Source: Lachnospiraceae bacterium (GTDB lineage: Bacteria > Bacillota > Clostridia > Lachnospirales > Lachnospiraceae). From it: DNA of 64,000 nt. Position 1 is the stretch's first letter; each line of letters opens with the position of its first letter. The stretch is from the NCBI GenBank assembly GCA_022647575.1, contig JALCKY010000002.1:124001-188000 (forward strand). The letters run 5' to 3'. Positions 1 to 64,000 of the stretch are shown here, piece after piece. The translations under genes were made by a program, and so were the position numbers. The notes below the pieces were generated by a model that was not told where the DNA came from, did no database searches, and saw only the letters and a program-made list of their open reading frames with translations.

Positions 1-118
1 CTTCCAGATCCTCTCCGGGCCTCATCCGGAGGACATTCCGGATATGGTTGACGTCCTCGCCGCCGATCAGGAGACGGCCGTCTGCGATCTGTCCGGAATC
101 AATGAAAAAACGGTTCAT
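1..118 (-). CDS. rsmE: 16S rRNA (uracil-1498-N3)-methyltransferase RsmE, N-terminal part
   Basis: Partial gene running off the left edge; only the first 39 codons are present. The peptide begins MNRFFIDSGQ and continues with EDVNHIRNVLRM, the conserved N-terminal PUA-like start of RsmE, which methylates U1498 of 16S rRNA using SAM. The ATG at 118 follows an AAAGG ribosome site. It sits directly downstream of prmA on the same strand, a very common Firmicutes pairing, so it is probably the last gene seen here of the dnaK operon. The SAM-binding knot domain lies outside the window. Confidence 0.9.
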   Translation of the reverse strand, partial: MNRFFIDSGQIADGRLLIGGEDVNHIRNVLRMRPGEDLE

Positions 119-190
119 TTTCAGCCTTTCTTTACTGCACTGCCAGTGTAAGACTCCGAAGAATCGATGTCAAGAAACGTTCTGCGGACA

Positions 191-1141
191 TCACAGAAGC
201 CTTGCCGTCATTCCGGACCAGTCGCCCATATGCTCGACGGAAAGGACTTCCATCCCGGCTTTCTCAAGCGCATCCGTCACCATCTTCTCGCGGTCGCTCA
301 GGATTCCCGAAAGAATAAAGATTCCGCCTTTCTTCAGATGCTTCGGAACTTCCGGCGTGATCTTCACCAGTATTTCCGCAATGATATTGGCCGTCACGAC
401 ATCGTATCCGTCCCCGGCTTCGCTCTGGGTCTTCGGATCATCGATGATGTTCCCGATCACGGTCTGAAAACGTTCTTCCGGAAGCTGATTCTTCACAAGG
501 TTGTCATGGACAGCCGGAAGCACATTGATGTCGATGTCGGTTCCGAAGACGGAAGCCGCCCCGCATTTCAAGGCGATGATTCCGAGGATTCCCGAGCCGG
601 TTCCGATGTCCAGCAGGCGGTCTCCTTTCCGGATGTTTTTCTTCAGGGCCCTGATTGCCAGCTGCGTCGTATCGTGCTTCCCGGTTCCGAACGCCGTTCC
701 CGGATCGATGCGCAGGACCAGCGGGGCATCGGCAGAATCAGGCACTTTTTCCCAGGTCGGGACGATCAGGATATCATCCACCCGGAACTGATGGAAATAT
801 TTCTTCCAATTGTTGACCCAGTCTTCATCCCGGGTCTCGGAAGTGCTGATGTCGCAGCTTCCGATGTCCGAATACTTTTTCAGATCCTCCAGGGCGCTGC
901 GCACCCGGAGAAGGATTTCCTCCTGGTCCTGATCCGCATCGACGTAAAAGGCAAGTTCCGCAAGATGATCGTCGGCAGGCATGTCCGGAACCACATCCCC
1001 GAAAAGTCCCGCCTGCTCTTCTGCCGAAGGCGGCCGCTTGTCCGTGATTTCCACGGAATCGATGCCGAGATCATAGAGTGCGCCGCTGACCAGGTCTTCT
1101 GCTTCTTCTGTCGTGTGAACCGTATACTTCATCCATTTCAT
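191..1141 (-). CDS. prmA: Ribosomal protein L11 methyltransferase PrmA
   Basis: A 316-residue SAM-dependent methyltransferase that trimethylates ribosomal protein L11 in the cytoplasm. The N-terminal substrate-recognition domain (about residues 1-130, starting MKWMKYTVHTTEEAEDLV) is followed by a Rossmann fold with SAM motif I LLDIGTGSGILGI (about 175-190), preceded by the family's GTGKHDTT segment. The motif ANIIAEIL fits the PrmA catalytic region. Length is normal. It lies 12 bp after the AEC permease gene and before rsmE, as in many Clostridia dnaK operons. Confidence 0.95.
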   Translation of the reverse strand: MKWMKYTVHTTEEAEDLVSGALYDLGIDSVEITDKRPPSAEEQAGLFGDVVPDMPADDHLAELAFYVDADQDQEEILLRVRSALEDLKKYSDIGSCDISTSETRDEDWVNNWKKYFHQFRVDDILIVPTWEKVPDSADAPLVLRIDPGTAFGTGKHDTTQLAIRALKKNIRKGDRLLDIGTGSGILGIIALKCGAASVFGTDIDINVLPAVHDNLVKNQLPEERFQTVIGNIIDDPKTQSEAGDGYDVVTANIIAEILVKITPEVPKHLKKGGIFILSGILSDREKMVTDALEKAGMEVLSVEHMGDWSGMTARLL

Positions 1142-1153
1142 AGGCTTCTCCCG

Positions 1154-2074
1154 TTAAACAAAAACTGTGACGAACGTAATGGTCAGGACCGAAAGCACGG
1201 TCGTCAGGACCGTACCCTTCGTAATGGTCCTGACATCCAGTCCGTTTTTATTGGCAACCATCGACACGACATTTCCCACCGGTACGGACAGAACCACCGC
1301 ATAGCTTCCGAGGAGAACCGGGTCGTGAATAAAAAGCTTCAGAACAAGCAGGAAGCAGACCGGGAGAACCATCTGACGGATCACGATAAATGCCCAGACA
1401 TGGGGGTCGTTCACGACTTCCTTCATCTTCAGGTCGGCAAGGTTTGCCCCGATCGTAAAAATGGCAAGGGCCACGACGATTTCCCCGCCGTAAAGCGTCA
1501 CGCTCTGGAAATAGGCCGGCAGGCGGATATCAAAGAAAAAGAAAATGATGGTGACGATCGATGCGATGAATCCCGGATTCATCAGGTTCTTCAAAAGACC
1601 GCCGTTTTTCTCCCCGTCTTCCGGACGCAGGACAAAAGTTCCGTAAGAGAACATCAGGATATTGTAGACAAGAATGAAATCCACGACATACAGAACAGCC
1701 CCGGCCCCGTAGACAGCCTGCACAAGCGGCAGACCGACAAAGCCCAGGTTTCCGAAGACCGTCATCATGTTATAGACTTTGCGTTCGTGTTTCGGAGCCC
1801 TGACAAGGGCTCCCATGAAAAGGCCGATCACCATCAGCGCTCCGTAAGTCAGGATGCTGACGATAAACATTTCTATGATGGGACCCTTGTCAGAAACGAC
1901 ATCCGTGTTCAGGACCGATGACAGGATCTGACAGGGATTCCCGATATTGATGACAATCCACGACAGGTCCTTGACGCCGATGTCGTGGATATATCCTTTT
2001 TTCTTTGTAAAAAAGCCAAGCATTAAAAACGTCATCAGCACGCAGAGCTGCGTGAAGACAATGGTAATCGCCAT
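1154..2074 (-). CDS. AEC family transporter (auxin efflux carrier type permease)
   Basis: A 306-residue, very hydrophobic protein beginning MAITIVFTQLC, with about ten predicted membrane segments split around a central loop (FVLRPEDGEKNGG). This fits the AEC/BASS-like fold. Family members move organic anions such as malate; the substrate here cannot be read from sequence. The ATG at 2074 is chosen because GGAAGG lies just upstream; an upstream ATG at 2095 overlaps the dnaJ stop and has a weaker site. Its place between dnaJ and prmA is unusual but it shares their orientation, so heat-shock co-transcription is possible. Confidence 0.8.
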   Translation of the reverse strand: MAITIVFTQLCVLMTFLMLGFFTKKKGYIHDIGVKDLSWIVINIGNPCQILSSVLNTDVVSDKGPIIEMFIVSILTYGALMVIGLFMGALVRAPKHERKVYNMMTVFGNLGFVGLPLVQAVYGAGAVLYVVDFILVYNILMFSYGTFVLRPEDGEKNGGLLKNLMNPGFIASIVTIIFFFFDIRLPAYFQSVTLYGGEIVVALAIFTIGANLADLKMKEVVNDPHVWAFIVIRQMVLPVCFLLVLKLFIHDPVLLGSYAVVLSVPVGNVVSMVANKNGLDVRTITKGTVLTTVLSVLTITFVTVFV

Positions 2075-2081
2075 ACCCCCG

Positions 2082-3173
2082 TTACCTTCCGGCACTCACT
2101 CTTTCGTATTCCTGAAGCGCCGCTTTCTGTTCTCTTGTCAGACGTGTCGGCACCTCGACGACCAGCGTCACATAATGGTCGCCCCGCTTGCCGCGGTTGT
2201 GGACAGAAGGCACACCTTTGCCCTTCAGCCGGATCCTCGTGTTGGTCTGCGTTCCCGCTTTCACTTCGTATTCGACTTCGCCGTCGACAGTCTTAATCCT
2301 CATCTTACCGCCTAACGCCGCCTGTGTAAAGGAAATCGGCGCCACAGAGAACAGATTGATGTCCTCCCTCTGGAAAATCGGCGAGGACAGGACGCGCACT
2401 TCAACCATCAGATCGCCTCTCGGACCGCCGTTCATGCCCGGTTCGCCCTTGTCGCGGATCCGGACGCTCATGCCGTTGTCAATGCCGGCCGGAATGGCCA
2501 CCTTGATCTTGGTCCTGCTGGAAATGAAACCGGTGCCCTTGCAGTCCGGACATTTCTCTTTGATGATCTTTCCGGTTCCGTGGCAGTCCGGGCAGACCGC
2601 TTCGGTCTGCATCATGCCGAACAGACTCTGCTGGCGCATGACCACCCGTCCGGTGCCGTTGCATTTCGGGCAGGTTACCGGCTGCGTGCCTTTTTTCGCT
2701 CCGGAGCCTCCGCAGGTCGGGCAGACGTCCTTGAGATTCAGTTCGATCTCTTTCTCGCAGCCGAAAACAGCTTCCTCAAAAGTAATCGTAAGGGACGTGC
2801 GAAGATTGGTTCCCCTCATCGGACCGTTTCTCGATGACCGGGAAGAAGACCTGCCGCCGAACAGATCGCCGAACAGGTCGCCGAAAATATCTCCCATATC
2901 CTGGGTGTTGAAATCGAAACCGCCGAAGCCTCCGGCTCCGCCCTGCTCGAAAGCGGCATGTCCGAACTGGTCATACTGCTGACGTTTCTTCGGATCGGAA
3001 AGAACCGAATACGCCTCGGATGCCTCCTTGAATTTTTCAGCGGCATTCTGATCGCCCGGATTCATATCCGGGTGATACTTCTTCGCCAGTTTTCTGTATG
3101 CTTTTTTCAGGTCGTCCTCGGATGCATTCTTCTCGACTCCGAGCACTTCATAATAGTCTCTTTTCTCTGCCAT
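2082..3173 (-). CDS. dnaJ: Chaperone protein DnaJ (Hsp40)
   Basis: A 363-residue type I J-protein that delivers clients to DnaK and stimulates its ATPase. It has an N-terminal J domain (residues 1-70) with the HPD triad in [10 protein letters not shown], and a Gly/Phe-rich stretch with [11 protein letters not shown]. The zinc domain carries four CxxCxGxG repeats ([32 protein letters not shown]), followed by the C-terminal substrate-binding domains. ATG 3173 is preferred over the in-frame TTG at 3185 because GGAG lies 7-8 bases before it. It follows dnaK, with a hairpin between them. Confidence 0.97.
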
Positions 3174-3187
3174 CTTTAACTCCAAAA

Positions 3188-3210
3188 GCCTCCCCCTTTG
3201 CAGGGGAGGC
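3188..3210 (-). terminator. Hairpin between dnaK and dnaJ, possible attenuator
   Basis: An 8-bp perfect stem, GCCTCCCC (3188-3195) with GGGGAGGC (3203-3210), 7-base loop. On the minus strand it is followed only by TTTT, which runs directly into the GGAG ribosome site of dnaJ. It could partly terminate transcription after dnaK or limit dnaJ translation. The short U tract makes full termination unlikely. Confidence 0.55.
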
Positions 3211-3229
3211 CTGATTTTATGATTTCTGT

Positions 3230-5997
<2,768 letters not shown>

Positions 5998-5999
5998 TT

Positions 6000-7130
6000 T
6001 TATCCGTCTGCCTCGCTTTCCGTTTTATTCTTCTTTGTCCCGCTGCGCGGCTTCTTTGGTTTCTCCTGCGTTTTATCTTCCTTCCGGAAAATATCGCTCA
6101 GCGATTCTTTAAACAGCTTCAGGTTGCTCATGACTTTCTCGTAATCCATCCGCTTCGGTCCGATGATGCCGATGGTTCCCTGCATCCCGTCCCCCAGCTC
6201 ATAAGTGGCTGTCACGACGGAGCAGTCCTTCATCGACTCGACCGGCGTCTCATCTCCTATGTAAACCTGAATGCCCGTGTTCTCACCGTCAGCCGTTCCG
6301 TCTTCTTCGGACTTCTTGACAAAATCGGCAAGGACGTCTTTTTCTTCCAGCGTGGAGATCAGCTGTTCCGCTTTCTTGCTGTCTGCCAGTTCCGGATATT
6401 TGAAAATGTTGTTCGCTCCGGAAGTGTAGATTTCCATGTCCTCGTCCGTCTCCGCGCGGATGACATCCGCGATGGAATCCAGTACGTCGGATACGATCTC
6501 GCTGTGGTCTCCCGCCTCTTCCTTGATGTTGGAAATGAGTCCGAGGTTGATGTCCGCAAGGGAAAGACCGTTGAGCCTTGTGTTGAGGAGCAGGTTCATT
6601 TTCAGGACCTGTTCGTCCGTAATCGTCGTCGTCAGGTCCAGGATATGGTTCTTGATGATGTTGCCTTCAATGACGACCACGTCCAGAATCTGGCTTCTCG
6701 TTCAGCTTGGACAGCTGGATGAACTTGACCTTGTTGCGTTTATAGGAAGGCGATGAAATCATCGTCGTGTAATTCGTATTGTTCGCCAGCATGCGGACGA
6801 CCTGTTTCAGGATTTCCTCCATGCGGTTGGTCTTGGCGATCATCAGCGCTGTTCATCGTCGTCACCTGCTGAGTCTTCTCATTGACCAGCTGGTCCACGT
6901 AGAAACGGTATCCCTTGTCGGAAGGGATGCGCCCCGCCGAAGTATGCGGCTGAACGATATATCCCATTTCCTCCAGATCCGACATTTCATTGCGGATCGT
7001 GGCGGACGAAAGCTTCAGGGTCGGTATATTTGGAAATCGTGCGCGAGCCGACCGGCTCTCCGGTTTCCAGATAGTTACGGATGATTGCTTTCAGGATCGT
7101 CAATTTCCTGGCGTCCAGTTCATCTCCCAC
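6000..7130 (-). pseudogene. hrcA: Heat-inducible transcription repressor HrcA, frameshifted
   Basis: HrcA binds CIRCE and represses class I heat-shock genes. GTG 7130 follows GAGAGGAG and opens [20 protein letters not shown], the winged-helix N-terminus. The frame then breaks three times, each explained by one extra base: near 7019, near 6846 and near 6693. Between breaks the fragments read as normal HrcA ([20 protein letters not shown]; then the GAF-like core and TYELGDGMQGTIGIIGPKRM). A genuinely dead repressor would leave chaperones constitutive. Three similar +1 errors in about 330 bases look like local sequence error. Confidence 0.85.
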
Positions 7131-7148
7131 GGATGTTCTCCTCTCCGA

Positions 7149-7175
7149 TTAGCACTCGATGTTATTGAGTGCTAA
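7149..7175 (-). promoter_or_regulatory. CIRCE operator
   Basis: A perfect CIRCE element: TTAGCACTC (7149-7157), a 9-base spacer, and GAGTGCTAA (7167-7175). It lies between the hrcA promoter and its start codon, the standard place for HrcA binding. Confidence 0.97.
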
Positions 7176-7188
7176 CATCTTTAACGCT

Positions 7189-7217
7189 ACTATACTCTAC
7201 CCCCTGAAAGATGTCAA
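7189..7217 (-). promoter_or_regulatory. SigA-type promoter of the hrcA-dnaK operon
   Basis: On the minus strand, a consensus -35 TTGACA (7212-7217), a 17-base spacer and -10 TATAGT (7189-7194). Transcription would start about 7182 and cross the CIRCE element before hrcA. Confidence 0.9.
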
Positions 7218-7229
7218 GTATTTTCCCGC

Positions 7230-7267
7230 AAAAAAACAGGGATCCGTCCGGAAGAGACGGACCCCTG
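7230..7267 (-). terminator. Intrinsic terminator after the binding-protein/nucleotidase gene
   Basis: A 12-bp stem with one mismatch, 7237-7248 paired to 7256-7267, 7-base loop. On the minus strand it is followed by seven T (7230-7236). It separates the lipoprotein gene from the hrcA promoter. Confidence 0.9.
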
Positions 7268-7278
7268 CTTTTTCTTCC

Positions 7279-9216
7279 TTAATAGACGAGCGTGAACCTG
7301 CCGTCGTCGAATGGTTTCACCGTACCTGCCTTTTTCACGGCTTCCGTCAGGATATCATCGCTGGACTCTTCAAAAACCTTCTCGACTTTGCCGCTGCATT
7401 CTTCGTCAAACGGCCAGCCCCAGAGCGCGACGGTATAGTTCTTCTGATCCTCCAGTTCGCTGCCGTCCTCCCCCCTGACCGAAACCACTTTTTCATCTTT
7501 CCAGGGAGCGAATTCAATCTTCAGGCCGGATGCGACATAATACGGCATATTGGGAACATTGTCATTCGGGTCGTATCCGCAGGCTTCTTCCAGAAGATCC
7601 CGGATCTGCCGGCCGGTCATGTCCACCAGCCACAGCTTCTTATCATCCGGATTGCTGCTGACCGTCCCTACCGAAAGAGACAGGGAATGAATGTCGCTGC
7701 TGCCGATTTCACCCTGATAGAAACGCCCGACCATGCCGCAGTGCGTGGTCCCGACCAGGCAGAGGCCGATATCGGCTCCCGCCTTCTGTCTCAGCGCATC
7801 GGCAATGAAGAGGCCGGTCTCCAGGCAGGTAAAGTTCTCCGATGCCTGCCCGACGGTCTCGCCGTGTCCGACTCCTGCCGAAAGGGCTTTTGTCCGCGCA
7901 TCGTCGCAGTCCGCTTCGAGCACGGCCGGCGTGACGGTTCCTTCCAGCATTTTCCTCAGGTCCGTCTGCAGCATTTTCTCGGCCGCATTGTTGTTTCCGG
8001 ATGCCATCAGGTCCACTTCCGGAACGAGATTTCCCCTGCTGATCGTATCCATGATTTCCGAATTGAAATCGCTTTCCGGATAATCGGTGCCTGTGACATT
8101 TGAAATCTGCTTCATCGTCCCGCCGCTGATGGCCAGCTGCCCTTCCGGCGTGCTGATATAGCGGATGACTTCCTTGACCTTGGCAAGCTTTGCCTCATTT
8201 CCCGACGTGCCGAGCAAGCGGTTCAGGCCGATATAATATCCCGGCTGGGACATCAGGTAGTCATCCCCTTCCCCGTTTCCGCTCCAGAACGGGAACATGC
8301 CGTATTCATGGTCCGAGCCGGCCTGTTCCGCGTAATTGACCGCCTGCTCGTTCTCGATGATCATCGCGCAGGTGTGGTCATTGTACAGCATATTGCTCCG
8401 GTTGCCCGGCTGGACATCGAAATCCCCCGGAAGGATGATGCCCGCCCGGTTCATTTCCTGATACCTTTCCAGCGCCGCATCCAGGGTGCCGACCATGGAA
8501 GTCTTACCCTTCTGATAATCCAGCAGCCACTGATAGTCATCCACCCCGCCGAACGTGTCGGCATAATTGAACATCGTCAGCACCGCCTGCGCCTGCCTGG
8601 CATATTTGCAGGTCGGCTGAATGGCCCGGATGCCTTCCGCCTCGATCTGTCCGACAAGCGAAAGAAATTCATCATAGCTGTGCGGCACCTGCCAGCCGTG
8701 CTCCGAAAACATCGTCCGGTCATAGACGATTCCGTAAACGGAAGAAGGTCCCGGCAGATAATACAGCTTCCCGTCGATCTGGCATTCCTCCAGCGCATCG
8801 CTTTGATAATTCTGCACGAAGTCTTCCGCTGAAAGATCCAGCATGCTTCCGGAAGCAATGTCCGAAACAGCTTTCATATTCGGCGAAATCACGATGTCCT
8901 CCGCCGAGCCTCCCTGAAGAGACTGGCGCAGTTCATACTGCGTTTCCGGCGAGCAATGGAAAACCGAGACAAAATTGACGTCCGGAAACTTTTTCTCCAG
9001 GGCGGAACGGAGGGCTTCATTTCCCACGTTGTATTCCGCCCGGATGGTAATCGTCATTTTACTTTCATCCACTGCCTTCATCGTGACGATTTCATTTTTC
9101 AGCTTCAGAGATTCTGCCGCCCGGCCGCAGCCGGAAGAACCAAGGATCATCGCGCCGCACAGTACTGCTGTCGTGAAGCCTTTGAAAATGAAAAACACTT
9201 TCTTCCCTGCTTTCAT
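7279..9216 (-). CDS. Extracellular solute-binding lipoprotein fused to a 5'-nucleotidase C-terminal domain
   Basis: A 645-residue secreted protein. A basic, hydrophobic signal ends at a weak lipobox (MILGSSGC), so it is probably lipid-anchored outside the membrane. Residues ~50-420 resemble an ABC family 1 solute-binding protein (DGKLYYLPGPSSVYGIVYDRTMF; KEVIRYISTPEGQLAISGG). Residues ~470-620 resemble a 5'-nucleotidase C-terminal domain (ETGLFIADALRQKAGADIGL; VDMTGRQIRDLLEEACGY). The metal-binding catalytic domain of 5'-nucleotidases is absent, so binding rather than hydrolysis is likely. Its start overlaps the hybrid kinase stop by 4 bp and no permease is nearby. It may be a sensory partner of that kinase, an inference. 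Confidence 0.75.
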   Translation of the reverse strand: MKAGKKVFFIFKGFTTAVLCGAMILGSSGCGRAAESLKLKNEIVTMKAVDESKMTITIRAEYNVGNEALRSALEKKFPDVNFVSVFHCSPETQYELRQSLQGGSAEDIVISPNMKAVSDIASGSMLDLSAEDFVQNYQSDALEECQIDGKLYYLPGPSSVYGIVYDRTMFSEHGWQVPHSYDEFLSLVGQIEAEGIRAIQPTCKYARQAQAVLTMFNYADTFGGVDDYQWLLDYQKGKTSMVGTLDAALERYQEMNRAGIILPGDFDVQPGNRSNMLYNDHTCAMIIENEQAVNYAEQAGSDHEYGMFPFWSGNGEGDDYLMSQPGYYIGLNRLLGTSGNEAKLAKVKEVIRYISTPEGQLAISGGTMKQISNVTGTDYPESDFNSEIMDTISRGNLVPEVDLMASGNNNAAEKMLQTDLRKMLEGTVTPAVLEADCDDARTKALSAGVGHGETVGQASENFTCLETGLFIADALRQKAGADIGLCLVGTTHCGMVGRFYQGEIGSSDIHSLSLSVGTVSSNPDDKKLWLVDMTGRQIRDLLEEACGYDPNDNVPNMPYYVASGLKIEFAPWKDEKVVSVRGEDGSELEDQKNYTVALWGWPFDEECSGKVEKVFEESSDDILTEAVKKAGTVKPFDDGRFTLVY

Positions 9217-11744
9217 CCGTCTTCCCTCCCTGTCAGGATTTCGTCCGTCACCCGGTATACTTCATCCGGATTGACCGGCTTGGAAATATGTGCATTCATT
9301 CCGGCGGACCGTGCCTTTTCCACGTCCTCCGTAAAAGCATTTGCCGTCATGGCGATAATCGGCACCGGGGATTCTTTGTCCCTTAAGTCACTCCGGATTG
9401 CCCTGGCCGCCTGATAGCCGTCCATCAGAGGCATCTGGATATCCATGAAGATCACGTCATAGTATCCGGCCTCATGACGGCTGAAAGCATCCAGCGCTTC
9501 CCTGCCGTTCTCCGCCGTTTCCACCGTCATGCCGCGTCTTTCCAGAATCATGCGCGCAATCTGCGCGTTGATTTCGTTGTCCTCCGCCAGAAGCGCGCAT
9601 TTTCCGTCAAACCGGATGCCGGCCGTGCTTCTGAGGGCTTTCGGAGAGGAAGACGACTGGCTGATGCTGAACGGAATCTCAGCCGTAAAGACCGAACCTT
9701 CGCCGACATGGCTCTGCACGGAAACCGATCCTCCCATGGCATCGATGATGCTTTTCGTAATGGCAAGCCCGAGGCCGTTTCCCTCATTTTCGCGTACTGC
9801 CGTACTTTCCACCCGGATGAACGGCTGGAAGATTTCCTTAAAGCGGCTTTCGGAAATGCCGATTCCGTTATCCTGCACGGTAAACCGGAAGGACAACCGT
9901 TCCCGGCTTGATGGAATTCAGTTCCTCTGCCGTAAAGCGGATGCAGCCTTTTTCACCGGTATACTTCACGGCATTGTTCAGAAGGTTCAGAAGCACCTGC
10001 CTCAGGCGCAGCGAATCGCCGATGAGCTCCTGATGACGGATATTCTTTTTTTCATAGAGGAATTTCTGCTGTTTCCCGTCGCACAGCGTCCGGATAATAT
10101 CGGCCACACCGTCAGCGGTTTCCCCGATGCTGAAGGGTTCCTCCGCAAAGGTGATTTTCCCGCTTTCGATTCTGGAAATATCCAGCACATTGTTGATCAG
10201 CTCCAGCAGATGCTCAGAGGAACGGAGAATGATTTCCAGCTGCTGCGACTCTTTCTCCTGCGTGATTTCCTCCTGCAGGAAACGGGTCATGTTGATGATG
10301 GCATTCAGCGGCGTCCGGATGTCATGGGAAATGCCTGACAGGAACCGGCTCTTGGCATGGTTCGCGCTGTCCGCCATTTCCAGTGCGGCACGGAGACTAT
10401 TTTCACGCTTATAGTCCCTCGTCATATCCTGGATGATGCCGACGTATTCATTCTTCTCCGAAAGGACCGGATACAGGCACAGGCGCAGATACTGGTCGGT
10501 GCCGTTTGCACGGTAGGGGAAATAATCGCTGATGAATTCCGTGCTGCCGTCCCATTTCTCAAGTGATTCATTGACCATGGCCAGGGCTTCCATGCTTTTT
10601 TCTCCGCTGCCTGCGGACAGCCGGTAGCCCTTCCCGGCGCTTTCCAGCTTCGGGAGGCTGTTTCCGAAGATTGTCTCCGTATTGGAAGAGACATAATCCG
10701 GCTTCTCACGGCCGACCTTGAGAAGCATGAATCCGTTCTTTGTTTCGGAAACCAGGATGTCGAAAAGACGTTCGCGGGTCATGATTTCCCGGTTGAACCT
10801 GCCGGCCCGCCGCAGATAGAATGCAAACAGCAGAATGATGAAAATGACCAGGATCACCAGAAGGAGGATCACGCTGTTCACGAACTGGTTCGTTGTCTGG
10901 TTGACCGTCGTCTGGGGAACGAGATTGAAAAGATACATCGTATCATCCAGGAAACTGACCGGGGTCAGGATGACATACAGCGTGCCGGCATCCGTCCCGC
11001 TGAAAAGAAAGGCTCCCTCTTCGGTCCTGTTCATGGTCTCGTCAACCGTAAGGCCGCTGTCCCGTAAGGTTCTCCGTTTTCCCCCTTCTCCAGAAGGGAA
11101 AGCAGGTTATAGACCTCCGGCACGCTGTCTCCCGAGCGGCTGATCTCCACGCCGTCCTGTCTCACCAGGAAAAGGCTGCCCGCCCCGCTGAAAGAAATCA
11201 TGCCGGCATCCTCCAGCAGCGAGCCCAGGTTATGGACGACCGCCGCTGCCACGACGGCAGAAACCGTTGATTTCAAGAGAAGAATCTATGGCTACGGCAT
11301 ATTTTTTCCTCCGAGCCCACGATCCGCAGCATTTTCCCTTTTTCAATGACTTCCGCCGCGAACTCCGATGAAGAACCGTTTCCCGTTTCCGTACCCGTAC
11401 TGTCGTAGCATTTTCCCCGAAGCGGTATAGATCTCAATCCGGTCTTCCTTCCAGTTCTCCTTCTGAAGGGCAATGTACCGGAAAAGCGAAGCCTGATCGT
11501 TCACAAATCCCTCAAGGATCTCATTGGAAATATCGGCCGCGACCTTCTGGTCGCGTTCCAGCATGGTGGCAATCTCCGCCCATGCCTTCCCGGTTGATTT
11601 CAATCAGGTTGGCCCGCGCTGCCGTAGGCATTGTTTTTCTGATACTGCATAAGCAGTGCATAAAAAAGAGCAACCAAAAGAACAAGGCAGAGAACCAGTG
11701 CTGCCGTAATCCGGATGTAGCTTTTTTTTCAATCCACCGTTCAT
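9213..11744 (-). pseudogene. Hybrid sensor histidine kinase with receiver domain, frameshifted
   Basis: Order of parts: ATG 11744; a membrane segment (SYIRITAALVLCLVLLVALF); an extracytoplasmic sensor of about 250 residues, possibly Cache-like; a second membrane helix (VILLLVILVIFIILLFAFYL); a PAS-like region; HisKA with the phospho-His in SGISHDIRTPLNAI; an ATPase domain with DNGIGIS and GNGLGLAITKSI; and a receiver with Asp in DVIFMDIQMPLMDG and KP in HISKPVNPDE. The frame breaks at about 9900, 11035, 11275, 11340-11400, 11600 and in an A8 run near 11725. Most breaks fit one extra base. No DNA-binding output domain or phosphotransfer partner was seen nearby. Confidence 0.8.
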
Positions 11745-11791
11745 CGTATGCGCTTCCTCATTTTTTTCTGCGTACAGGGTGTAGACGGCTT

Positions 11792-11969
11792 TCAGTTCTG
11801 GTGTTTTACGATTTCATATTCATTGTCATTCCGGTAAAACGGGCAGGAATCCTTCGAGGTCAGGAAACGGCTGTATTCATCCTCATCCCATGTCCGCGTT
11901 GCAGAAAAAATCATCATCTTCTTCATCGTACACATAGTTGGCGCACGACTCGCACATATTCCCGCTCAT
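11792..11969 (-). pseudogene. DUF6472-like cysteine-rich miniprotein, frameshifted
   Basis: A small gene missed by long-ORF searches. ATG 11969 touches the uvrB stop and follows GGAGGG. It reads MSGNMCESCANYVYDEEDDD, then FFCNADM, then (one base shifted near 11899) DEDEYSRFLTSKDSCPFYRN to the stop at 11792. About 58 residues, four cysteines (CESC, C, C) in a spacing suggesting metal binding. It resembles a small Clostridia family I recall as DUF6472; no function is known. Removing one G restores a single frame. Confidence 0.7.
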
Positions 11970-14075
11970 CTAGGCTTTCCCTCCGCGGTTATGATGTCTT
12001 TTCTGATCATAGGAAGCGTGTCTCTTCCCGTAGCTCTGCTTCGTGTAAGTGTCGGGCTTCTTTGCGTAAGCGCGGCGGATCCGGCTTTCCGCATCGTCCG
12101 CATCATCCAGATTTTTTTTGAGATCTGCCATCCTGTCACGCAGCTCGGCCGCCATCTCGAAATTCAGCTCCGCCGCGGCTGCCCGCATCTGCTTCTCGAT
12201 CTTGCCGATCAGTTCCTGCAGCTCGTCCCGGTTCATCGATTCCGGATCCTTGGCCAGCGTCTTCTCCGTCTTTGCCACTTCCTTTGAAATGGAAATCAGA
12301 TCCCTTACGCTCTTCTTGATCGTCGTCGGCGTGATATGGTTTTCTTCATTATACCTCTGCTGGAGCAGTCTGCGGCGTTTTGTTTCTTCAATTGCTTTTT
12401 TCATCGAATCCGTCATGACATCCGCATACATGATGACATGGCCTTCCGAATTCCGGGAAGCGCGTCCGATGGTCTGGATCAGCGATGTTTCCGAACGCAG
12501 AAAGCCTTCCTTGTCTGCATCGAGAATTGCCACCAGCGTAATCTCCGGAATATCCAGTCCTTCTCTCAGAAGATTGATTCCGACCAGCACGTCGAAAACG
12601 TCGAGACGCATGTCGCGGATGATTTCCGTTCTCTCAAGCGTATCGATGTCCGAATGCAGATAGCGCACGCGGATTCCCAGGTCCTTCATGTAATCCGTAA
12701 GATCTTCGGCCATCCGTTTCGTCAGTGTCGTAATCAGGACCTTGTGATGCTCCGCCGCTTCCTTATTGACCTCGCTGACCAGATCGTCGATCTGGCCCTT
12801 CACCGGACGCACCTCGACATCCGGATCCAGCAGGCCGGTCGGCCGGATGATCTGTTCCGTACGGAGCATTTCATGATCTTTTTCATAGTCGCCCGGCGTC
12901 GCCGAAACGAACATCACCTGGTCCACCCGCTGCTCAAACTCGGAAAAGCTGAGCGGGCGGTTGTCCCTTGCTGAGGGCAGGCGGAATCCGAAATCAACCA
13001 GCGTCTTCTTCCGGTTCTGGTCGCCGTGATACATCGCGCCGATCTGCGGCACGGTCTTGTGCGACTCGTCGATGATCAGCAGGAAATCCTTCGGGAAATA
13101 ATCCATCAGCGTGTACGGCGGCTGTCCTTCTTTCCTTCCGGTCAGATGCCGCGAGTAGTTCTCGATGCCGGAGCAGAAGCCGGTCTCCCGCATCATTTCC
13201 ACATCAAAGTCCGTGCGTTCCTTGATGCGCTGCGCTTCCAGAAGCTTGTCCTCGCTCTTGAAATAGGCGACTCTTTCCGCCAGTTCCTTCTCAATGGCAT
13301 CGCAGGCTTCGTTCATCTTGTCCTGCGGCACCACATAAAAGGACGCCGGATAGATCGGGGCATAGCTGAGTTCCGATTTGATCTCACCGGTCAGCGTATC
13401 GATCTGCGTCACGCGGTCGATCTCATCGCCGAAAAATTCGATGCGGACCGCGAATTCATTTTCATCGGCAGGAATGACTTCCACCGTATCGCCCTTCACG
13501 CGGAATGTTCCGCGGTGAAAGTCTATCTCATTTCTCTCATACTGCATGTCAATCAGTTCGCGGATCAGGACGTCGCGGTCTTTGTTCATACCCGGCCGGA
13601 CCGAAACCATCATATTCATATAGTCATCCGGCGCGCCGATTCCGTAAATGCAGGACACGGATGAGACGATCAGCACGTCCTTTCGTTCCGCGAGAGAAGA
13701 GATTGCCGAAAGGCGCAGCTTGTCGATTTCATCATTTACCGCGGAATCCTTCGCGATGTAAGTATCCGACGAAGGGACATAGGCCTCGGGCTGATAATAA
13801 TCGTAGTAGCTGACGTAATATTCAACGGCATTCTCCGGGAAGAATTCCTTGAACTCGGAATAAAGCTGGGCCGCCAGCGTCTTGTTGTGGGCAATCACGA
13901 GCGTCGGCTTCTGCAGGGCCGTCACGACGTTCGCCATCGTGAAGGTCTTGCCGGAACCGGTCACGCCGAGCAGCGTTTCCGCCTGGTTGCCCGCGCGGAA
14001 ACCGTCGACCAGTTCCTTGATGGCTTTCGGCTGGTCGCCTGTCGGCTGATATTCAGAATGCAGTTTAAACTCCAT
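11970..14075 (-). CDS. uvrB: UvrABC system protein B (excinuclease subunit)
   Basis: A 701-residue helicase-like subunit of nucleotide excision repair. It takes damaged DNA from UvrA and recruits UvrC. Visible are Walker [15 protein letters not shown] (about 39-51), the hairpin region [20 protein letters not shown], Walker [21 protein letters not shown], motif [14 protein letters not shown], and a C-terminal UVR motif ([20 protein letters not shown]). A basic tail ends RGGKA before a TAG stop. ATG 14075 follows GGAG within the end of the protease gene. No uvrA or uvrC lies in the window. Confidence 0.97.
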
Positions 14076-14078
14076 GGT

Positions 14079-15284
14079 TCACTCCATCGCTTTTATAAAT
14101 TGCGTATCCGTATCCGATGTATCCGGCTTCGCCCCGTCCGCAAGCGCCACCACAGTGTCCGGCGTGATGCCGTTGCCGTTGATGTCCATTCCGTTCGGCG
14201 TGTAATAATGCGCAGTCGTGAATTTTATGCTGCTGCCGTCCGCCAGGGTCGTTGTCGTCTGCACGATTCCCTTGCCGTAGGTCTTTTCCCCGACGACGGT
14301 GCAGGACAGCCGGTCGCGGCAGGCTCCCGTGAAGATTTCCGCAGAGCTCGCTGTATTTCCGTTCACCAGCAGCACCAGCGGGATCGTCAGCGGATCCTCG
14401 CCCTTTGAATTGTAGTCTGTACGGCTCCCGTCCTTTTCCACGGTATAGACTTCAAGGCCTGCCGGCAGGATCTTGTCCAGGCAGCCCGCTGCCGCGTCGA
14501 CCAGACCTCCGGGATTATTCCTCAGGTCGATGATGAGTTTCTTCATGCCCTGTGACTTGAGGTCCGAAAGCGCCTCGGCAAACTGGTCCGGCGTCGTCCT
14601 GACGAATTCCGGAATGAGGATGTAACCGGTGCTGCCGGCTTTCATTTCATGGGAGACCAGCTCGATCTCCACCTGTCCCGGCGTCACCTTCAGGGAAAGC
14701 GTCTCCGTTCCGCGCAGGACGGTAAGGGTCATTTCCTTCCCGTCGTTTGATGCGATCATCGAAGACACTTCCTCCAGAGTCATGCCGCCGGCCGCCGTTC
14801 CGTTCAGTTCCGTAATGAAGTCTCCGCTCAGGAGACCTCCCGCTTCCGCAGGCGACCCCGGATAAATATAAGAGACAAGCAGGTTGCCCGTAGACTCATC
14901 CTTCGAGACGCCGATGCCGATGCCGGCGTAGGTGCCGCTCGTGGATTGAGTATTTGATTCGGTCTGCTCAGGCGTATAGTAAGCGGCGTAGGAATCGTCC
15001 AGCGCCTCAACCATGCCGGTATATTTCCCGTTCTCGATGTCTTCGGAAGTCGCAGAGGTAAGGGCCTCTTCGGAAATGAGGCTGCCGACGACTGCTTCTT
15101 TTGATGTCGTCTTCATCGACCAGATGATCATGCCGGCGACTGCTCCCGCTGCCAGCACCCCGATCAGGAAACCGATGATCAGGTCGTGTTCGCCGCTGCC
15201 GAAACGGAATGTTTTTACAGATTTTCCCGGATCTGCTTCCTCTTCATCTTCAGTTTCTTCAGTTTGTTTTTCTTCCTTATCCAT
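14079..15284 (-). CDS. S41 family C-terminal processing protease with PDZ domain
   Basis: A 401-residue membrane-anchored serine protease. An acidic cytoplasmic N-terminus precedes one membrane helix (LIIGFLIGVLAAGAVAGMII, about 34-53). A PDZ domain (about 120-200, GIGIGVSKDESTGNLLVSYI) is followed by the S41 domain. The Ser-Lys dyad is visible in NGNTASSAEIFTGA and EKTYGKGIVQTT. It cleaves C-terminal tails of exported proteins. The gene lies directly before uvrB (stop and start 4 bp apart), as in many Clostridia. A strong promoter sits so close to the ATG that no leader or ribosome site fits. Confidence 0.93.
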   Translation of the reverse strand: MDKEEKQTEETEDEEEADPGKSVKTFRFGSGEHDLIIGFLIGVLAAGAVAGMIIWSMKTTSKEAVVGSLISEEALTSATSEDIENGKYTGMVEALDDSYAAYYTPEQTESNTQSTSGTYAGIGIGVSKDESTGNLLVSYIYPGSPAEAGGLLSGDFITELNGTAAGGMTLEEVSSMIASNDGKEMTLTVLRGTETLSLKVTPGQVEIELVSHEMKAGSTGYILIPEFVRTTPDQFAEALSDLKSQGMKKLIIDLRNNPGGLVDAAAGCLDKILPAGLEVYTVEKDGSRTDYNSKGEDPLTIPLVLLVNGNTASSAEIFTGACRDRLSCTVVGEKTYGKGIVQTTTTLADGSSIKFTTAHYYTPNGMDINGNGITPDTVVALADGAKPDTSDTDTQFIKAME

Positions 15285-15291
15285 GTTCTGT

Positions 15292-15321
15292 ATTATACCA
15301 ATCTTATGGCACAGGTGTCAA
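15292..15321 (-). promoter_or_regulatory. SigA promoter giving a likely leaderless mRNA
   Basis: Minus strand: -35 TTGACA (15316-15321), an 18-base spacer ending TGG, and -10 TATAAT (15292-15297). Only seven bases (15285-15291) separate the -10 from the ATG of the S41 protease (15282-15284), so transcription should start at or within about two bases of the start codon. Confidence 0.85.
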
Positions 15322-15345
15322 AATTGACGCACGGACGGATAAAGT

Positions 15346-15378
15346 TTCAGGGCATCCCGAATGGAAGGATGCCCTGAA
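15346..15378 (-). terminator. Terminator hairpin after the CWB2 surface protein gene
   Basis: A perfect 12-bp stem (15346-15357 with 15367-15378) and 9-base loop lie about 40 bases after the stop of the surface protein gene. The following minus-strand bases (ACTTTATCC) are only weakly T-rich, so efficiency is uncertain. Confidence 0.7.
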
Positions 15379-15418
15379 CTGTCACTGCATGAAGTTGCAC
15401 TGATGAATCGAACATCTC

Positions 15419-16252
15419 TCAGCCGAGCGCCTTCACGATCGCCGCGACCGTATCGTCGCTGACGGCGGCCGTGCCGCCCAGGATGAACAGGTCTCCTGCC
15501 GTCACCCCGGCCGACTTCATGTCGGACAGGATCCCGGAAGATTCCGATGCCGTTTCGCTGACCAGAATCAGCGGGACGTCCTTCTGTCCGCAGAGCACCG
15601 CGCCCGTCAGGGCATCCGTATAGGAGCCGTCGCGTCCCGACGCAAATGCCGTCCCGACGTAGCTGTTAAAAAGCGTGGACGCCACGATCGCGGAGGTTTC
15701 GTACCGGTTCGCGCCGCCGAGGCGCGTCACATTCCCCGCGCCGACCGCCGCCTTCAGCGCATCTTCCGTCGCGACGGTGACGACTCCCGTGCCGCCGACG
15801 ATCAGGATTCTCGCATACTTCGATGCCTCCGCAAATGATTCCGGATCGAGGGTGCCGTCCGCGGATGTCAGGAACATGGGGTCCTTGTCGCTGTAGGCAT
15901 ACGGTGCGATGCTCAGCGCATCTGCCGCCCGCGACCCGTTCACGACGATGGCCGTCCCCTCCTTGTCAAATGCTGCTGACTTTGCGATCTTCAGCGCCGT
16001 CATAATCCGGTTAATGCCGCCGATCCGGTTCACGCCGCCTGTGGTGACCTCCGTGCTGAGTCTTTCTTCCACATTTTCAGAAACGGCTCCCGTCCCGCCC
16101 AGCACCAGGGCATTCGTCGTCCCGAGGGTCTTCAGCAGGTTTTCCGATGTCTCATTCAGCGCATCCGAATTGGTGATGACGATCGGGCAGCTGTTGAGCC
16201 CGGCCAGGCCAGCCGCGCACAGCGCGTCCGGGAAATCCTCGCCGGTCGCCAC
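15419..16252 (-). CDS. C-terminal fragment: cell wall binding repeat 2 (CWB2) domains
   Basis: The longest clean frame at the 3' end of the giant surface gene, 277 residues. It carries the CWB2 (PF04122-type) pattern three times: GEDFPDALCAAGLAG...ALVLGGTGAVS; ADALSIAPYAY...ILIVGGTGVVT; and TDALTGAVLCG...LFILGGTAAVS, with NRIGG and TRLGGANRYETS between. CWB2 domains bind anionic cell-wall polymer in clostridial surface proteins. The first repeat continues upstream in another frame (DRIGGDDRYDTASKI near 16,300). It is not a separate gene; it is the anchor of the protein starting at 21576. Confidence 0.8.
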   Translation of the reverse strand: MATGEDFPDALCAAGLAGLNSCPIVITNSDALNETSENLLKTLGTTNALVLGGTGAVSENVEERLSTEVTTGGVNRIGGINRIMTALKIAKSAAFDKEGTAIVVNGSRAADALSIAPYAYSDKDPMFLTSADGTLDPESFAEASKYARILIVGGTGVVTVATEDALKAAVGAGNVTRLGGANRYETSAIVASTLFNSYVGTAFASGRDGSYTDALTGAVLCGQKDVPLILVSETASESSGILSDMKSAGVTAGDLFILGGTAAVSDDTVAAIVKALG

Positions 16253-16831
16253 GATGGCCTCGATGGCCCCGTCCGGGAAAGCCTGCTCCGTGATCTTCGA
16301 CGCTGTATCATAGCGGTCATCGCCGCCGATGCGGTCAGGTACATTTGCCGGACGGGGTTCACGGGACCGGGGGTGCTATTGGCGGTGAAGGTCACCGCGA
16401 CGGTATGATCGCCCGTCACGCCTGTGAACTTATAGTAACCGTTTGTTTTCGCATCCGCGTTCGCGGTGCCGTCGATTTTGACCTCGCTGAGCGTAGTAGC
16501 CGCTGGACGCGAGTGAAGAACACGACGCACATTGCCGCCGTCGCTGACCTGAACTGTCCCGAGCAGGCGAAACGCTGCCGCTGCCGGTCTTGGTGACGGT
16601 GATCGTGTGCGGCTCGCCACGGTGCCGGTCGTCCCGCTCGACGGGAGCAGGAACACGATCTCGGGCGCGGTGAGGGACGCCGTGCGGGTCCTGCTGTTTT
16701 CGACGCCGCCCAGATCGGGCAGCTCGCCGGTGAAGGTCGTGCTGTCGTCGCCGATCACTGCGGTGTAGTCCCCGTTTTCAGCGTAGGGCAGTCCGGAGAC
16801 GACGAAGCGTCCGTTCGTGTCGGTGGTCGCC

Positions 16832-17542
16832 TCATAGTCCGTTCCGCCCCATGTGAGGGTGACGTCGGCGTCTGCGACGGCCGATTTGTCGCTCTCGTTG
16901 AGTACCTTGCCGGGAAGTCGAAGGTGACGTCCTGCGTGTCGTCAACGGTGTCGCCGTCGGGGTTTTCCGGCTGTCCCTGCGGGTCGTCATTATTGATGCT
17001 GTTTTCTGACCAGTCATCACCCATTGCAGCGGCTCCGCGCTGTCGGTGAGCTGCGTGACGGACGAGCCGTAGCGCAGGGCGTTGAAGCTGACGTAGCTGC
17101 CCACGCCGCCGCAGTCGCCCAGGACGCCGTCCATCGTCGTGAACATAAAGCCCTTGGCCGGGTCGTTATAGCACCAGATGAGGCCGGTGCCGAGGGTTCG
17201 CTGCAAGGTCGGTGTTCCATTTACGTTTTTATAGACGTTTTCCTCCACCAGCGCGGCGGTGCCGATTTTGGTCGCGTCCGTCCAATATTGCAGGGATTCG
17301 GTGTATTCCGCCGTCTTTCCGGCGGTCTCGACGGAGCTCACCTTGTCGAACTTGATGTACTCGCCCGTGCCGAGCGTGATATGGTCGAGGTTCGTGTCAT
17401 ACGGCTGGGCCAGCCATGAGAAACGAATGGAGCTTGCCGCGCTGTCGTCCGGGAAGGCCGGGGAGCGCTGGACGTCGAAGACCTCCGCCGTGGTGTAGTG
17501 GATTTCGAAGATGGACTTCTGATCATACGGCGCAAAGGTCAC
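16832..17542 (-). CDS. Fragment: second copy of an unrecognised ~140-residue surface module
   Basis: A fragment of the giant surface gene. It encodes FDVQRSPAFPDD...YDTNLDHITLGTGEYIKFDKV...GTGLIWCYNDPAKGF then MFTTMDGVLGDCGGVGSYVS. This is clearly homologous to the copy at about 18145-18613. I do not recognise the domain. The last ~50 residues are out of frame; the true reading passes to the next frame near 17,000. Confidence 0.55.
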   Translation of the reverse strand: MTFAPYDQKSIFEIHYTTAEVFDVQRSPAFPDDSAASSIRFSWLAQPYDTNLDHITLGTGEYIKFDKVSSVETAGKTAEYTESLQYWTDATKIGTAALVEENVYKNVNGTPTLQRTLGTGLIWCYNDPAKGFMFTTMDGVLGDCGGVGSYVSFNALRYGSSVTQLTDSAEPLQWVMTGQKTASIMTTRRDSRKTPTATPLTTRRTSPSTSRQGTQRERQIGRRRRRRHPHMGRNGL

Positions 17543-17704
17543 GGTCAGCTTGCTGTTGCCGTCGGGGTAAACGAGCAGTAACCGGCCGCGACGCCGGTCA
17601 GCTGTTCAGCGCCTATACTCCATGTAACATTAGATACCTTGTACCCGCTGTCCGGCTTGAAGATAAAGCGGGCCGTGTCGCCGCTGGTCAATTCGTATTC
17701 CCTA

Positions 17705-18775
17705 TCATCGGAAACCGCACCCGCGCCGAGGTAGCTCACGGTGCCGCCTTTCAAGTTGCTGCCGTCTGTGCCGTATTCGAAGTCGACAAGCACCTTGTCC
17801 TGCCGTGCGTCTGAGCTGTTTCCTGTAAAGGTCAAAACCGCTTCGGGTGAATCCACCCAATCGTAATTCGCTTGTGTTGCTGCCTTTCGTCACGGTCGCT
17901 TTGTCAACATACTTCTCCGGCAGGCCCGTGAACTGCACATAGCCATTTGTGTCGGTCGTGCCGGAATACGTGTTGTCATCTTTTGTAATCGTGACCATCG
18001 CGCCGCTGACCGCCGTCCCGCTGCCGTCCACGACTTTGATCAGCTCCTGATAGGTCACGGCTGCCGGCGCCGTCGGGGTGCCGTCCTCCGGCGCGAGCTT
18101 GTTGTTGTCTATGATTTCATCTTTTGTGTACGGTTCGGTCTCGTCCGGTGTGTAGATGATGCTGTCGCCGGTCTTGTGGGCGGCAAAGGTCACATAGGTA
18201 CCGACGCCGCCGGAATACTTGAACGCGCCGTCCATGGCGGTGTAGAGGAAGCCGTCGCTTCCCAGCGCCCAGACGAGGCCGATGGAGGAGAGCGTGGTTG
18301 TCCCGCCCGCGCTGTGCAGCGTTTCCTTCACAACGGCGGCGGCTTCGATCTGCTCCGCCGTTGCGCCGGTGTAGCGTTTCAGGGAACTGACGATGCGCGT
18401 CTTCGTCGCCGTGTCAAGTTCCGAAACAGCTTTAACATATTCAAACGTCACATAGTCGCTCGCCGGGGCGGCGAAATTCACCTTTTTCAGATTCTGGTCG
18501 TAGGGCGCTTTCAGCCCGGAAAGGCGGAAGCTGCGGATCGCCACCGGGAACGCGGGCGAGCGCTGGCAGTCCCAGACCTGCGGCTGGTAAAACTTCGCGC
18601 CGAAAATGCCTGCGCCGGGCAGCCGCCAGCTGCACCACCTGACGGATTGCCGCTGCCGCTGTTCTGAACGCGGTAGGATTTGTCGCTGTGGAAATAGCCG
18701 CTGTAATCGGCGCTGTTGCTGCCGGTGATATTGACGGGAGTGCCGAAACGGCGTGGGCGCGGTCTGCGTCGTCAC
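17705..18775 (-). CDS. Fragment: first copy of the unrecognised module plus an Ig-like repeat
   Basis: A fragment of the giant surface gene. From about residue 55 it reads FYQPQVWDCQRSPAFPVAIR, then YDQNLKKVNFAAPASDYVTF, GLVWALGSDGFLYTAMDGAF and GGVGTYVTFAAHKTGDSI. It is followed by a carboxypeptidase-regulatory or Big-type Ig-like repeat (VDGSGTAVSGAMVTITKDDN, TDTNGYVQFTGLPEKYV). The first ~50 and last ~35 residues of this frame look out of frame. Confidence 0.55.
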   Translation of the reverse strand: MTTQTAPTPFRHSRQYHRQQQRRLQRLFPQRQILPRSEQRQRQSVRWCSWRLPGAGIFGAKFYQPQVWDCQRSPAFPVAIRSFRLSGLKAPYDQNLKKVNFAAPASDYVTFEYVKAVSELDTATKTRIVSSLKRYTGATAEQIEAAAVVKETLHSAGGTTTLSSIGLVWALGSDGFLYTAMDGAFKYSGGVGTYVTFAAHKTGDSIIYTPDETEPYTKDEIIDNNKLAPEDGTPTAPAAVTYQELIKVVDGSGTAVSGAMVTITKDDNTYSGTTDTNGYVQFTGLPEKYVDKATVTKGSNTSELRLGGFTRSGFDLYRKQLRRTAGQGACRLRIRHRRQQLERRHRELPRRGCGFR

Positions 18776-18795
18776 GCCGATGGACGCGCCGCTCG

Positions 18796-19122
18796 TCAGC
18801 GGTGTTTCGCCGAGCAGGTGATGGTCTTATCGCTCGGCAGATAGACGTTGTCCGTCACGCCGCCGGAGGCGGAATTTGTTCTGTAATCGTAGACCGCCTT
18901 GGCGACGTTGCCGGTGATCTTCGCCGTGCCGCCGACCGTGAAGGTCCCGGCGTTATACACGCCGCCGCCGTCTTCGTTTGCGGTGTCGCAGGAGTAGTTG
19001 CCGCTGATCTCGCCGCCGGTCATGGTAAAGGTGGCGTTTTCCGCGTTGTAAACGCCGCCGCCGCAGGTGTAGCCGCCCTCACCCGTCGCGGCAATATTCG
19101 CGCTGATCTTACCGCCGGTCAT
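18796..19122 (-). CDS. Fragment: beta-helix repeats of the surface protein
   Basis: A 108-residue in-frame stretch of the giant surface gene, built of units such as GGGVYNAENATFTMTGGEIS and GGGVYNAGTFTVGGTAKITG. This is the pattern of right-handed beta-helix adhesin repeats. It is part of the gene starting at 21576. Confidence 0.55.
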   Translation of the reverse strand: MTGGKISANIAATGEGGYTCGGGVYNAENATFTMTGGEISGNYSCDTANEDGGGVYNAGTFTVGGTAKITGNVAKAVYDYRTNSASGGVTDNVYLPSDKTITCSAKHR

Positions 19123-21719
19123 GGTGAAGGTCCCGGCGTTGTAAACGCCGCCGCCCTTCTCGCCGTCGGCATTTTTGGTAATAGTGCCGCCCGAGAGCGT
19201 AAGGGTACCCGCGTTATAGATGCCGCCGCCGCTCTTGCTGCCGGTACCACGTTGCGTCCCGTATAGCCGCCTGTAATGGTGCCGCCGGTGCCGCTGTCGC
19301 GTATGGTCAGGGTACCGAGATTGGCAATGACCCAGCCGCCGTAGTCACTGCAGGGCTCATTCAGATTGCGGTCGATGGTAAAGCCGTTCAGGTCGAGGGT
19401 AATATGTTTGCCTCAGGAACGCATATGGAACCCGCCTGATTGGTTCCGTCATAAAATCCGACGCCGGTGCCGAAGCTGGTGCCGCAGGTGCTGTCCGTGG
19501 CCGCCGTCCAGTCGGCGAAGATCTTGACAGCGGTGTATGCGGTGTTGTTCTCGTTCACCCACCGCCGCGTTCCAGCCGTCGGCAAAGTCGCCGTAGCCTG
19601 TATAATCGGTTCCGTCATGCGTCACGGTAATGATCGGGTCGCCCAGCCGGAAGCGCACGGCGGTGCCGGCGGTCGTTCGGGTGCCGCCGTCGCAGCGAAC
19701 AAACTTGTCGGAAACCGTGGTGGTTCCTTTACCGTTTGCCGCGCCGGTGCCGCCCATGGCGGTGAGGGTCACGGTATCCGAAGCGGCTGTGCCAAGCTGA
19801 AAATCGGCGGGAGTCATACCGGCTTTCATCCTCATCGTAAGGACCAAATATGTGCCAATGCCGTAGCCGTCGCCCGCGGCGACAACATTTGCGTCGCCCG
19901 AAAATGTTGTTGTACCGTAGGAACAAACGCCCGCGCTGATGCTGCCTGTGCCGGAGGCATGACCGCCCACGGCAACAAGCTGTCCGCTGCTCACGGAAAT
20001 TCCGGCGCCTGCTGCAGCGCCGGAGCTAAGGCTGCCGTGCCTGCTGCGGCTCCGCCAACAGCGGTAACATCGCCGCCCACAATTTGAATCTTTTTTGATG
20101 CGCTCAGCCCGCAGCTGAAGCGGCTTCTTCACTTCCGCCGGCGTCTCCGCCAAGGGCGATGACTTTTCCGCTGCTGACGTTCAGACTTCCGGTATCATTC
20201 TCTTCAGGGTTTGAAAGCTGAATGCCGCAGCTGCTGTCGCCGGCCTGTCTGCCGAGGGCGATAAGCGTTCCGCCGCCGCTGAGCGAAAGCCCAGCCGCAC
20301 CACTCACTTCATCCATAATGCCGCAGCTGTCGCCGCTTTCTGACGTGCCGCCGCAGACGACGTTCACGCCCTCATAGACGATGCTGATGTCTTGCCCTCC
20401 CTGAATTCCGAAAGAGCCGATTGCAGTTTATCCGTACCGACGATGATCATGTTTTTGAGGGTGAGGGTCGATGTGTCTGCGTCCCACATCCAGCCGCTGC
20501 TGGCTCACTGTTCGACCATGTGCTTTTTCTACCTTATTTCTCAAGTCCAACGTAGAGGTGCGAATATTGTTACTCGTGTACGTCGTGCTGTCGCCGTACA
20601 CGGCGAGGCTTGCCGGTCTGCGCACCGGTGAGAGCGGTGAGCGAAGCGTATTTCAGCTCCGTCTGTCGGTGCTTTATTCAGCGCCTGAGACGTCTTCCCG
20701 TCGCTGACCTCGCCGCTGGACGCGACCAGCAGGCCGCCGGTCAGTGCGACTGTGCCGTTGTCGACACACACGCCATAGCTGCGTATTGTTTGCGCTTTTG
20801 CCGCCCTGCGCGACAACTGTGCCGCCGGAGACGTTAAGGGAAATTAAATGTCTCAATCCCATACGACTGGCCACCATTGGCGTAAGCTCCCACGGCGGTC
20901 AGGCTGCCTTCTACACTTGCGCTGTGATTGCAGTACACGCCGCAGGAACTTTGTTGATTTGCCGTACCCGCAATGCCGGTGACATCGGCGCTGCCGCTGA
21001 CTATAAGAGTTGGCGCATAGATACCGTAACTGGAATTATATGCTGTACCGCCGAGTCCCGTCACCCTGCCGGAATTAATTGTGAGGGTGCCGTCCGCGCC
21101 TCCAGTCCCTTGCTGTCGCCCTCACTGCTCTTGCCGCCGACGGCGGACAGCGAGCCGACGCCCGCGGCCGTCCCCGTCCTCAATCGTCAGCGCGCCGTCA
21201 CAGAAAACAGCTACGCAATCATAACTTCCAGTCCCGCTTGCAATGGTGCTGTCGCCGTTGAGCACGATCGTGGTATCAGCGGGCAGGTATGCGCCGTAGC
21301 TGTCGCCGCTGCTGTCCGCGCCCCTGATATAGGCGTCGGTGAGGGTCAGCGTATGCCCGCACCGGCACCATCATTGGCGGTGGCGTCATACGCCCACGTC
21401 CAGCCGTCGCCGCGACACTGGCGGAGGAATCGTAGCCCGGCGTTCGTTGCCTATCTTTGTCTCACCAACCGTGTAATATTCATCTGCGCGCTCGCCGCCG
21501 CGGGCACGCTCATCGCCGGCAGCAGGCTCAGCACCATGCACACCGTCAAAACCAGACTCAAAATTTTCTTTTTCATCCCGATCCACCCTTGCCCTTTCTT
21601 TTCCTGTCTCCGGCCAAGCCCCTCCTTCACCGGGATTCTCCTGCTTCCACCATAGCATTTCCGGGAAATGAACACTGTCCTCCTCCGCCGAAACGCACTT
21701 TTTTGCCCCTGAAATGTAT

Positions 21720-21747
21720 TTGCCTCAGCCTCCTGAAGCGGTACAAT
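21720..21747 (+). promoter_or_regulatory. Probable promoter of the LytTR/GHKL pair
   Basis: TTGCCT (21720-21725), 16-base spacer, TACAAT (21742-21747). Transcription would start near 21754, placing the 35-bp repeats at 21752-21856 in the leader. Confidence 0.55.
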
Positions 21748-21751
21748 AAAG

Positions 21752-21856
21752 AAAGAACCGAAATTATTTTTCAGGGACTGCGGAAGGATTTCAGCAGATA
21801 TTACCGCAGGGACAGCGGCACGATTTCAGCAGGTATTGCCACAGAATCTGCGGCAG
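21752..21856 (+). repeat. 35-bp direct repeats upstream of the LytTR regulator
   Basis: Two good copies (21787-21821 and 21822-21856), sharing GATTTCAGCAG, ATATT/GTATT and CCRCAG. The second half of a degenerate third copy precedes them (CAGGGACTGCGG matching CAGGGACAGCGG). The array ends 15 bases before the AAAGGAG ribosome site. Direct repeats near LytTR genes are often binding sites for the regulator, but these may lie in the transcribed leader. Confidence 0.65.
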
Positions 21857-21883
21857 GAATCATTATTTTAAAGGAGACACCTC

Positions 21884-22642
21884 ATGGTGAAGCTTGCTAT
21901 CTGCGATGATGAGGAGGTCAGCCGGGAAAAACTTTCCGCGCTGGTACAGGATTATGCACGGGAACGGAATATGCCCGTTTCCGTCTCGTCCTTCGCCGCC
22001 GCCTCGCCGGTCCTCGACAGCAGCGAACGCTTCGATATCTATCTTCTGGATATCCTGATGCCCGGACTCAGCGGCATGGAACTGGCGGAGGATCTGCGCC
22101 GGAAGGATGAGACCGCCTGCCTCATTTTCCTGACGAGCTCGCCGGAATTCGCCCTGGAAGGCTATTCGGTCAGGGCGCTCGACTACATCCTGAAGCCGGC
22201 GGACCGCGACAGGCTTTTTGCGGCGCTGGACCGTGCGATGGCTTTCAGGGAAAAACAGGCTTCCGATGAACTGATCGTGAAAAGCGGCGGCACACTGATC
22301 AGCGTGCCGCTTGGCGCCATCGAATATGTCGAAGCGCGGCAGGATAAATTAGTCTATTATCTCATCGGCGGTAAAACGCTGGAAGCGACGGGCGTGCTGG
22401 CCTCCCTCGAAGGCCGCCTGCTTTCGGATCCGCGCTTCGTGAAGCCGCACCGCGCCTACCTCGTCAATATGAATCATATCTGTTCCCTGGACGGCAAAGA
22501 ACTGCAGGTTGCCGGCGGTTTCCCATCCGTGCCGATTGCAAGGGGACATTTCGCGGAAGTGAAAGAAGCCTATCTGGAATACATGACTTTTTCGATGGAA
22601 CGGCGGGGAAGCGGAAACCGGACGGGAGGTGACATGGCATGA
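21884..22642 (+). CDS. LytTR family response regulator (AgrA-like)
   Basis: A 252-residue two-component response regulator. The receiver domain (1-120) starts MVKLAICDDEE with the acidic pocket DDEE, phospho-Asp in IYLLDILMPGLSGMEL and the conserved Lys in YILKPADRD. The C-terminal LytTR DNA-binding domain (about 135-240) has IEYVEARQDKLVYYLIGG and FVKPHRAYLVNMNHI. ATG 21884 follows AAAGGAG. It overlaps the downstream kinase by 4 bp. Divergent from the giant surface protein gene, which is a plausible but unproven target. Confidence 0.93.
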   Translation: MVKLAICDDEEVSREKLSALVQDYARERNMPVSVSSFAAASPVLDSSERFDIYLLDILMPGLSGMELAEDLRRKDETACLIFLTSSPEFALEGYSVRALDYILKPADRDRLFAALDRAMAFREKQASDELIVKSGGTLISVPLGAIEYVEARQDKLVYYLIGGKTLEATGVLASLEGRLLSDPRFVKPHRAYLVNMNHICSLDGKELQVAGGFPSVPIARGHFAEVKEAYLEYMTFSMERRGSGNRTGGDMA

Positions 22643-23898
22643 ACTGGACTGTGCTGAACCTGATCAGCGTGCTCGTCTATGGTACCCTGCTCACGCTGTC
22701 CTGCCTGGAAATAAAACCGACATGGAAAAATTCGGCGGTCGTCGCCGGTCTCTCTTTTTGCTGTCTGCTCGTGCAGTCTTTTCTGGTAAATACCTTCGGG
22801 TTCGATGCAATCTTCCGGGCCTACCCGCTGATCGTCCATCTGCCCCTTTTTCTTCTGTGCGTCTTCTTTTTCAGGAAATCCCCGGCAGCTTCCCTCTTTT
22901 CCCTGCTGACGGCGTACGTCCTGACGGTGCCGCGGAACTGGATCGGGAATGCCCTCGCCGTTTTTTTCCCGGGATCGGAGGCGGCGCCGGACATCCTGAG
23001 GACCGCAGCCACGATACCGCTCCTCATTTTGCTGCTGATTTTCTGGACACCCAGGGCACGCGAATTCCTGCGCCAGCGGAACCAGACCCTGTGGATCATG
23101 GCGATTCCCTTCGAGCTTTTCTATGCCCTTTCCTATATCACGACCGTCTACACCAGTCTTCTGCTGGAATCCAACATCCTGGTCATCGGTTTTGTCATGA
23201 CCCTGCTTTCCCTGCTTCTGTGCATCCTGGCCAGTGTCGTCGGAAAGCAGAACGAACAGGTCCTGACGCTTCATGAGCAGAAGGACTTACTGAAAATGCA
23301 GTCTTCCGAAACGGAGAAACGATTGGAGGAAATCCATGATTCGCAGCAGAAAATGCGCATCCTGCGCCATGACATGCGGCACTATTTCCAGATGATCGAT
23401 GATTACGCCGCAAAGGGGAATACCGCCGAAATCCGGAGCGCCATTCACCAGATCCAGAAGGGAATCGAGGATACCGCCATCCGGCAGTACTGTCTGAATG
23501 AGCAGGTCAACCTGGCCATTTCCTCCTTCGTCCGAAAAGCGGAAAAGCAGGGAATCGATGTTGCGGTGAATGCCGATGTGCCGGAAAAGCTTGATGAAAG
23601 CCTGACGCTCGACCTGTGCATCCTCCTGGCAAATGCCATGGAAAACGCCGCGACAGCCGCCGCAGATACAAAGGATGCCTGGATCCGGCTGAACTGCGGC
23701 ATGGTCTCCGAAAAGCTTGTTATCCAGGTTTCGAACTCCTGCGAAGGAGACATTTTCTTCCTGAACGGAATCCCGAAGAGCCGGCGCGCCGGCCACGGTT
23801 TCGGCGCATACAGCATCGCCGCCCTTGCAGAGAGGCACGGCGGTACGGCTGACTTCTCCTGCAGGGACGGCGTTTTTATGGTTCGCGCTGTATTATGA
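22639..23898 (+). CDS. Sensor histidine kinase, GHKL type (AgrC-like)
   Basis: A 419-residue membrane kinase. The first ~200 residues form about six hydrophobic helices. A coiled linker leads to the phospho-acceptor region RILRHDMRHYFQMIDDY. The GHKL ATPase domain has the N box LANAMENAATAA and a glycine loop GHGFGAYSIAALAERHGG. This is the quorum-sensing type that detects peptides and partners LytTR regulators. The start overlaps the regulator stop (ATGA). No peptide precursor or AgrB-like processing gene was found next to it. Confidence 0.92.
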   Translation: MNWTVLNLISVLVYGTLLTLSCLEIKPTWKNSAVVAGLSFCCLLVQSFLVNTFGFDAIFRAYPLIVHLPLFLLCVFFFRKSPAASLFSLLTAYVLTVPRNWIGNALAVFFPGSEAAPDILRTAATIPLLILLLIFWTPRAREFLRQRNQTLWIMAIPFELFYALSYITTVYTSLLLESNILVIGFVMTLLSLLLCILASVVGKQNEQVLTLHEQKDLLKMQSSETEKRLEEIHDSQQKMRILRHDMRHYFQMIDDYAAKGNTAEIRSAIHQIQKGIEDTAIRQYCLNEQVNLAISSFVRKAEKQGIDVAVNADVPEKLDESLTLDLCILLANAMENAATAAADTKDAWIRLNCGMVSEKLVIQVSNSCEGDIFFLNGIPKSRRAGHGFGAYSIAALAERHGGTADFSCRDGVFMVRAVL

Positions 23899-23906
23899 GG
23901 CGGTTC

Positions 23907-24686
23907 TCAGAAGCCGTGGCCGCCTCCACCGCCGCCACCGCCTCCGCCGCCTCCACCTCCGCCGCTGCCTCCGCCGCCTCCGCCGCTGCTGCTGGAGACT
24001 TCTTCTTCAGTGGTATAGGTGTACTGCATGCCTCTTACGCGGCCTTTGTACGTCATATATTTTTCCGTGCTCAGATTCCTGGCATCGCCGACATGAGAAT
24101 AGATCAGTGCAATGCAGAGGTTCGCGATGACGGCAATCAGAAAGGCGGCAAAAAGATTTCCGATATGCTTCATGGGCTGGGAAATGGTTCCGCCTTCATA
24201 GACCGCCAGCATTTCGCGGAAAGCCTCCCTGGCACAGCCGAGGTAGTCTCCTCTGGAGGCATAGCGGTAAGTGTTGTCGGTAATCGTATAGGCATAGCTC
24301 TCGCTGATGGTACGGAGAGCCTCTCTTCCGCTGTAGATATAGATTTCCCGGTTGTCCATATCAATCAGGAAAACGGAACTGTTGGCGTCTCCGTTAAACA
24401 GACTGTAGCAGAGCTCTTCTGCATAGGATTCCGTCGACTCATAATTGGTGTCCGTGGTAACGAAAGCAATGTTCTCGTATTTGGTAAGCGGGTCCATTGT
24501 CTCCTTCAGGGCACTGCTTTCATTTTCATCAATGAGTCCCGCTTCGTCGGAAATGTAAGCTTCATTTCCGGTCGCAGGGCTGCTCCAGCCCGTGTCCCAG
24601 GCAAAGCAGGGCACGGCGTTCAGCACAAAGGAAGCGGCAAGCAGTCCGGCTGTCAGAACAGATGCAGCAATTTTACGCCTGATCAT
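23907..24686 (-). CDS. TPM-domain membrane protein with glycine-rich tail (YgcG-like)
   Basis: About 259 residues. A signal peptide (MIRRKIAASVLTAGLLAASF...CFAW) precedes a TPM domain (about 40-165: YISDEAGLIDENESSALKET, FLIDMDNREIYIYSGREALR). One membrane helix follows (LFAAFLIAVIANLCIALIYS). The tail is nearly all Ser and Gly and ends GGHGF, as in YgcG-type proteins. TPM domains occur in membrane-maintenance and photosystem-repair proteins; the job here is unknown. ATG 24686 follows GGAGGGGCGGAG. The start overlaps the zinc-ribbon gene by 14 bp, so the two are coupled. Confidence 0.8.
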   Translation of the reverse strand: MIRRKIAASVLTAGLLAASFVLNAVPCFAWDTGWSSPATGNEAYISDEAGLIDENESSALKETMDPLTKYENIAFVTTDTNYESTESYAEELCYSLFNGDANSSVFLIDMDNREIYIYSGREALRTISESYAYTITDNTYRYASRGDYLGCAREAFREMLAVYEGGTISQPMKHIGNLFAAFLIAVIANLCIALIYSHVGDARNLSTEKYMTYKGRVRGMQYTYTTEEEVSSSSGGGGGGSGGGGGGGGGGGGGGGHGF

Positions 24687-26310
24687 CTCCGCCCCTCCTT
24701 TCAAACTGAGGCATTTTCCTCGTCGAGGCGAGGTTGTATTCCTTCAGGATCCGGAACTCCGCATAAAGAATGGCTCCGAAGGCTGCAATTGCGCAGAGAT
24801 AATACAGAAAGTCCTGAATCGGATGCCATTTTGCAATCAGGAAGCAGACCAGCTGGATGCCGAGCATGATTCCGAGGATCCAATAATGATCCTTCGTCTT
24901 CTGTCTCTTGATTCCCAGAGCTGCCGTGACGATGCTGACAGCGAGGAAAATGAGGATCCAGACTGAGGACTGCGAAGCTTTATTGAAATTGATTCCGGAA
25001 AGGACCGGTGGGACGAAGATCATCAGCATGACAATGATCATGACGGTCCTTGCCCGGAAAAGCGTCTTCAGGCTGTCGCGCCGCAGGTTTTCCTTTTCTG
25101 TCTTTGTCCTGACGGTCCTGCTGGTTTTCAGCACTCCGTTTTCACGGTAGAGATAGCCGTAGTCCTCTGCATGTTCATCCCTTTTCTTCACAAGCCAGAG
25201 AAAGACTTCGTAAAGGATCAGAGTCAGGCTGACGCCGATGGATGCAAAAGTCAGCGTCGCCCAAGGCGTCATGGTGAGGAAGCATTCCAGCAGAAAAAAA
25301 ATCGGGACTGCCAGGACCAGCGAAGAAATCAGCATCTTCCGGGTATCGATCGGAATGTCCGCGAAGACTTTTCCGGTCTGCCCGTTTACGCACGCGTAGG
25401 CGACCCGGTCCTTAAAACGGTAGGAAAGGAACCACAGCGGCATCATGACCGTCCTGGTATGGACCGATGTCGGACGGACATAGGAATGCTGCAGTTCCGG
25501 ATCCTCATAGGTCACTTTTCCGCTCTGCAGAAGCTGCTCCGGGTTGGTCCTCTTCACCGTTTCCGTCGCTGCTTCGCAGACTTCCGCATCGGCTTCAGCC
25601 TGTGTCATGTCATAATACAGTTCCGGCGGGACGTCCGGAGTATCCGCATAGAAGCCGCTGATATAAGCGGTGGAGAACGGCTTCTCCTGCCATCCTCTCT
25701 CACGGTCCATCACGTCGAAAGGCGCAACCTTTCTGCCGATGCGGTCATCGAAGAATGACGAGGCATCGTGCAGGTGTCCGCCGCTGACCGCATCGACGTC
25801 AACGTCAAAGCGGTAATGATCCTTGTAAATCGTATTGCCGTGAGTCTGGGAAGTATATCCCTGAACGCCGACCGTCCCCTGATAGTTGTAATCAATCGAA
25901 TGATACGGAATATAGATTCCGCGGAAACTGTCGATATGCTTCGGGTCCTTCAGATCAGAGGGTGCAAAAAAAGCCTTTTTCATCAGACTGCCATAGGCGG
26001 CCTTGCATTCCTCTTTCGTAACCTGAAAAGGAATGACCTGATCCGGGCGCCGTTCCTGATCCAGGCGCTTATCCAGAACGACCGTCGCTCCGCAGTAGCT
26101 GCAGAACTCGGTTGCCGCTTCGTCGGTGCTGCTGAGCTCTCCTCCGCACACCGGGCATCGATAGACATTTACCTCGTAAGTGTCTTTCCCTGCTCCCGTC
26201 TTTTCCTGATAGTCCCGCGGATTCATCGACATGCCGCACCAGTCGCAGACAAATTTCTGGGATGCGATATCGAATCGCGCATTGGCTCCGCAGTTCGGAC
26301 ATCTGGACAT
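24673..26310 (-). CDS. Zinc-ribbon membrane protein, partner of the TPM protein
   Basis: A 545-residue protein. The N-terminus carries two zinc ribbons: CPNCGAN...CDWCG and CPVCGGEL...CSYCG (residues 1-75), resembling TFIIB-type ribbons. A soluble central region follows (HSIDYNYQGTVGVQGYTSQT; TRTVMMPLWFLSYRFKDRVA). The C-terminal third has about six membrane helices. ATG 26310 follows GGGGG; upstream in-frame codons lack a site. Such proteins often pair with TPM-domain genes in Clostridia. Function unknown. Confidence 0.75.
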   Translation of the reverse strand: MSRCPNCGANARFDIASQKFVCDWCGMSMNPRDYQEKTGAGKDTYEVNVYRCPVCGGELSSTDEAATEFCSYCGATVVLDKRLDQERRPDQVIPFQVTKEECKAAYGSLMKKAFFAPSDLKDPKHIDSFRGIYIPYHSIDYNYQGTVGVQGYTSQTHGNTIYKDHYRFDVDVDAVSGGHLHDASSFFDDRIGRKVAPFDVMDRERGWQEKPFSTAYISGFYADTPDVPPELYYDMTQAEADAEVCEAATETVKRTNPEQLLQSGKVTYEDPELQHSYVRPTSVHTRTVMMPLWFLSYRFKDRVAYACVNGQTGKVFADIPIDTRKMLISSLVLAVPIFFLLECFLTMTPWATLTFASIGVSLTLILYEVFLWLVKKRDEHAEDYGYLYRENGVLKTSRTVRTKTEKENLRRDSLKTLFRARTVMIIVMLMIFVPPVLSGINFNKASQSSVWILIFLAVSIVTAALGIKRQKTKDHYWILGIMLGIQLVCFLIAKWHPIQDFLYYLCAIAAFGAILYAEFRILKEYNLASTRKMPQFERRGGDDQA

Positions 26311-26367
26311 CTGTGTTTCCCCCTCTCCCCGGCCTGCTGCCGGCATTTCTTTCCCTCTCTACCTGCA

Positions 26368-26410
26368 AAGAGCCACTCCGCAGCAAAGCGGAATGGCTCT
26401 TATCTTTTTT
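26368..26410. terminator. Terminator hairpin downstream of ftsX
   Basis: A 14-bp stem with one mismatch (26368-26381 with 26388-26401), 6-base loop. The plus-strand side is followed by ATCTTTTTT. On the minus strand, the direction of ftsX, the trailing U tract is short (CUCUUUGC). Probably the ftsEX terminator and possibly bidirectional. Confidence 0.65.
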
Positions 26411-26426
26411 CTGAATAGACCGCTGC

Positions 26427-27362
26427 TCACACCCTCAGATGCTTACGCACCGTAATGATGGAACCCGCAAGGCCGATGCCGAGTCCGAGGACCAGGCTGA
26501 CCGGGATCAGATAGCGGTAGACTTCATTGACGCCCAGAAGGATCGAAGACAGCGAATTCAGGACGCTGAATTTTGTGACGATCTTGTTGAGCAGCCAGTT
26601 GTATGTGAAATAAAGAATCACCAGCGGAATCACCGAGCCGATCAGCCCGATCATGACGCCTTCGACGATGAACGGGGCTCTGACGAAAGAGTCCGTCGCA
26701 CCGATCAGCTTCATGATGCCGATTTCATTTTTACGGACCGAAATACCGACATTGACCGTATTGGAAATCAGGATGATCGCCACGATCAGCAGAACGGCGA
26801 TGATTGCCACGGAAACATAGGTCAGAAGCGTATTGAATCCGGACAGTGTCTTGACGACTTCATCCGACTGGTTGACCTTCCGCACGCCGTCGAGCGTTTT
26901 GATATAGGCGACGAGCGCCGGCTGGTCTTCGACATTATTGGTCGTGACCGTATAGCTGGCATCATTTGCCAGGGGATTCCCCTTCACGAAGCTGGCGGCG
27001 GCATCCGGATCATCCGGGAAATAAATCTCCTGGAATTTCTCCCATGCTTCCTCTGCCGACGTAAAGGTCATGTTCGCAACTTCCGGACGGGCCTTGATCT
27101 CTTCTCCGATCTGGTCGATCTGATCCTGCGTGACGCCTTCATTGAAGAAGACGGAAATGCCTACATCCTCTTCATAATACTTGACGGCTGCATTGACATT
27201 CAGAAGAATCGAGAAGAACACGCCGAAAAGGAAAATCGTTGCCGTCATGGTAACGAGAGAGGCGACGGAGAACATCCGGTTGCGCCAGATATTCTTCAGG
27301 CCCTGCTTGATGTTGTATCCGAGGGAACTAAGCTTCAATGTACTCGCCCTCCTCTTCATCAT
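26427..27362 (-). CDS. ftsX: Cell division protein FtsX
   Basis: A 311-residue permease-like protein with the FtsX topology: a cytoplasmic N-terminus (LGYNIKQGLKNIWRNRMFSV), TM1, an extracytoplasmic loop of ~120 residues (EEDVGISVFFNEGVTQDQID...), then three helices with FtsX sequences such as NEIGIMKLIGATDSFVRAPF. With FtsE it activates peptidoglycan hydrolases at the septum. It overlaps ftsE by 35 bp. Either ATG 27362 or 27359 could start it. Confidence 0.95.
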   Translation of the reverse strand: MMKRRASTLKLSSLGYNIKQGLKNIWRNRMFSVASLVTMTATIFLFGVFFSILLNVNAAVKYYEEDVGISVFFNEGVTQDQIDQIGEEIKARPEVANMTFTSAEEAWEKFQEIYFPDDPDAAASFVKGNPLANDASYTVTTNNVEDQPALVAYIKTLDGVRKVNQSDEVVKTLSGFNTLLTYVSVAIIAVLLIVAIILISNTVNVGISVRKNEIGIMKLIGATDSFVRAPFIVEGVMIGLIGSVIPLVILYFTYNWLLNKIVTKFSVLNSLSSILLGVNEVYRYLIPVSLVLGLGIGLAGSIITVRKHLRV

Positions 27363-28011
27363 GCGCGATGACGCCCCTCCTCATCGTAATAACGCGCTTT
27401 TTGAACTTATTGACCAGTTCCTTATTATGCGTTACGACAAGAACCGTTGTACCTCTGTCATTGATGTCTTCCAGGAGCTTCATGATTTCATAGGAATTGC
27501 GCGGATCCAGGTTTCCGGTCGGTTCATCGGCCAGAAGGATCTGCGGCTTGTTCACGATGGCGCGGGCCACCGCGACTCTCTGCTGCTCGCCGCCGGACAG
27601 CTGGCGCGGCAGGGATTTGTACTTCTCGGCAAGTCCGACCAGACGCAGGACCTCCGGTACATTCTTCCGGATCATGCGTGACGGATACTCGATGACATGC
27701 TGGGCAAATGCCACATTTTCATAGACGTTGCGATCATTGAGAAGACGGAAATCCTGGAAAACCACCCCGACTTCCCGGCGGTAAGCCGGAATATTCTTAT
27801 GCTTCATGGTGTTCAGTACATGCCCGTTCACGGTAATGATGCCGTGGGTCGGTTCCAGTTCCTTCATCAGCAGACGGATCAGAGTGGATTTTCCGGATCC
27901 GCTGTCTCCGACGACGAATACAAATTCACCCTTATCGACATGAAGTGAAATCTCGTCGACCGCCGACTGACCCTTCTCGTACGTCTTCGAGACGCGATCA
28001 AGATCGATCAT
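27328..28011 (-). CDS. ftsE: Cell division ATP-binding protein FtsE
   Basis: A 227-residue ABC ATPase: Walker [10 protein letters not shown] (residues 36-44), Q-loop VVFQDFRLL, signature [14 protein letters not shown] and Walker [13 protein letters not shown]. Sequences such as [14 protein letters not shown] are typical of FtsE. Start follows AAGGAGGATGATTT. It drives the FtsX partner encoded in overlap downstream. Confidence 0.95.
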
Positions 28012-28035
28012 AAATCATCCTCCTTATTGCTCTCC

Positions 28036-29124
28036 TTAATACTCCAGTGTCTCCATATATTTCATATAACGGACGACCATAAGGGCGATTTTGAATGTAA
28101 TGGCATCATCGAACACCCTTAGGTCGAGACCGGTGCTTTTCTGCAGCTTATCCAGCCTGTAAACCAGTGTATTGCGGTGAATATACAGCTGTCTTGATGT
28201 TTCGGACACGTTGAGGGAATTCTCGAAAAACTTGTTGATCGTGTCGTAAGTCTCCGGATCGAAGTCTTCCGGGCTCTTGTCGGCGAAAATTTCCTTGATG
28301 AACATCTTGCAGAGGGGAATCGGCAGCTGATAGATCAGCCTTCCGATGCCGAGCTGGCTGTAGGCAATGACATCCTGGTCCCCGAAAAAGATCTTGCCGA
28401 CGTCGAGGGCCATGCGTGCTTCCTTATAGGAACGGGAGATTTCCTTGATCTCATGGATCATATTCCCGTAGGCTACATGGGCGCTCTCATTTTCATTCCT
28501 GCCCAGAGCCGCGATAATCGACTTTGCAATGGCCTTGAGTTCATCCGGCCCGTCTTTCTCCTCCAGCTCCTTGATGATAATGATGCTCTTTTCATCAATG
28601 GCCGTAATGAAATCGTTCTTGGATTTCGCAAAAACCGCTTTGACCGCTTCCAGCGTGCTGTAATCCTTGCTCTGCTCGGACTCCAGGATGAAAACGACCC
28701 TCTTGGCTTCCGTTGCAATGTGAAGCTTCTTTGCCCGGTTATAGATATCGACCAGCAGCAGGTTGTCGAGCAGAAGGTTCTTGACAAAGTTCTCCCTGTC
28801 AAAATGCTCTTTATAGGCCACCAGCAGATTCTGGATCTGGAAAGCGGCCATCTTGCCGATCATCTGGGCATCATCCGCCTTTGCATCCAGCATGACGACA
28901 TATTCTTCCTGGTAGTCATCAAATACCTTGAAGAAAAGGCTGCCCCGGATCTCCTGGCTGTCTGCCTGCGACGAGGAGAAATTGATAATCTCCTGCCGGT
29001 CGACTGTCACGTCTTCCTGCGTCGAAGCAATTACCTTACCCTCCGGATCGACAATTGTCAAGTCGGTCTTTCCGATCTCTTTTAACCCGGTTAACGTATC
29101 TCTAAGGATGAGATTTGAAATCAT
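28036..29124 (-). CDS. CdaR/PucR-type transcriptional regulator
   Basis: A 362-residue regulator. The N-terminus (MISNLILRDTLTGLKEIGKT DLTIVDPEGKV) matches the sugar-diacid-recognition part of CdaR proteins. The C-terminus has the PucR helix-turn-helix (LNVSETSRQLYIHRNTLVYR LDKL). In this family ligand binding modulates activation of carboxylate or sugar-acid genes; the target here is not evident. ATG 29124 follows GTGGGGG; upstream in-frame codons lack a site. A perfect palindrome at 29188-29202 lies in its promoter region. Confidence 0.85.
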   Translation of the reverse strand: MISNLILRDTLTGLKEIGKTDLTIVDPEGKVIASTQEDVTVDRQEIINFSSSQADSQEIRGSLFFKVFDDYQEEYVVMLDAKADDAQMIGKMAAFQIQNLLVAYKEHFDRENFVKNLLLDNLLLVDIYNRAKKLHIATEAKRVVFILESEQSKDYSTLEAVKAVFAKSKNDFITAIDEKSIIIIKELEEKDGPDELKAIAKSIIAALGRNENESAHVAYGNMIHEIKEISRSYKEARMALDVGKIFFGDQDVIAYSQLGIGRLIYQLPIPLCKMFIKEIFADKSPEDFDPETYDTINKFFENSLNVSETSRQLYIHRNTLVYRLDKLQKSTGLDLRVFDDAITFKIALMVVRYMKYMETLEY

Positions 29125-29187
29125 ACCAAACCCCCACAAAAATAAGCGCATGAATTTGTGCAAAAACACAAGAACACCGAATACAGT

Positions 29188-29202
29188 GTACTACAATAGT
29201 AC
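29188..29202 (-). promoter_or_regulatory. Palindromic operator candidate upstream of the CdaR-type gene
   Basis: A perfect 6-3-6 palindrome, GTACTA CAA TAGTAC, in the 108-bp gap before the regulator start. It sits where a promoter would be, so it may be an autoregulatory or repressor site. No strong -35 was recognised. Confidence 0.45.
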
Positions 29203-29232
29203 CAAAAATAAAAGTGAAATTTTTATACCCGG

Positions 29233-31359
29233 TCAGACCTCGAACATCAGATCGGCATAGGACGGCATCGGCCAGAGCTTCTTGTCAACAATCATCTCGG
29301 CCGCATCAATCGGTTTTCTCAAGGCTTCCATCGCCGGGACCACACGGCTGCGGAAGGCTTTTGCCTGTTCCGCTCCCGCCGGAAGCGCCTCGGCCGCAAG
29401 TGCCTCTGAAGTCAGTTTCCTCGCTGCAGACTGCGCCTCCTTCAGGTATTTCGTTACCTTGGAAAGCAGGGCTGCCGGGGCAGAAGAATCCGCTCCGCAC
29501 ATTTTCAGGGCATTGACGGTCTGCGCCAGTTCCCCCGCATAGGAGATCATGGCCGGAATCAGAGTCTTTCCTGCCATGTCCAGCATCGTCCTGGCTTCAA
29601 TATTCACAGCCTTGGAATATCCTTCGTACTTAACCTCCACGCGGGAAGTCAGCTCATTCCTGTCCAGCACCCTGTATTTTCCGAACATTTCCACGTTCTT
29701 CGGCGCCGTCAGGGCAGGGATGGCATCGACCATCGACGGAATGTTCGGCAGGCCTCTCTTTTTCGCCTCGCTGATCCATTCCTTTGAATAGCCGTTTCCG
29801 TTGAAAACGATCCGGCTGTGCTCCGCCGCATATTTCCGGATCAGTTCCCGGGCAGCTAAGTCAAAGTCTTTCGCTTTTTCCAGGACATCGCAGGCCTCGG
29901 AGAAAGCTTCCGCTGCGATCGTGTTGAGTACCGTATTCGGAGCCGCGATGGAATCTCTCGACCCGACGGTACGGAATTCGAATTTATTTCCCGTGAAGGC
30001 AAACGGCGAAGTACGGTTGCGGTCAGTCGCATCCTTGGCAATGTCGCTCAGATAGGAAACTCCCGTCCGGACCTGTCCGCCCTTCTTTGAACTTTTTGCC
30101 GAGCCCGTAGATGCCAGCTGCTCCAGCACATCCGTCAGCTGATCCCCGAGGAAAATGGAGATGATCGCCGGCGGCGCCTCATCCGCTCCCAGGCGGAACT
30201 CATTTCCTACATCTGCCGCGGATTCCCGGAGCAGGTCGGCGTGCTCATCGACTGCCTTCAGGATGCAGGTCAGGACCAGCAGGAACTGCGTATTCTCGTG
30301 CGGCGTTTTGCCGGGATCGAGCAGGTTGATTCCGTCGTCCGTGGTAATCGACCAGTTGTTGTGCTTGCCGGAGCCGTTTACTCCCGCGAAAGGCTTTTCA
30401 TGCAGCAGGCAGCGCAGGCCGTGACGAGTCGCGACCCTCTTCAGGGTCTTCATGACGATCTGATTGTGGTCGACTGCCACATTTGCCTTCTCATAAATCG
30501 GCGCCAGTTCATGCTGCGCCGGCGCAACCTCGTTGTGCTGCGTCTTGGCCGGAACGCCGAGCTTCCAGAGTTCCGTATTGACATCCTTCATAAAGGAAGC
30601 GATGCGCGGCCGCAGGGTCCCGAAATAGTGGTCGTCCAGTTCCTGCCCTTTCGGCGGCATCGCTCCGAAAAGCGTGCGGCCCGTGAAGATCAGGTCTTCC
30701 CTCTGCAGATATTTTCCGCGGTCGATGATGAAATATTCCTGTTCGGCGCCGACAGAGGGCGTGACATGCTTGGACTTCGTGTTCCCGAAGAGCCTGAGAA
30801 GACGGATGGTCTCCCGGTCCAGCACTTCCATTGAACGCAGAAGCGGCGTCTTCTGATCGAGTGCTTCTCCGGTATAGGAGCAGAAAGCCGTCGGAATCAC
30901 GAGGATGGCGCCGCTTTCATCATGCCGTACAAAGGCCGGTGACGTGCAGTCCCAGATGGTGTAGCCCCGTGCCTCAAAGGTTGCGCGGAGTCCGCCTGAC
31001 GGAAATGAAGAGGCATCCGGCTCGCCCTTGATCAGTTCTTTTCCCGAAAGCCTCATCAGGACCTTGCCGTTCGGAAGCGGAGCCGTAATGAAGGAATCGT
31101 GCTTCTCAGCCGTCGTGCCTGTCAGGGGTTCAAACCAGTGCGTATAATGCGTCGCACCCTTTTCGATTGCCCAGTCTTTCATGGCTCCGGCAAGAATGTC
31201 GGCCGTTTTCAGGTCCAGTTCCTTATTTTCATCGATGGCCTTATGGTAGTCGGCATAAACGTTCTTAGGAAGCCGTTTCTTCATGACGTCGTCATTAAAG
31301 ACATCCTCTCCGAAAATACCTGCGACTCCCATTGTTTCTTCGTTCATTTCCGTACTCAT
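29233..31359 (-). CDS. glnN: Glutamine synthetase type III
   Basis: A 708-residue GSIII, which makes glutamine from glutamate and ammonia with ATP. The start MSTEMNEETMGVAGIFGEDV, the GSIII-specific N-terminal ATHYTHWFEPLTGTTAEKHD, the catalytic KPFAGVNGSGKHNNWSITTD and FEFRTVGSRDS are visible. Length is as expected and much longer than type I enzymes. ATG 31359 follows GGAGGAGAA. It overlaps the stop of the diacylglycerol-kinase-like gene by 4 bp, so the two are translationally coupled. Confidence 0.95.
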   Translation of the reverse strand: MSTEMNEETMGVAGIFGEDVFNDDVMKKRLPKNVYADYHKAIDENKELDLKTADILAGAMKDWAIEKGATHYTHWFEPLTGTTAEKHDSFITAPLPNGKVLMRLSGKELIKGEPDASSFPSGGLRATFEARGYTIWDCTSPAFVRHDESGAILVIPTAFCSYTGEALDQKTPLLRSMEVLDRETIRLLRLFGNTKSKHVTPSVGAEQEYFIIDRGKYLQREDLIFTGRTLFGAMPPKGQELDDHYFGTLRPRIASFMKDVNTELWKLGVPAKTQHNEVAPAQHELAPIYEKANVAVDHNQIVMKTLKRVATRHGLRCLLHEKPFAGVNGSGKHNNWSITTDDGINLLDPGKTPHENTQFLLVLTCILKAVDEHADLLRESAADVGNEFRLGADEAPPAIISIFLGDQLTDVLEQLASTGSAKSSKKGGQVRTGVSYLSDIAKDATDRNRTSPFAFTGNKFEFRTVGSRDSIAAPNTVLNTIAAEAFSEACDVLEKAKDFDLAARELIRKYAAEHSRIVFNGNGYSKEWISEAKKRGLPNIPSMVDAIPALTAPKNVEMFGKYRVLDRNELTSRVEVKYEGYSKAVNIEARTMLDMAGKTLIPAMISYAGELAQTVNALKMCGADSSAPAALLSKVTKYLKEAQSAARKLTSEALAAEALPAGAEQAKAFRSRVVPAMEALRKPIDAAEMIVDKKLWPMPSYADLMFEV

Positions 31360-32294
31360 TTCTCCTCCGTTTTCCGGGCCGTCTCCGACAGAAGGCCTCT
31401 CTGCTTCTTATTCAAAACGATTTTCATCGCCTGTTTCCTGTTGCTGATCGTCACATTTCTGTGATCGCCGCCGAATTCCCCGTCAAGCGTCCACGAAATG
31501 TCCTCTTCCGATTCCAGCGTGATCTCGGACGCCTTGAAGAAATCAATCAGCGGCGTCTCCTGGTCGCCCAGAATCAGGGCTCCGACGATGTTCTGTGCAT
31601 CGAAGATCGTCCTGGGGCTGTGGACGAGCGTAATCTCAAAAAGGCCGTCGTCCATCAGAATATCCTTTCCGGTAATTCCCTTGATCCCGCCGACCTGTAT
31701 GGAATTCGTCACCATGCCGAAGGCATAGTCATCCGTTTTCGTCTCTCCGTTGACCGTCACCTTAATCCGGTAGGAACGGATATCCGCCAGCCGCTTGGTC
31801 GCCTCCACCAGATAGGCCAGACGTCCGAAAGCATTCTTCATATCCTGGTTCGTGCCGTAGGCAACATCCGTAAATGTCCCGAAAGCGGCGACATAGACAA
31901 AGGTGCTTTCATTCAGTCTTCCGATATCGATGCCGCACGGTTTCCCGCCGATGATGGCCCGGGTTTCCTGATAAACGTTGGTGGAAAGTCCCAGCGAATT
32001 GGCAAAATCATTTGTAGAACCGACGGGAATGTAGCCGATCGGGATGCTGCGTCCCAGATGCACGGCTCCGGTCACGATTTCATCGATGGTCCCGTCTCCT
32101 CCGGCCGCTACGACAAGATCGGTCCTTTCGTCGGCCTGTTCCATTTTCCGGACAGCATCTGCCGGCCCCTGCGTCGGATACACTTCGACCGTATAGCCGG
32201 CCTTGACAAAGAGGTCGATCACATCAGAAAGCACGGTCAGGAAACTTCCCTTGCCCGCTCTCGGATTGTAAATCAGCAGCAGATTCTTCCCCAT
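31356..32294 (-). CDS. Diacylglycerol/lipid kinase family protein (YegS/BmrU type)
   Basis: A 312-residue lipid kinase. The N-terminal domain has NPRAGKG (residues 9-15) and the nucleotide loop VVAAGGDGTIDEI, then IPVGSTNDFANSL. The C-terminal beta-rich domain includes GIKGITGKDILMDDGLFEI and ends in a basic tail. It phosphorylates diacylglycerol-like lipids to recycle them for membrane synthesis. ATG 32294 is chosen for AAGGAGACCC; a longer upstream reading has no family similarity. Coupled to glnN downstream. Confidence 0.9.
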   Translation of the reverse strand: MGKNLLLIYNPRAGKGSFLTVLSDVIDLFVKAGYTVEVYPTQGPADAVRKMEQADERTDLVVAAGGDGTIDEIVTGAVHLGRSIPIGYIPVGSTNDFANSLGLSTNVYQETRAIIGGKPCGIDIGRLNESTFVYVAAFGTFTDVAYGTNQDMKNAFGRLAYLVEATKRLADIRSYRIKVTVNGETKTDDYAFGMVTNSIQVGGIKGITGKDILMDDGLFEITLVHSPRTIFDAQNIVGALILGDQETPLIDFFKASEITLESEEDISWTLDGEFGGDHRNVTISNRKQAMKIVLNKKQRGLLSETARKTEEK

Positions 32295-32332
32295 GGGTCT
32301 CCTTCCGGAAATGATGCTTAATTTTACACCCA

Positions 32333-32361
32333 TTGCCCGGACCGCGCAATAGGCGTATAAT
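32333..32361 (+). promoter_or_regulatory. Promoter of the SDR reductase gene
   Basis: TTGCCC (32333-32338), 17-base spacer, TATAAT (32356-32361), about 27 bases before the ATG. Confidence 0.75.
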
Positions 32362-32388
32362 AGCGGCATTCGGGGGTATCTCAGGAAA

Positions 32389-33117
32389 ATGAAAACTGTC
32401 CTTGTCACCGGTGCTTCCCGCGGAATCGGCGAAGCGATTGCCTGCAGATTCGCGTCGGAAGGCGGCTGGAACGTCATCATCAATTGCTGCTCTTCTGCAG
32501 CCGCACTGGAAAAAGTAAAAATAAAGATTGAATCGGCAGGTTCTCCCTGCCTTGCTTCCGTCGGCGACGTCTCGGATGAGTCTTATGTAAAATCGCTCTT
32601 TGAAGCAATCTCCGGAAAATTCGGAGGTCTCGATGTCCTGATCGGATGCGCCGGCATCGACCGGTTCGGAGTCCTTCAGGACACTTCCCTCGAAGAATGG
32701 AACCGCGTAATGGCCGTGAATCTGACCGGCAATTTCCTGCTGGCCCGCGAGGCGATCCCGATGATGCTTGAAAAGAAGGCCGGCTCGATTCTTTTTATTT
32801 CTTCTGTCTACGGAAGAAGCGGTGCTTCCTGCGAAGCGGCCTATTCCGCATCGAAAGGCGGTCTCAACGCCCTCACCCTTTCTCTTTCCAAAGAACTTGC
32901 TCCGAGCGGCATCCGCGTGAATGCCCTGCTGCCCGGTGCCATTGATACGGAAATGAACGCCCGTCTTTCGGCAGACGAACGCCGTGCCCTTGAGGAAGAG
33001 ATTCCTCTCGGCCGCATGGGCACGCCGGAAGAAGTCGCTGAACTGGCTTTCGATACTGCCGTAAAATATCCGTACATGACCGGCGGACTCATTTCCCTGA
33101 ACGGCGGATGGGAATAG
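32389..33117 (+). CDS. SDR family oxidoreductase (FabG-like 3-oxoacyl-ACP reductase)
   Basis: A 242-residue short-chain dehydrogenase. The NADP-binding TGASRGIGEAIA (residues 7-18), NNAG-like CAGIDRFG, catalytic Ser in ILFISSVYGRSG, and YSASK (Tyr-x-x-x-Lys) are present. The C-terminal GRMGTPEEVAELAFDTA and TGGLISLNGGW match FabG. With no other fatty-acid genes nearby it may be a stand-alone reductase. AGGAAA precedes the ATG. Single gene on the plus strand, divergent from dgk-glnN. Confidence 0.85.
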   Translation: MKTVLVTGASRGIGEAIACRFASEGGWNVIINCCSSAAALEKVKIKIESAGSPCLASVGDVSDESYVKSLFEAISGKFGGLDVLIGCAGIDRFGVLQDTSLEEWNRVMAVNLTGNFLLAREAIPMMLEKKAGSILFISSVYGRSGASCEAAYSASKGGLNALTLSLSKELAPSGIRVNALLPGAIDTEMNARLSADERRALEEEIPLGRMGTPEEVAELAFDTAVKYPYMTGGLISLNGGWE

Positions 33118-33170
33118 TTTCTGCCGGCCCTGATCCGAATTCCTTTAAAATTCCCATGACAGCTCCTTTC

Positions 33171-33330
33171 CCTGCTGTTTAGGGGGCATTGCGTCCTGCT
33201 GCTTGAGGTGCATTGCGCCCCTCTTTTTTGGTGCACTGCCCCTGCTTCTTGGTGTAACTGCCCCTGCTTCTTGGTGTAACTGCATCCTGCTTCTTGGGGT
33301 AACTGCGCCCTGCTGCTTGGGGTACATAGC
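33171..33330. repeat. Intergenic tandem array of seven 22-24 bp units
   Basis: Seven imperfect units starting at 33171, 33195, 33219, 33241, 33263, 33286 and 33309. The consensus is about CCTGCTTCTTGGTGTAACTG followed by two or three bases. Unit length drifts (24, 24, 22, 22, 23, 23, 22), so it does not hold a reading frame. It fills most of the 333-bp gap between the SDR gene and htrA; no gene was seen in the rest of the gap. Confidence 0.9.
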
Positions 33331-33340
33331 AGCTCATCAT

Positions 33341-33379
33341 TTCACAAAGTCTGCAATTTTGCTTCACAAAGTGTTCACA
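33341..33379 (+). promoter_or_regulatory. Phased TTCACA boxes upstream of htrA
   Basis: TTCACA occurs at 33341, 33363 and 33374, i.e. spaced 22 and 11 bp, on one face of the helix. The first two extend to identical TTCACAAAGT. A likely -10 TAGAAT follows at 33394-33399 with no good -35, suggesting activator dependence. Repeated TTTTCACA octamers are reported, to my recollection, at CssR-controlled htrA genes of Bacillus subtilis. Confidence 0.6.
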
Positions 33380-33450
33380 GGAAGACGGCAGAATAGAATC
33401 ATCAAGTGAGATGCAAGTTACCGGATGACCCGGGACAGGAGGTAATGAAT

Positions 33451-35016
33451 ATGTATAACGAATACAATTTCTACAATGACAATGACAGCGAAAAGGACGG
33501 AAGTTCCTATACCGGAACACCGCAGAGCTATGATTATTATATTGATTCCGACATCGTCGGCGATTCTTCCAGCCGCAGCGGTTCCGGAAAAGATCCGAAG
33601 AAAAAGAAAAAAGGCAGCGGCATGAGCCTTGCCAAAAAGTTCGCCCTGTGTGCTTCTTTCGCAGCAGTCTTCGGACTGGTTGCCGGCGGTGTCGCAGTCG
33701 GAACAACCAGACTGGCGTCCTCATCGGCTTCCAGTACAGCACAGACCGTGCAGACCGCAGCAAATGCCGACAGTTCGGTAGCGACCAATAATACCGTCGC
33801 TTCTTCCTCCACAACGAACGGAAGCACCGCAAGCGTAGGGACGACAAGTTCTGATACTTCTTCGGAAATGACCGTCGAGGAAGTTTCTTCCAACAGCATG
33901 CCGGCCCTGGTTTCCATCACGAACAAATCGATCCAGGAAGTCCAGAATTACTTCGGCGGCATGGGCGGTTTCGGAAATAACAGCGGTACGCAGGAATATG
34001 AAGAGACCAGCATGGGAAGCGGCGTCATCATCGGACAGACAGACAGCGTGATCTACATTGTGACAAATGAACATGTCATCGACAGCGCACAGACATTGAC
34101 CGTTGCTTTCGTAGATGATTCAACTGCATCCGGCACCGTGATCGGATCCGATTCGACAAACGACATTGCTGTCGTATCCGTCAATAAATCCGATCTGTCA
34201 TCCGATACCTTAAGCCAGATCAAAGTCATGGAAATCGGCGACTCCGACAGTCTTGTCGTCGGCCAGCAGGTTGTCGCCATCGGCAACGCACTTGGCTACG
34301 GCCAGTCCGTATCCGAAGGCATCGTCTCTGCCCTGAACCGCTCTATGGACGGCGGCACCGGCATCTACGCTGAAGGCCTGATCCAGACAGATGCAGCCAT
34401 CAACCCGGGCAACTCCGGCGGCGCTCTTCTGAATATGAACGGACAGCTGATCGGCATCAATTCTGCCAAATACGCCGACACGGAAGTTGAAGGAATGGGC
34501 TACTCGATCCCGATCAACAAGGTTGAGCCGATTATCGAAGAAATGATCAACGGCACCTATACTTCAACGGATTCTTCATCGACCGATACCAATACAAACA
34601 GCAGCCAGAACGGAAGCAATAATCAGAACGGAAACAACAGCGGAAGCAATTCCACGGACGGAAATGTTCAGGTCAGCAGCGATGCTTACCTCGGGGTCAG
34701 CTGCACAGGCATCTCTTCCGAATATTCGCAGTATTACAATATTCCGGAAGGCGTCTACATCAGCGAAGTTGTCAGCGGTTCCGCAGCCGATAAAGCCGGA
34801 CTTAAGCAGGGCGATATCATCACGGCGATTGACGGCACTTCCATCAGCTCGGTAGATGAGCTTTCTTCCATCATGAGCAGTCATTCCTCAGGCGACACCG
34901 TCTCCATGACGATCAGCCGTCAGAGCAGCAGCGGTTCCTATGCAAGCAGCACCGTTTCCGTAACCTTCGGAAGCAGCAGCTCCAGCCAGCAGAAGACCAG
35001 CTACAATATGCAGTAA
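33451..35016 (+). CDS. HtrA/DegP-like S1C serine protease with PDZ domain
   Basis: A 521-residue membrane-anchored envelope protease. An acidic, Tyr/Asn-rich cytoplasmic N-terminus leads to one helix (FALCASFAAVFGLVAGGVAV). A Ser/Thr-rich linker follows, then the trypsin-like domain with His in IVTNEHVIDSA, Asp in NDIAVVSV and Ser in NPGNSGGALL. An Asn/Ser/Gly-rich linker joins one PDZ domain (YLGVSCTGISSEYSQYY...AGLKQGDIITAIDG). ATG 33451 sits eight bases after AGGAGG. It degrades misfolded exported proteins. The TTCACA boxes upstream suggest stress control. Confidence 0.93.
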   Translation: MYNEYNFYNDNDSEKDGSSYTGTPQSYDYYIDSDIVGDSSSRSGSGKDPKKKKKGSGMSLAKKFALCASFAAVFGLVAGGVAVGTTRLASSSASSTAQTVQTAANADSSVATNNTVASSSTTNGSTASVGTTSSDTSSEMTVEEVSSNSMPALVSITNKSIQEVQNYFGGMGGFGNNSGTQEYEETSMGSGVIIGQTDSVIYIVTNEHVIDSAQTLTVAFVDDSTASGTVIGSDSTNDIAVVSVNKSDLSSDTLSQIKVMEIGDSDSLVVGQQVVAIGNALGYGQSVSEGIVSALNRSMDGGTGIYAEGLIQTDAAINPGNSGGALLNMNGQLIGINSAKYADTEVEGMGYSIPINKVEPIIEEMINGTYTSTDSSSTDTNTNSSQNGSNNQNGNNSGSNSTDGNVQVSSDAYLGVSCTGISSEYSQYYNIPEGVYISEVVSGSAADKAGLKQGDIITAIDGTSISSVDELSSIMSSHSSGDTVSMTISRQSSSGSYASSTVSVTFGSSSSSQQKTSYNMQ

Positions 35017-35093
35017 ACACACAGTCCGCCCAGAGTCTGCGGTAATAGGCTCTTCTACATAAAATGCGTCACACCCTCAGGACGCATAAAGAG

Positions 35094-35122
35094 GCTCCGG
35101 ACGATGTCCGGAGCTTATTTTT
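35094..35122 (+). terminator. Terminator after htrA, likely bidirectional with hflX
   Basis: Perfect 9-bp stem GCTCCGGAC (35094-35102) / GTCCGGAGC (35106-35114) with GAT loop, followed by TTATTTTTTTT. It lies between the convergent htrA and hflX ends. A second small stem (ATGCGTC/GACGCAT) precedes it at 35064-35087. Confidence 0.93.
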
Positions 35123-35152
35123 TTTCATTCCTTTGAACCTTACCCACAGGAT

Positions 35153-36415
35153 TTATTCCAGCAGCATCCGGAAGATTTCCTTCGGCACCCATCCCCTGAC
35201 CCGGATTCCGTCTTCACCATATTCTTCCGAATCCAGCTGTCCGTATTTCCGGACCAGTTGGATTTTTGCTGCATCGGCATATGAAAAAGTACGGTCGACG
35301 GGAACTCTCTGTTTCTTCAGCGTCTCGCCGATCGCCGCTTTCAGTTCCGCAAGCCCCTGGCCGGTTTTGGCGGAAATGCGCACCGTGCAGTCCGCCTTCG
35401 GATCCCTGATGATGGTGTCAAATGAAAGCAGATCCTGTTTATTCAAAGCCGTGATGACCGGCTTATCCTGAATCTGCAGTTCGGCAAGCGTCCGGTAAAC
35501 CGTCTCCATCTGCGGATAGACGGATTCGCTGGAAGCGTCCGCGACGTGCAGAATGATGTCCGCATATTTCGCTTCTTCCAGCGTGCTCCGGAAAGCATCG
35601 ATCAGATGATGGGGCAGCTTGCGGATGAACCCGACCGTATCGGTCAGAAGAATCTCCTGTCCGTTTTCAAGCTTCATGTTCCTGGTCGTCGGATCCAGCG
35701 TGGCAAAAAGCTTATTCTCTTCCACGACATCCGAACCGGTCAGTTTATTCAGAAGCGTCGATTTTCCCGTATTGGTATAGCCGACCAGGGCAATGATCGG
35801 AATGCCGGAACCGTCCCGACGCTTCCTTGTCGTTTCACGGCTCTTCTTCATTTCTTCAAGTTCCCGGCTCAGGATGCCGATTCTGTTCCGGATCAGTCTC
35901 CGGTCCGTCTCCAGTTTCTTCTCGCCGGGGCCTCTCGTCCCGATGCCGCCGCCGAGCCTGGACAGCGCATTTCCTTTTCCGGTAAGACGCGTTGAACGGT
36001 ACTTCAGCTGTGCGAGCTCGACCTGGATCTTGCCTTCATTCGTGACCGCATGCCTGGCGAAAATGTCCAGGATGACCGATGTGCGGTCAAGCACTTTTGT
36101 ATCCAGCATATCGGAAAGGGCTGCCGTCTGCGCCGGTGAAAGCTCATCATCAAAGAGAGCAAGATCGGCATCAAGCGCCAGCATCATTTCCTTCAGTTCA
36201 GAGATCTTTCCGCTGCCGAGATAAGTTTCCGGATCGGGCGACGTGCGTTTCTGAATCATTCTCCCGACCGCTTCCGCGCCTGCCGTCTCCGCCAGTTCCT
36301 TCAGTTCATCGAGGCTTTCTTCCGCATCGGCGTCCGTGAAACCGTCGTGCCCGGCATCCAGTCCGACCAGTACTGCTCTTTCCGGCTTCTCTTCGCTGAC
36401 AAACAATTCTCCCAT
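35153..36415 (-). CDS. hflX: GTPase HflX
   Basis: A 420-residue ribosome-associated GTPase that splits stalled or heat-damaged ribosomes. The N-terminal HflX domain has the family glycine-rich stretch SRLGGGIGTRGPGEKKLETD. The G domain shows G1 GYTNTGKST, G3 DTVGFIRKLPHHLI and NKQD. ATG 36415 follows GGGAG. Fits the heat/stress theme of the region; no hfq was seen beside it. Confidence 0.95.
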   Translation of the reverse strand: MGELFVSEEKPERAVLVGLDAGHDGFTDADAEESLDELKELAETAGAEAVGRMIQKRTSPDPETYLGSGKISELKEMMLALDADLALFDDELSPAQTAALSDMLDTKVLDRTSVILDIFARHAVTNEGKIQVELAQLKYRSTRLTGKGNALSRLGGGIGTRGPGEKKLETDRRLIRNRIGILSRELEEMKKSRETTRKRRDGSGIPIIALVGYTNTGKSTLLNKLTGSDVVEENKLFATLDPTTRNMKLENGQEILLTDTVGFIRKLPHHLIDAFRSTLEEAKYADIILHVADASSESVYPQMETVYRTLAELQIQDKPVITALNKQDLLSFDTIIRDPKADCTVRISAKTGQGLAELKAAIGETLKKQRVPVDRTFSYADAAKIQLVRKYGQLDSEEYGEDGIRVRGWVPKEIFRMLLE

Positions 36416-36456
36416 TTTTCTCCCTGGTTCGCTGTTCTGAAAATCATTCCCGGTTC

Positions 36457-36487
36457 AAAAAACACCGTCCCTGATTCGGGACGGTGT
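36457..36487 (-). terminator. Terminator after rplM-rpsI
   Basis: Perfect 10-bp stem ACACCGTCCC (36462-36471) / GGGACGGTGT (36478-36487). On the minus strand it is followed by six T, just after the rpsI stop. Confidence 0.95.
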
Positions 36488-36505
36488 CGGTAGATTCCGT
36501 ACAGA

Positions 36506-36898
36506 TTATCGTTTTGAGAACTGAGGCGCGCGGCGTGCAGCCTTTAAGCCGTACTTCTTGCGTTCCTTCATTCTCGGATCACGTGTCAGATATCCGGCCT
36601 TTTTCAGTGTCGGACGAAGTTCTGCGTCTCCTCTGACAAGTGCACGTGCGATGCCGTGACGGATCGCGCCTGCCTGGCCTGTATAGCCACCGCCGTGAAC
36701 CGTAACCGTCACGTCGTACTTATCGGAAGTCTGCGTTGCTTCGAACGGAGCGCGGACAATCATCTTCAGCGTATCTTCGTTGAAGTAATTATTGATATCG
36801 CGTTTGTTGATCGTGATTTTACCGGTTCCGGATGCAAGATAAACCCTTGCAATCGATTTCTTTCTTCTGCCGGTTCCATATAATTTATCGCTTGCCAA
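36506..36898 (-). CDS. rpsI: 30S ribosomal protein S9
   Basis: 130 residues with the S9 pattern: [33 protein letters not shown] and the conserved basic C-terminus RRAPQFSKR that reaches the P site. The start is TTG 36898 after GGAGG. Co-transcribed with rplM 15 bases upstream. Confidence 0.97.
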
Positions 36899-36913
36899 CT
36901 TAGAATCCTCCTA

Positions 36914-37351
36914 TCAGAAATTCAGCGTCAGCGGTTCCGGCTTCTGTGCTTTCTGCTCATAATCGGGACCCGCATATACATGCAGTTTCGTGAACATCTT
37001 GTCACCGAGCGCACCCTTCGGGCACATGCCGCGAACAGCCATCTCGACAACCTTTTCCGGTTTCGTCTTCATCATATCCCGCATGGTCGTATATCTTGCG
37101 CCGCCTACGAAATAAGAATGAGAGAAATAAATCTTCTGATCCAGTTTCTTTCCTGTAATCTTTACCTTGTCTGCGTTGATGATGACGACATAGTCTCCGG
37201 TATCGATGTGCGGCGTATATTCAGGCTTGTTCTTGCCTCTTAAAACGCTCGCCACTTCCGAAGCCATGCGTCCAAGTGCCAATCCCGAAGCATCGACCAG
37301 ATACCATTTCCGTTCGACTTTGTCGGGATTTGCCATAAATGTATCTTTCAT
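36914..37351 (-). CDS. rplM: 50S ribosomal protein L13
   Basis: 145 residues with the L13 features KWYLVDASGLALGRMASEVA, HIDTGDYVVIINADKVKITG and the VRGMCPKGALG region. ATG 37351 follows GGGAGG. First gene of the rplM-rpsI operon, downstream of a strong promoter and structured leader. Confidence 0.97.
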   Translation of the reverse strand: MKDTFMANPDKVERKWYLVDASGLALGRMASEVASVLRGKNKPEYTPHIDTGDYVVIINADKVKITGKKLDQKIYFSHSYFVGGARYTTMRDMMKTKPEKVVEMAVRGMCPKGALGDKMFTKLHVYAGPDYEQKAQKPEPLTLNF

Positions 37352-37440
37352 GGATGATAACCTCCCAAAATTCAGTTAAAAGTTACTGGGCGGCTTTGCA
37401 TGAAGACACTCCGGGGCAGGTGTGTCATCGCCGTCGCACG
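37352..37440 (-). ncRNA. Leader RNA of rplM, candidate L13 autoregulatory leader
   Basis: An ~89-base leader before rplM. It can fold as a nested structure: GACAC/GTGTC (loop ACCTGCCCCGGA), extended by ATGA/TCAT and GGC/GCC. Firmicutes rplM mRNAs carry an L13-binding leader; location, size and folding agree, but I did not match a covariance model. Confidence 0.5.
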
Positions 37441-37446
37441 TTCTAC

Positions 37447-37475
37447 ATTATATAAGGGAAAAATAGGCCTGTCAA
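37447..37475 (-). promoter_or_regulatory. SigA promoter of rplM-rpsI
   Basis: Minus strand TTGACA (37470-37475), 17-base spacer, TATAAT (37447-37452): a full consensus match, as expected for ribosomal genes. Confidence 0.93.
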
Positions 37476-37522
37476 CAGTTTATTTCCATCTGTACAGAAA
37501 AATCTGTCATCAAAATTCCTCA

Positions 37523-37840
37523 TCAGGGAAGCGTTGGAAGATCACCATGCTGACTCATCAGCTCATAGAAATTGTGCGTCAGCCTGATGGCCTTCTGCGG
37601 GCATTGGCTTACGCAGGGTGCGCTGCATTTCTGACAGTAATAGACCGGGCTGTAAAAAGGACGGCCGTGCTCCTCATCCAGCACTCCATGCAGGCATACT
37701 TTAACGCACACCATGCATAAATTACATGCCTGGGCATTAATGCTCGGAAACAGCGCGTTGTCGTCGTCGCTGTTGCCTCCGGATACGGCGGAAGCATCTA
37801 TGTCACTGAGTTTTTTCGTTTTATCAAGGTTCTCATCCAT
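37523..37840 (-). CDS. Small dicluster 4Fe-4S ferredoxin-like protein with a double-glycine leader-like start
   Basis: 105 residues. The C-terminal two thirds hold two cysteine clusters, CNLCMVCVKVC (about 41-51) and CQKCSAPCVSQCP (about 69-81), fitting ferredoxin-type Fe-S sites. The N-terminus MDENLDKTKKLSDIDASAVSGG looks like a double-glycine leader of secreted peptides: GG at -1/-2, V at -4, D at -8, L at -12. Function unknown; it could be an electron carrier or an Fe-S maturation partner. A very strong ribosome site (AAGGAGGT) and its own promoter suggest it is a single gene. Confidence 0.8.
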   Translation of the reverse strand: MDENLDKTKKLSDIDASAVSGGNSDDDNALFPSINAQACNLCMVCVKVCLHGVLDEEHGRPFYSPVYYCQKCSAPCVSQCPQKAIRLTHNFYELMSQHGDLPTLP

Positions 37841-37872
37841 GGTTCTACCTCCTTTAAATGGCTGCTTATTTT

Positions 37873-37901
37873 ATTTTAAGCCGCCGTCCGGGATAAATCA
37901 A
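37873..37901 (-). promoter_or_regulatory. Promoter of the small Fe-S protein gene
   Basis: Minus strand TTGATT (37896-37901), 17-base spacer, TAAAAT (37873-37878), about 33 bases before the ATG. Confidence 0.65.
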
Positions 37902-37964
37902 GCAGGCAGCGCCCGGATAATGACTGATCCCGGCTCGTAACCTATCCAGACCGGAGCCGGAGCA

Positions 37965-38738
37965 TCAGTTGCCGCACTCAATGGAAATCTCATCGAAAAA
38001 CTGCAGGACGTCCCTGATGTCCATATTCTTCTTTTCTTCTCCGGACCTGTCCATGACGGCTTTTCCTTCGTGCATCATGAGAATGCGGTCGCCGTATTCA
38101 ACGGCATAGCGGAGATTGTGCGTCACCATGATCGTGGTGACCTTCTTTTCTTTCACGATCCGGTCCGTGAGCTGCATGATGATCTCCGCAGTCTTCGGAT
38201 CCAGTGCCGCCGTATGTTCGTCAAGGATCAGGAAATCAATCGGCGTCATCGTAGACATCAGCAGGGCCAGTGCCTGCCTCTGTCCTCCTGAAAGGGTCCG
38301 CACTTTGACATCCATCTTCTCTTCCAGTCCCAGCCCGAGCGGTGCCAGAAGACTCTGATAATACTCTTTCCGTTCACGGTTTGAACCTTTGGTCAGGCTG
38401 TATGACTTTCCTTTGTTATCGGCCAGAGACATATTCTCAAGGATCGTCATGTCGGGGCAGGTTCCCTTGGCCGGATCCTGGAAAACACGTCCGATTCTTC
38501 TGTGTCTCAGATAATCTTTCTGTCTGGAAATATCCTCTCCGTTGATGACGACGGCGCCGCTGTCGATATCAATCGAACCGCAGATGATGTTCAGCATGGA
38601 AGTCTTTCCGGAACCGTTCGAACCCACGACGGATACGAATTCTCCGTCTCCGATGCTCAGGCTGAAGTCCTTAAAAAGCACCAGCTCATTGACCGTACCC
38701 GCATTGAAAGTCTTGCTGATATTTTTCAGTTCAAGCAT
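37965..38738 (-). CDS. trpZ: ABC transporter ATP-binding protein, TrpXYZ-type
   Basis: A 257-residue ABC ATPase: Walker A GSNGSGKTS (residues 38-46), Q-loop RVFQDP, signature LSGGQRQALALLMS, Walker B FLILDEHTAALD and the switch His in VTHNLRYAVEYGD. Sequence features place it with the ATPases of the TrpX-type (PF04392) importers. It overlaps the permease gene by 8 bp. Last gene of the T-box-controlled operon. Confidence 0.88.
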   Translation of the reverse strand: MLELKNISKTFNAGTVNELVLFKDFSLSIGDGEFVSVVGSNGSGKTSMLNIICGSIDIDSGAVVINGEDISRQKDYLRHRRIGRVFQDPAKGTCPDMTILENMSLADNKGKSYSLTKGSNRERKEYYQSLLAPLGLGLEEKMDVKVRTLSGGQRQALALLMSTMTPIDFLILDEHTAALDPKTAEIIMQLTDRIVKEKKVTTIMVTHNLRYAVEYGDRILMMHEGKAVMDRSGEEKKNMDIRDVLQFFDEISIECGN

Positions 38739-39618
38739 CCGCGCCCGCCACCTTTCTCTTTTTGTCCATTGAAAGGACGAGGATCACCAGGAACAGGATC
38801 GCGGTGACCAGTTTCAGATCGGTTGCCGCAAGTCCCAGCCGGATAGCCGCTGCCACGCAGGCTTTGTATAAAAGAGAACCGACAATCACGGAAGTCGTCA
38901 CATTAATCAGGGTGACCTTGCGGAAGAGGCTGGTTCCGATGATGACGGAAGCAAGGCCGATGACAACGGTTCCGGTTCCCATCGTGACATCGAAGTATCT
39001 CTGCTGCTGCGCGTAGAGACAGCCGCCCAGCGTGACAAGGGCATTGGCCAGTGTAAGACCGATGATCCTTATCCTGCCTTTATCGATGCCGAGAGAAGTA
39101 ACCAGCGTGTCATTGTCGCCGACAGCACGAAGCAGGAATCCGGACTTTGTCTTCATGTACCAGTCCAGAAGAAGCTTGACGATTACCGTGATAATGATCA
39201 GGATGATGGCTGCCTGATAATCCCGCAGCGCTTCCGGAAAAATTCCGTTTACAAAATCATTGTCGAAAATCGTCGGATCCGTATAGATCGGGAGATTGGC
39301 TTTTCCGGCAATCCGCAGGTTAACGGTATAGAGGGCCGTCATCATGATGATGCCGGAGAGCAGGTCCCGTACGTGAAGTTTTACATGGATGAGGCCTGTC
39401 AGATAGCCGACAAATCCGCCGGCCAGAAAACAGACCGGAAGCGTTACGATGGCCGGAACGCCGTTTGCAATCATGACAGCCGCGATGGCAGCTCCCAGAG
39501 GGAAGCTGCCGTCGACTGTCAGATCCGGAAAATCCAGAATCTTGTAAGTAATGTAAACCCCGAGCGACATGATCGCATAAATCATGCCCTGCTCAATAAC
39601 GCTGATAATCAGTGCCAT
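38731..39618 (-). CDS. trpY: ABC transporter permease, TrpXYZ-type
   Basis: A 295-residue permease with about eight membrane helices. It starts MALIISVIEQGMIYAIMSLG VYITYKILDFPDLTVDGSFP, the conserved opening of the branched-chain-type permeases paired with PF04392 binding proteins. It contains VGDNDTLVTSLGIDKGRIRI, a cytoplasmic coupling loop. Located between the binding protein and the ATPase; presumed to import tryptophan, by analogy and by the UGG specifier of the T-box. Confidence 0.88.
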   Translation of the reverse strand: MALIISVIEQGMIYAIMSLGVYITYKILDFPDLTVDGSFPLGAAIAAVMIANGVPAIVTLPVCFLAGGFVGYLTGLIHVKLHVRDLLSGIIMMTALYTVNLRIAGKANLPIYTDPTIFDNDFVNGIFPEALRDYQAAIILIIITVIVKLLLDWYMKTKSGFLLRAVGDNDTLVTSLGIDKGRIRIIGLTLANALVTLGGCLYAQQQRYFDVTMGTGTVVIGLASVIIGTSLFRKVTLINVTTSVIVGSLLYKACVAAAIRLGLAATDLKLVTAILFLVILVLSMDKKRKVAGADA

Positions 39619-39663
39619 ATTCTTCTCCTAATCCTGTGCCTGCTGTCCGGCTGCGCTCACCGT

Positions 39664-40812
39664 TCAGGAGGCTGTTTCAATGGAATCAAAAACGGTCGCG
39701 CTGCTGCTGTCGGTATATCCGTCCGGAAGCGTAATTCCCAGATTCTTGGCGACTGCCGTGTTGACGTAGAGGCTTGCTTCACTGATGGTTTCAAACTTCG
39801 TTTCGGAAGCCTTGCTCTCGCCCTTGAGGATCTTGCCTGCCATTTCTCCGGTCTGGATTCCGAGCTGATAATAATCAAGTCCTTCGGATGCCAGGCAGCC
39901 CTGCTTGACCTGATCGACTTCCGAACCGAAGACCGGGATCTTTTCCTTGTTGGCTGCATCCAGAACGGTCTGCAGCGCCGATACGACCGTGTTGTCCGTC
40001 AGGTTGGAAATGCAGTCGACTTTGCCTGCAAGATCTGCTGCCGCCAGCGGGACATCTGCGATCGTGCTGATGCCGCTCTCGACGATTTCAAAATTATATT
40101 TCGAAGCCAGTTCTTTATAGGTTGCAATCGTACTGACGGAATTTGTTTCGGAAGTCGTGTACATGATGCCGATGGTCTTTGCATCCGGAAGGACCTCGCG
40201 GATCATCTTCAGCTGTTCCTCAACCGGAAGGGCATCGGAAGTTCCGGTAATATTTCCGACAGGAGTTCCGTCTTCCTTGGCAAGTTCTGCCGCGACCGGA
40301 TCCGAAACCGCCGTAAAGACAACCGGAATGTCGCCGTCTTTCGTGGAGTTATAGGCAGCCATGGCTGACGGTGTCGCAATGGCACAGATCATATCGACCT
40401 TCTGTGAAACAAAATTATCCGCGATGGTTGCAGCCGTTCCGGTATCCGCATTGGCGTTCTGAAGATCGATTTTCAGGTTCTGCCCTTCCACGATGCCTTC
40501 ATTTGCCAGGCCGTACATAAAGCCTTTCCTGCAGTCATCGAGCGAGCTGTGCTCCGCAAACTGCGAAATGCCGATGGTGTAATTTCCGTCTGCCAGTTCA
40601 TAGGATTCCGGCAGGCTGTAATCGCCGGCTGCGGAAGCCGATGATGCAGAGGATGCAGCCGAAGCTGCCCCGGAAGCAGCCGATGCCGCTGCCGATGCCG
40701 CCGCCGATGATGCAGAAGAAGCTGCTGATGCGGATGATGAAGATGAACCGCAGCCTGCTGCCGCAAGTACCATTGCTCCTGCAAGAACCATAGCCAGAAT
40801 TGTCTTTTTCAT
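39664..40812 (-). CDS. trpX: ABC transporter substrate-binding lipoprotein, TrpX-like
   Basis: A 382-residue lipoprotein. Signal peptide with lipobox LAAAGC (Cys ~21), then an unusual ~40-residue Ser/Ala-only linker. The PF04392-type binding domain follows: YTIGISQFAEHSSLDDCRKG, DMICAIATPSAMAAYNSTKD, PVVFTAVSDPVAA and NITGTSDALPVEEQLKMIRE. GGAGG precedes ATG 40812. The T-box just upstream indicates an amino-acid substrate, most likely tryptophan. Confidence 0.9.
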   Translation of the reverse strand: MKKTILAMVLAGAMVLAAAGCGSSSSSASAASSASSAAASAAASAASGAASAASSASSASAAGDYSLPESYELADGNYTIGISQFAEHSSLDDCRKGFMYGLANEGIVEGQNLKIDLQNANADTGTAATIADNFVSQKVDMICAIATPSAMAAYNSTKDGDIPVVFTAVSDPVAAELAKEDGTPVGNITGTSDALPVEEQLKMIREVLPDAKTIGIMYTTSETNSVSTIATYKELASKYNFEIVESGISTIADVPLAAADLAGKVDCISNLTDNTVVSALQTVLDAANKEKIPVFGSEVDQVKQGCLASEGLDYYQLGIQTGEMAGKILKGESKASETKFETISEASLYVNTAVAKNLGITLPDGYTDSSSATVFDSIETAS

Positions 40813-40891
40813 TTTTCATTTCCTCCTTCGTGTCCAACAAGTCTACAGTTGCCGATCGTTCTGCATGCCGGAGAAAAATCTGCGTAAGCAT

Positions 40892-41171
40892 AAAAAAATC
40901 TCAGACATGCTGCTGCATGTCTGAGACGATAAGTTATCGCGGTGCCACTCAGATTGACAATGTCATGAATTGTCCACTCAGTCCTGTACGATCATACAGT
41001 ATGGATTGGTAACGGATCCACCTTCCCGTCGGTACCTACTCCCTTTCGGTTTCAGGCCGCCCTCGAAAGCCCATTTCAGGAAATCTTCCATGCCGTTTTC
41101 CACCATCCCGGCTCTCTGTGATTTCAGATCAGCTTACTTTTTCTTTCTCATCGGTTTGCTTTATGAAATTA
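40892..41171 (-). ncRNA. T-box riboswitch with Trp (UGG) specifier
   Basis: Leader RNA read on the minus strand. Stem I carries AGAGAGCCGGG and the distal GGTGGAAAA. The specifier region GAAATGGGC places UGG at 41073-41071. The T-box sequence GAGTGGCACCGCGATAA lies at 40934-40950. The terminator is a perfect 12-bp stem (40899-40910 / 40915-40926) followed by seven T (40892-40898). Uncharged tRNA-Trp would stabilise the antiterminator and switch on trpXYZ. Confidence 0.93.
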
Positions 41172-41177
41172 AAAAGA

Positions 41178-41206
41178 ATACTAAAACTTTTCAGCAGATT
41201 TGTCAA
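41178..41206 (-). promoter_or_regulatory. Promoter of the T-box trpXYZ operon
   Basis: Minus strand TTGACA (41201-41206), 17-base spacer, TAGTAT (41178-41183). Predicted start near 41171 opens the T-box leader. Confidence 0.88.
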
Positions 41207-41250
41207 CCGGAAAAATGATTTTTGTGAAATAAACATTTCCAAAATTAATA

Positions 41251-41280
41251 TTCGACGGATGCCGCAATTTGCGCTATGAT
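41251..41280 (+). promoter_or_regulatory. Probable promoter of tcdA
   Basis: TTCGAC (41251-41256), 18-base spacer, TATGAT (41275-41280), about 36 bases before the TTG start. Confidence 0.5.
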
Positions 41281-41316
41281 GGTCTCAAATTACCGTACAG
41301 ACAGGAGAGAGGAACC

Positions 41317-42138
41317 TTGCAGAATCAGTTTTCAAGAACACAGCTGCTGCTCGGTAAAGCAGCCATGAAGAAGCTTTCGGAATGCCGCGTTGCCGTTTTC
41401 GGCATCGGCGGAGTCGGCGGCTATGCTGTCGAAGCCCTTGTGCGCTCCGGCATCGGCGCCATCGATATCATCGACGATGACAAAATCTGCCTGACCAATC
41501 TGAACCGCCAGATACTCGCAACGCATAAGACCATCGGGAAAGACAAGATCGATGCAGCCGAGGAACGGATCCTTGACATAAACCCGGAGGTGAAAGTCAC
41601 GAAGCACAGGTGCTTCTATCTTCCGGAAACGGCAGACCAGTTTCATTTCCGGGATTACGATTACGTGATTGACGCGGTCGATACTGTGACCGCCAAGCTT
41701 TCCATCATCACGGAAGCAAAGAAGGCCGGCGTACCGGTCATTTCCTGCATGGGAGCCGGCAACAAGCTGGACCCGACGAAATTCCGCGTCGCGGATATCT
41801 ATAAAACCAAAGTCTGTCCACTGGCCAAAGTCATGCGGTACGAATGCCGGAAGCGCGGAATCGACAGGCTCAAAGTCGTGTATTCGGAAGAACTGCCGAC
41901 GCGTCCGCTGGATGATGAAAGCATTTCCTGCCGGAACCACTGCGTCTGTCCGCCGGGCACGAAACGGAAATGCACGGTCCGGCGCGACATTCCCGGCTCA
42001 AACGCCTACGTCCCTTCGGTCGCCGGCCTGATTCTTGCAGGTGAAGTGATCAATGACCTGACAGCCGCAGAATTTGCCCGCCGCGCCGATGGGTGCGCAC
42101 CGAAAGAAACAGCCGCCAATACAGATGCCATTCAGTAA
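41317..42138 (+). CDS. tcdA: tRNA threonylcarbamoyladenosine dehydratase TcdA (ThiF/E1-like)
   Basis: A 273-residue E1-like enzyme that uses ATP to cyclise t6A37 in tRNA to ct6A. The nucleotide motif GIGGVGGYAVEALVRSGIG (about 32-50), DDKICLTNLNRQ and DAVDTVTAKLSII match. A Cys-rich segment (SCRNHCVCPPGTKRKCTVRR) and DIPGSNAYVPSVAGLI are typical of Firmicutes members. Start chosen at TTG 41317, behind GAGAGAGG; the upstream in-frame TTG at 41269 overlaps the promoter. Followed 18 bases later by the HD gene. Confidence 0.9.
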   Translation: MQNQFSRTQLLLGKAAMKKLSECRVAVFGIGGVGGYAVEALVRSGIGAIDIIDDDKICLTNLNRQILATHKTIGKDKIDAAEERILDINPEVKVTKHRCFYLPETADQFHFRDYDYVIDAVDTVTAKLSIITEAKKAGVPVISCMGAGNKLDPTKFRVADIYKTKVCPLAKVMRYECRKRGIDRLKVVYSEELPTRPLDDESISCRNHCVCPPGTKRKCTVRRDIPGSNAYVPSVAGLILAGEVINDLTAAEFARRADGCAPKETAANTDAIQ

Positions 42139-42156
42139 TTTCAGGAGGTGATTTTC

Positions 42157-42714
42157 ATGTCAATGCCGACAAGAGAAGAAGCATGGGAAGTCCTGTGCGA
42201 ATACAACCAGGATGAGTTTCATCTGAAGCATGCCAGAACCGTCGAGTCCATCATGCGGTGGTTTGCAAAAAAAGACGGGTTTGAAAATGAAGAAGATTTC
42301 TGGGGAATTGCAGGCCTTCTGCATGACCTGGATTTTGAAAAATATCCGGAGGAGCACTGCATCCGGGTGCAGGAAATCATGAAGGAAAAAGGCTGGGACG
42401 AGCGCCTGATCCATGCGGTCGCAAGCCATGGCTACGGCATCACGGTCGATGTGAAGCCGGAGCACCTGATGGAAAAGACACTCTTTACGATTGATGAACT
42501 TTCCGGTCTGATCGGCGCGGCGGTGCTGGTGCTGCCGACGAAAGACATTCATGATCTTCAGCTGAAGACCGTGAAAAAGAAATTCAAGGATAAGCGTTTT
42601 GCCGCGGGCTGCTCACGCGACATCATCAGCCAGGGCTGCGAAATGCTCGGCAGGCCTCTTGACGATGTCATGGCCGATACCCTTGCCGCCATGCAGGAAA
42701 ATCCGATCGACTGA
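42157..42714 (+). CDS. HD domain phosphohydrolase
   Basis: A 185-residue small HD-superfamily hydrolase. The metal-binding residues are visible in HLKHARTVESIM, the HD pair of IAGLLHDLDFEKYPEEHC, and HAVASHGYG. Family members act on nucleotides or phosphate esters; the substrate is unknown. ATG 42157 sits seven bases after GGAGGTG. Likely co-transcribed with tcdA; convergent with alkD. Confidence 0.85.
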   Translation: MSMPTREEAWEVLCEYNQDEFHLKHARTVESIMRWFAKKDGFENEEDFWGIAGLLHDLDFEKYPEEHCIRVQEIMKEKGWDERLIHAVASHGYGITVDVKPEHLMEKTLFTIDELSGLIGAAVLVLPTKDIHDLQLKTVKKKFKDKRFAAGCSRDIISQGCEMLGRPLDDVMADTLAAMQENPID

Positions 42715-42732
42715 TCGCAGAGAAGCCTCTTC

Positions 42733-43497
42733 TCACACCGTCTTTCGCGTGCGGGTGATCCTCAGCGTGCGCAGGTATTCTTTCTGCTCCGGGGAAATCC
42801 GGAAGCTTTCGATTGATTTCTGAATCGTTTTATTGTGGGTCCATGCGTCCAGGCGGTGCTGCTCAAGATAAGGCAGTGCCGTCGGATACTGCTTGGCCAG
42901 AGCCGTCGCAAAATACCAGGCAATCATCATTTTCACATAATATTCGTCCGACCGCACCTGTGCGACCATTTCCGGATACTGCGGGTCGAATGCCTCATCC
43001 AGATAAAATGACATCAGCATTCCGATCGCGAAACGGACCGTATACGTTTCCTTCGAGCCGATCCATTTCCGGATTTCAGGCAGAAGCTCCGGCAGGTGCT
43101 TCTTAAAAATCTTCGGGCTCATCGTATCGCAGACAGCCCAGTTGTCCACATACGGCAGGAAATGATTCAGCTCTTCAATCACGCGCCCGCAGTCTTTCAT
43201 GCCGGCAATCAGCGATGCATGCAGCTGATCTTCTTCCAGGTAGCGGTGCGGCAGGCAGGTCAGAAAAATCTCCGCTTCCGGAGATTTTGAAAATTGAGAA
43301 GCATATTTTCTGAGAGCCGGCGCACGAACGCCGATCACGGAATCCGCCGGGCGGTTGGGAACCAGCTTTGCCACGAAAACCGCGTAATCTTTGTCCTTCA
43401 GGGAAATGAGCTGCGCGCGGACTTCCTGTTCCGTCCGGATCTGCAGCGTCCCTTTTCCGTCTTCTTCCCCCGTCCCGCTTTTTTTTGCACCGTTCAT
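42733..43497 (-). CDS. DNA alkylation repair protein, AlkD-like
   Basis: A 254-residue all-helical HEAT-like protein. Motifs include VIGVRAPALRKYASQFSKSP, LHASLIAGMKDCGRVIEEL, FLPYVDNWAVCDTMSPKIFK and YVKMMIAWYFATALAKQYP, matching AlkD (PF08713-type) glycosylases that remove bulky alkyl bases. The C-terminus ends DAWTHNKTIQKSIESFRISP. It overlaps truA by 4 bp and is the last gene of the long tig-to-alkD block. Confidence 0.88.
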   Translation of the reverse strand: MNGAKKSGTGEEDGKGTLQIRTEQEVRAQLISLKDKDYAVFVAKLVPNRPADSVIGVRAPALRKYASQFSKSPEAEIFLTCLPHRYLEEDQLHASLIAGMKDCGRVIEELNHFLPYVDNWAVCDTMSPKIFKKHLPELLPEIRKWIGSKETYTVRFAIGMLMSFYLDEAFDPQYPEMVAQVRSDEYYVKMMIAWYFATALAKQYPTALPYLEQHRLDAWTHNKTIQKSIESFRISPEQKEYLRTLRITRTRKTV

Positions 43498-44240
43498 TCT
43501 TCCGCCTCCGGATATTCAATTTTCTTTAAGACGAGTCCTTTCGGAATGGCCGTCGGACCGGCCGCACTGCGGTCGCGCGCTTCCAGAATCTGCTTCATTT
43601 CTCCGGGCTGAATCTCACCGGAGCCGACCTGAATCAGCGTGCCGGAAATAATCCGCACCATATTGTAGAGGAACCCGTTTCCGACAATCGTGAAAATGAT
43701 GAGGTCATCTTCTCTCCGGACGTCGGCGCGGTAAATGGTGCGCACCGTTGTCTTTCCGGAAAAACCGGATGCGCAGAAAGAAGCGAAATCATGCTCGCCC
43801 ACAAGAAAGGCGGCCGCCTCATTCATTTTTCCGGCATCGAGCGGGTAGTAATAATGCATGGCATAAAGCCGCAGCAGCGGATCCGGAAAGGTCCGGTTCA
43901 GGATGTGATATTCATAAGTCTTGACGGTTTTCTGAAAACGCGGATGGAAATCATCCGGCACCTGCTTCGATTCAACGATGCGGATATCTTCCGGCAGTCT
44001 GGCATTGAGCGCGAAGGCGATTTTGGAAACCTCGATGCGCGTCTCGACATCGAAGACTGCAACATTTCCCTCGGCATGTACGCCCGTATCCGTGCGGCTT
44101 GCGCCGATGGTTTTCATCTCTGTGCCGAAAAGTCCGGAAAGCGCCTGATTGACGACGTCCTGAATCGCGATGCCGTTGACCTGCGACTGCCAGCCGACAT
44201 AATTCGTGCCATCGTAGGCAATCGTCAGCTTCACTCTCAT
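43494..44240 (-). CDS. truA: tRNA pseudouridine(38-40) synthase TruA
   Basis: A 248-residue synthase: N-terminal RVKLTIAYDGTNYVGWQSQ, catalytic Asp in ASRTDTGVHAEGNVAVFD (Asp ~52), and C-terminal GNGFLYNMVRIISGTLIQVG. ATG 44240 overlaps the ecfT stop (ATGA) and follows GGAGGAG. ecfT-truA linkage is a classic Firmicutes arrangement. Confidence 0.95.
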   Translation of the reverse strand: MRVKLTIAYDGTNYVGWQSQVNGIAIQDVVNQALSGLFGTEMKTIGASRTDTGVHAEGNVAVFDVETRIEVSKIAFALNARLPEDIRIVESKQVPDDFHPRFQKTVKTYEYHILNRTFPDPLLRLYAMHYYYPLDAGKMNEAAAFLVGEHDFASFCASGFSGKTTVRTIYRADVRREDDLIIFTIVGNGFLYNMVRIISGTLIQVGSGEIQPGEMKQILEARDRSAAGPTAIPKGLVLKKIEYPEAEE

Positions 44241-45049
44241 ATCCAGACTCCTCCGAAAATGCAGAACAGGATCGCGGCAGCAAGATAAACCGCCATGACC
44301 GCGAAGGAAATGTAATCGCGTTTCCGGAAGTGCAGAGGCTTCATCTGCGTCCGGCTGTCGCCGCCGTGATAGCATCTGGCCTCCATGGCCATTGCCAGAT
44401 CATTGGCGCGGCGGAAGGCCGAAACGAAAAGCGGCACGAGAAGAGGCACCATGCTTTTGATTCTTGTCATGAAATTTCCGGATTCAAAATCTGCGCCTCT
44501 GGCGATCTGCGCCTTCATGATTTTATCCGTCTCCTCCATGAGAATGGGGATGAAGCGGAGTGCGATCGACATCATCATCGCGATTTCATGAACCGGCACG
44601 CGGATATATTTCAGCGGCATGAAAAGACTTTCCATCGCATCGGTCAGCTGATTCGGAGTCGTCGTAAGAGTCATCACGGAAGAGCCGAGGACCAGGTACA
44701 TCAGACGGACGGCCATCCGGACCGCCTGCTTCAGACCTTCCTGCGTAATCGTCAGAACCCAGAAATGAACCAGCGGTGTTCCGGGCGTCAGGAAAATGTT
44801 GAAGACCACGGTAATCGCCAGGATGATATAAATCGCCTTGAGTCCTTTCAGGATCAGACGGACCGGCACATTGGAAAGAATCACCAGTGCAGCAAGCGCA
44901 GCGGTTACGAACAGGTATCCGGCCACCCCTTTGACCAGAAAAAGAGAGACGATGAACACAAGGGTGCCGATAAACTTCACCCTGGGATCAAGCTTATGAA
45001 GGATTGAATCGCTTGGGTAATACTGCCCGAACGAGATTTCCTGCAGCAT
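44237..45049 (-). CDS. ecfT: ECF transporter transmembrane component EcfT
   Basis: A 270-residue shared membrane subunit of the group II ECF vitamin importers. It starts MLQEISFGQYYPSDSILHKL DPRVK, has about five to six membrane helices, and the two Ala-Arg-Gly-type coupling motifs: AQIARGADF (about 183-191) and AMEARCYHGG. It couples the ATPases encoded upstream to S components encoded elsewhere. It starts two bases after the ecfA fusion stop. Confidence 0.95.
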   Translation of the reverse strand: MLQEISFGQYYPSDSILHKLDPRVKFIGTLVFIVSLFLVKGVAGYLFVTAALAALVILSNVPVRLILKGLKAIYIILAITVVFNIFLTPGTPLVHFWVLTITQEGLKQAVRMAVRLMYLVLGSSVMTLTTTPNQLTDAMESLFMPLKYIRVPVHEIAMMMSIALRFIPILMEETDKIMKAQIARGADFESGNFMTRIKSMVPLLVPLFVSAFRRANDLAMAMEARCYHGGDSRTQMKPLHFRKRDYISFAVMAVYLAAAILFCIFGGVWI

Positions 45050-45051
45050 GC

Positions 45052-46869
45052 CTATTTATCCCCGCTGTTCAATGAGCCGTCTTCCGGTTTCTGTTCTGTC
45101 TTATTTTTCAGTGCCTTCAGTATGGTTTCCGTTGCTTCCGCAACTGTCATTGCTTCCGTATCGACGTCAAACCCGTGTTCTTTCAGGTCATTCATCAGAT
45201 AGGTGATCTGCGGTGCGGCCAGACCCATTTTCTCCAGTTCCCTGAAATGGGAGAAGACCCTGCGCGGCTTATCATCGAATACCACTTTGGCATCGTTCAT
45301 GACGACCAGGCGGTCCGCATACATCGCTGCGTCCTCCATGCTGTGCGTGACCAGGACGATCGTGATGCCGCGCTTCACCTGAAGATATTTGATCCGGTCG
45401 AGAATTTCATCGCGCCCCTGAGGATCCAGTCCGGCTGTCGGCTCATCCAGGATGAGAACCTTCGGATCCATTGCCAGGACGCCTGCGATTGCGACTCTTC
45501 TCTTTTGGCCGCCGGAAATTTCAAACGGCGATTCCTTATACATTTCCTCGGGCACTCCGACATGACGGAGCGCATGCGTCGCTCTTTTGACGGCCTCCTC
45601 CTGGGAAAGTCCTTCATTTTTCGGACCGAAGCAGACGTCTTTCAAAACATCCGTTTCGAACAGCTGATGCTCCGGATACTGGAAAACCAGCCCGACCTGC
45701 GTGCGCAGGTGCCGGAGATCAAAACCATCGGAGCGGATATCCTTTCCTTCAAAAAGCACCTGCCCGGAGGTCGGTTCAATCAGACCGTTCAGGTGCTGGA
45801 CCAGCGTCGATTTTCCGGAACCGGTATGGCCGATCAGGCCGATGAATTCTCCCGGATAGATTTTGAGGCTGACGTGATCAAGAGCCTTAACTTCATAAAC
45901 CGTGCCGTCCCCGTAAGTATAGCAGACGTCCTTCAGTTCAATCAGAGGAGCCGCCACCCCCGTCCCCGTGGTTCCGCCGGCAGCTGCTGCAGTCTCATCG
46001 GGAACCACTACCCCCGTCCCCGTGGTTCCTTCCAGAGCTTTTTCCAGTTCGTCAATTGTCAGGATTCCGTCGGGGATTCCGACACCGCACTTCTTCAGCT
46101 CGTGCGCCAGATCCGTGATCTGCGGAACATCGAGGTGATAGGATTTCAGCTTCTCCACCTGGGAGAAGACTTCCCGCGGGGTTCCGTGCATCACGATATT
46201 GCCCTTATCCATGATATAGACGTCATCCGCGAAGACGACTTCTTCCATGTAATGGGTAATGAGGATAATGGTAACTCCTTCTTTTTTATTCAGTTCGCGA
46301 AGGACCTGCAGGACTTCCGCACGGCCGTTCGGATCCAGCATTGCCGTCGGTTCATCGAGCACGATGCATTCCGGATGCATGGCAACGACGCCCGCAATCG
46401 CGACCCTCTGCTTCTGTCCGCCCGACAGGCGGTTCGGCGATTTTTCACGGAAGCCGAGCATCCCGACTTTTTCCAGGCTGTCTTCGACCCGCGTCCAGAT
46501 ATCTTCCGTACGGATGCCGATATTCTCCGGGCCGAACCCGACATCTTCCTCGACAACCGTGCCGATGATCTGATTATCCGGATTCTGGAAAACCATTCCC
46601 GCCTTCTGACGGATCTTCCACAGGTCTTCTTCCTCATTCGTGTTGATTCCGTCGATCCACATGGTTCCGCTCGTCGGCTGCAGCAGGGCATTGATGTGCT
46701 TGGCCAGCGTCGATTTTCCGGAGCCGTTGTGTCCGAGGACCGCAATGAACTGACCCGCTTCGATTTTCAGGTCAATGCTGTCAATGGCCTGGGTCATTTC
46801 CGGGTCGGTATCATCATCCGAATATTTAATATAATTGAAGCCCATCTTCGAGGCTTTGATTATGCTCAC
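45052..46869 (-). CDS. ecfA1-ecfA2: Energy-coupling factor ATPase, EcfA1-EcfA2 single-chain fusion
   Basis: A 605-residue fusion of two ABC ATPases normally encoded by separate genes. Half 1 (1 to ~278) has Walker A GHNGSGKST, LSGGQKQRVAIAG and CIVLDEPTAMLDP, and ends at the usual EcfA1 C-terminus (ILTIDELEKAL). Half 2 (~308-605) has GHTGSGKST, ISGGQKRRVAIAG and LILDEPTAGLDP. The linker ([20 protein letters not shown] then TTGTGVAAP) is encoded by two copies of a REP-like palindrome. The frame is open throughout and ends with TAG. It powers EcfT downstream and overlaps engB by 4 bp. Confidence 0.93.
   Translation of the reverse strand: MSIIKASKMGFNYIKYSDDDTDPEMTQAIDSIDLKIEAGQFIAVLGHNGSGKSTLAKHINALLQPTSGTMWIDGINTNEEEDLWKIRQKAGMVFQNPDNQIIGTVVEEDVGFGPENIGIRTEDIWTRVEDSLEKVGMLGFREKSPNRLSGGQKQRVAIAGVVAMHPECIVLDEPTAMLDPNGRAEVLQVLRELNKKEGVTIILITHYMEEVVFADDVYIMDKGNIVMHGTPREVFSQVEKLKSYHLDVPQITDLAHELKKCGVGIPDGILTIDELEKALEGTTGTGVVVPDETAAAAGGTTGTGVAAPLIELKDVCYTYGDGTVYEVKALDHVSLKIYPGEFIGLIGHTGSGKSTLVQHLNGLIEPTSGQVLFEGKDIRSDGFDLRHLRTQVGLVFQYPEHQLFETDVLKDVCFGPKNEGLSQEEAVKRATHALRHVGVPEEMYKESPFEISGGQKRRVAIAGVLAMDPKVLILDEPTAGLDPQGRDEILDRIKYLQVKRGITIVLVTHSMEDAAMYADRLVVMNDAKVVFDDKPRRVFSHFRELEKMGLAAPQITYLMNDLKEHGFDVDTEAMTVAEATETILKALKNKTEQKPEDGSLNSGDK
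45951..45975 (+). repeat. REP-like palindrome, copy A, inside the ecfA fusion linker
   Basis: Shares the core CACCCCCGTCCCCGTGGTTC with the elements at 46001-46029 and 51825-51852; its left arm is partly eroded (CCGCCAC instead of GGAACCAC). It encodes GTTGTGVA in the fusion protein. Confidence 0.8.
46001..46029 (+). repeat. REP-like palindrome, copy B, inside the ecfA fusion linker
   Basis: A 29-bp element with perfect 8-bp inverted ends, GGAACCAC and GTGGTTCC, around a C-rich core. Same orientation as copy A, 25 bp away. It encodes [10 protein letters not shown]. Confidence 0.85.
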
Positions 46870-47480
46870 TGTTCGTCAATAACCTTCCAGATTTCTTCCC
46901 GTCCTTCTTTCGAAAGTGCGGAAAATGCAATCACCGGCGTCTCACTTTTTACCTTGAGTTTCGTCCGGATCAGGTTGATGCTTTTCTGAAGCTGGGAACG
47001 GTTAATCTTGTCCTTCTTTGTGGCAATGATGACCGGCTCCATTCCGTTCGACGTAATCCAGTCGTGCATGAGAACGTCATTTTCCGAAGGTTCGTGGCGG
47101 ATATCGACGAGAAGGAAAACCGTCTTCAGCATTTCCGAATGATGAAGATAATTCTCGATCATCTGCCCCCATTTCTCTTTCTCGGAAATGGCCGTCTTCG
47201 CAAACCCGTATCCCGGCAGATCGACCAGGTAGCAGTCCGGTGCAAAATCAGGCTGTTCCACGCCCTGATTGACATGATAATAATTTACCGTCTGGGTCTT
47301 GCCCGGATGTTCGGACGTATGGGCATAGCTTCGCCTGCCAATCAAAGAATTGATCAGCGAAGATTTCCCCACATTTGATTTTCCGGCAAAGGCTATTTCT
47401 TTCCGGCTGTTGACCGGGAGCTCTTTGCTGGTGATCCCGATGACTTTTTCGAGTTCGACGCTTTTGATCTTGTTTTCCAT
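46866..47480 (-). CDS. engB: Ribosome biogenesis GTPase YsxC/EngB
   Basis: A 204-residue GTPase for 50S assembly: G1 GKSNVGKSSLIN (about 33-44), G3 DLPGYGFAK and NKxD-like ATKKDKI. The N-terminus ENKIKSVELEKVIGITSKEL is normal for the family. The start lies 88 bases inside the 3' end of lon in another frame. lon-engB order is conserved in Firmicutes. Confidence 0.95.
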   Translation of the reverse strand: MENKIKSVELEKVIGITSKELPVNSRKEIAFAGKSNVGKSSLINSLIGRRSYAHTSEHPGKTQTVNYYHVNQGVEQPDFAPDCYLVDLPGYGFAKTAISEKEKWGQMIENYLHHSEMLKTVFLLVDIRHEPSENDVLMHDWITSNGMEPVIIATKKDKINRSQLQKSINLIRTKLKVKSETPVIAFSALSKEGREEIWKVIDEQ

Positions 47481-49795
47481 TTTACCAGCGACTCTTCCAA
47501 TACTTCTTCCATGGTGCTGACAAAAACAATCGTCAGCCCGTCTGTGATTTCACTGCTGATTTCCTTGACATCTGCCCGGTTCTTTTCCGGAACCAGCACC
47601 TTACGGATGCCCGCCTTCTTTGCGGCCAGAAGTTTTTCCTTCAGTCCGCCGATCGGGAGCACTCTTCCGCGCAGCGTAATCTCGCCCGTCATGGCAACGT
47701 CCGCGCGCACCGGAATATTCGTCAGTGCGGAAAGCATTGCTGTTGCCATCGTGATGCCTGCCGACGGTCCGTCTTTCGGAACGGCTCCTTCCGGAATATG
47801 AATATGGATATCATGCTTCTGGAAAAAGGCGTCCGGAATCCGGTATTTCTTCGATACGGAACGGATGTAGCTGATGCCGGCCTGGGCAGATTCCTTCATG
47901 ACATCTCCGAGCTGTCCGGTCAGAAGGAATTCTCCCTTGCCCGGCATCACGTTCACTTCGATCTGCAGCGTCTCGCCGCCGACCGACGTCCACGCAAGTC
48001 CCCGCACGATGCCGATCTCATCCGTCGTATTCTTTTCCGTCACCGAGTACTTTTCATTTCCCAGGAATTCCGGCAGGTTCTTCTCCGTGACCGCGACTTT
48101 CTTTTTCTTCTCCTCAAGGACCATCCGTGCCGTCTTCCGGCAGATCTCGCCGATCAGCCGTTCCAGCTGGCGCACGCCCGCTTCCCTTGTGTACTTCGTG
48201 ATCATGTCGGAAATGGCCCCGTCGCTGATCGTCAGTACGCTTGCTTTGATCCCGTTGCCCTTCATCTGCTTCGGAATCAGATGCTCCTTGGCGATGTGCA
48301 TCTTTTCATTTTCCGTATAGGAACTGATCTCGATGATTTCCATACGGTCCAGAAGAGGCCTCGGAATCGTCTGCGGATCATTTGCCGTCGTAATGAACAG
48401 CACCTCCGAAAGGTCGATCGGCAGTTCAATGTAATGATCCTCGAAGCGGCTGTTCTGCTCGGAGTCCAGTACTTCGAGAAGCGCGGAAGCCGTGTCTCCC
48501 TTGTAGTCCGAACTGACCTTGTCGATTTCATCCAGCACCATGAGCGGGTTCTTGACCCCGCACTGCTTGAGGCTGTTGGCGATGCGTCCCGGAAGCGCGC
48601 CGACGTACGTGCGGCGGTGTCCGCGGATTTCCGCTTCATCCTTCACGCCGCCCAGCGCCAGGCGGACGTATTTCTTGCCGAGTGCTTCCGCGATGGATTT
48701 CCCGATGGATGTCTTGCCGGTGCCCGGAGGCCCGATGAGGCAGAGAATCGGGCTGGTGCCCTTGCTCGTCAGAAGCCGGACCGCAAGGAACTCAATCACG
48801 CGCTCCTTCACTTTTTCCAGTCCGTAATGGTCGCGGTCAAGAATTTCCTTGGCACGTTTTAAATCCGTATTGTCCCTGCTGGTCTTATCCCACGGCATGG
48901 CCAGAAGCGTTTCGATATAGGCACGCATGACCGCCGATTCCGGCGACTGCGTCCCCATGTTCTGAAAGCGGGTAATCTCATCGTTGATTTTTTCCTTGAC
49001 TTCTTTCTTTGCTTTCAGTTTCTCGCACGCCGTACGGAAATGATCAATGTCCGTGAGCGTCGTATCGTCTCCGAGCTCCTCCCGGATTGCCTTGAGCTGC
49101 TCGCGCAGGATGTATTCCTTCTGGTTCTTGTCGATTCTCTCCTTGACCTTTTCCTGAAGATCGCGCCGGATGACCTGGATCTCGATTTCATTTTCCATCA
49201 GGACACTCAGGACTTCATAGCGGTCGGACAGCGTCACGGCATCCAGAAGCTGCTGCCTCTTCTCATACGGAAGCGGCAGGTTGATGCTGATCTGATCGAC
49301 CAGTTTCTCCACGTCATTGATCTGCATGATCTGGTCGGCGATGTCATGGCTGATTTTTTCCCCGGAATTGCAGTAAGTGGAAAATGCGCTCTTGAGATTT
49401 CTCAGCATCGCTTCGCCGGCATTTTCCGAAACCGGCTCTTCGATTTTATCGACCGTCAGGATTTCCGCTTCCAGATTGGCCTCGTCCTTTTCAAAAGAAA
49501 CGAGCTCCGCTCTCTCCAGACCCTCGACCAGAACCCGGAGCATATTTTTCGGAAGCTTCACGACCTACTTGATTTTTGCAATGGTCCCGATATGATAGAC
49601 GTCGAGAAGCCCGGGCTCCTCGACATCTATATCTTTCTGCGTAATCAGAAAAAGCTTCTGGTCCCTGAGCATCGCCTTCTCAACGGAGCGCACGGACTTC
49701 GGCCTGCTGATATCAAAATGAACGATCATGCCGGGAAGGATCGTCGTGCCGCGAAGCGCGACTGCCGGCAGGATCAGGATAGAATTATTTTCCAC
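47393..49795 (-). pseudogene. lon: Lon ATP-dependent protease, interrupted by an in-frame amber codon
   Basis: 800 codons from GTG 49795 (behind GGGGAG). Codons 1-76 encode the normal Lon N-terminus (ILPAVALRGTTILPGMIVHF...IGTIAKIK). Codon 77 is TAG (49565-49567) where Lon homologues usually have Gln, then the same frame continues VVKLPKNMLRVLVEG to the end. The AAA+ domain has GPPGTGKTS; the Ser-Lys protease dyad lies in KDGPSAGI and LKEKLLAAKKAG. One C-to-T change in CAG explains it. Reinitiation at GTG 49561 could yield a 722-residue N-truncated protein. A basic Ser/Lys tail overlaps engB by 88 bases. Confidence 0.9.
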
Positions 49796-49810
49796 GGATT
49801 CTTCTCCCCC

Positions 49811-51118
49811 TTAAGCAGATTCGATATCCGCCTTATTCTTCTTTCTTGAAAGAGGCTTCTTCTCAATCCTCTCTTCGCTGCGGAACAGCTTCGGCTCACC
49901 CTCGCCCTTGACTGCGTCTTTCGTAATGAGGCATTCCGAAATTGTCTCATCCGAAGGAACCATATACATCGGATCCATGACCGTCTTCTCCATGATGGAG
50001 CGGAGGCCGCGGGCACCCGTGTTGCGCGTGACCGCTTCATGGGCCATTTCCCGGAGCGCGTCTTCCTCGATGGTCAGCTTGACGCCGTCCATCTCGAAGA
50101 GTTTGGTGTACTGCTTCAGAAGGGAATTCTTCGGCTCCTTCAAAATGCGGACCAGTGCATCCTCGTCGAGTCCGTTCAGGGAAACGACCACGGGAATACG
50201 TCCGATCAGTTCCGGAATCAGTCCGAATTTCACGAAATCTTCCGGCATGACATTGCGCAGGATCTCGCCGACATTTCTCTCTTTGCCCTGCTTCTTCAGC
50301 TCAGCTCCGAATCCGATCGACTTCGTATCCATCCGGCTCTCGATAATCTTGTCGAGTCCGATGAAGGCTCCGCCGCAGATGAAGAGAATGTTGGTCGTAT
50401 CGATCTGAATGAATTCCTGGTGCGGATGCTTCCTGCCGCCCTGCGGAGGCACGGAGGCAACCGTTCCTTCGATGATCTTCAGCAGTGCCTGCTGCACGCC
50501 CTCGCCGGAAACATCGCGCGTAATCGAAGCATTCTCCGACTTGCGTCCGATCTTGTCGATTTCGTCAATGTAAATGATGCCTTTCTTGGCGCGCTCAATA
50601 TCGAAATCCGCCGCCTGGATCAGCTTCAGCAGGATGTTCTCGACATCCTCGCCGACGTAGCCGGCTTCGGTCAGCGTCGTGGCATCCGCAATCGCGAACG
50701 GGACATTCAGCATTCTTGCCAGAGTCTGCGCAAGAAGCGTCTTGCCCGAACCGGTCGGTCCGACCATCATGATATTGGATTTCTGAAGTTCGACGCCGAT
50801 ATCCTTCGGTGCCGTCAGACGCTTGTAATGATTGTAGACAGAAACGGAAAGAACCTTCTTTGCCTCGTCCTGTCCGATCACGTAATCATCAAGAAATGCC
50901 TTGATCTCTTCCGGCTTCATCAGGTTGATGTCGGTATCCGGTTCCTCGTCATCCTCTTTCGTATTGAATTCATCATCGAGAATTTCCGAGCAGATGCCGA
51001 TGCACTCATCGCAGATATAAACCCCGTTCGGTCCTGCAATCAGTTTCTTGACCTGATCTTCTGTTTTCCCGCAGAAAGAGCACCTGACTTTTCCCCCCTG
51101 TGGTCTCGTGCCTGCCAT
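49811..51118 (-). CDS. clpX: ATP-dependent Clp protease ATP-binding subunit ClpX
   Basis: A 435-residue AAA+ unfoldase. The N-terminal zinc-binding domain has CSFCGK...CDECIGIC (about 13-41). Walker A is [12 protein letters not shown], Walker [12 protein letters not shown], and the ClpP-contacting IGF loop appears in [10 protein letters not shown]. It feeds substrates to ClpP encoded 37 bases upstream. Normal length. Confidence 0.97.
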
Positions 51119-51155
51119 ATTGATCTCCTTTCGAAAAAATTAGAAAAACTCCCAA

Positions 51156-51773
51156 TTACTCGGGAGTCTTTTCTGGTGTGATCCGATTTTCCACTACGCT
51201 GTCGATGAGTCCGTACTGCACGGCCTCCGCGGCTGTCATCCAGTGGTCTCGGTCCGTATCCTTCTCGATGGTCTCAAGAGGCTGTCCCGTGTTATCCGAG
51301 AGGTACTGATTCATTTTCTTCTTGATGTGCTGCATATGCTCTGCTTCGATCTGCATGTCGGACGCCTGTACGACGCCGTTCGTGCCGCCGAGCGGCTGAT
51401 GGATCAGGATTTCCGAATTCGGAAGTGCCTGCCGTTTGCCCTTTGTCCCGCCTGCAAGCAGGAACGCGCCCATGCTGGCTGCCATGCCGATGCAGATGGT
51501 GCAGACATCGCATTTGATGTAATGCATCGTATCATAAATTGCCATGCCGGCCGTAACAGATCCGCCCGGACTGTTGATGTAGAGATAAATATCCTTCGAG
51601 GGATCTTCCGATTCCAGGAAAAGCAGCTGTGCCACCACGACGCTGGCCGACGTATCATCGATTTCGTCTCCGAGGAAGATGATTCTTTCCTTTAAAAGGC
51701 GGGAATAGATATCGTAGCTGCGTTCGCCCTGCGGCGTCTGCTCAATGACATATGGGATCAATGTGCTTGCCAT
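51156..51773 (-). CDS. clpP: ATP-dependent Clp protease proteolytic subunit ClpP
   Basis: A 205-residue serine protease subunit. The catalytic Ser is in [16 protein letters not shown], His in ILIHQPLGG, and Asp in [10 protein letters not shown]. The N-terminus [20 protein letters not shown] is conserved. GGAGG precedes the start. tig-clpP-clpX order is conserved across bacteria. Confidence 0.98.
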
Positions 51774-51791
51774 AAATGACCTCCTGCTGAA

Positions 51792-51852
51792 GAACCATGG
51801 GGACGGGGGTGGTGGTTCACCTTGGGAACCACCACCCCCGTCCCCGTGGTTC
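51792..51852. repeat. REP/BIME-like inverted pair between tig and clpP
   Basis: Two copies of the palindromic element in opposite orientation, 51792-51818 and 51825-51852, 6 bp apart. Each has GAACCA...GGTTC ends around a GGGGACGGGGG-type core. The pair can form one long hairpin in the tig-clpP transcript. The same element occurs twice inside the ecfA fusion. Confidence 0.9.
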
Positions 51853-51859
51853 GCCTAAA

Positions 51860-53212
51860 TTATTCTGACTTCAATTCGGCTGCCTTGGCGTCGATCGTCT
51901 TCTTGACGGTATCTTCCGCCTTAACTTCCACTTCTTTTGCGTTATCCGCAAGAAGCGTTACGGCATCCTGGACCGCCATGTCTTCCTTCATCTGCTTCTT
52001 CTCATAGTCGCCCATGAGTTCCGTCAGCTTATCCGGTTCCATGTTGTAAGTCTTGGCCATCTTCTCGATTTCTTCCTTCAGACGGTCATCGGAAACTTCG
52101 ATCTTCTCGTTCTTCGCAACCGCTTCTAGGACAAGTCTCGTCTTGATGCGCTTGACGGCCTGCGGCTTCAGGGTTTCCTTCAGCTTCGCTTCGTCCGTCT
52201 TCTGATACTTCAGATACATGTCGATCGGGATGCCCTGGCTCTGAAGTCTCTGGGCATAATCCGAATACATCTGGTTGACCTGGGAAGTGATCATCGGTTC
52301 CGGAACGTCGATTTCGGATGCTGCGATCAGCTTGTCAACTGCCGCATTTTCCTTCGCGGTCTTCGCTTCCGCTTCCTTCTTCTCGGTCAGATGCTTCTCG
52401 ACGTCTTTCTTATATTCATCCAGAGAATCGAACTCGGAAACATCCTTCGCGAAATCGTCATTGATTTCCGGAAGCTCCTTCTTCTGGATTTTGTGTACGA
52501 CGCATTTGAAGACAGCGTCCTTGCCGGCAAGTTCCTTAGCCTGATATTCTTCCGGGAACTTGACATTGACGTCTTTCTCTTCTTCAAGCTTCACGCCGAT
52601 CAGCTGCTCTTCGAAGCCCGGAATGAACATGCCCGAACCGATTGTAAGTTCCTGGTTCGTTCCCTTGCCGCCGTCAAACGGAGTTCCGTCAACAGAGCCT
52701 TCATAATCGAGCGTGACGATATCGCCGTTCTCGACCGGGCGGTCATCCACATCGACCATGCGGGAGTTCTTATCCTGCTCCTTCTTGATTTCCTCTTCAA
52801 TTTCCTTCGGATCGACTTTGATCTCGGTCTTCGGAACTTCGAGTCCGCGGTACTCGCCGAGCTTGACGTCCGGCTTCAGCGCGACTTCCGCCGTGTAAAT
52901 GAACGGCTTGCCTTTCTCAATCTGCGTGACATCGATTTCCGGCTGGGAAACGACTTCCACGCCGCTTTCTTCGACAGCTTTTCCGTAATTCTCATTGATG
53001 CAGATATTTGCCGCATCTTCATAGAAGACGCTCGGGCCGTACATGCGCTCGATCATTTGCAGCGGCGCATGGCCTTTGCGGAATCCTGGCAGGGAAATCT
53101 TGTTCTTGTCTTTATTGTAGGCTTTCTGAATCGCCTGATCGAACTCCTCTGCCGGGACTTCGATAGTCAGTTTCGCCATGTTGTGCTCTAAACGATCTAC
53201 TTTTACGCTCAT
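51860..53212 (-). CDS. tig: Trigger factor
   Basis: A 450-residue ribosome-bound chaperone and prolyl isomerase. The ribosome-binding signature is in the N-terminal domain (LPGFRKGHAPLQMIERMYG, with GFRKG). The FKBP-like domain (about 160-245) has ENGDIVTLDYEGSVDGTPFD and FIPGFEEQLIGVKLEE. A long helical C-terminal domain follows. First gene of the tig-clpP-clpX-lon block, with its own promoter. Confidence 0.97.
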   Translation of the reverse strand: MSVKVDRLEHNMAKLTIEVPAEEFDQAIQKAYNKDKNKISLPGFRKGHAPLQMIERMYGPSVFYEDAANICINENYGKAVEESGVEVVSQPEIDVTQIEKGKPFIYTAEVALKPDVKLGEYRGLEVPKTEIKVDPKEIEEEIKKEQDKNSRMVDVDDRPVENGDIVTLDYEGSVDGTPFDGGKGTNQELTIGSGMFIPGFEEQLIGVKLEEEKDVNVKFPEEYQAKELAGKDAVFKCVVHKIQKKELPEINDDFAKDVSEFDSLDEYKKDVEKHLTEKKEAEAKTAKENAAVDKLIAASEIDVPEPMITSQVNQMYSDYAQRLQSQGIPIDMYLKYQKTDEAKLKETLKPQAVKRIKTRLVLEAVAKNEKIEVSDDRLKEEIEKMAKTYNMEPDKLTELMGDYEKKQMKEDMAVQDAVTLLADNAKEVEVKAEDTVKKTIDAKAAELKSE

Positions 53213-53248
53213 GAAATCTGTTCTCCTTTAATAAAGTGCTAATGTGTA

Positions 53249-53277
53249 AGTATAACATAGTCAATGCTGAAAAACAA
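53249..53277 (-). promoter_or_regulatory. Promoter of the tig-clpPX-lon block
   Basis: Minus strand TTGTTT (53272-53277), 17-base spacer, TATACT (53249-53254), ahead of an AAAGGAG site and the tig ATG. Confidence 0.7.
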
Positions 53278-53818
53278 TGCTTCCTGCCACACGATCCGAT
53301 GTTTCCCTGCCTTCCAGCTCCTCTGCCAGCTTCAGCGCAAAAGGAACTGCCGTACCGACTCCGCGGCTGGTAATGACATTTCCGTCGACGACAACCTTCT
53401 TGCCCTGCTCGACCTCTGCACCCGTAAGTTGGTTTTCCAGTCCCGGATAGCAGGTTGCCTTTCTGCCCTCCAGGATTCCGAGCGCCCCGAGGACTGTCGG
53501 AGCCGCGCAGATTGCCGCGACTTTTTTCTTTTTCTTTCCGGCAAATACCTTCAGGAGCTTCTTCAGCCCTTCATGCTGTCCCAAATACGTCGTGCCCGGC
53601 TGTCCGCCCGGCAGAACGAGAAGATCAACGTCATCGTATTTCATCTGGCTAAACAGAACGTCCGCATTGATCCGGATGTTGCTGCGTCCGACCAGATCCA
53701 GGGAGTCGCTGATCGAGACCATCTTCGTCTCGATGCCGGCCCGGCGGAGGATATCCACAACCGTAAGGGCTTCAACTTCTTCGAAACCATCGGCAAAGAA
53801 AACGCACGCTTTACTCAT
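53261..53818 (-). CDS. DJ-1/PfpI family protein
   Basis: A 185-residue DJ-1-like protein: ACVFFADGFEEVEALTVVD (with the conserved Glu in GFEEVE), LLVLPGGQPGTT and the nucleophile Cys in AAICAAPTVLGALG, then ITSRGVGTAVPFAL. Family roles include deglycation and redox protection; substrate unknown. ATG 53818 is preferred because GGGGG lies eight bases upstream; ATG 53824 is too close to it. Its 3' end overlaps the tig promoter region. Confidence 0.88.
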   Translation of the reverse strand: MSKACVFFADGFEEVEALTVVDILRRAGIETKMVSISDSLDLVGRSNIRINADVLFSQMKYDDVDLLVLPGGQPGTTYLGQHEGLKKLLKVFAGKKKKKVAAICAAPTVLGALGILEGRKATCYPGLENQLTGAEVEQGKKVVVDGNVITSRGVGTAVPFALKLAEELEGRETSDRVAGSIVFQH

Positions 53819-53896
53819 CTTCATTTCCCCCTTGTCCTTCAGAATTATAACACCCGATCCTCGGCAAATGCAATGGAACAGAGCCGTCTTTTGCGC

Positions 53897-53902
53897 TATA
53901 AT
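53897..53902 (+). promoter_or_regulatory. -10 element of the CYTH gene
   Basis: TATAAT at 53897-53902, 32 bases before the GTG start. The -35 (TGGAAC, 53874-53879, 17-base spacer) is weak. Confidence 0.5.
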
Positions 53903-53934
53903 CAATACATTAAGCACCTGAAAGGAGAACCGCC

Positions 53935-54378
53935 GTGGAAATCGAACGCAAATTTCTTATTTCCGCTCCTCCTGCCGGTCTCGGGAAATGCAGCCGGCAC
54001 CTGATTGAGCAGGGTTATCTCAGCACCTCGCCGGTCGTCCGGATCCGCCGTGAAGACGAAACCTACTACCTGACCTACAAGGGCGAAGGTCTCATGGCAC
54101 ATGAAGAATACAACCTGCCGCTGAACGCGGAGTCATACGAACATCTCAAGGAAAAAATCGACGGCTGCCTCATTTCCAAAACGAGATATCTCGTTCCGTA
54201 CAAGGACGGGCTGACGATCGAGCTGGATCATTTCCGTTCACCGCACGAAGGGCTCTATCTTGCCGAAGTGGAATTTCCGAGCATCGAAGACGCGGAGAAT
54301 TTCGTCCCGCCGGAATGGTTCATCAAAGACGTGACAGACGATCCCTCCTATCATAATTCCACCATGTCAAAAGAATAA
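53935..54378 (+). CDS. CYTH domain protein (triphosphate tunnel metalloenzyme)
   Basis: A 147-residue CYTH protein. The signature ExExK is at the very start (MEIERKFL), followed by the tunnel-strand residues VRIRRED, YYLTYKG, EYNLPL, KTRYLV, IELDHF and YLAEVEFPS. Such enzymes hydrolyse inorganic triphosphate or related compounds. GTG 53935 follows AAGGAG. Stands alone on the plus strand. Confidence 0.9.
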   Translation: MEIERKFLISAPPAGLGKCSRHLIEQGYLSTSPVVRIRREDETYYLTYKGEGLMAHEEYNLPLNAESYEHLKEKIDGCLISKTRYLVPYKDGLTIELDHFRSPHEGLYLAEVEFPSIEDAENFVPPEWFIKDVTDDPSYHNSTMSKE

Positions 54379-54405
54379 CCTTCAGCGGAAATAATTCCGC
54401 CGGAC

Positions 54406-54437
54406 AAAAAACGGGGCAGGCCTTTCAGCCTGTCCCG
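54406..54437 (-). terminator. Terminator after the Cna-B adhesin gene
   Basis: 10-bp stem with one mismatch (54412-54421 / 54428-54437), followed on the minus strand by six T (54406-54411). Confidence 0.88.
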
Positions 54438-54461
54438 CTGCGTTTCAGTTCATAGAAATGA

Positions 54462-57400
54462 TTACCGATTGCTGTTTTTTCTGCGGTTCATCATCACCGC
54501 AAACCAGATGCCGACAATGGATGCAGAGATTGCCATCAGTATAATATAAAGCATTGCATTCGTCGTATCTCCTGTCCGCACGGATGAAGTTGACGCCGTG
54601 ACTGTTGAAGATGCATTCGTCGTCACATTTGAAACCGTCGTTGTAGATTCCGTCGTGTTGTTCGTCGTGGAAGACGTCGACGGCGTCTCCGCATCCAGCA
54701 TGACCAGCTTGCCGCTGCTGCTGAGTGCCGGCGAGGTTACCGTGCCGTCGCTTGCAACCGTAAAGGTTATATCGCCTGCCAGCTGATAACCGTCCGGTGC
54801 GGAAACTTCATGCAGTGTATAGGTTCCCTGTACAAGATCAGATACCGTGTAGCTCTGGTTCGCAGCTGTCGTCCAGCTTGCAACGACTGAGCCGGCTGCA
54901 TTCGTGACGATCATCTGTGCTCCGGCGATTTCAATGCCGCTTGCATTTACCTTGCTGACCGTGATGGAACCGTTCTTCGGTGAGCCGTTATTCTTCGGTG
55001 TCGGAGTCGGTGAAGGCGTCGGCGTTGTCGATGTCTTATCGATCATCACGATTGCCTTGGTCGTTGTCTCGCCGCCGTAGGTTGTGCTGCCGTCGCCGTT
55101 AATGATGAATTCGATATCATCAGCCTTTTCATAGCCGTCCGGTGCGGATAATTCGCGGATTGCATATTGCCCAGGCGTAAGACCGGAAACGGTATGATCC
55201 TTTCCGTCTGTCGTCCATTCTGTTCCCGCAACTTCAAGATTCGTGTCTGTATTTACGATAACCAGCTTGGCTCCCTCAACGGCTGCTCCTGTTGCATTTA
55301 CCTTACTGACAGTAACGGAACCGGTGGCCGGAGCGGAATGATGATTGACCGTATGGGTATTCGTAATGTCTACGCTGTATCCTGATTTCGGATCTGTCAC
55401 TTTGGAAACCGTCATGCCCACAGTATATCCCGCAACATCGTCTTCCTTTACAGAATATTTAATTGCGGTGCCGTTTGAATATACCGGAAGATTATCGAAT
55501 ACGTCTGTCCAGCTGTTATCATTGTTTAATGTAACTTGCTTACCTGTGTCCTTTTCATCCGCAAGCAGGTGAATGGTAACGGTTGACGGACGGATACCGT
55601 CCTGGTTATTTTCGTCGTCCCATGCCTTCGTGACCTTCACTGAGGTCGTGTCCGGCGTGTGGGTGTTTGTAACGGTGTATCCGCCAGCCGCACTTCCCGT
55701 GACTGCTGCCGTATAGCCGTCAACCGCATTCTCGGTGACCGTATAGGCGATTGCCTTGCCGTCTTTGTTCTTGGCGAGTCCTGTGAATTCCGCCTTCCAG
55801 CTGTTGTCGGCATTCAGGTCAGCTGTTCTTCCAGTCTCCTGGCCATCTGCAAGCAGCTTCACCGTGACGGACGCCGGGCGGCTGCCGTCCTGATTGTTTC
55901 CGTCGTCCCATGCCTTCGTGACCTTCACTGAGGTCATTTCCGGCGTGTGGGTGTTCGTGACAGTGTATCCGCCAGCCGCACTTCCCGTGACTGCTGCCGT
56001 ATAGCCGTCGACCGCATTCTCGATGACCGTATAGGCGATCGCCTTGCCGTCTTTGTTCTTGGCGAGCTCTGTGAATTCCGCCTTCCAGCTGTTGTCGGCA
56101 TTCAGGTCAGCTGTTCTTCCAGTCTCCTGGCCATCTGCAAGCAGCTTCACCGTGACAGCCGCCGGACGGACGCCGTCCTGATTGTTTCCGTCGTCCCATG
56201 CCTTCGTGACCTTCACTGAGGTCGTTTCCGGTGTATGGGTGTTCGTGACGGTGTATCCGTCAGCCGCACTTCCCGTGACTGCTGCCGTATAGCCGTCGAC
56301 CGCATTCTCGGTGACCGTATAGGCGATTGCCTTGCCGTCTTTGTTCTTGGCGAGTCCTGTGAATTCCGCCTTCCAGCTGTTGTCGGCATTCAGGTCAGCT
56401 GTTCTTCCAGTCTCCTGGCCATCTGCAAGCAGCTTCACCGTGACGGACGCCGGACGGACGCCGTCCTGATTGTTTCCGTCGTCCCATGCCTTCGTGACCT
56501 TCACTGAGGTCATTTCCGGCGTGTGGGTGTTCGTGACAGTGTATCCGCCAGCCGCACTTCCCGTGACTGCTGCCGTATAGCCGTCGACCGCATTCTCGAT
56601 GACCGTATAGGCGATCGCCTTGCCGTCTTTGTTCTTGGCGAGCTCTGTGAATTCCGCCTTCCAGCTGTTGTCGGCATTCAGGTCAGCTGTTCTTCCAGTC
56701 TCCTGGCCATCTGCAAGCAGCTTCACCGTGACGGACGCCGGACGGACGCCGTCCTGGTTGTTTCCGTCGTCCCATGCCTTCGTGACCTTCACTGAGGTCG
56801 TTTCCGGTGTATGGGTGTTCGTGACGGTGTATCCGCCAGCCGCACTCCCCGTGACTGCTGCCGTATAGCCGGTGACTTCACCCTCAGCGACCGTATATTC
56901 GATTGCCTTTCCGGCGTTGTTCTTAGCGAGCCCTGTGAATTCCGCCTTCCAGCTGTTGTCGGCATTCAGGTCAGCTGTTCTTCCAGTCTCCTGGCCATCT
57001 GCAAGCAGCTTCACCGTGACGGACGCCGGGCGGCTGCCGTCCTGGTTGTTTCCGTCGTCCCATGCCTTCGTGACCTTCACTGAGGTCGTTTCCGGTGTAT
57101 GGGTGTTCGTGACGGTGTATCCGCCAGCCGCACTCCCCGTGACTGCTGCCGTATAGCCGGTGACTTCACCCTCAGCGACCGTATATTCGATTGTCTTTCC
57201 GGCGTTGTTCTTAGCGAGCCCTGTGAATTCCGCCTTCCAGCCGTTCGTTGCAGTCAGATTCTCTGTTTTTCCGGTGTCTACGCCATCTGCAAGAAGCTTC
57301 ACCGTGACAAACGCCGGGCGGATGCCGTCCTGATTGTTTCCGTCGACCCATACCTTTGTGACTTTAACTGAAGTCGTGTTGGCAGAAGTATTTGTTATTA

Positions 57401-59606
57401 CACTTCCATCTTCATTGTAAGTAACTGTGTATGTCTTACCATTCAGCGAGATCGTGCCGCCATTTTCTACAGCAGAATTATTGCTTATTTCTTTTGCAGA
57501 GTATGTATAAGCATTTCCATCTGAATCTTTTTTAAGCAATCCGGACCATGTATAATAAAAGTCTCCATCTGCGTTCGGAGCAACATTTACTGCATCACCA
57601 TATGGTTCAGACTTGCCGTTAACAGTTTGATATAATTGAACTGCAATACTTGTCGGAAGTATTGTCTTATCTGTAACGCCAGACCAAACCTTCTTTATCG
57701 TAAATGTTGTTGTACTTGGTCCAGGTAAAGTATGGTTATGATAATGCCATTCGCCTGCTTCTTCAAAATCATTGCAAACAAGAATGCCACCACAGCCGCT
57801 TCCATTCTTATAGGTTGCTCTGGGTGCAATAATAATCCCAGCAAAACCTATGGCATCCGAATCTATCGTGCCGGAATAATCGCCAAAATTAAAAATTACA
57901 GATGTGCATAATGTATCTGCGTTCGTTGATGTGTCAGCAGCTATATCAGCTGAACTTGTTCCATTAAGTTTATATCTGCCAAGATAAAATGTATTTGCAT
58001 CTGTAGGTAAAATATTAATAACCAATATCTGTTTTCCTGCAGATAAGCCAACACTTAATTTATCATTTTGTATACCTGATCCGGAATAATTAGTCACATA
58101 AACACCAGGTGTACTTGTCTTATCGCTTACATCAATTGTCAAATTATCACCAGAGACTGATGGTTCATTATTATTCGAATCTTTAACATTTTTCAAAGCT
58201 GCAAAATTCGCACCAATTGCTGTAATGACAGAAGCAACATCAAAATTTTTAAGTTCGATATTTGTTCCAGTAACGTGGTCACTCGGAATCACGCTATTAT
58301 CAGACTGATATGTTGCCCATGCAGCATCTCCAAGATAAACGTTTGCCGGAGGTGTTTTAAAACGCAGCGTTGTATTCTTTCCAAGAGTACCAAAATAATT
58401 ATTTCCGCCTTCGTTAACATTTCCAAAATTTCTACTTACTCCAAGATCTGCGCTAGATGCTGTATAAGTCCCGGCCATATAATTGGTTTCAGTATCAGTG
58501 CCAATATTATTAACAGTATTGGCAACGACTCCATAGCCATAGCCTTCACCCAAAGCGTTATTAACATCAAAATCCGTTTTAACTACTGTTCCGCTTGTAA
58601 CCGACATCATCGCATATACCGACATACTGTCTGTCGTAAATGATACCTGGTCTGCTCCGTTCGTATCCAGTGCCGCCACGTTGCCGACAACTTCCGGCTG
58701 CACATCGCCTGCGCTGATATTCGTTGCATCGGCAGTCTTGTCAACAGAGTCCGCAACCGCGTCAGTCAGAGGAAGATGGACAACCTTGACACCGTCTGCG
58801 GAATCCGCACCGAGTTCTTCGGTTGCCTGCTTCTGTTTCAGCGTTACAGAAACGCTGACCGTACCGGATGCCGGTTCGTATTCCTGCGTTTCACCGGCAA
58901 TGGCCTGGCCATTGGCATCAAGCTTGTTTCCGATAAAAGCAACATCATAGAGAAGCGTATTGTTTTCATCGTAGGAAGAAGCTCCGCCGATTGCGGAAGC
59001 GTTGCTGTTCAGCGCCTGCATGTAAGCGTCATAATTGTATGCCGTGCTGTCCTTTGTAACCGGCGTAACAACCAGCTGGGCATCGTCCGGAATGGCTGCT
59101 GCATCCGTCAGAGTTGCCGTGACGGAAATGCTGCTGTCTTCATATGTATAAACGGTCTTGCTCGGCTCAGCTGCCGCAGAAGAAGCTGCTGATGAAACTG
59201 CTGCCGAACTGTCTGCTGTACTGGCCGCTGACGTGCCTGCAGCAGAACTGTCGGATGTGCTCCCTGCTGCGGAACTGCTGTCGGATGTGCTTTCTACTGC
59301 GGAGCTGCTGCCGGATGCATCATTTGCCGTGCTGTCTGCAGCTGCAGCCGCGGCTGCCTTACTGTCTGTATCAGTCGAATCATCAGAGGAAACATTCTGG
59401 TCTTTGCCGGCAGTCCCCGAATCGGAGGACGTATCAGTTAAGTTCAGCTGACTTCCTCCTTCTTCAGTGTCAGCAGCGGCTGCTGCTGTTTCGGTTGTCG
59501 TGCCTGAGTCTTCCGCAAGCGTCGGCATGATATCCGCCGCGTTGGAAGCCAGAAGGGCCACGATTCCGATTACTGCCATTGCGCGTTTCCAGAATGTGTT
59601 CTTCAT
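54462..59606 (-). CDS. Giant surface adhesin: anchor-A-like domain, Cna-B repeats, SpaA-like domains, sortase-type tail
   Basis: 1714 residues in one open frame. A signal peptide (residues 1-31) leads to a long Ser/Thr/Ala/Asp region. Residues ~345-630 resemble choice-of-anchor-A adhesive domains (FDVNNALGEGYGYGVVANTV; EAGEWHYHNHTLPG). About eight Cna-B domains follow; six are near-identical 96-residue units (KVTKAWDDGNNQDGSRPASV TVKLLADG). Two SpaA-like domains come next (SVTVSKVNATGAAVEGAKLV; ELSAPDGYE), then a Pro/Thr-rich spacer and a Ser/Thr stalk. The C-terminus has TSSVRTGD, a membrane helix and MNRRKNSNR, a sortase-like signal without LPxTG. Likely a cell-wall adhesin; no sortase gene is nearby. 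Confidence 0.9.
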   Translation of the reverse strand: MKNTFWKRAMAVIGIVALLASNAADIMPTLAEDSGTTTETAAAAADTEEGGSQLNLTDTSSDSGTAGKDQNVSSDDSTDTDSKAAAAAAADSTANDASGSSSAVESTSDSSSAAGSTSDSSAAGTSAASTADSSAAVSSAASSAAAEPSKTVYTYEDSSISVTATLTDAAAIPDDAQLVVTPVTKDSTAYNYDAYMQALNSNASAIGGASSYDENNTLLYDVAFIGNKLDANGQAIAGETQEYEPASGTVSVSVTLKQKQATEELGADSADGVKVVHLPLTDAVADSVDKTADATNISAGDVQPEVVGNVAALDTNGADQVSFTTDSMSVYAMMSVTSGTVVKTDFDVNNALGEGYGYGVVANTVNNIGTDTETNYMAGTYTASSADLGVSRNFGNVNEGGNNYFGTLGKNTTLRFKTPPANVYLGDAAWATYQSDNSVIPSDHVTGTNIELKNFDVASVITAIGANFAALKNVKDSNNNEPSVSGDNLTIDVSDKTSTPGVYVTNYSGSGIQNDKLSVGLSAGKQILVINILPTDANTFYLGRYKLNGTSSADIAADTSTNADTLCTSVIFNFGDYSGTIDSDAIGFAGIIIAPRATYKNGSGCGGILVCNDFEEAGEWHYHNHTLPGPSTTTFTIKKVWSGVTDKTILPTSIAVQLYQTVNGKSEPYGDAVNVAPNADGDFYYTWSGLLKKDSDGNAYTYSAKEISNNSAVENGGTISLNGKTYTVTYNEDGSVITNTSANTTSVKVTKVWVDGNNQDGIRPAFVTVKLLADGVDTGKTENLTATNGWKAEFTGLAKNNAGKTIEYTVAEGEVTGYTAAVTGSAAGGYTVTNTHTPETTSVKVTKAWDDGNNQDGSRPASVTVKLLADGQETGRTADLNADNSWKAEFTGLAKNNAGKAIEYTVAEGEVTGYTAAVTGSAAGGYTVTNTHTPETTSVKVTKAWDDGNNQDGVRPASVTVKLLADGQETGRTADLNADNSWKAEFTELAKNKDGKAIAYTVIENAVDGYTAAVTGSAAGGYTVTNTHTPEMTSVKVTKAWDDGNNQDGVRPASVTVKLLADGQETGRTADLNADNSWKAEFTGLAKNKDGKAIAYTVTENAVDGYTAAVTGSAADGYTVTNTHTPETTSVKVTKAWDDGNNQDGVRPAAVTVKLLADGQETGRTADLNADNSWKAEFTELAKNKDGKAIAYTVIENAVDGYTAAVTGSAAGGYTVTNTHTPEMTSVKVTKAWDDGNNQDGSRPASVTVKLLADGQETGRTADLNADNSWKAEFTGLAKNKDGKAIAYTVTENAVDGYTAAVTGSAAGGYTVTNTHTPDTTSVKVTKAWDDENNQDGIRPSTVTIHLLADEKDTGKQVTLNNDNSWTDVFDNLPVYSNGTAIKYSVKEDDVAGYTVGMTVSKVTDPKSGYSVDITNTHTVNHHSAPATGSVTVSKVNATGAAVEGAKLVIVNTDTNLEVAGTEWTTDGKDHTVSGLTPGQYAIRELSAPDGYEKADDIEFIINGDGSTTYGGETTTKAIVMIDKTSTTPTPSPTPTPKNNGSPKNGSITVSKVNASGIEIAGAQMIVTNAAGSVVASWTTAANQSYTVSDLVQGTYTLHEVSAPDGYQLAGDITFTVASDGTVTSPALSSSGKLVMLDAETPSTSSTTNNTTESTTTVSNVTTNASSTVTASTSSVRTGDTTNAMLYIILMAISASIVGIWFAVMMNRRKNSNR
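55650..57375 (-). repeat. Six 288-bp tandem repeats encoding Cna-B domains
   Basis: Units of exactly 288 bp (96 codons) repeat about six times, nearly identical at DNA level. Alternate units match best: two carry TGLAKN/TVTENAV and two carry TELAKN/TVIENAV, giving a 576-bp higher-order period. The 5'-most two share NNAGK and TVAEGEVTG. Confidence 0.93.
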
Positions 59607-59638
59607 TGTTTTTCTCCTCTTTCTTACTTTGTTGCCTT

Positions 59639-59647
59639 AAACGTTTT
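59639..59647 (-). promoter_or_regulatory. AAACGTTTT operator-like motif 1 of the adhesin leader
   Basis: On the minus strand GCGAAAACGTTTAAG, centred on CG, about 35 bases before the adhesin ATG. It resembles LacI-family (CcpA-like) operators. A second copy lies about 119 bp upstream. Confidence 0.4.
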
Positions 59648-59756
59648 CGCAAAACAGTGCAAAAAAAATTAACTTTACTCTAAAACAGCCAGAAATCCCC
59701 CTCTTATAAGTAAAGACGTTCAGAAAATCCGCCTTTGCTCAGGAAAAATGGTACTT

Positions 59757-59768
59757 AAAACGTTTTCG
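59757..59768 (-). promoter_or_regulatory. AAAACGTTTT operator-like motif 2 of the adhesin leader
   Basis: On the minus strand CGAAAACGTTTTAAG, a 10-bp perfect palindrome core. It lies about 50 bases after the predicted start site. Confidence 0.4.
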
Positions 59769-59823
59769 TGACATTCTTTAAATTTTCGTATTCGTTTTAG
59801 TATGATTCTGACAATTTCTTTGG

Positions 59824-59852
59824 ATTCTAGCACTTTATTCTTCCATATTCAA
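59824..59852 (-). promoter_or_regulatory. Probable promoter of the adhesin gene
   Basis: Minus strand TTGAAT (59847-59852), 17-base spacer, TAGAAT (59824-59829). It gives a ~210-base AT-rich leader containing both AAACGTTTT motifs. A perfect palindrome CCGAAATGTTTCGG (59884-59897) lies about 30 bp upstream of the -35 and may bind an activator. No gene was seen in 59607-59942. Confidence 0.6.
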
Positions 59853-59942
59853 GTGAATGCTCACAAGAAAATGACAATATTTCCCGAAATGTTTCGGAAT
59901 TTCGCATAAAAAGAAACTTTTTCATTTCTTATATTTTTGCAT

Positions 59943-59967
59943 AAAAAAGCCGCCCGAAACGGGCGGC
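59943..59967 (-). terminator. Terminator after proC
   Basis: Perfect 8-bp stem GCCGCCCG (59949-59956) / CGGGCGGC (59960-59967) with a 3-base loop, then six T on the minus strand. Confidence 0.95.
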
Positions 59968-59984
59968 ACAGTTTCCTGCTGATC

Positions 59985-60779
59985 TTACATCTTTCTTGAT
60001 TTTTCCGTACAGGCGCGAAGCGCATCCATGACGGTTCCGGCAAAGCCGTCCTCTTCAAGGACCTGGACGCCTTCAATCGTCGAGCCGCCCGGACTGCAGA
60101 CTGCATCTTTGAGTTCTCCCGGATGCTGTCCGGTGGCAAGAACCATTTTCGCGGAGCCGAGAACTGCCTGCGATGCAAAATGCAGGGCCATTTTCCGCGG
60201 CATTCCGTCCGCAACCGCTGCATCGGCCATCGCTTCGATAAACAGGTAGACGAACGCCGGGCTGCATCCGGAAACCGACCCGACAACATCCATCAGTTTT
60301 TCCGGAACCTCTTCCGCCTCACCGAACGAATTCAGAATTGACAGAACTGTTTTTTTATCCGCTGCTTTTACATGGGAGTTGACGCAGAAACCCGTAATGC
60401 CTTCGCCGACCATTGCCGGCGTATTCGGCATTGCACGCACGATTTTCTTATCGCTTCCGAGGAAGCCTTCCAGCGTATCCAGCGTCCTGCCGGCCGCAAT
60501 GGAAAGGATGATCTGTTTTTCCGTAAGGGAGCCCGCGATTTCGGGAAGCACTTCGCCGAACATCTGCGGCTTCACAGCCAGCACGACGATATCCGCACCC
60601 TCGCAGGCTTTCTGATTGTCGGAAATGGTGCGGATTCCGAAATTTTCTTCTGCACGTTCGAGGCTTTTCTGTGTCTTTGCCGTCGCCGTGATGTCTTTTG
60701 CACCGCACGTCTTCTTTTTAAGAAGACCTCCGATGATTGCCGAAGCCATATTCCCGCAGCCAATGAATGCAATCTTCAT
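59985..60779 (-). CDS. proC: Pyrroline-5-carboxylate reductase
   Basis: A 264-residue NAD(P)H-dependent enzyme for the last step of proline synthesis. The Rossmann motif KIAFIGCGNMASAIIGGLL (1-20), VRAMPNTPAMVGEG, and the C-terminal signature AFVYLFIEAMADAAVADGMP and VCSPGGSTIEGVQVLE are all present. ATG 60779 is chosen because GGAGG lies nine bases upstream; the ATG at 60788 directly abuts it. Single gene with its own terminator. Confidence 0.95.
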   Translation of the reverse strand: MKIAFIGCGNMASAIIGGLLKKKTCGAKDITATAKTQKSLERAEENFGIRTISDNQKACEGADIVVLAVKPQMFGEVLPEIAGSLTEKQIILSIAAGRTLDTLEGFLGSDKKIVRAMPNTPAMVGEGITGFCVNSHVKAADKKTVLSILNSFGEAEEVPEKLMDVVGSVSGCSPAFVYLFIEAMADAAVADGMPRKMALHFASQAVLGSAKMVLATGQHPGELKDAVCSPGGSTIEGVQVLEEDGFAGTVMDALRACTEKSRKM

Positions 60780-60863
60780 TTCCCGCATCCTCCGTCGTTA
60801 CCGAATCCGCTGCTCTTTTCTGCAGCATTCTGCATTTCCGTGTTCTGCTGTTTTAAAAATTCC

Positions 60864-62018
60864 CTACCGCGCGATTCCGCCGGCCGTCATGATGTCTGCA
60901 CTGACATACTGGCGCTCGTTCGTTCCGAAGGAACCCGTGCTTAAATAATCCATCAGTTCATCTGCCGCCGTTTTGGCCAGCGTCTCTGCCGGCTTCACGA
61001 TCGAAGCGGCAACCTGTCCGGAACTGATCAGCGTCTCAATCATGTCTCCGTCGCCGCAGACGCAGTAGACCTGCATATCGTCCCTGCCCGCTGCCTTGAT
61101 TGCTTCAAGGCCGGACAGCGTTTCCAGTTCATTGTAGCAGATCAGCACGGCCGCACCGGGATTGTTCTGCAGCAGCGCGGCAATCTTCGTCCTGGCGCCT
61201 TCGGAATCGTATTCATCTTCCGTAGCTGATTCCGCCAGCGTGACATCCGGAAATGCCGCCATTGCATCTTCAAATGCAGCCATGGCATCCGTTGCCCGGA
61301 CATCGCCCGATGCACCGGCCAGTTCAATGTAAGCAGTCTTATGGTTGCGGTTCTTTGCAAAGACCTGGGCCAGGACCGGGACATTTGAGAAACGGTCCGT
61401 CAGGATCTGTGCCTCCGCAACGCCTGCCACTTCAATTCCGGTATTGATCAGGAATGTCGGAATGCCGGCATCCTTTGCTTTCTGAATGGAAGCAGTCGTC
61501 TCATCGCCTTCGACATTGTCGCAGATAATTGCCGCGGCATCCGTCTCGATTGCCTCGTCAAATGCTTCCGTCTGTTTCTCCATGCTGTTTCCGTGCGTCC
61601 GGACGGCAACCGTATATCCCTTGCCTTCAACGCCTGCCCGGATGATGGCAGCTTCCGTTGCACAGGAGCCGGCATCCGACGGCAGGATCGCATAAATCAC
61701 GGAATCCTCGTCCGTCGAAGAACTGATCATCGAAGAATTCGATTCAATGGAAACACCGGCGGAATCTTCTGCTCCGGAAGTTCCGGATACCGCTTCCGTT
61801 CCGGATGTCATGGAAACATCCGCCGCAGAAACCGGCTCAGGCGTCACGGCAGCAGAAACAGGAACCTCTCCGGTTCCGACCATTTCAGAAACTTCTTCAG
61901 GCGCAACAACATCCGAATCATTTCCGGACACTGTCTGGACCGGAGCACTGCAGCCTGTCAGGAGGACCGCAAACGCAAGGGCCAGTGATGCGGCACCCGC
62001 AATGAACTTATTCGTCAA
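60864..62018 (-). CDS. Sugar ABC transporter substrate-binding lipoprotein (RbsB-like)
   Basis: About 384 residues. Signal with lipobox AVLLTGCS, then a ~90-residue Ser/Thr/Glu/Val-rich spacer, then a periplasmic-binding-protein-4 domain: VIYAILPSDAGSCATEAAII RAGVEGKGY, AAAIICDNVEGDETTASIQK AKDAGIPTFLINTG and AVLICYNELETLSGLEAIKA. Resembles ribose/allose-type binding proteins. No permease or ATPase is adjacent, so it may serve a distant transporter or a sensor. The start is probably TTG 62018, seven bases after GGGGAGG. Confidence 0.85.
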   Translation of the reverse strand: MTNKFIAGAASLALAFAVLLTGCSAPVQTVSGNDSDVVAPEEVSEMVGTGEVPVSAAVTPEPVSAADVSMTSGTEAVSGTSGAEDSAGVSIESNSSMISSSTDEDSVIYAILPSDAGSCATEAAIIRAGVEGKGYTVAVRTHGNSMEKQTEAFDEAIETDAAAIICDNVEGDETTASIQKAKDAGIPTFLINTGIEVAGVAEAQILTDRFSNVPVLAQVFAKNRNHKTAYIELAGASGDVRATDAMAAFEDAMAAFPDVTLAESATEDEYDSEGARTKIAALLQNNPGAAVLICYNELETLSGLEAIKAAGRDDMQVYCVCGDGDMIETLISSGQVAASIVKPAETLAKTAADELMDYLSTGSFGTNERQYVSADIMTAGGIAR

Positions 62019-62114
62019 AGATAGAACCTCCCCTTGAAACCCCTTTGTTTCGGGTAACAGATATTGTATCACAACCTGTCAAGAAAGGACAGAAATTGGA
62101 TTCCGGGAGGAAAA

Positions 62115-62609
62115 TTATCGTAAAAATGGATAAACAATCAGAAGTGCAGCCAGGAGAATTGTGCAGAAAGACCATGCAATCAGGGAAAACGGACGCATCT
62201 GCCGCTTCTCGACTTCATCCATCGCTGCGACAGCCATGCGCGGCCGGATCGGCGAATAGCGGACAGGAATAGTGTCTCCGCTGCGAATATACGGCATCTG
62301 TATTCCGTTCTTCTGTTTGAAGCGTGCCGGGATCGTAAACTGTTTCCGGATCTTCTCTCCGCCCTGCGGCGTATATTCAAGAGTGGCAATATAATCACAG
62401 GAGACACTGTATTCCTTGTCGCCTTTTTGGAAATTCGCAAGGAAAAAGCGCCGCAGCCCGATTGCGACCGTGTAATCGACGGAAATGACAGCCGCCTTTG
62501 TTTCCGTGCCGCCGGTATGAAGTTTCCTGATCAGAAGAACATTCAGCAGACTGTACAGCGACAGCAGGAACGCTATGATGAATATGGCATAGAAAAGAAT
62601 GATTCCCAT
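62115..62609 (-). CDS. DUF3592-like membrane protein
   Basis: A 164-residue protein with an N-terminal helix (ILFYAIFIIAFLLSLYSLLN VLL) and a C-terminal helix (SLIAWSFCTILLAALLIVYP). Between them is a beta-rich region (TKAAVISVDYTVAIG...YIRSGDTIPVRYSPIRPRMA), the usual DUF3592 pattern. Function unknown. Shares strand with neighbours but is bounded by the opp terminator upstream. Confidence 0.7.
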   Translation of the reverse strand: MGIILFYAIFIIAFLLSLYSLLNVLLIRKLHTGGTETKAAVISVDYTVAIGLRRFFLANFQKGDKEYSVSCDYIATLEYTPQGGEKIRKQFTIPARFKQKNGIQMPYIRSGDTIPVRYSPIRPRMAVAAMDEVEKRQMRPFSLIAWSFCTILLAALLIVYPFLR

Positions 62610-62631
62610 CGTTTTCTCCCGTCGTAAACAT

Positions 62632-62664
62632 ACGAAACCGTCCGGTCTTTTTCAGGCCGGACGG
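62632..62664 (-). terminator. Terminator after the opp operon
   Basis: Perfect 8-bp stem CCGTCCGG (62638-62645) / CCGGACGG (62657-62664), 11-base loop, followed on the minus strand by TTTCGT. Short U tract but well placed after oppF. Confidence 0.75.
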
Positions 62665-62687
62665 CAGTTTGTTTTATTTCCTGAAGC

Positions 62688-63644
62688 TTACTCAACCAAT
62701 GCACAGGACACGAAATGATTCGGCCTGATTTCACGAAGCACAGGATCTTTCTCCTTGCACTTCTCCGTGCAGACATCGCAGCGGGCATAGAAACGGCACT
62801 CATCCGGCAGATTGATCGGCGACGTAATTTCACCCCGGAGCAGCTGACGCTTCGGTTTGTCTTTTCCGACGATCGGCAGCGGTATGGCCGAAAGCAGGGC
62901 CTTGGTGTAAGGATGCAGCGGATGATCGAAGATATCATCTGACGGAGCCTTTTCCACCAGTTTCCCCAGATACATGACCGCAATGTCATCAGAGAAATAT
63001 TTGACAACCGAAAGGTCATGCGTAATGAAAATGTAAGTCAGGCCGAGATCCTTCTGCAGCTGTTTCAGCAGGTTCAGGATCTGCGCCTGAATGGAAACAT
63101 CCAGTGCGGAAACAGGTTCGTCGCAGACGATCAGCTTCGGTTCCAGAGCCAGGGCTCTTGCCACGCCGATTCTCTGCCGGCGACCGCCGTCCAGTTCGTG
63201 CGGATAGGTATTGACATACCGGGAAGCCAGTCCGACGATTTCCATCAGCTCCAGCGTCCTTTTCTCGATGCCGGCATTATCATGGATCAGATGGTATTCC
63301 CTGATGGGCTCGCTGATCAGCTGGCTGACGGATTTACGCGGGTCGAGCGAGGAAAACGGATCCTGGAAAATGATCTGCATTTCCTTGCGCAGCGGACGCA
63401 TCTGCCGGACGCTGTATTTCGTGATGTCCTTTCCGTCGAAAATAATTTTCCCGCTGGTCGGTTCGATCAGCTTCAGGATGGTCCTGCCGGTCGTCGATTT
63501 TCCGCAGCCGGACTCTCCGACGATTCCCAGCGTCTTGCCCTGTTCGATTTCAAAGCTGATCCCGTCGACCGCATGGAGCTGGCCCTTGGGCGTATTGAAA
63601 TATTTCGTAAGGTTCTCTACTTTCAGAAGTACATTATTTGGCAT
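62688..63644 (-). CDS. oppF: Oligopeptide ABC transporter ATP-binding protein OppF
   Basis: A 318-residue ATPase: Walker A GESGCGKST (about 40-48), Q-loop IIFQDPFSSLDPR, Walker B LIVCDEPVSALD, switch His in FITHDLSVVKY, and the C-terminal oligopeptide/dipeptide domain with cysteines CRFYARCDVCTEKC, which in homologues bind an Fe-S cluster. The signature reads LDGGRRQRIGVARAL, an Asp replacing the Ser of LSGGQ. It overlaps oppD by 11 bp. Confidence 0.92.
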   Translation of the reverse strand: MPNNVLLKVENLTKYFNTPKGQLHAVDGISFEIEQGKTLGIVGESGCGKSTTGRTILKLIEPTSGKIIFDGKDITKYSVRQMRPLRKEMQIIFQDPFSSLDPRKSVSQLISEPIREYHLIHDNAGIEKRTLELMEIVGLASRYVNTYPHELDGGRRQRIGVARALALEPKLIVCDEPVSALDVSIQAQILNLLKQLQKDLGLTYIFITHDLSVVKYFSDDIAVMYLGKLVEKAPSDDIFDHPLHPYTKALLSAIPLPIVGKDKPKRQLLRGEITSPINLPDECRFYARCDVCTEKCKEKDPVLREIRPNHFVSCALVE

Positions 63645-64000
63645 TTTGGTTCCTCCTCAGACGGAAGTCCGGGTCGTCATACGCACAGCAGGCCGTGAAA
63701 TGAGTCGGGCCGTCAAAGTTGCGCAGCGGCGGCATTGCTTTCTGGCACTTATCGCTCGCGTACGGGCACCGGGGTGCGAAGACGCAGCCCTTCGGAAGAT
63801 CCATCGGGTTCGGCATCATACCGTGGATAGGCTGCAGCTCTTCGCCGCGCGCCTTCAGGTTCGGAAGAGAATCAAAGAGTCCTTCCGTATACGGATGCCT
63901 CATGCTGTTGAAGACTTCGTCAGCGGTGCCTCTTTCAATGATATGGCCCGCATACATGACCGCCACCTCGTCGCAGATTTCAGCGATGACACCGAGGTCA
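63634..64000 (-). CDS. oppD: Oligopeptide ABC transporter ATP-binding protein OppD, C-terminal part
   Basis: The last ~121 codons of a gene running off the right edge. The peptide begins DLGVIAEICDEVAVMYAGHI IERG, the region after the switch His, and ends with the oligopeptide domain (RHPYTEGLFDSLPNL; GCVFAPRCPYASDKCQ). Overlap with oppF by 11 bp indicates one operon. Confidence 0.92.
   Translation of the reverse strand, partial: DLGVIAEICDEVAVMYAGHIIERGTADEVFNSMRHPYTEGLFDSLPNLKARGEELQPIHGMMPNPMDLPKGCVFAPRCPYASDKCQKAMPPLRNFDGPTHFTACCAYDDPDFRLRRNQNAK

Follow-up and report, generated by a model that had tools for sequence, protein, structure and literature searches.

REPs have been described as mostly extragenic, with a RAYT that is usually single and located near REPs, as set out in part of PMC2817692 and in the introduction of PMC8266576. 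Intragenic copies are also on record: a portion of PMC3733652 reports in-frame insertions of GTAG/CGTC super-family REPs within genes of known function. Dimers or groups, which encode 20-30 residues, account there for more than half of the intragenic REPs, with HH dimers predominant (its Table 1), and the copies are discussed as potentially neutral where they lie in flexible linkers or loops. Rickettsia palindromic elements (RPEs; about 150 bp), as presented in part of PMC10969869, have likewise spread in frame into unrelated genes. On the protein side, YkoD of the yko system, described in part of PMC5037267, is a single chain that contains two ECF ATPase domains. Neither intragenic REPs nor fused ECF ATPases are new in themselves; for a REP-encoded linker in a fused ECF ATPase, we found no description in the open-access literature searched, judged by titles and abstract openings.

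We analyzed such a gene in a 64,000-nucleotide stretch of DNA (the window) from a Lachnospiraceae bacterium. Its product resembles YkoD in combining two ECF ATPase domains; however, YkoD is part of a group I module and has its domains in the opposite order, the N-terminal half being modelled on EcfA2 and the C-terminal half on EcfA1 in a figure legend of the part of PMC5037267 cited above. Similarly, the repeats in the window share with the intragenic REPs in that portion of PMC3733652 their nature as short palindromes in frame within genes, but differ from the GTAG/CGTC REPs described there in that their host has a Lachnospiraceae-type genome, their coding pairs are direct where HH dimers predominate there, and neither GTAG nor CGTC lies directly upstream of the stem. 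Within 8 nt upstream, either motif was found in 0 of 64 copies (downstream, GTAG in 0 and CGTC in 4 of 64); thus, the family falls outside both super-families. The in-frame insertion of palindromes in unrelated genes recalls the RPEs in the part of PMC10969869 considered here, but the window unit is only 29 bp long and the genome encodes a RAYT.

The Fused ATPase Gene and Its Linker

The fused gene and its neighbors are arranged as follows.

44237..45049, minus strand: ecfT-like gene (CbiQ family; PF02361, E 1e-49), next downstream
45052..46869, minus strand: fused EcfA1-EcfA2 gene, 605 codons and 605 aa by open-frame translation
45055..45945, minus strand: EcfA2 half, residues 309-605 (TIGR04521 match)
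45947..45975, minus strand: REP copy 2, encoding GTTGTGVAAP (residues 299-308), from repeat comparison
45976..46000, minus strand: 25-nt non-REP spacer between the REPs, encoding DETAAAAG (residues 291-298)
46001..46029, minus strand: REP copy 1, encoding residues 281-290, from repeat comparison
46033..46869, minus strand: EcfA1 half, residues 1-279 (TIGR04520 match)
46866..47480, minus strand: GTPase gene (Pfam MMR_HSR1), upstream

The GTG start at 46869 overlaps the end of the upstream GTPase gene, which we take to be engB/ysxC, and the stop codon lies at 45054-45052 (minus strand). The CbiQ-family neighbor provides the EcfT adjacency by which ECF ATPases are recognized, and a tRNA pseudouridine synthase gene comes after it. 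The Lon frame (window 47393-49561) begins within the substrate-binding domain, at Pfam profile position 76, and its open frame comprises 723 codons stop to stop versus 766-1042 in the best 19 relatives; loss, a frameshift or misassembly may have affected the Lon N-terminus in the genome of the window organism (G000; 3.03 Mb in 11 contigs, 94.3% complete).

The initial annotation had claimed that EcfA1 and EcfA2 are joined in this 605-codon frame and that the joint is encoded by two copies of a palindromic repeat, and our analysis bore out both points. In profile searches, residues 9-279 matched NCBIfam TIGR04520 (ECF_ATPase_1) and residues 310-584 matched TIGR04521 (ECF_ATPase_2), each far above the cutoff. 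The catalytic motifs, to which we attach the usual ATPase motif names by assumption, were kept in both halves as invariant columns across 11 aligned fusions. By sequence, the solved chain that best matched the first half was 4huq_B, whose label differs between entries (EcfA1 or EcfA 2), and the best for the second half was 4mki_B (EcfA2). Read from the DNA, the joint consists of E280, REP 1, DETAAAAG and REP 2, followed by LIELK of EcfA2. The two REPs are direct 29-nt repeats, 90% identical and 54 nt apart, each with a five-G run, and the 3' arm of copy 2 carries two T-to-C changes relative to the consensus. The Gly/Thr/Val linker described earlier was accurate as to those residues but incomplete, since the linker also contains Pro and the eight residues of the non-REP spacer, which is possibly a remnant of an older linker. 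RNA folding of the fused linker was ordinary (z 0.66).

An AlphaFold2 model built on 14 rows, 3 of which cover EcfA2, had a mean pLDDT of 83 and a pTM of 0.76, with both ATPase domains confident; residues 284-287 and 289-304 fell below pLDDT 50 (20 of the 21 residues in 284-304), which fits a flexible tether in the REP-encoded linker. An alignment in which rows of separate EcfA1 and EcfA2 were combined with the fusions was not used, because the EcfA2 rows were placed on the EcfA1 half. As judged from the sequence, the product would be a single chain of ~65 kDa with two complete nucleotide-binding domains acting in cis on EcfT, and we infer that the cell produces this chain and that its two halves function as an EcfA1-EcfA2 dimer within one molecule; the predicted structure is insufficient as proof of such a dimer.

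A REP Family with a Single RAYT

That the repeat recurs elsewhere in the window, as first annotated, was upheld, and it proved to be a true REP family. A search with an 18-nt core (up to 3 mismatches) detected 4 copies in the window versus 0.06 expected, the other two forming the following pair.

51791..51853, strand not applicable: inverted REP pair between two minus-strand genes

The flanking genes are presumably clpP-like and trigger-factor-like, and the pair folds as a long RNA hairpin (-61 kcal/mol). In the whole genome, a 20-nt core (up to 2 mismatches) matched 66 copies, 27 forward and 39 reverse, versus 0 for the reversed control, and the 41 other genus genomes yielded a single weak match. 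A 27-nt pattern (up to 3 mismatches) was present in 5 of 397 family genomes, with 63 copies in that of the window and 7, 4, 1 and 1 in G193, G069, G252 and G394, respectively. The few copies in G193 and G069, which belong to other genera, are related but different REPs (L122, L123, L125, L126, L128). An exact 22-nt pattern had 0 matches in viral_contigs.

Three of the features expected of a REP/RAYT system were found: a short palindrome dispersed in many copies (66), mostly extragenic, and a RAYT flanked by its own REPs. The genome has one Y1_Tnp match above cutoff, a 254-aa IS200-like/RAYT protein, whose gene has two direct REPs on one flank and a single inverted REP on the opposite flank; its match to NCBIfam NF047646 (REP_Tyr_transpos) had an E value of 2e-20, but its 72.9 bits lie below the cutoff of 80. 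The REP consensus is stop-free in all six frames, a property that is favorable yet not rare, being shared by 19% of random 29-mers from the window.

In-Frame REPs in Other Genes

Coding calls were made on the fetched REP loci from frames with coding-like codon use. In this classification of our own, 12 of the 66 copies lie inside seven identified genes, two more are probably genic, one located in an EamA protein and one in a Thr/Asp-rich protein, and the remainder were judged non-coding. The genic copies are distributed as follows.

ECF fusion: 2 copies
Radical SAM/DUF512 protein: 2 copies
Aconitase-family hydratase: 2 copies
GalT: 1 copy
CobU: 1 copy
MBL-fold protein: 2 copies and a degenerate third
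PurN, C-terminal end: 2 copies

The MBL-fold protein, so named on our assumption from a sequence motif, had no Pfam or NCBIfam match at the thresholds used. In alignments of the hydratase, DUF512, GalT and MBL-fold proteins, the REP-encoded stretch corresponds to a loop whose counterpart in relatives is short or variable; the REP peptide was found in none of the aligned relatives. The first three alignments had 30 rows each, including the window organism's own, taken as the best 30 loci from 37 (hydratase), 36 (DUF512) and 33 (GalT) genomes, with the G007 row empty at the DUF512 insertion site; the MBL-fold alignment had 5 rows, the loci of 4 of 7 relatives having come out. In the CobU-family gene (L101:1276-1965), the REP is read in another frame and encodes a Gly-rich GDGGGGS, like an engineered flexible linker. 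The MBL-fold gene (L107:1063-1950) carries three successive in-phase REP copies that are missing in the aligned relatives.

The genic pairs also differed from the others in arrangement. All 5 genic pairs are direct, whereas 18 of the 23 pairs judged non-coding are inverted (Fisher p = 0.0026; the count takes pairs L090 and L106 from the 20-nt core search), and a spacing divisible by three was seen in 5 of 5 coding pairs but in 1 of the 5 direct pairs judged non-coding (p = 0.048); both the orientation and the phase tests were framed after inspection of the data. Median RNA fold energies were -66 kcal/mol for inverted non-coding, -31 for direct coding and -27 for direct non-coding pairs, which indicated that the energy tracks orientation, not coding. 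A tentative and rather doubtful interpretation is that the REPs occur in two forms, inverted intergenic pairs and direct in-phase cassettes for coding linkers, the latter repeatedly lengthening loops and the ECF linker and being selected for frame and against mRNA hairpins. Selection against harmful insertions alone could be enough for the pattern of orientation and phase.

Fusions and Separate Genes among Relatives

The initial annotation expected close relatives to carry separate ecfA1 and ecfA2 genes without the repeat, and the genus gave a divided answer. Junctions were readable in 37 of 42 genomes (unreadable in G001, G002, G019, G028 and G033): 31 are separate and lack the repeat, and 6 are fused (G000, G004, G015, G022, G030 and G061, the last scored from an open frame whose EcfA2 half has a run of N and no A2 start). 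In 28 of the separate pairs the two genes use different frames (in 19 of these 28 they overlap or are at most 2 nt apart), and in the other 3 they share a frame that a stop interrupts. The other five genus fusions have REP-free linkers of unrelated sequence. These include the nearest readable relatives, G015 and G022, which are fused through longer linkers without the REP core; a 20-nt core search found no REP match anywhere in the genomes of G015, G022 and G002. Outside the genus, fusions occur in G041, G046 and G051 and on two Lachnospiraceae contigs (L057, L058). The 10-nt core GGGGACGGGG was missing from the loci of the ten other fusions checked, and an 8-nt piece of the REP core was present in 2 of the 10, L010 (G022) and L058, but not within the G022 linker itself. 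A shared ancestral linker of G000, G015 and G022 was considered and rejected, the linkers giving no convincing alignment as homologues.

In the careful ECF tree (41 rows), the gene of the window grouped with G015 and G022, all fused, with support of 100/98, and the fusion state changes at least 4 times, G061 being left out of both the tree and this count. Thus, fusion arises readily without REPs. AU tests, chosen after inspection of the data, rejected trees that hold G000 in a group with 16 separate-gene rows (p = 0.005) or with G063 (p = 0.007). Quick trees of the A1 or A2 part held the trio of G000, G015 and G022 together (93 and 94, respectively), the trio lying near the outgroup in the A2-only tree with very low support.

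Other genes were compared in the same way. The EngB+EcfT tree recovered G000+(G015,G022) at 97/94. A four-gene tree, which omitted Lon hits of at most 52% identity as likely other Lon genes, gave G000+(G002,(G015,G022)) with an SH-aLRT of 99, the trio without G002 not being rejected (p-AU 0.37), and the careful hydratase tree had the same arrangement at only 93/68; G002 may sit inside the G000/G015/G022 clade. In the Lon FastTree, G000 fell with G019 and G063 at 0.81-0.85, and G015/G022 joined G020, G030 and G061 at 0.98; the careful Lon tree united G000 with G019 at only 63/35 and did not reject the trio (p-AU 0.19).

Order of Fusion and REP Insertion

According to the initial annotation, a REP insertion made the fusion. 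This is the part of the earlier reading that our results speak against, since the two relatives grouped with G000 at 100/98 are fused without a REP. Because G015, G022 and G002 have no REP match, fusion first and REPs later is the simplest order. Thus, we propose, as the probable explanation of the locus as a whole, that the fusion predates the REPs, which later colonized its linker. The ancestor common to G015/G022 and the lineage of the window would already have had ecfA1-ecfA2 as one chain, with a disordered, fast-changing linker at the joint. The REP family would then have multiplied through the genome in the window's lineage, presumably by means of the single RAYT as putative mover, and two direct copies would have landed in the linker, of which they now form most of the length. 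Tolerance of the copies would have come from the flexibility of this inter-domain site, from a consensus that is stop-free in six frames and from their being in phase. In favor of this account are also the in-frame REPs in length-variable loops of the hydratase, DUF512, GalT and MBL-fold proteins and the low pLDDT of the linker between two confident ATPase halves.

The strongest competitor, which we regard as unlikely, is that the stop/start junction was lost when a REP inserted between the two genes, and that this insertion fused them independently of G015/G022. It keeps some weight because common descent of the linkers cannot be proven from such diverged sequences, and it would fit the prevalence of separate pairs among the readable junctions, in many of which stop and start overlap or nearly do so, and the REP copies that, E280 aside, directly adjoin the end of EcfA1 and the start of EcfA2. 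The recurrence of fusions on the ECF tree and the Lon tree, which alone leaves G000 apart from G015/G022, are also compatible with it. However, the sister rows are fused without a REP, the grouping of G000 with the separate-gene rows was rejected, and the 25-nt inter-REP spacer is non-REP and unlike an ancestral junction.

It is less probable still that the fusion is partial, EcfA2 also being made separately from an in-frame GTG inside the REPs: the REP-encoded linker, read directly, offers two in-frame GTG codons, each behind a G-rich stretch, but the ribosome-binding spacing is unconvincing by eye and the fused linkers of relatives are long and open. An assembly or base-calling error that joined two frames in the G-rich repeats, conceivable from the five-G run in each REP, is very improbable given the fused sister species, the frames that continue past REPs in the hydratase, DUF512, GalT, CobU and MBL-fold genes, and the contig number and completeness of G000.

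Returning to the preferred order, fusion and then REPs, we infer that the tempting account, with a mobile repeat as the cause of the fusion, probably has the order reversed: the fusion would have provided the permissive site and the repeat would have moved in. Beyond this locus, the enzymes that carry such insertions naturally and in frame, and that have many relatives without them, provide a small test set for how mobile palindromes reshape proteins. The same set lets one ask why coding and intergenic REP copies differ in arrangement, and the direct, in-phase coding pairs are a pattern worth following up.
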